This document shows, piece after piece, positions 1-10,524 of a stretch of 10,524 nucleotides of DNA. The stretch is from Nocardia sp. Lineage in GTDB: Bacteria > Actinomycetota > Actinomycetes > Mycobacteriales > Mycobacteriaceae. The stretch is from assembly GCA_013361595.1 (NCBI GenBank), contig JABFXT010000010.1, positions 1-10,524 on the forward strand, read 5' to 3'. Position 1 is the first letter of the stretch. Every line of letters starts with the position of its first letter. The notes below the pieces were generated by a model. It was not told where the DNA came from. It worked only from the letters and a program-made list of their open reading frames with translations, and did no database searches. Both the position numbers and the translations under genes were made by a program.

Positions 1-140
1 ATGGCCGCCGGTCGGCCGATCGCGGACGCCACCGCCCGGCTCGCCACCGGACTAGCCTGGTCGGCAACCGCTGTACATGCGCGTTCGCTACCGTTCCACC
101 AGTACGCACCCAGTCGCTCGGCTCGGAGAGGACAGGCGCT
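1..140 (+). promoter_or_regulatory. Upstream region of the alcohol dehydrogenase, with a possible tail of a preceding gene
   Basis: This stretch has no gene I can identify. A TACCGT hexamer at 89-94 matches the actinobacterial TANNNT -10 form and is the same hexamer found in the two promoters near 10356 and 10474. A start site near 101 would give a leader of about 40 nt. I see no convincing -35 box and no copy of the operator found elsewhere in the window. Frame 1 is open from base 1 and ends in TGA at 142-144, overlapping the ATG of the next gene. It could be the tail of an upstream gene, but its codon bias weakens after about 50 bases and I do not recognise the peptide. Confidence 0.35.
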
Positions 141-1181
141 ATGAAGGCATTGCAGTATGTGACCGAAGGGGCGGAGCCCGAGGTCCGCGAGATCCCCACC
201 CCCGAACCCGGCCCCGGGGAGGTCCTGCTGCGGGTGACCGCGGCGGGGGTCTGCCATTCCGACGATTTCGTCATGAACAATCCGCCCGAACAGTTCGGCA
301 TCGAACTTCCCCTGACCCTCGGGCACGAGGGCGCCGGACAGGTCGTCGCCGTCGGTGACGGGGTGCGCGGGATCGATATCGGCACGAATGTCGTCGTATA
401 CGGGCCCTGGGGCTGCGGAAACTGCTGGTTCTGCGCGCAGGGTCTGGAGAACTACTGTTCGCGGGCCGCCGAGCTGGGCATCATGCCGCCCGGGCTCGGC
501 TCGCCGGGTGCCATCGCCGAGTACCTGATCGTCGATTCACCTCGTCATCTGGTACCCATCGGCGACCTCGACCCGGTGGCCACCGTCCCCCTCACCGACG
601 CGGGTCTGACCCCTTATCACGCGATCAAACGGTCGCTGGGCAAACTGCGGCCGGGCTCCTGGGCCGTGGTGATCGGCAGCGGCGGTCTCGGCCATGTCGC
701 CATCCAGCTGCTCCGGCACCTGTCGTCGACCCGCGTCATCGCATTGGACGTCAACGACGAGAAACTCGACTTCGCCCGGTCGGTCGGCGCGCACGAAGCC
801 GTACTCTCCGACGCGAAGGCCGCCGAGAACGTCCGTAAGATAACCGGCCCGGCCGGGGCGAGCCTGGTACTCGATTTCGTCGGTTGCCAGCCGACCATCG
901 ATACCGCCATGGCAGTGGCCGGTATCGATTCCGATGTGACCGTCGTCGGGATCGGTGACGGCAGGTCGGCCGCGCGGGTCGGCTTCGGGGTGAGCCCGTA
1001 CGAGGCCACCGCGACTTCGCCCTACTGGGGCGCCCGCGCCGAACTGATCGAGCTCATCGATCTCGCGCACGACGGGGTCCTCGATATCGCCACCGAACGT
1101 TTCAGCCTGGACGAAGCGCCGGAAGCGTACCGCCGACTGGCCGCCGGGACGCTGCGCGGTCGCGCGGTCATCGTCCCGTAG
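141..1181 (+). CDS. Zinc-dependent secondary alcohol dehydrogenase (Rhodococcus ADH-A type)
   Basis: A medium-chain dehydrogenase of 346 aa that would interconvert secondary alcohols and ketones with NAD(H) in the cytoplasm. The GroES-like N-terminal domain carries the catalytic-zinc ligands Cys38 (GVCHSD) and His62 (GHEG); the third is Asp153 (PLTDAGLTPYH) rather than the usual Cys. Four structural-zinc cysteines are at 92, 95, 98 and 106. The Rossmann motif GSGGLG is at 179-184, with Asp203 at the end of the next strand, which favours NAD over NADP. Length, the Cys38/His62/Asp153 set and long shared stretches (for example PPGLGSPG and HLVPIGDLDPVA) match Rhodococcus ruber ADH-A from memory. 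GGAGAGGA at 125-132 lies 8 nt before the ATG. A nested hairpin follows the stop, so it is probably its own transcription unit. The physiological substrate is unknown; a steroid or terpenoid alcohol is inference from the neighbours. Confidence 0.93.
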   Translation: MKALQYVTEGAEPEVREIPTPEPGPGEVLLRVTAAGVCHSDDFVMNNPPEQFGIELPLTLGHEGAGQVVAVGDGVRGIDIGTNVVVYGPWGCGNCWFCAQGLENYCSRAAELGIMPPGLGSPGAIAEYLIVDSPRHLVPIGDLDPVATVPLTDAGLTPYHAIKRSLGKLRPGSWAVVIGSGGLGHVAIQLLRHLSSTRVIALDVNDEKLDFARSVGAHEAVLSDAKAAENVRKITGPAGASLVLDFVGCQPTIDTAMAVAGIDSDVTVVGIGDGRSAARVGFGVSPYEATATSPYWGARAELIELIDLAHDGVLDIATERFSLDEAPEAYRRLAAGTLRGRAVIVP

Positions 1182-1184
1182 CGC

Positions 1185-1260
1185 GGCCGAACACAACCGG
1201 GCGGACACCCCAGCCCGATATTCGCCGCGGGGTGTCCGCACGATCGGCGGTGGTTCGGCC
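1185..1260 (+). terminator. Nested hairpin after the alcohol dehydrogenase
   Basis: The inner stem has perfect 11-bp arms, GCGGACACCCC (1201-1211) and GGGGTGTCCGC (1229-1239), with a 17-nt loop. An outer stem pairs GGCCGAAC (1185-1192) with GTTCGGCC (1253-1260). It starts 3 bases after the stop codon of the dehydrogenase and has no T-tract, as is common for actinobacterial terminators. It ends about 40 bases before the next start, so an attenuator or regulatory role for that gene is also possible. Confidence 0.55.
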
Positions 1261-1288
1261 GATGCCCGCCCCATCGCGGCCCGGCCGG

Positions 1289-1302
1289 TAGGTTCGACTG
1301 CT
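1289..1302 (+). promoter_or_regulatory. -10 box consistent with leaderless transcription of the SUMF1-like gene
   Basis: TAGGTT at 1289-1294 fits the TANNNT -10 form and is followed by 8 bases and then the GTG start at 1303. The usual 6-7 base gap from the -10 box puts the transcript start at or just before the GTG. There is no purine-rich ribosome site just upstream, which agrees with leaderless initiation. No clear -35 is visible. Confidence 0.45.
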
Positions 1303-1977
1303 GTGAGTGTGCATGCGGCCGGGATCGAAATGGTCGATATCCCGCCGGGCCGGGTGACGCTGTCCGATCGGCGGACACAACGCAGCTGGGCGGTGGAGAT
1401 CGGCCCGTACCGGCTGGCGGTCGCTCCGGTCACCCAGGCGCAGTACGCAGCGGTCTCGGACCGCCGGGCGGAGGCGCCGCGGGGCGACCGGCTGCCCGCC
1501 GACAGCGTCTCCTGGTACGAGGCGGTTCGTTTCTGCAACGCGCTGTCCGAACAAAGCGGTCTGACCCCGGCGTACCGCGTCGGCACCGGCGACACCGTCG
1601 ACCGGGTCGCGGCGGCCGACGGATATCGACTCCCGACCGAGGCCGAGTGGGAGTACGCGTGCCGCGCGGGCACGACCGGCCCGCGCTACGGGCACCTCGA
1701 CGATATCGCCTGGTACCGGGAGAATTCCGACGGCCGGCTACCCGAGGTCGGCACCAAGCGGCCCAATGCGTGGGGGCTCGGCGATATGCTCGGCACGGTC
1801 TGGGAATGGTGCTGGGACCTCTACGATCCGGACGTCTACGGCTGCTACCGGGTCCTGCGCGGCGGTGGCTGGTTCGACGAACACTGGAGCTGCCGCGCCT
1901 CGGTCCGTCGCCGCAGTCACCCGACCGTGCGGCTCGACGATATCGGCTTCCGGATCGCGCGGTCGGTACCACGATGA
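1303..1977 (+). CDS. SUMF1/EgtB/PvdO-fold protein, probably not a functional formylglycine-generating enzyme
   Basis: A single-domain protein of 224 aa with the conserved blocks of the FGE-sulfatase (SUMF1) fold in order: VTQAQY (43-48), DSVSWYEA (67-74), YRLPTEAEWEYACRAGT (108-124), NAWGLGDMLGTVWEWC (155-170), RVLRGGGWFDEHWSCRASVR (183-202) and GFRIAR (215-220). True FGEs oxidise a sulfatase cysteine to formylglycine with a copper site made of two cysteines five residues apart in the RGGS block. Here the first position is Asp192 and only Cys197 remains, so that chemistry is unlikely, and no sulfatase gene is nearby. Other members are non-haem iron enzymes (EgtB, PvdO types) or of unknown function; I see no EgtB-type DinB domain with an iron site. 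The GTG start appears leaderless, with a -10 box at 1289-1294. Its link to the cluster is unclear. Confidence 0.85.
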   Translation: MSVHAAGIEMVDIPPGRVTLSDRRTQRSWAVEIGPYRLAVAPVTQAQYAAVSDRRAEAPRGDRLPADSVSWYEAVRFCNALSEQSGLTPAYRVGTGDTVDRVAAADGYRLPTEAEWEYACRAGTTGPRYGHLDDIAWYRENSDGRLPEVGTKRPNAWGLGDMLGTVWEWCWDLYDPDVYGCYRVLRGGGWFDEHWSCRASVRRRSHPTVRLDDIGFRIARSVPR

Positions 1978-2027
1978 CCACCCGAGCGGCCGGTCCCGCC
2001 CGGCTCGATGCGCCGCCGTGGTGTGGC

Positions 2028-2048
2028 CTCTCCCATCCAGCGGGAGCG
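2028..2048. promoter_or_regulatory. Distal operator-like site upstream of the dehydrogenase pair
   Basis: CTCCC (2030-2034) and GGGAG (2042-2046) are separated by 7 bases, the same spacing as in the perfect palindrome at 10389-10409. It matches that palindrome at 14 of 21 positions by my count, and shares CAGCGGGAG with the second site of the divergent promoter. Its centre is 30 bp upstream of the proximal site at 2068. It may be a second, weaker binding site for the same regulator. Confidence 0.4.
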
Positions 2049-2057
2049 GTGTAGGTC

Positions 2058-2111
2058 ACGGCCCGGTGACCGGGAAGATCGAGCGCGCCGGAAATCCGGC
2101 GGATCTAGCGT
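2058..2111 (+). promoter_or_regulatory. Promoter of the dehydrogenase operon: proximal operator plus -10 box
   Basis: A perfect 13-bp palindrome, CCCGGTGACCGGG, at 2062-2074 has the same core as the operator at 10389-10409 read on the other strand. TAGCGT at 2106-2111 is a good TANNNT -10 box. The operator centre (2068) is 40.5 bp from the -10 centre (2108.5), identical to both promoters in the 10355-10480 region. A start near 2118 gives a leader of about 30 nt to the ATG at 2148. No good -35 is seen, which fits an activator-dependent promoter. Confidence 0.6.
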
Positions 2112-2118
2112 CGCCGGC

Positions 2119-2151
2119 ATGGATACGGTATGCGCCGGTGGCGCGCGATGA
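2119..2151 (+). other. Possible 10-codon leader ORF overlapping the dehydrogenase start
   Basis: An ATG at 2119, about where transcription should begin, opens a frame of ten codons (MDTVCAGGAR) whose TGA at 2149-2151 overlaps the ATG of the next gene as ATGA. Such leaderless short ORFs can couple translation to the downstream gene. The placement is suggestive but the ORF is short enough to be chance. Confidence 0.25.
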
Positions 2152-2945
2152 AGCGCCTGCAGGGCCGGGTAGCGGTGGTGACCGGGGCGGCCGGCGGGAT
2201 GGGCCGCGCCCATTGCCGCCGGCTCGCCGAGGAGGGCGCCGATATCGTCGCGCTCGACCTCGAAGTGAACGCGGCCGATCTGGTCGCCGTCGCCACGGAA
2301 GTGGAAGGTCTCGGTCGCCGGTGTGTCACCGGCTTCGCCGATGTGCGCGATCCGCTGGCGGTCGAGGAGGCCGTGAACTCGGGCGTGGTACAGCTCGGCC
2401 GCCTCGATGTGGTGGTCGCGAATGCCGGGGTGTACGCGGACCTGGCTCCCACCTGGGATCTTTCCGATGAATCCTGGCAGCGTGCGCTCGATATCAATCT
2501 GACCGGGGTCTGGCATACCGTCCGGGCAGCCGGGACACATCTGGGTTCGGGCGCTTCGATCGTGATCGTCGGCTCCACGAACGGTGTGAAGGGCGGCGCC
2601 TCGGCCGCGCACTATTCGGCGAGCAAACACGCGGTGGTCGGCCTGGCCCGCACACTGGCCAACGAACTCGGCCCGCAGGGGATCCGGGTGAACACGGTGC
2701 ATCCGGGTTCGGTGGCGACACCGATGATCCTGAACGACGACGTGTACGCGAAATTACTTCCCGGCCGATCGAATCCGACTCGCGAGGATGCCGCACAGGT
2801 TCTCGCGCAGCGCACGATCCTCCCGGTCCCGTGGGTGGAACCGGTCGATATCAGCAACGCGGTGTTGTTTCTCGCGTCCGACGAGTCCCGGTACGTCACC
2901 GGAATCCAGCTCGTCGTGGACGCCGGACTTACTCAGAAGGTGTGA
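2148..2945 (+). CDS. Short-chain dehydrogenase/reductase, relative of the mycofactocin-type SDRs
   Basis: A classical SDR of 265 aa. It has the nucleotide-binding motif TGAAGGMG (12-19), Asp37 after the second strand (suggesting NAD), the NAG motif (92-94), and the catalytic set Asn117, Ser143, Tyr156 and Lys160. The C-terminal block WVEPVDISNAVLFLASDESRYVTG is shared with the next gene, so the two are diverged copies of one subfamily. It lacks the long loop after the second strand that its neighbour has. An ATG at 2130 would add six residues, but the -10 box at 2106-2111 and the roughly 30-nt leader found at the other two promoters favour 2148, with a weak GGTGG at 2137-2141. It probably oxidises a hydroxyl to a ketone; a hydroxysteroid is inferred from context. 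The next gene begins one base after its stop, so they form an operon. Confidence 0.9.
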   Translation: MKRLQGRVAVVTGAAGGMGRAHCRRLAEEGADIVALDLEVNAADLVAVATEVEGLGRRCVTGFADVRDPLAVEEAVNSGVVQLGRLDVVVANAGVYADLAPTWDLSDESWQRALDINLTGVWHTVRAAGTHLGSGASIVIVGSTNGVKGGASAAHYSASKHAVVGLARTLANELGPQGIRVNTVHPGSVATPMILNDDVYAKLLPGRSNPTREDAAQVLAQRTILPVPWVEPVDISNAVLFLASDESRYVTGIQLVVDAGLTQKV

Positions 2946-2946
2946 G

Positions 2947-3774
2947 ATGGGACGGGTTTCGGGCAAGGTAGCGCTGATCACCGGCGCGGCACGGGGAATC
3001 GGCCGGGCACAGGCGGTCCGGCTGGCCGAGGAGGGCGCCGATATCGTCGCCCTGGATATCTGCGGACCGGTGGAGACGGTGATCATCCCGCCCGCCACCG
3101 AGGACGATCTGGCGCAGACGGTGCGCGCCGTCGAGAAGACCGGAGCGCGAATCGTCGCCGCCACGGTCGACGTCCGCGACGGCGCAGCCCTCCGGGCGGC
3201 CACCGACGCGGCGGTGAACGAATTCGGCGCCCTCGATATCGTCTGCGCCACCGCCGGGATAACCTCCAGCGCCCCCGGCCTGCAACTGACCGAAGAGCAG
3301 TGGCGCACCATGCTGGACGTCAACCTGACCGGTGTCTGGCAGACCTGCAAGGCCACCGCCCCACATCTCATCGCCCGCGGCGGCGGATCGATGATCCTGA
3401 CCAGCTCGATCGCGGGCCTGGTCGGCCTGGTCGGGGTGGCGCACTACACGGCCGCCAAACACGGCGTGGTCGGACTGATGCGCTCGCTGGCACAAGAGCT
3501 GGCACCGCACGGGGTCCGGGTGAACTCGGTACACCCCACCAATGTGGACACTCCGATGATCCAGAACGATATGGTCCGCCGCTCGTTCCGGCCCGACCGC
3601 GAAAACCCCACGCGCGAGGAATTCGCCGAGGCCGCGACCACCATGAACATGCTGCCCATTCCCTGGGTGGAGCCGGTGGATATCGCCAACGCGTCCTTGT
3701 TCCTGGCCTCCGAGGAAGCTCGCTACATCACTGCGGTAACCCTTCCGGTCGACGCCGGCAGCACCCAGCGATAG
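2947..3774 (+). CDS. Mycofactocin-coupled SDR family oxidoreductase
   Basis: An SDR of 275 aa with TGAARGIG (12-19), Asp37, and catalytic Asn126, Ser153 or Ser154, Tyr167 and Lys171. After the second strand it has an insertion, ICGPVETVIIPPATEDDLAQ (38-57), of the kind that marks the mycofactocin-associated SDR family, to which carveol dehydrogenase belongs. In that family NAD is held tightly and re-oxidised through mycofactocin; no mycofactocin biosynthesis genes lie in this window. The usual NNAG motif is altered to ATAG at 101-104. The ATG follows the previous stop by one base, and AGAAGG upstream lies inside the previous gene, so translation is probably coupled. A strong hairpin begins 15 bases after the stop. 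It likely oxidises an alcohol of the same catabolic pathway; the exact substrate cannot be read from sequence. Confidence 0.92.
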   Translation: MGRVSGKVALITGAARGIGRAQAVRLAEEGADIVALDICGPVETVIIPPATEDDLAQTVRAVEKTGARIVAATVDVRDGAALRAATDAAVNEFGALDIVCATAGITSSAPGLQLTEEQWRTMLDVNLTGVWQTCKATAPHLIARGGGSMILTSSIAGLVGLVGVAHYTAAKHGVVGLMRSLAQELAPHGVRVNSVHPTNVDTPMIQNDMVRRSFRPDRENPTREEFAEAATTMNMLPIPWVEPVDIANASLFLASEEARYITAVTLPVDAGSTQR

Positions 3775-3788
3775 GAGTCTTCTCCGAC

Positions 3789-3829
3789 GGTGGTGTTCGA
3801 CCGAAGGGGCCGTTCGGTCGAACACCACC
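3789..3829. terminator. Strong hairpin terminator between convergent genes
   Basis: Perfect 17-bp arms, GGTGGTGTTCGACCGAA (3789-3805) and TTCGGTCGAACACCACC (3813-3829), enclose a 7-nt loop. It lies between the stop of the plus-strand dehydrogenase (3774) and the stop of the minus-strand ADP-ribosyltransferase (3902), so it can serve both directions. No T-tract follows. Confidence 0.8.
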
Positions 3830-3901
3830 ACCGATATCCGAGCAGTCTCGGCCGCACCGGCCGTCCGCGCCGGACGACGACATCGGAACCAGAAGCCATT
3901 G

Positions 3902-4645
3902 TCATACCTTCTGTTTCAAAGCGTCCCCTACTATTTCGAATGCACTTATATAGCTGTGCAATCGGCGTTGTTCGATGCGATCGATACGGGCGTGCAGTTG
4001 GTACGGCGTGCCGTCGATGAACATGACCTCCTCTTCGTCCGGATCGGCCGACCACTCTTTCACGGACTTACCGGTAAACGACGCCATGGCTATGTGCACA
4101 TTGCCTCTTTTGAGTGCATATGGCCTGGTGGAAGTACTCATGAAGCCCAATTCGGTGATCACTGCGCCCTCGCGGTACCCGAGCAGCATTTCTTCCGGAA
4201 GATCGATATGCCGATACACGGTGCCCGGGCGATCCGGTAGCTTTCGAAGGGCAGACCGGAGGTCGGCGATATCGTGCTGGAAATCGATACCCCGGCCTTC
4301 ACGAAGAGCTGTATTGATCTCTGGGGAGCCGGTTCCGGTGTAGGTCTCGAGCGCCATGATCTCCCGTCGGGTCAGCTCCTGTCCCGGCAGTATCAGTCCC
4401 CCACCGGATCCGACCGGACGCGCAGACGTACCCGTTGCCGCGGGGTCGAATCCGAGGTCGCCTCGGTCACCCGCGGCGGCCACCGTGTTCGCTCCCCCGG
4501 CGCTCTCCCGGCCCATGGTCCGCAGCCTCGTAGACGCGCTGGCGGACAAGGCGTCCAGTGTCTGCTGGAGCTGCCCGGTCAGGTATTTCATGAGGTCATC
4601 CGGCAACCCGGAGGGCCCGGTCGACCGGATAGACGATGCCGCCAA
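3902..4645 (-). CDS. R-S-E type ADP-ribosyltransferase, putative toxin domain
   Basis: The C-terminal half (about 88-247 of 247) is an ADP-ribosyltransferase of the arginine-directed R-S-ExE class, which transfers ADP-ribose from NAD to a protein. The three signatures are visible: Arg145 (TVYRHI), the STS motif at 170-172 (FMSTSTRP), and Glu204-x-Glu206 (PDEEEVMFIDGTPYQL). Upstream helical text such as LTRREIMALETYTG (91-104) fits the domain's start. Residues 1-65 are Ala/Ser/Thr-rich and helical; 66-85 are Gly-rich, like a linker. The longest open start is a TTG at 4645; the first ATG is codon 19 (4591). Neither has a good ribosome site, and the frame continues upstream to an ATG at 4801 through one TGA, so the N-terminus may be damaged. 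The 3' third is visibly richer in A+T than the neighbours, suggesting separate acquisition. No adjacent immunity gene is evident. Confidence 0.8.
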   Translation of the reverse strand: MAASSIRSTGPSGLPDDLMKYLTGQLQQTLDALSASASTRLRTMGRESAGGANTVAAAGDRGDLGFDPAATGTSARPVGSGGGLILPGQELTRREIMALETYTGTGSPEINTALREGRGIDFQHDIADLRSALRKLPDRPGTVYRHIDLPEEMLLGYREGAVITELGFMSTSTRPYALKRGNVHIAMASFTGKSVKEWSADPDEEEVMFIDGTPYQLHARIDRIEQRRLHSYISAFEIVGDALKQKV

Positions 4646-4666
4646 TGTATGCGCCCGGTGCTCGGA

Positions 4667-4801
4667 TCAGGCCGGGGCGGCCGAGTTGGCGAACCGAGTC
4701 CGCGCCGCAGCGGCGCGGACCGGTCGCATGTCGATAATGCCGCCGGGGACATCACCGACGGGCAGCTTCGAAACCTCGTCGAGCATCACGCTCTCTATCA
4801 T
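4667..4801 (-). pseudogene. Likely severed N-terminal segment of the ADP-ribosyltransferase (possible type VII secretion domain)
   Basis: An ATG at 4801 opens 44 codons ending in TGA at 4669-4667. It is in the same frame as the ADP-ribosyltransferase, whose first usable start is 21 nt further on. Third positions are GC-rich as in real genes. Read across the TGA, the segment around residues 26-115 has the alternating helical Ala-rich texture (VRAAAARTRFANSAA, then LDALSASASTRLRTMG) that resembles EspC/DUF2580-like proteins delivered by actinobacterial type VII systems. The combined protein would be 299 codons. An upstream in-frame TGA precedes the ATG by two codons, so the ORF does not extend further. 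The alternative is a separate small gene or non-coding DNA. The EspC-like reading is by eye only. Confidence 0.4.
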
Positions 4802-4855
4802 GAGCCATCAGATCCGCTGACAGGTTCGGTAACCGGTCCGATTCACTCGAGCCGC

Positions 4856-5719
4856 TCAGGCCTTACGAGTCAGGAAGGCCATGACCGCCGATTCGAATGC
4901 GGCCTTCTGCTCGATCATCGCCCAGTGGCCGCAATCCGGGAACACGTGCAGTTCGGCGCGCGGAATCGTGCGCATCGGGATCAGTGCCATATCCAGCGGG
5001 CTCACCCGGTCGTCCCGACCCCAGGTGACCAGAGTCGGCGCCTCGACCTTGTGCAGCATCGCCCACGGGGGCGGGGTATCGGCGGCCTCCATGGCACGGA
5101 CCATCCCGGTGAACGCGGCCTTGCTGTACATGCGGCGGGCGCTGTCGAGGGTGGCCGGATCGGTGGCCTGGGCCCAGCGTTCCTCGATCATCTCCTCGGT
5201 CACCAGCGCCGGGTCGTAGACCATCGAATGCAGCCAGGCGATGAGCCGTTCCCGGGTGGGGTTCTCGGTGAAATCCTGGAGCAGCCGGATCCCCTCCCCG
5301 GGGCCCGGGCTGAAGATGTTCTTACCGATCCCGCCGATGGTGACGATCTAGCCGACCTGGTCGGGGTGCGCGAGCGCGGAGTTCAGGGCGACCCCGCCGC
5401 CCATCGAATTGCCGACGATATCGACCCGGTCCAGACCGAGCGCGTCGACGAACCGGACCACCGAGTCGAGGGCGGTGATCATCGGGTGGCCGCCGAAATC
5501 GTCGCTGACGCCGAATCCGGGGAACTCCAGGATCAGGGTGCGGAACCGTTCGGCGAAGAAGTCGAGGTTGCCGCGGAAATTGCGCCATCCGGTGACTCCC
5601 GGCCCGGAACCGTGCAACAGCAGCAGCGGCGTTCCTTCACCTGCTTCGTAGTACCGCAGCACTCCCGCGTCGGTGCGGACTTCGCGCAGTTCGTGTGCGG
5701 CGCTGGACTCCGATGTCAT
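4856..5719 (-). pseudogene. Meta-cleavage-product alpha/beta hydrolase (HsaD/BphD/MhpC type) interrupted by an in-frame TAG
   Basis: Read through, this is a 287-codon alpha/beta hydrolase of the family that cleaves C-C bonds in ring-opened dienones from steroid or aromatic catabolism. The oxyanion block LLLHGSGPG is at 33-41, the nucleophile Ser105 in GNSMGG (103-108), Asp237 in WGRDDRVSP (233-241), and His265 in CGHW (263-266); Asp237 and His265 coincide with BphD numbering from memory. Codon 124 is TAG (5350-5348), in the same frame as both halves. It replaces the residue after HPDQVG, where relatives carry Arg or Lys, so a single AAG-to-TAG change would explain it. The ATG at 5719 has GGAGG (5730-5726) 6 nt upstream. 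The first fragment has only the nucleophile and the second lacks it, so neither should be active unless the stop is read through or is a sequencing error. Confidence 0.88.
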
Positions 5720-5770
5720 CGTCGACCTCCATATCGGCATAGTTCGGTGGATCACGCTGCCACTTCCGGG

Positions 5771-5806
5771 CCGACCGCTCACCGGGTGTTCCCGGTGAGC
5801 GGTCGG
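5771..5806. terminator. Perfect 16-bp hairpin upstream of the hydrolase (terminator or operator)
   Basis: Arms CCGACCGCTCACCGGG (5771-5786) and CCCGGTGAGCGGTCGG (5791-5806) pair perfectly around TGTT. On the minus strand it lies 150 nt after the exported-peptide stop and about 50 nt before the hydrolase start. It could end transcription from upstream. It also contains TTCCCGGT, close to one half of the operator found at 10389-10409, so a regulatory site is an alternative. There is no T-tract. Confidence 0.5.
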
Positions 5807-5955
5807 TGCGCGGGTCCCGACGGCGCGAACTCGACATCTACTACGGCGGGATCTCCGAGATGGCGTCTCACCGCCGAGACCGAATGTCCTCGCTCATACG
5901 CAACTGCGGCGCGGCACCGAGATCGTCCACGGAGGTTCGGACGGGATGGCGCTTG
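5807..5955. other. Gene-free spacer with two small dyads
   Basis: I see no gene here. Two short dyads lie close together: ATCTC-C-GAGAT (5851-5861) and GTCTC (5865-5869) with GAGAC (5876-5880). They share the RTCTC/GAGAY half-site but are too short to assign. Nothing else is recognisable. Confidence 0.3.
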
Positions 5956-6180
5956 TTACAGGTTGCCACCTTGGTCTTGGGATCCGGTCTGCAGCAGTTG
6001 CAGCACCTGCGCCAGCTGGTTCGCAGACCCGGTGGCGCCTCCGGTCCCCGGGTCGGTATCGGTAACCGGTGCCGCCGGGGTCAACTGCACCGGCGCCGCG
6101 GAGGCAGTCCCGGCCGCGACACCGAGACCGGCCGCGGCGATGGAAACGGCGGCGACGGCGGTGCTGAATCTGGATCTCAC
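5956..6180 (-). CDS. Small exported protein, 74 aa, function unknown
   Basis: A GTG start at 6180 with AGGA 5 nt upstream encodes 74 residues. The N-terminus is a clear Sec signal peptide: basic MRSR, a hydrophobic Ala-rich stretch (about 7-24) and a likely cleavage site after Ala-Ser-Ala near residue 28. The mature part is only about 45 aa: a Pro/Thr/Gly-rich stretch (VQLTPAAPVTDTDPGTGG) followed by SANQLAQVLQLLQTGSQDQG, a short amphipathic Leu/Gln helix. It has no cysteine after the signal, so it is not a lipoprotein. It sits between the isomerase/KstD operon and the broken hydrolase on the same strand, with about 200 nt upstream that could hold its own promoter. The open frame runs further upstream to 6345, but that part lacks protein-like character. 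I do not recognise the family. Confidence 0.7.
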   Translation of the reverse strand: MRSRFSTAVAAVSIAAAGLGVAAGTASAAPVQLTPAAPVTDTDPGTGGATGSANQLAQVLQLLQTGSQDQGGNL

Positions 6181-6382
6181 AGTGTTCCTATCATCGGTGT
6201 CCCACGTCGGGACAGATCGTTGCGCCCGCGCTTGCTCGGCGGACGGAATTGCGTTACAGCGTGTTTCAGAATATGTCGATCGCCGCGTCATCGGTTGCCC
6301 CCAATTCCTCGGTCGCGCCGTTCCTCCCGTGCGAGGGCGTGTCAACGGCCGCGTCCGTAAGGGCGGGGCACCTGCTCATGGG
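6181..6382 (-). promoter_or_regulatory. Intergenic region upstream of the small exported protein
   Basis: These 202 bases separate the four-cysteine protein gene from the exported-peptide gene, both on the minus strand. A TATTCT hexamer on the minus strand (6273-6268) could be a -10 box giving a leader of about 80 nt, but I find no matching -35. A TTGACA on the minus strand (6345-6340) has no -10 at a normal distance. No strong terminator hairpin is visible, so readthrough from the upstream operon is possible. Confidence 0.3.
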
Positions 6383-6640
6383 TCAGCCGAGGCGGCCGGG
6401 GACCGGTTCGCGGCGGAGCCCGTCGGTGGACAGCTCACCCTCGGCGACAGCGCGTTCGATCGAATCACGCAGCGCCGGACAGGTCGGGATCCAGTTGCTG
6501 TGCTCGCCCAGGGCCGCCCGGCGGGCGAATTCGGGGCAGGCGGATTCGGCGTCGTCGAGCCATTGCACACTGGTGTGGCTGGGACTGAACTTCTCGACCA
6601 GCACTCGGTTTCCGCAGTTGGCGCACTGTACGGGCTGCAC
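6383..6640 (-). CDS. Small four-cysteine protein coupled to kstD, function unknown
   Basis: An 85-aa soluble protein starting at GTG 6640, three bases after the TGA of the KstD gene, with GAAGGAG inside the end of that gene, so the two are translationally coupled. It has a CxxC pair (Cys6, Cys9, in QCANCGNRVLVEKF) and two single cysteines at 35 and 54, plus the stretch SPSHTSVQW (19-27). Four cysteines could bind zinc or an iron-sulfur cluster, but the spacing is not that of rubredoxin or a 4Fe-4S ferredoxin. There are no membrane segments or signal peptide. The C-terminal part (LRDSIERAVAEGEL) looks helical. Coupling to a KstD flavoprotein suggests a partner, perhaps for electron transfer or assembly; this is inference. 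I do not recognise a characterised family. Confidence 0.85.
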   Translation of the reverse strand: MQPVQCANCGNRVLVEKFSPSHTSVQWLDDAESACPEFARRAALGEHSNWIPTCPALRDSIERAVAEGELSTDGLRREPVPGRLG

Positions 6641-6643
6641 GGG

Positions 6644-8308
6644 TCACTCCTTCGTCGCGGCGTGGCGGGCGGCGATATAGCCGAACACCATCGCGGGTCC
6701 GATGGTGGCGCCGGCGCCCGCGTAGTCGTTGCCCATCACCGCGGCGGAGGTGTTGCCGGCGGCGTACAGGCCGGCTATCACGGACCCGTCCGGGCGCAGC
6801 ACCTGGGCATTTTCGTTGTACACCAGGCCACCCTTGGTGCCCAGGTCACCGATGCGGATCCGCAGGGCGTAGAACGGGCCGTGGTCGAGGAAGTCGAGGG
6901 TGGGGTGCGGCAGGGTCGGATCGCCGTAGTAGTTGTCGTAGGCGCTTTCACCACGGGCGAACTCGGCGTCGCGACCAGCCGGTACGGATTCGTTGTACCG
7001 GCGCAGGGTCGCTTCGAGCGCGTCGGCCGGTACGCCGATCGCCGCGGCGAGTTCGCCGACGGTGGCCGCGCTGCGGATCAGTCCCGCGGCGAGCCAGTCG
7101 GCGGGGAATTTCTGGCCGGGCAGAATTCCACCGATCGGATAGCGGCTCTTGGCCTTTCCGTCGAACAGCAGCCAGGCCGGGTCGTGACCACCGGCCAGCT
7201 GCGCGTGCACGAACGTCACATAGGGCGCTGCCTCGTTGGTGAACCGGGCACCCGAGCCGTCGACGATGATCGAGCGCGGGATCGACCGTTCCGAGACCAG
7301 GACCTGGTTGATTCCGTCGGGTCGCTGGAACGACGGCATCCACCACGCGTCGTCCATCAGATCCACCGCGGCACCGGCCTGTTCACCTGCGACGATACCG
7401 TCACCGGTGTTGTCGGTGGAGGCCGCGCTGAAGTTGTCGCGGCCGCCGAGCGGCAGATGCTGTTTACGCATGGCCTGGTTGTATTCGAAGCCGCCGGTCG
7501 CCAGCAGGACACCGTCGCGGGCCCGGATCCGGAATTCGCGACCGCCGCGCTCGGCGACCACACCCAGTACCGCCCCCGATTCGTCGGTGACCAGCGAACG
7601 CATCGGGGTGTTCAGCCACAGCGGCACCCCCGCGTCGCGCAGCGCCAGTCGCAGCCGGGCGATCAGAGCGCGACCGAGCGTATCCATATGCCGCCGCAGC
7701 ACAACGGCTTTCACTGCCCGCAACCCGGTGAGCAGGGCCGTCCAGCGGGCCTTCCACGAGCGGGTCACCATATTCAGCTGGACGAAATCCTTCGAGGTGA
7801 TGAACAGCCCCGGCGGCGTCGCGAGCGCCGCGGGACGCAGGAACTCCTCGTCGGCACCGAGTTTCCGCAGATCCACCGGCAGCGGTTCGATCGAACGGCC
7901 CGCCGGGCGGCCGCCGGGCGCTTCGGGATGGTAGTCGGAATAGCCGGTGCACCACTGGAACCGCAGATGTGGACCGGTGCGTTCCAGGAAGTCCAGCATG
8001 GCCGGGCCCTCGTCGATGAACGCGTCGAGATTGGCCGAAGGCACCCGGTCGCCGACCACCGCGTCCAGGTAGGCGCGGACATCGGCCCGGGAGTCGCCCA
8101 ACCCTTCGCGCAGCAGTACCGGGTTGTTCGGTACCCATACTCCACCACCGGACAGGGCCGTACTGCCGCCGTAGTAGCCGGCCTTCTCGATGACCAGGGT
8201 GTCCGAACCCCGGTCGGCGGCGGCCAGCGCGCCGGTGAGGCCACCGGCGCCGCTGCCCACGACCAGGAATCCCACCTCGTGATCCCAGTGCTGTTCGGTT
8301 GGGGACAC
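6644..8308 (-). CDS. kstD: 3-ketosteroid delta-1-dehydrogenase, M. tuberculosis Rv3537-like type
   Basis: An FAD flavoprotein of 554 aa that would introduce the C1-C2 double bond into 3-oxo-4-ene steroids. The N-terminal dinucleotide fold shows VVGSGAGGL (16-24), Glu41 for the ribose, and GGSTALSGGGVW (48-58). The segment GYSDYHPEAPGG (122-133) and overall length resemble M. tuberculosis KstD (Rv3537, from memory). Residues corresponding to the R. erythropolis KstD1 catalytic set are Tyr126 (active-site Tyr119), Tyr363 in NEAAPY (Tyr318), Tyr529 (Tyr487) and Gly533 (Gly491), in DYAGAGATIGPAM. Where relatives have YPGPG, this has YAGAG. The GTG start at 8308 lies 31 bases after the isomerase stop with AAAGAGA upstream. 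It sits in the operon between the isomerase and the four-cysteine protein. A closely related 3-oxosteroid desaturase activity remains possible. Confidence 0.88.
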   Translation of the reverse strand: MSPTEQHWDHEVGFLVVGSGAGGLTGALAAADRGSDTLVIEKAGYYGGSTALSGGGVWVPNNPVLLREGLGDSRADVRAYLDAVVGDRVPSANLDAFIDEGPAMLDFLERTGPHLRFQWCTGYSDYHPEAPGGRPAGRSIEPLPVDLRKLGADEEFLRPAALATPPGLFITSKDFVQLNMVTRSWKARWTALLTGLRAVKAVVLRRHMDTLGRALIARLRLALRDAGVPLWLNTPMRSLVTDESGAVLGVVAERGGREFRIRARDGVLLATGGFEYNQAMRKQHLPLGGRDNFSAASTDNTGDGIVAGEQAGAAVDLMDDAWWMPSFQRPDGINQVLVSERSIPRSIIVDGSGARFTNEAAPYVTFVHAQLAGGHDPAWLLFDGKAKSRYPIGGILPGQKFPADWLAAGLIRSAATVGELAAAIGVPADALEATLRRYNESVPAGRDAEFARGESAYDNYYGDPTLPHPTLDFLDHGPFYALRIRIGDLGTKGGLVYNENAQVLRPDGSVIAGLYAAGNTSAAVMGNDYAGAGATIGPAMVFGYIAARHAATKE

Positions 8309-8339
8309 GGATATCTCTTTTCTCGCGGAGCTGCAGACC

Positions 8340-8711
8340 TCAGCCGAAGCTGATGTCCTCGGAGGACCAGAACGCGCGCATGCTGGTGATCCGCGCGTCC
8401 TCGTCGAAGGTCATGACGTCGATGGGTTCGACGGTGATGGTCCGGTCACCGGTTTCGGTGACCACCCGGAAGCCGAAGGCCGCGCTGTCGCCGCTGACCC
8501 GCAGGCTGAGCAGTTCGGTACTGCGGCGCGCGGATTCGAGGCTTCCGTAGAACTTCTCGATGGCCGCGCGGCCGGTGTGCGACGGACTGCCCACCGGGTC
8601 TTCCAGGGTGGCGTTCTCGTCGTAGAGGGCGGCGATATCGGCCGCCGTGCCGGTGGCGACGGCGTCGAGGTAGCGGCGGACGGCCGCGCGGATACGGTCG
8701 GGTTCGGGCAT
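8340..8711 (-). CDS. ksi: Steroid delta-5-isomerase (ketosteroid isomerase)
   Basis: A 123-aa protein of the SnoaL/NTF2-like fold that moves the double bond of 3-oxo-5-ene steroids to the 4-ene position. It lines up along its length with Comamonas testosteroni KSI as I recall it: Tyr14 (VRRYLDAV), Asp38 (ATLEDPVGS) and Asp98 (EPIDVM) correspond to the family's Tyr14, Asp38 and Asp99. The blocks GRAAIEKFY, SAAFGF and SMRAF are also shared. Keeping this whole set separates it from general SnoaL-like proteins. The ATG at 8711 has AGGA 8 nt upstream and fits the family's N-terminus; a longer frame from 8786 would overlap the preceding stop and adds nothing KSI-like. It lies between two KstD genes on the same strand. 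A 6-bp GC hairpin (8732-8754) in the preceding 71-nt gap is too weak to call a terminator. Confidence 0.9.
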   Translation of the reverse strand: MPEPDRIRAAVRRYLDAVATGTAADIAALYDENATLEDPVGSPSHTGRAAIEKFYGSLESARRSTELLSLRVSGDSAAFGFRVVTETGDRTITVEPIDVMTFDEDARITSMRAFWSSEDISFG

Positions 8712-8782
8712 AGGGTGTTCCTGTTCAGGTCGGGGGCACACGGTTCGGGCCCCCATGGATGGGTGCGTCGCGGTGATCGGCG

Positions 8783-10318
8783 TCAACGGCCGAGGATGTC
8801 GAGTACGGCGAGATGACCGAACAGCATCGAAGCGCCGATCGGATTGCCGCCGCCGGGATACACGGTGCCGCTGACCGCGGCCATGGTGTTGCCCGCGGCG
8901 TAGAGACCGGGAATCGGCGCGCCGTCGCGGCCGAGCACGCGGGCCGCGGTATCGGTCCGCAACCCGCCCTTGGTACCGAGATCGGACAGGCCGAAGGCGG
9001 CAGCGTGGAAGGGCCCGCGCTCGATCGGCACCAACGGCGGTTCCCCTTCGGAGAACGCGCGGTCGTAGGCCTCGTCGCCGCGGCCGAAATCGGTATCGGC
9101 GCCGGCGGCGACCATCGCGTTGTACCGCCGCACCGTCTCGACCAGGTTCGCGGGCGGTACGCCGATGACCGCGGCCAGTTCCTCCAGCGTGTCGGCGGTA
9201 TGCCAGAGCCCGGCGGCCTCGTACTTCTCGGTTTCGACCATCGAGACGTTGGTGGCCTGTACCGGGGGGCGCACGCCGTCCCGATCGTCGTAGATCATCC
9301 AGTACGGCAGGGTCAGGGTGCCGTCGCGCAGCCGGTCGAGCGCCGCCCGGCCGAGCCGGTCGTAGGGCGCGGATTCGTTGACGAAGCGTTTACCGTCCTG
9401 GTCGACGAAGATCCCGCCGGTGAACCAGAGCGCGAAGGCCGACCGGCCGTCCGGATGGGTGAGCCCGGGCGACCACCACGCCTGGTCCATCAGATCGGTA
9501 TCGGCCCCGGCGGCGATACCCGCCCGATGCGCCTTACCCAGGTTTCCGGGCGGACCCATCGTGTCGCGGGCGGCACCGGGGACGCCGTAGTGGCTGCGCA
9601 TCTCGTCGTTGCCTTCGAACCCGCCGGCCGCGAGCACCACACCGCGCCGGGCCCGGATCGCGACGGTGCCCTCGGGTCGTTCGATCCGCGCGCCGATCAC
9701 CGCCCCGGCCTCGACGATCAACTCCACCAGCGCGGCGTTCCGGTACAGACGGACCTCCGGGTAGGTCGACAGTGCCCGCAGGAAGCGGCCGATCAGTGCC
9801 TGTCCGCCGATCAGGAGCTCCGGTGGTTCGGCGCCGAGCCGGTCGGTGTCCAGCGGACCGCGCAAGTGTTCACGGAGGTCACCGAGTTCGGCGGCCGGTA
9901 ACGGGACGGGGACGATATGGCGCTGCCCGTCCAGCCGTGCTTTCGGGGCCGCGCCGAAATAGTCCGGCCAGGGGTACATCTGGAATTCGAAATGCGCGTC
10001 GCTCTCCAGGTATTCGACGAGATCGCGGCCGCGGCGCACATAGGTTTCCTGGAGTTCGGGCGGCGTCCGGTCCCCCACCACCGCGCGGTAATAGATGAGC
10101 GCGTCGTCGAGGGTGTCGTCGGTACCGGCGCGCTCGAGCACCGGGTTACACGGGAACCAGACCCCGCCGCCGCCCGAGTACGCGGTGGTACCACCGAATT
10201 TGTCGGTCGCCTCCACCACGGCCACCGACAGACCCTCCCGTGCCGCGGTGTAGGCGCCGGCGAGCCCGCCACCCGAACCCGCCACCAGCACATCCACTTC
10301 GTCGTCGAAGTCCACCAC
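8783..10318 (-). CDS. kstD: 3-ketosteroid delta-1-dehydrogenase, R. erythropolis KstD1-like type
   Basis: An FAD flavoprotein of 511 aa, nearly the length of R. erythropolis KstD1 (510 aa). FAD-binding motifs: LVAGSGGGLAGAYTAA (11-26), Glu36, and FGGTTAYSGG (41-50). The four catalytic positions of KstD1 are all present: Tyr120 in WPDYF (Tyr119), Tyr319 in NESAPYDRLG (Tyr318), and Tyr487 and Gly491 in the segment TVYPGGGNPIGAS, at the same numbers as in KstD1 (numbering from memory). GGFEGNDEM (232-240) and SDLGTKGG (445-452) are also family blocks. It should oxidise 3-oxo steroids at C1-C2. It starts at GTG 10318, immediately followed by a second GTG, with GAGGAGG 10 nt upstream. It is the first gene of the minus-strand operon and is driven by the operator-bearing divergent promoter. 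It is a distinct subfamily from the second KstD, not a recent duplicate. Confidence 0.88.
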   Translation of the reverse strand: MVDFDDEVDVLVAGSGGGLAGAYTAAREGLSVAVVEATDKFGGTTAYSGGGGVWFPCNPVLERAGTDDTLDDALIYYRAVVGDRTPPELQETYVRRGRDLVEYLESDAHFEFQMYPWPDYFGAAPKARLDGQRHIVPVPLPAAELGDLREHLRGPLDTDRLGAEPPELLIGGQALIGRFLRALSTYPEVRLYRNAALVELIVEAGAVIGARIERPEGTVAIRARRGVVLAAGGFEGNDEMRSHYGVPGAARDTMGPPGNLGKAHRAGIAAGADTDLMDQAWWSPGLTHPDGRSAFALWFTGGIFVDQDGKRFVNESAPYDRLGRAALDRLRDGTLTLPYWMIYDDRDGVRPPVQATNVSMVETEKYEAAGLWHTADTLEELAAVIGVPPANLVETVRRYNAMVAAGADTDFGRGDEAYDRAFSEGEPPLVPIERGPFHAAAFGLSDLGTKGGLRTDTAARVLGRDGAPIPGLYAAGNTMAAVSGTVYPGGGNPIGASMLFGHLAVLDILGR

Positions 10319-10354
10319 TGCTCCACCGCCTCCTCGCGCTGACCTGCCGAGGCC

Positions 10355-10409
10355 GACGGTAGGGCCGGTATCCGGCGCGCGCGAACGCTTCTCCCGGTCA
10401 CCGGGAGAA
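10355..10409 (-). promoter_or_regulatory. Promoter and perfect-palindrome operator of the kstD-ksi-kstD operon
   Basis: On the minus strand, TACCGT at 10361-10356, inside CCCTACCGTC (10364-10355), is a TANNNT -10 box. A start near 10349 gives a leader of about 31 nt. The operator at 10389-10409 is a perfect palindrome with 10-bp arms TTCTCCCGGT and ACCGGGAGAA around one central C. Its centre (10399) is 40.5 bp from the -10 centre, roughly -50 from the start site. This is upstream of the -35 position and typical of activators. The expected -35 is poor. Confidence 0.65.
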
Positions 10410-10425
10410 CCCGCGAATCAGCTGA

Positions 10426-10480
10426 ATGTGCCGGTCAGCGGGAGAAGGGCGTCCCGCGCGGGCGAGCTCTCCCTACCGTC
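10426..10480 (+). promoter_or_regulatory. Divergent promoter with second operator copy
   Basis: The site at 10426-10446 matches the perfect operator in direct orientation at 17 of 21 positions; CCGGTCA and GCGGGAGAA (10431-10437 and 10438-10446) are intact. TACCGT at 10474-10479 lies within the same ten bases, CCCTACCGTC, as the opposite promoter. The operator centre (10436) to -10 centre (10476.5) distance is again 40.5 bp. The predicted leader is about 32 nt to the GTG at 10519. Confidence 0.6.
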
Positions 10481-10518
10481 GCAGCAGAACACCGGACACC
10501 CGAGCAGCTGGAGGCACT

Positions 10519-10524
10519 GTGAAC
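10519..10524 (+). CDS. Start of a divergent gene, cut by the window edge
   Basis: GTG AAC at the last six bases is preceded by GGAGG (10510-10514) with 4-nt spacing, and by a promoter whose predicted leader length matches the opposite operon. Only two codons are present, so the product cannot be guessed. Sharing the operator region with the steroid operon, it may be another catabolic gene or the regulator itself. Confidence 0.6.

Follow-up and report, generated by a model that had tools for sequence, protein, structure and literature searches.

A candidate IclR-type activator regulon with a fixed operator/-10 box geometry in a steroid gene cluster of Nocardia sp.

Three promoters of a steroid gene cluster in Nocardia sp. 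share one arrangement, in which a palindromic operator is centered 40.5 bp from a -10-like box, and the three operator-box pairs and their geometry are real in the sequence of the window (the whole stretch of 10,524 nucleotides analyzed here, from contig JABFXT010000010.1). We consider it probable that each site is a regulator-bound operator in an activator-type promoter and that a dimer of the IclR-family protein encoded in the cluster would switch the three promoters on together. The sites, their geometry, their conservation in relatives and the gene families were all computed.

Results

The gene set of the cluster fits a progesterone-type steroid pathway as inferred from gene families. Two mycofactocin-coupled short-chain dehydrogenases lie on the + strand, SDR1 (2148-2945; TIGR03971, 313.1 bits against a cut-off of 300) and SDR2 (2947-3774; TIGR03971, 394 bits against 300), and the - strand carries the 3-ketosteroid dehydrogenase-like flavoproteins KstD1 (8783-10318; 424.5 bits with PDB 4c3x) and KstD2 (6644-8308; 375.9 bits with PDB 7p18) together with a SnoaL-like protein related to steroid delta-isomerase (8340-8711; 71.2 bits with PDB 1ocv; Pfam SnoaL_2). 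The window ends on the first two codons of a Baeyer-Villiger monooxygenase (BVMO; 10519-10524, + strand), which continues on contig C803 (L011:170-1792). Positions 1-175 of that contig re-read window positions 10350-10524 with two differences, perhaps strain variation in the assembly, and the contig carries the cluster on with BVMO and, downstream of it, a PadR-family gene (L011:1875-2558); beyond BVMO there is also a hormone-sensitive-lipase-type esterase (LipP1 family, 352.5 bits against a cut-off of 350). The BVMO protein matches the steroid monooxygenase of Rhodococcus rhodochrous (PDB 4aos) with 892.7 bits over residues 7-539 of 540 and, from this near full-length match, is a predicted steroid monooxygenase. 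Such an enzyme converts progesterone to testosterone acetate (PMC12239570, accessible part). An esterase, a hydroxysteroid dehydrogenase and KstD would take this product on toward ring degradation.

Three further reading frames lie in the window. On the - strand at 4856-5782, an alpha/beta-hydrolase frame is open but for one in-frame stop codon, and hydrolase relatives at the same place in the cluster match both pieces of it; the stop is either a true pseudogene mutation or an assembly error. Inside the steroid cluster, an open reading frame on the - strand (3902-4645) has an ADP-ribosyltransferase exoenzyme domain (PF03496, E 3.9e-9), and between a zinc alcohol dehydrogenase gene and SDR1 there is a frame with an FGE-sulfatase domain (1303-1977, + strand; PF03781). 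No relative of either of these two was found in 80 kstD1 loci at E 1e-5.

The initial annotation had placed the start of SDR1 at 2148, and the relatives agree: 25 of 27 aligned SDR1 relatives have an ATG at this position, and the remaining two alignments begin later. A start at 2130 is ruled out by an ATG in just 3 of the 27 and by an in-frame stop between the 2130 and 2148 positions in three loci (L060-L062). Transcripts are expected to start 6 to 9 nt after a -10 box, so the SDR1 leader would be about 30 nt long.

Upstream of SDR1, operator O3 (GCCCGGTGACCGGGA; 2061-2075, + strand, center 2068) contains the palindromic core CCCGGTGACCGGG at 2062-2074, and the TAGCGT box of the SDR promoter (2106-2111, + strand, center 2108.5) stands 40.5 bp from it, center to center, as first described. 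At the kstD1 promoter, operator O1 is perfect, with 10-bp arms (10389-10409, - strand, center 10399; core CCCGGTCACCGGG at 10393-10405), and a TACCGT box (10356-10361, - strand) lies 40.5 bp from its center. The BVMO promoter has a second, imperfect operator, O2 (GCCGGTCAGCGGG), which covers 10429-10443 on the + strand (TGCCGGTCAGCGGGA, center 10436), and its TACCGT box (10474-10479, + strand) is again at 40.5 bp. The initial annotation had equated the geometry before SDR1 with that of both divergent promoters; the distance of 40.5 bp does hold at each, but two operators serve them. The right-hand box (10474-10479) is 77.5 bp from O1 and 40.5 bp from O2, and a single operator common to both divergent promoters is ruled out by the separate positions of O1 and O2. 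Since each promoter has its own operator at 40.5 bp, there are three operator-box pairs and not one operator for two promoters.

The genome-wide search proposed earlier was run on the Nocardia sp. assembly (5.18 Mb, 908 contigs, 78.2% complete) with the two-part pattern CCGGTSASCGGG-N31-TASCGT at up to three mismatches. It returned 237 matches, of which 5 were perfect, 1 had one mismatch, 27 had two and, by subtraction, 204 had three; the perfect matches are the three promoters and two re-reads on the overlapping contig C803. The 13-mer core CCCGGTNACCGGG by itself occurs at 10 places in the 5.18 Mb (one of them, on C803, re-reads O1), several with flanks that resemble coding sequence as judged by eye, and is thus common without the box. 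We reject it as a marker of the regulon: at hits away from the kstD1, BVMO and SDR1 promoters, no TASSGT was found at 40.5 or 41.5 bp in the stretches re-read from this genome, N. sienata and N. cyriacigeorgica, which cover part of the places. A wider operator pattern gave 24 oriented hits (27 less 3 on C803), and 3 of the 24, those at the three promoters, have a box at exactly 40.5 bp, for which a TASSGT background of 0.00026 per position in relatives gives a probability of about 4e-8. Because the boxes helped to define the finding, conservation in relatives is stronger evidence than this value. A separate operator-like site, alike in this genome and N. sienata (L189 and L227), has TAGCGT at 32.5 bp and perhaps belongs to a different promoter type.

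A search with KstD1 led to 80 named loci, the nearest being those of Nocardia sienata, N. rhamnosiphila and N. testacea (92%). The relatives, and hence the counts that follow, are not mutually independent. With up to two mismatches allowed, sites precede kstD1 in 36 loci, SDR1 in 22, BVMO in 19 and other genes in 6, and one more SDR1-type site, filed under SDR2, is found in L051. Operator cores with at most one mismatch occur at 153 places in 1.62 Mb; 40 boxes stand 40.5 bp from such a core, 12 stand at 41.5 bp, and 29 others lie at 45.5 bp (1), 68-85 bp (27) and 101.5 bp (1), those at 68-85 bp being, by our reading, mostly shadows of the neighboring promoter. When repeats were removed, 106 stretches held 3043 oriented operator-like places, with 58 boxes at 40.5 bp, 35 at 41.5 bp and 8 at 39.5 bp; at the other distances between 12.5 and 67.5 bp, the mean count was 0.6 and the maximum 3. 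As a control, 2.11 Mb of reversed sequence scanned in the same way yielded 1 site. The motif at its spacing is thus well above background in relatives. The claim of an exact spacing needs loosening: it is 40.5 bp at all three promoters of the window, but 40.5 or 41.5 bp and sometimes 39.5 bp in relatives.

These numbers bear on the simplest alternative, that the third instance before SDR1 is a chance match in GC-rich DNA. The 13-mer does turn up often without a box, but the two-part motif is rare, O3 is kept before SDR1 orthologs in the 22 loci and L051, and both the spacing histogram and the reversed control speak against chance, which we regard as refuted and give next to no weight. The proposal of a small regulon with a defined operator/-10 geometry that would join the SDR and kstD operons is supported by the genome-wide search suggested at the outset, in which, re-reads aside, the three promoters alone matched perfectly, and by the kstD1, SDR1 and BVMO promoters all keeping the arrangement in relatives. 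Two mycobacteria show this geometry upstream of an acyl-CoA synthetase-like gene as well (L101:13046 and L110:13330).

Column conservation was calculated from 25 and 22 nonredundant sites of the two spacings. Conservation in both sets extends over the operator and the box region CCTASCGTCG; for the letters of the core and box it is partly built in, since the sites were found by these letters; conservation outside the search pattern comprises an A at +7, GA at +9/+10 and the letters around the box. From column +11 to column +35, the information content does not exceed 0.6 bits in either set, so no conserved -35 element stands out.

The initial annotation named no regulator. The most likely candidate is the IclR-family protein of the cluster, in view of the PobR-like motif and of sites that lie beside iclR. 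Its gene is partial in this assembly (L011:5550-6101, - strand), with PF01614 at C803:5664-6098, and is cut by the contig end; full-length orthologs carry HTH_IclR and IclR_C. A full-length ortholog (at least 70% identity) was found in 17 of the 35 genomes searched, and in 15 of these 17 the stretches read hold a site with a TASSGT box, the two without being L178 and L176, the latter having only a weaker TATTGT box. Counting against IclR, a kstD1 site is also present in 10 of the 18 genomes that lack a full-length ortholog (11 if L244 is included); it is perfect in one of the ten (L050) and has one or two mismatches in the other nine. A partial IclR match of 70-72% over about 150 residues was found in 3 of the 18 (G003, G004 and G030).

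We also read 15 regions around IclR genes; two of these genes (L179 and L180) are more distant relatives, and the others are 13 of the 17 orthologs. Ten of the 15 hold a site when a looser box is allowed: before a MaoC-like gene in L167 and L169-L172; before the MaoC-like gene, SDR1 and BVMO in L168; before BVMO in L173 and L177; before kstD1 and BVMO in L181 (the same stretch as L074); and with a weaker box in L176. No site was found, even with the looser box, in the iclR regions L174, L175, L178, L179 and L180. A site lies near an iclR gene that is on another contig than the kstD1 found in the KstD1 search in Skermania (L167), R. tukisamuensis (L170) and M. chlorophenolicum (L173), and near one about 55 kb from that kstD1 in N. 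donostiensis (L168); L169, L171 and L172 were excluded as distant cases because iclR there belongs, or may belong, to a more remote portion of one and the same cluster. The occurrence of sites beside iclR even far from kstD1 favors IclR as the regulator. Among the regions of more distant IclR relatives, 1 of 11 has a site, and no operator was found before kshA in the 8 of these 11 that bear kshA.

The ten genomes with a kstD1 site and no full-length ortholog are what speaks for another regulator encoded elsewhere, such as an IclR paralog, a LuxR-type protein or another helix-turn-helix protein, in which case the regulon would be real but the local IclR would not be its controller. The genomes offer many IclR paralogs (4 to 32 matches each), but the perfect sites, L050 apart, are in genomes or loci that bear the ortholog or in ones outside the ortholog test, and the adjoining of sites to iclR on other contigs also argues against a regulator elsewhere. 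We judge this alternative unlikely.

The MaoC-like gene is likely a further member of the regulon. The geometry recurs before it near iclR at L167:5964, L168:13987, L169:6016, L170:11435 and L171:6017, and in L169, kshA starts on the opposite side of the MaoC-side site. The label MaoC-like is our own, given from the sequence, the L169 copy having no Pfam or NCBIfam match, and in L172 the call was made through a site near-identical to that of L171. In N. sienata, a co-directional series of genes runs from kshA through an acyl-CoA-dehydrogenase-like gene and a bphC-like gene to iclR, with kshA upstream of iclR; an operator-like sequence precedes kshA but deviates in its spacing and in its box, which rules it out as a strict member of the regulon. 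The Nocardia sp. genome has just a 69% fragment of kshA and weaker matches, and the iclR side of the cluster is therefore unreadable in this assembly.

The PadR-family protein (L011:1875-2558) is a second local candidate, and IclR could merely travel with the cluster while PadR binds the operators. Most of the cluster-bearing loci have PadR in linkage with BVMO or kstD1, and a relative with at least 204 bits is found in 16 of the 17 genomes tested. The exceptions point the other way: one genome (G016, L075) has a kstD1 site and a best PadR match of only 51 bits, and in L089 and L117, kstD1 has PadR close by but lacks a site. PadR proteins usually recognize AT-rich sites of the form ATGT-N8-ACAT; no such sequence was seen by eye in the operator core, and the motif resembles the IclR/PobR form. 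PadR is thus less likely as the binder, with a low probability in our estimate.

Discussion

Binding, activation, the identity of the regulator, the inducer and the transcript start are what we infer from the sequences, with the following picture as the preferred one. A dimeric regulator, most likely the cluster IclR, would bind a site close to TCCCGRTSANCGGGA, whose center lies some 50 bp upstream of the transcript start and always on one face of the helix, and the bound regulator would recruit RNA polymerase to a TASCGT -10 box with no conserved -35 element. One regulator would in this way coactivate the SDR1-SDR2, kstD1-snoaL-kstD2 and BVMO promoters, whose genes together would suit the degradation of progesterone-like steroids, and the inducer would probably be a steroid or an intermediate.

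Traits of activator-dependent promoters are present in that the operator lies upstream of the -35 region at 40.5 or 41.5 bp in fixed phase and no -35 element is conserved. The missing -35 suggests an activator near -50, and together with the fixed phase and the conserved -10 box, this position fits an activator that touches RNA polymerase. Repressors more often cover the -35 or -10 element, and an operator that is centered some 50 bp upstream of the expected start, clear of both elements, in strict phase and with no conserved -35, makes it improbable that a repressor binds the site and that the inducer acts by derepression instead of activation. The IclR family does include repressors and dual regulators (PMC8222616, accessible part), which speaks in favor of repression.

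Accounts of steroid degradation in actinobacteria usually center on the repressors KstR and KstR2, which belong to the TetR family and with one regulator and one palindrome control kstD, kshA and related steroid genes. The system proposed here resembles theirs in placing steroid genes under one regulator and a palindrome, but the KstR and KstR2 motifs are others, the KstR-type palindrome being AT-containing, whereas here a GC-rich, IclR-like motif occupies an activator position. A wider reading, which we hold tentatively and judge slightly more apt to fail than to hold, is that C21 steroids (progesterone-type) might have a regulon of their own under an IclR-family activator, apart from KstR, across Nocardia, Skermania, Gordonia, Rhodococcus and mycobacteria, with a rigidly spaced operator in lieu of a -35 element, and that BVMO and the ketosteroid dehydrogenases would thereby be coupled to mycofactocin-dependent dehydrogenases.

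The closest known systems are the IclR-family regulators PobR, PcaU and GenR of catabolic operons. Their group-1 sites are odd-centered palindromes of the GTNCG-N5-6-CGNAC type with a consensus of GKTYCRYW3-4RYGRAMC (PMC8222616, accessible part), and the operator described here resembles them. In a comparison by eye with this consensus, the operator core agrees with the PobR site TTGTCCGATSATCGGACAR, while the outer positions differ (TCCC...GGGA); the core CCGATSATCGG is common to the PobR site and sites in some relatives, with an exact match, for example, in L068. PobR and PcaU are activators, according to the title of Kok 1998 in the references of PMC8222616. In contrast to PobR, PcaU and GenR, the genes here are for steroids and not aromatic acids, the outer arms are GC-rich and at least three promoters share one fixed spacing. 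In the pdc cluster of Caenibius tardaugens, a progesterone Baeyer-Villiger monooxygenase likewise lies beside regulator genes, but these are of the TetR/AcrR and LuxR types and the other gene content differs (PMC12239570, accessible part).

The literature on the Rhodococcus rhodochrous steroid monooxygenase, in its accessible parts, describes the enzyme and not a promoter or regulator. IclR occurs only in the reference list in the accessible part of PMC8281962, and those of PMC12285266 and PMC13273656 have no bearing on the operator/box geometry. Searches of an open-licence collection turned up no article that links IclR with this pathway or this motif; an IclR-type catabolic regulon is a kind already known, and for this instance no description was found in those searches.

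The fixed geometry offers a simple sequence rule for finding further targets of the regulon. If the proposed mechanism is true, a compact promoter of this type would be of use for steroid biosensors and bioconversion, and a separate positive switch for the progesterone-type pathway would account for the sensing of hormone-like steroids by these bacteria.
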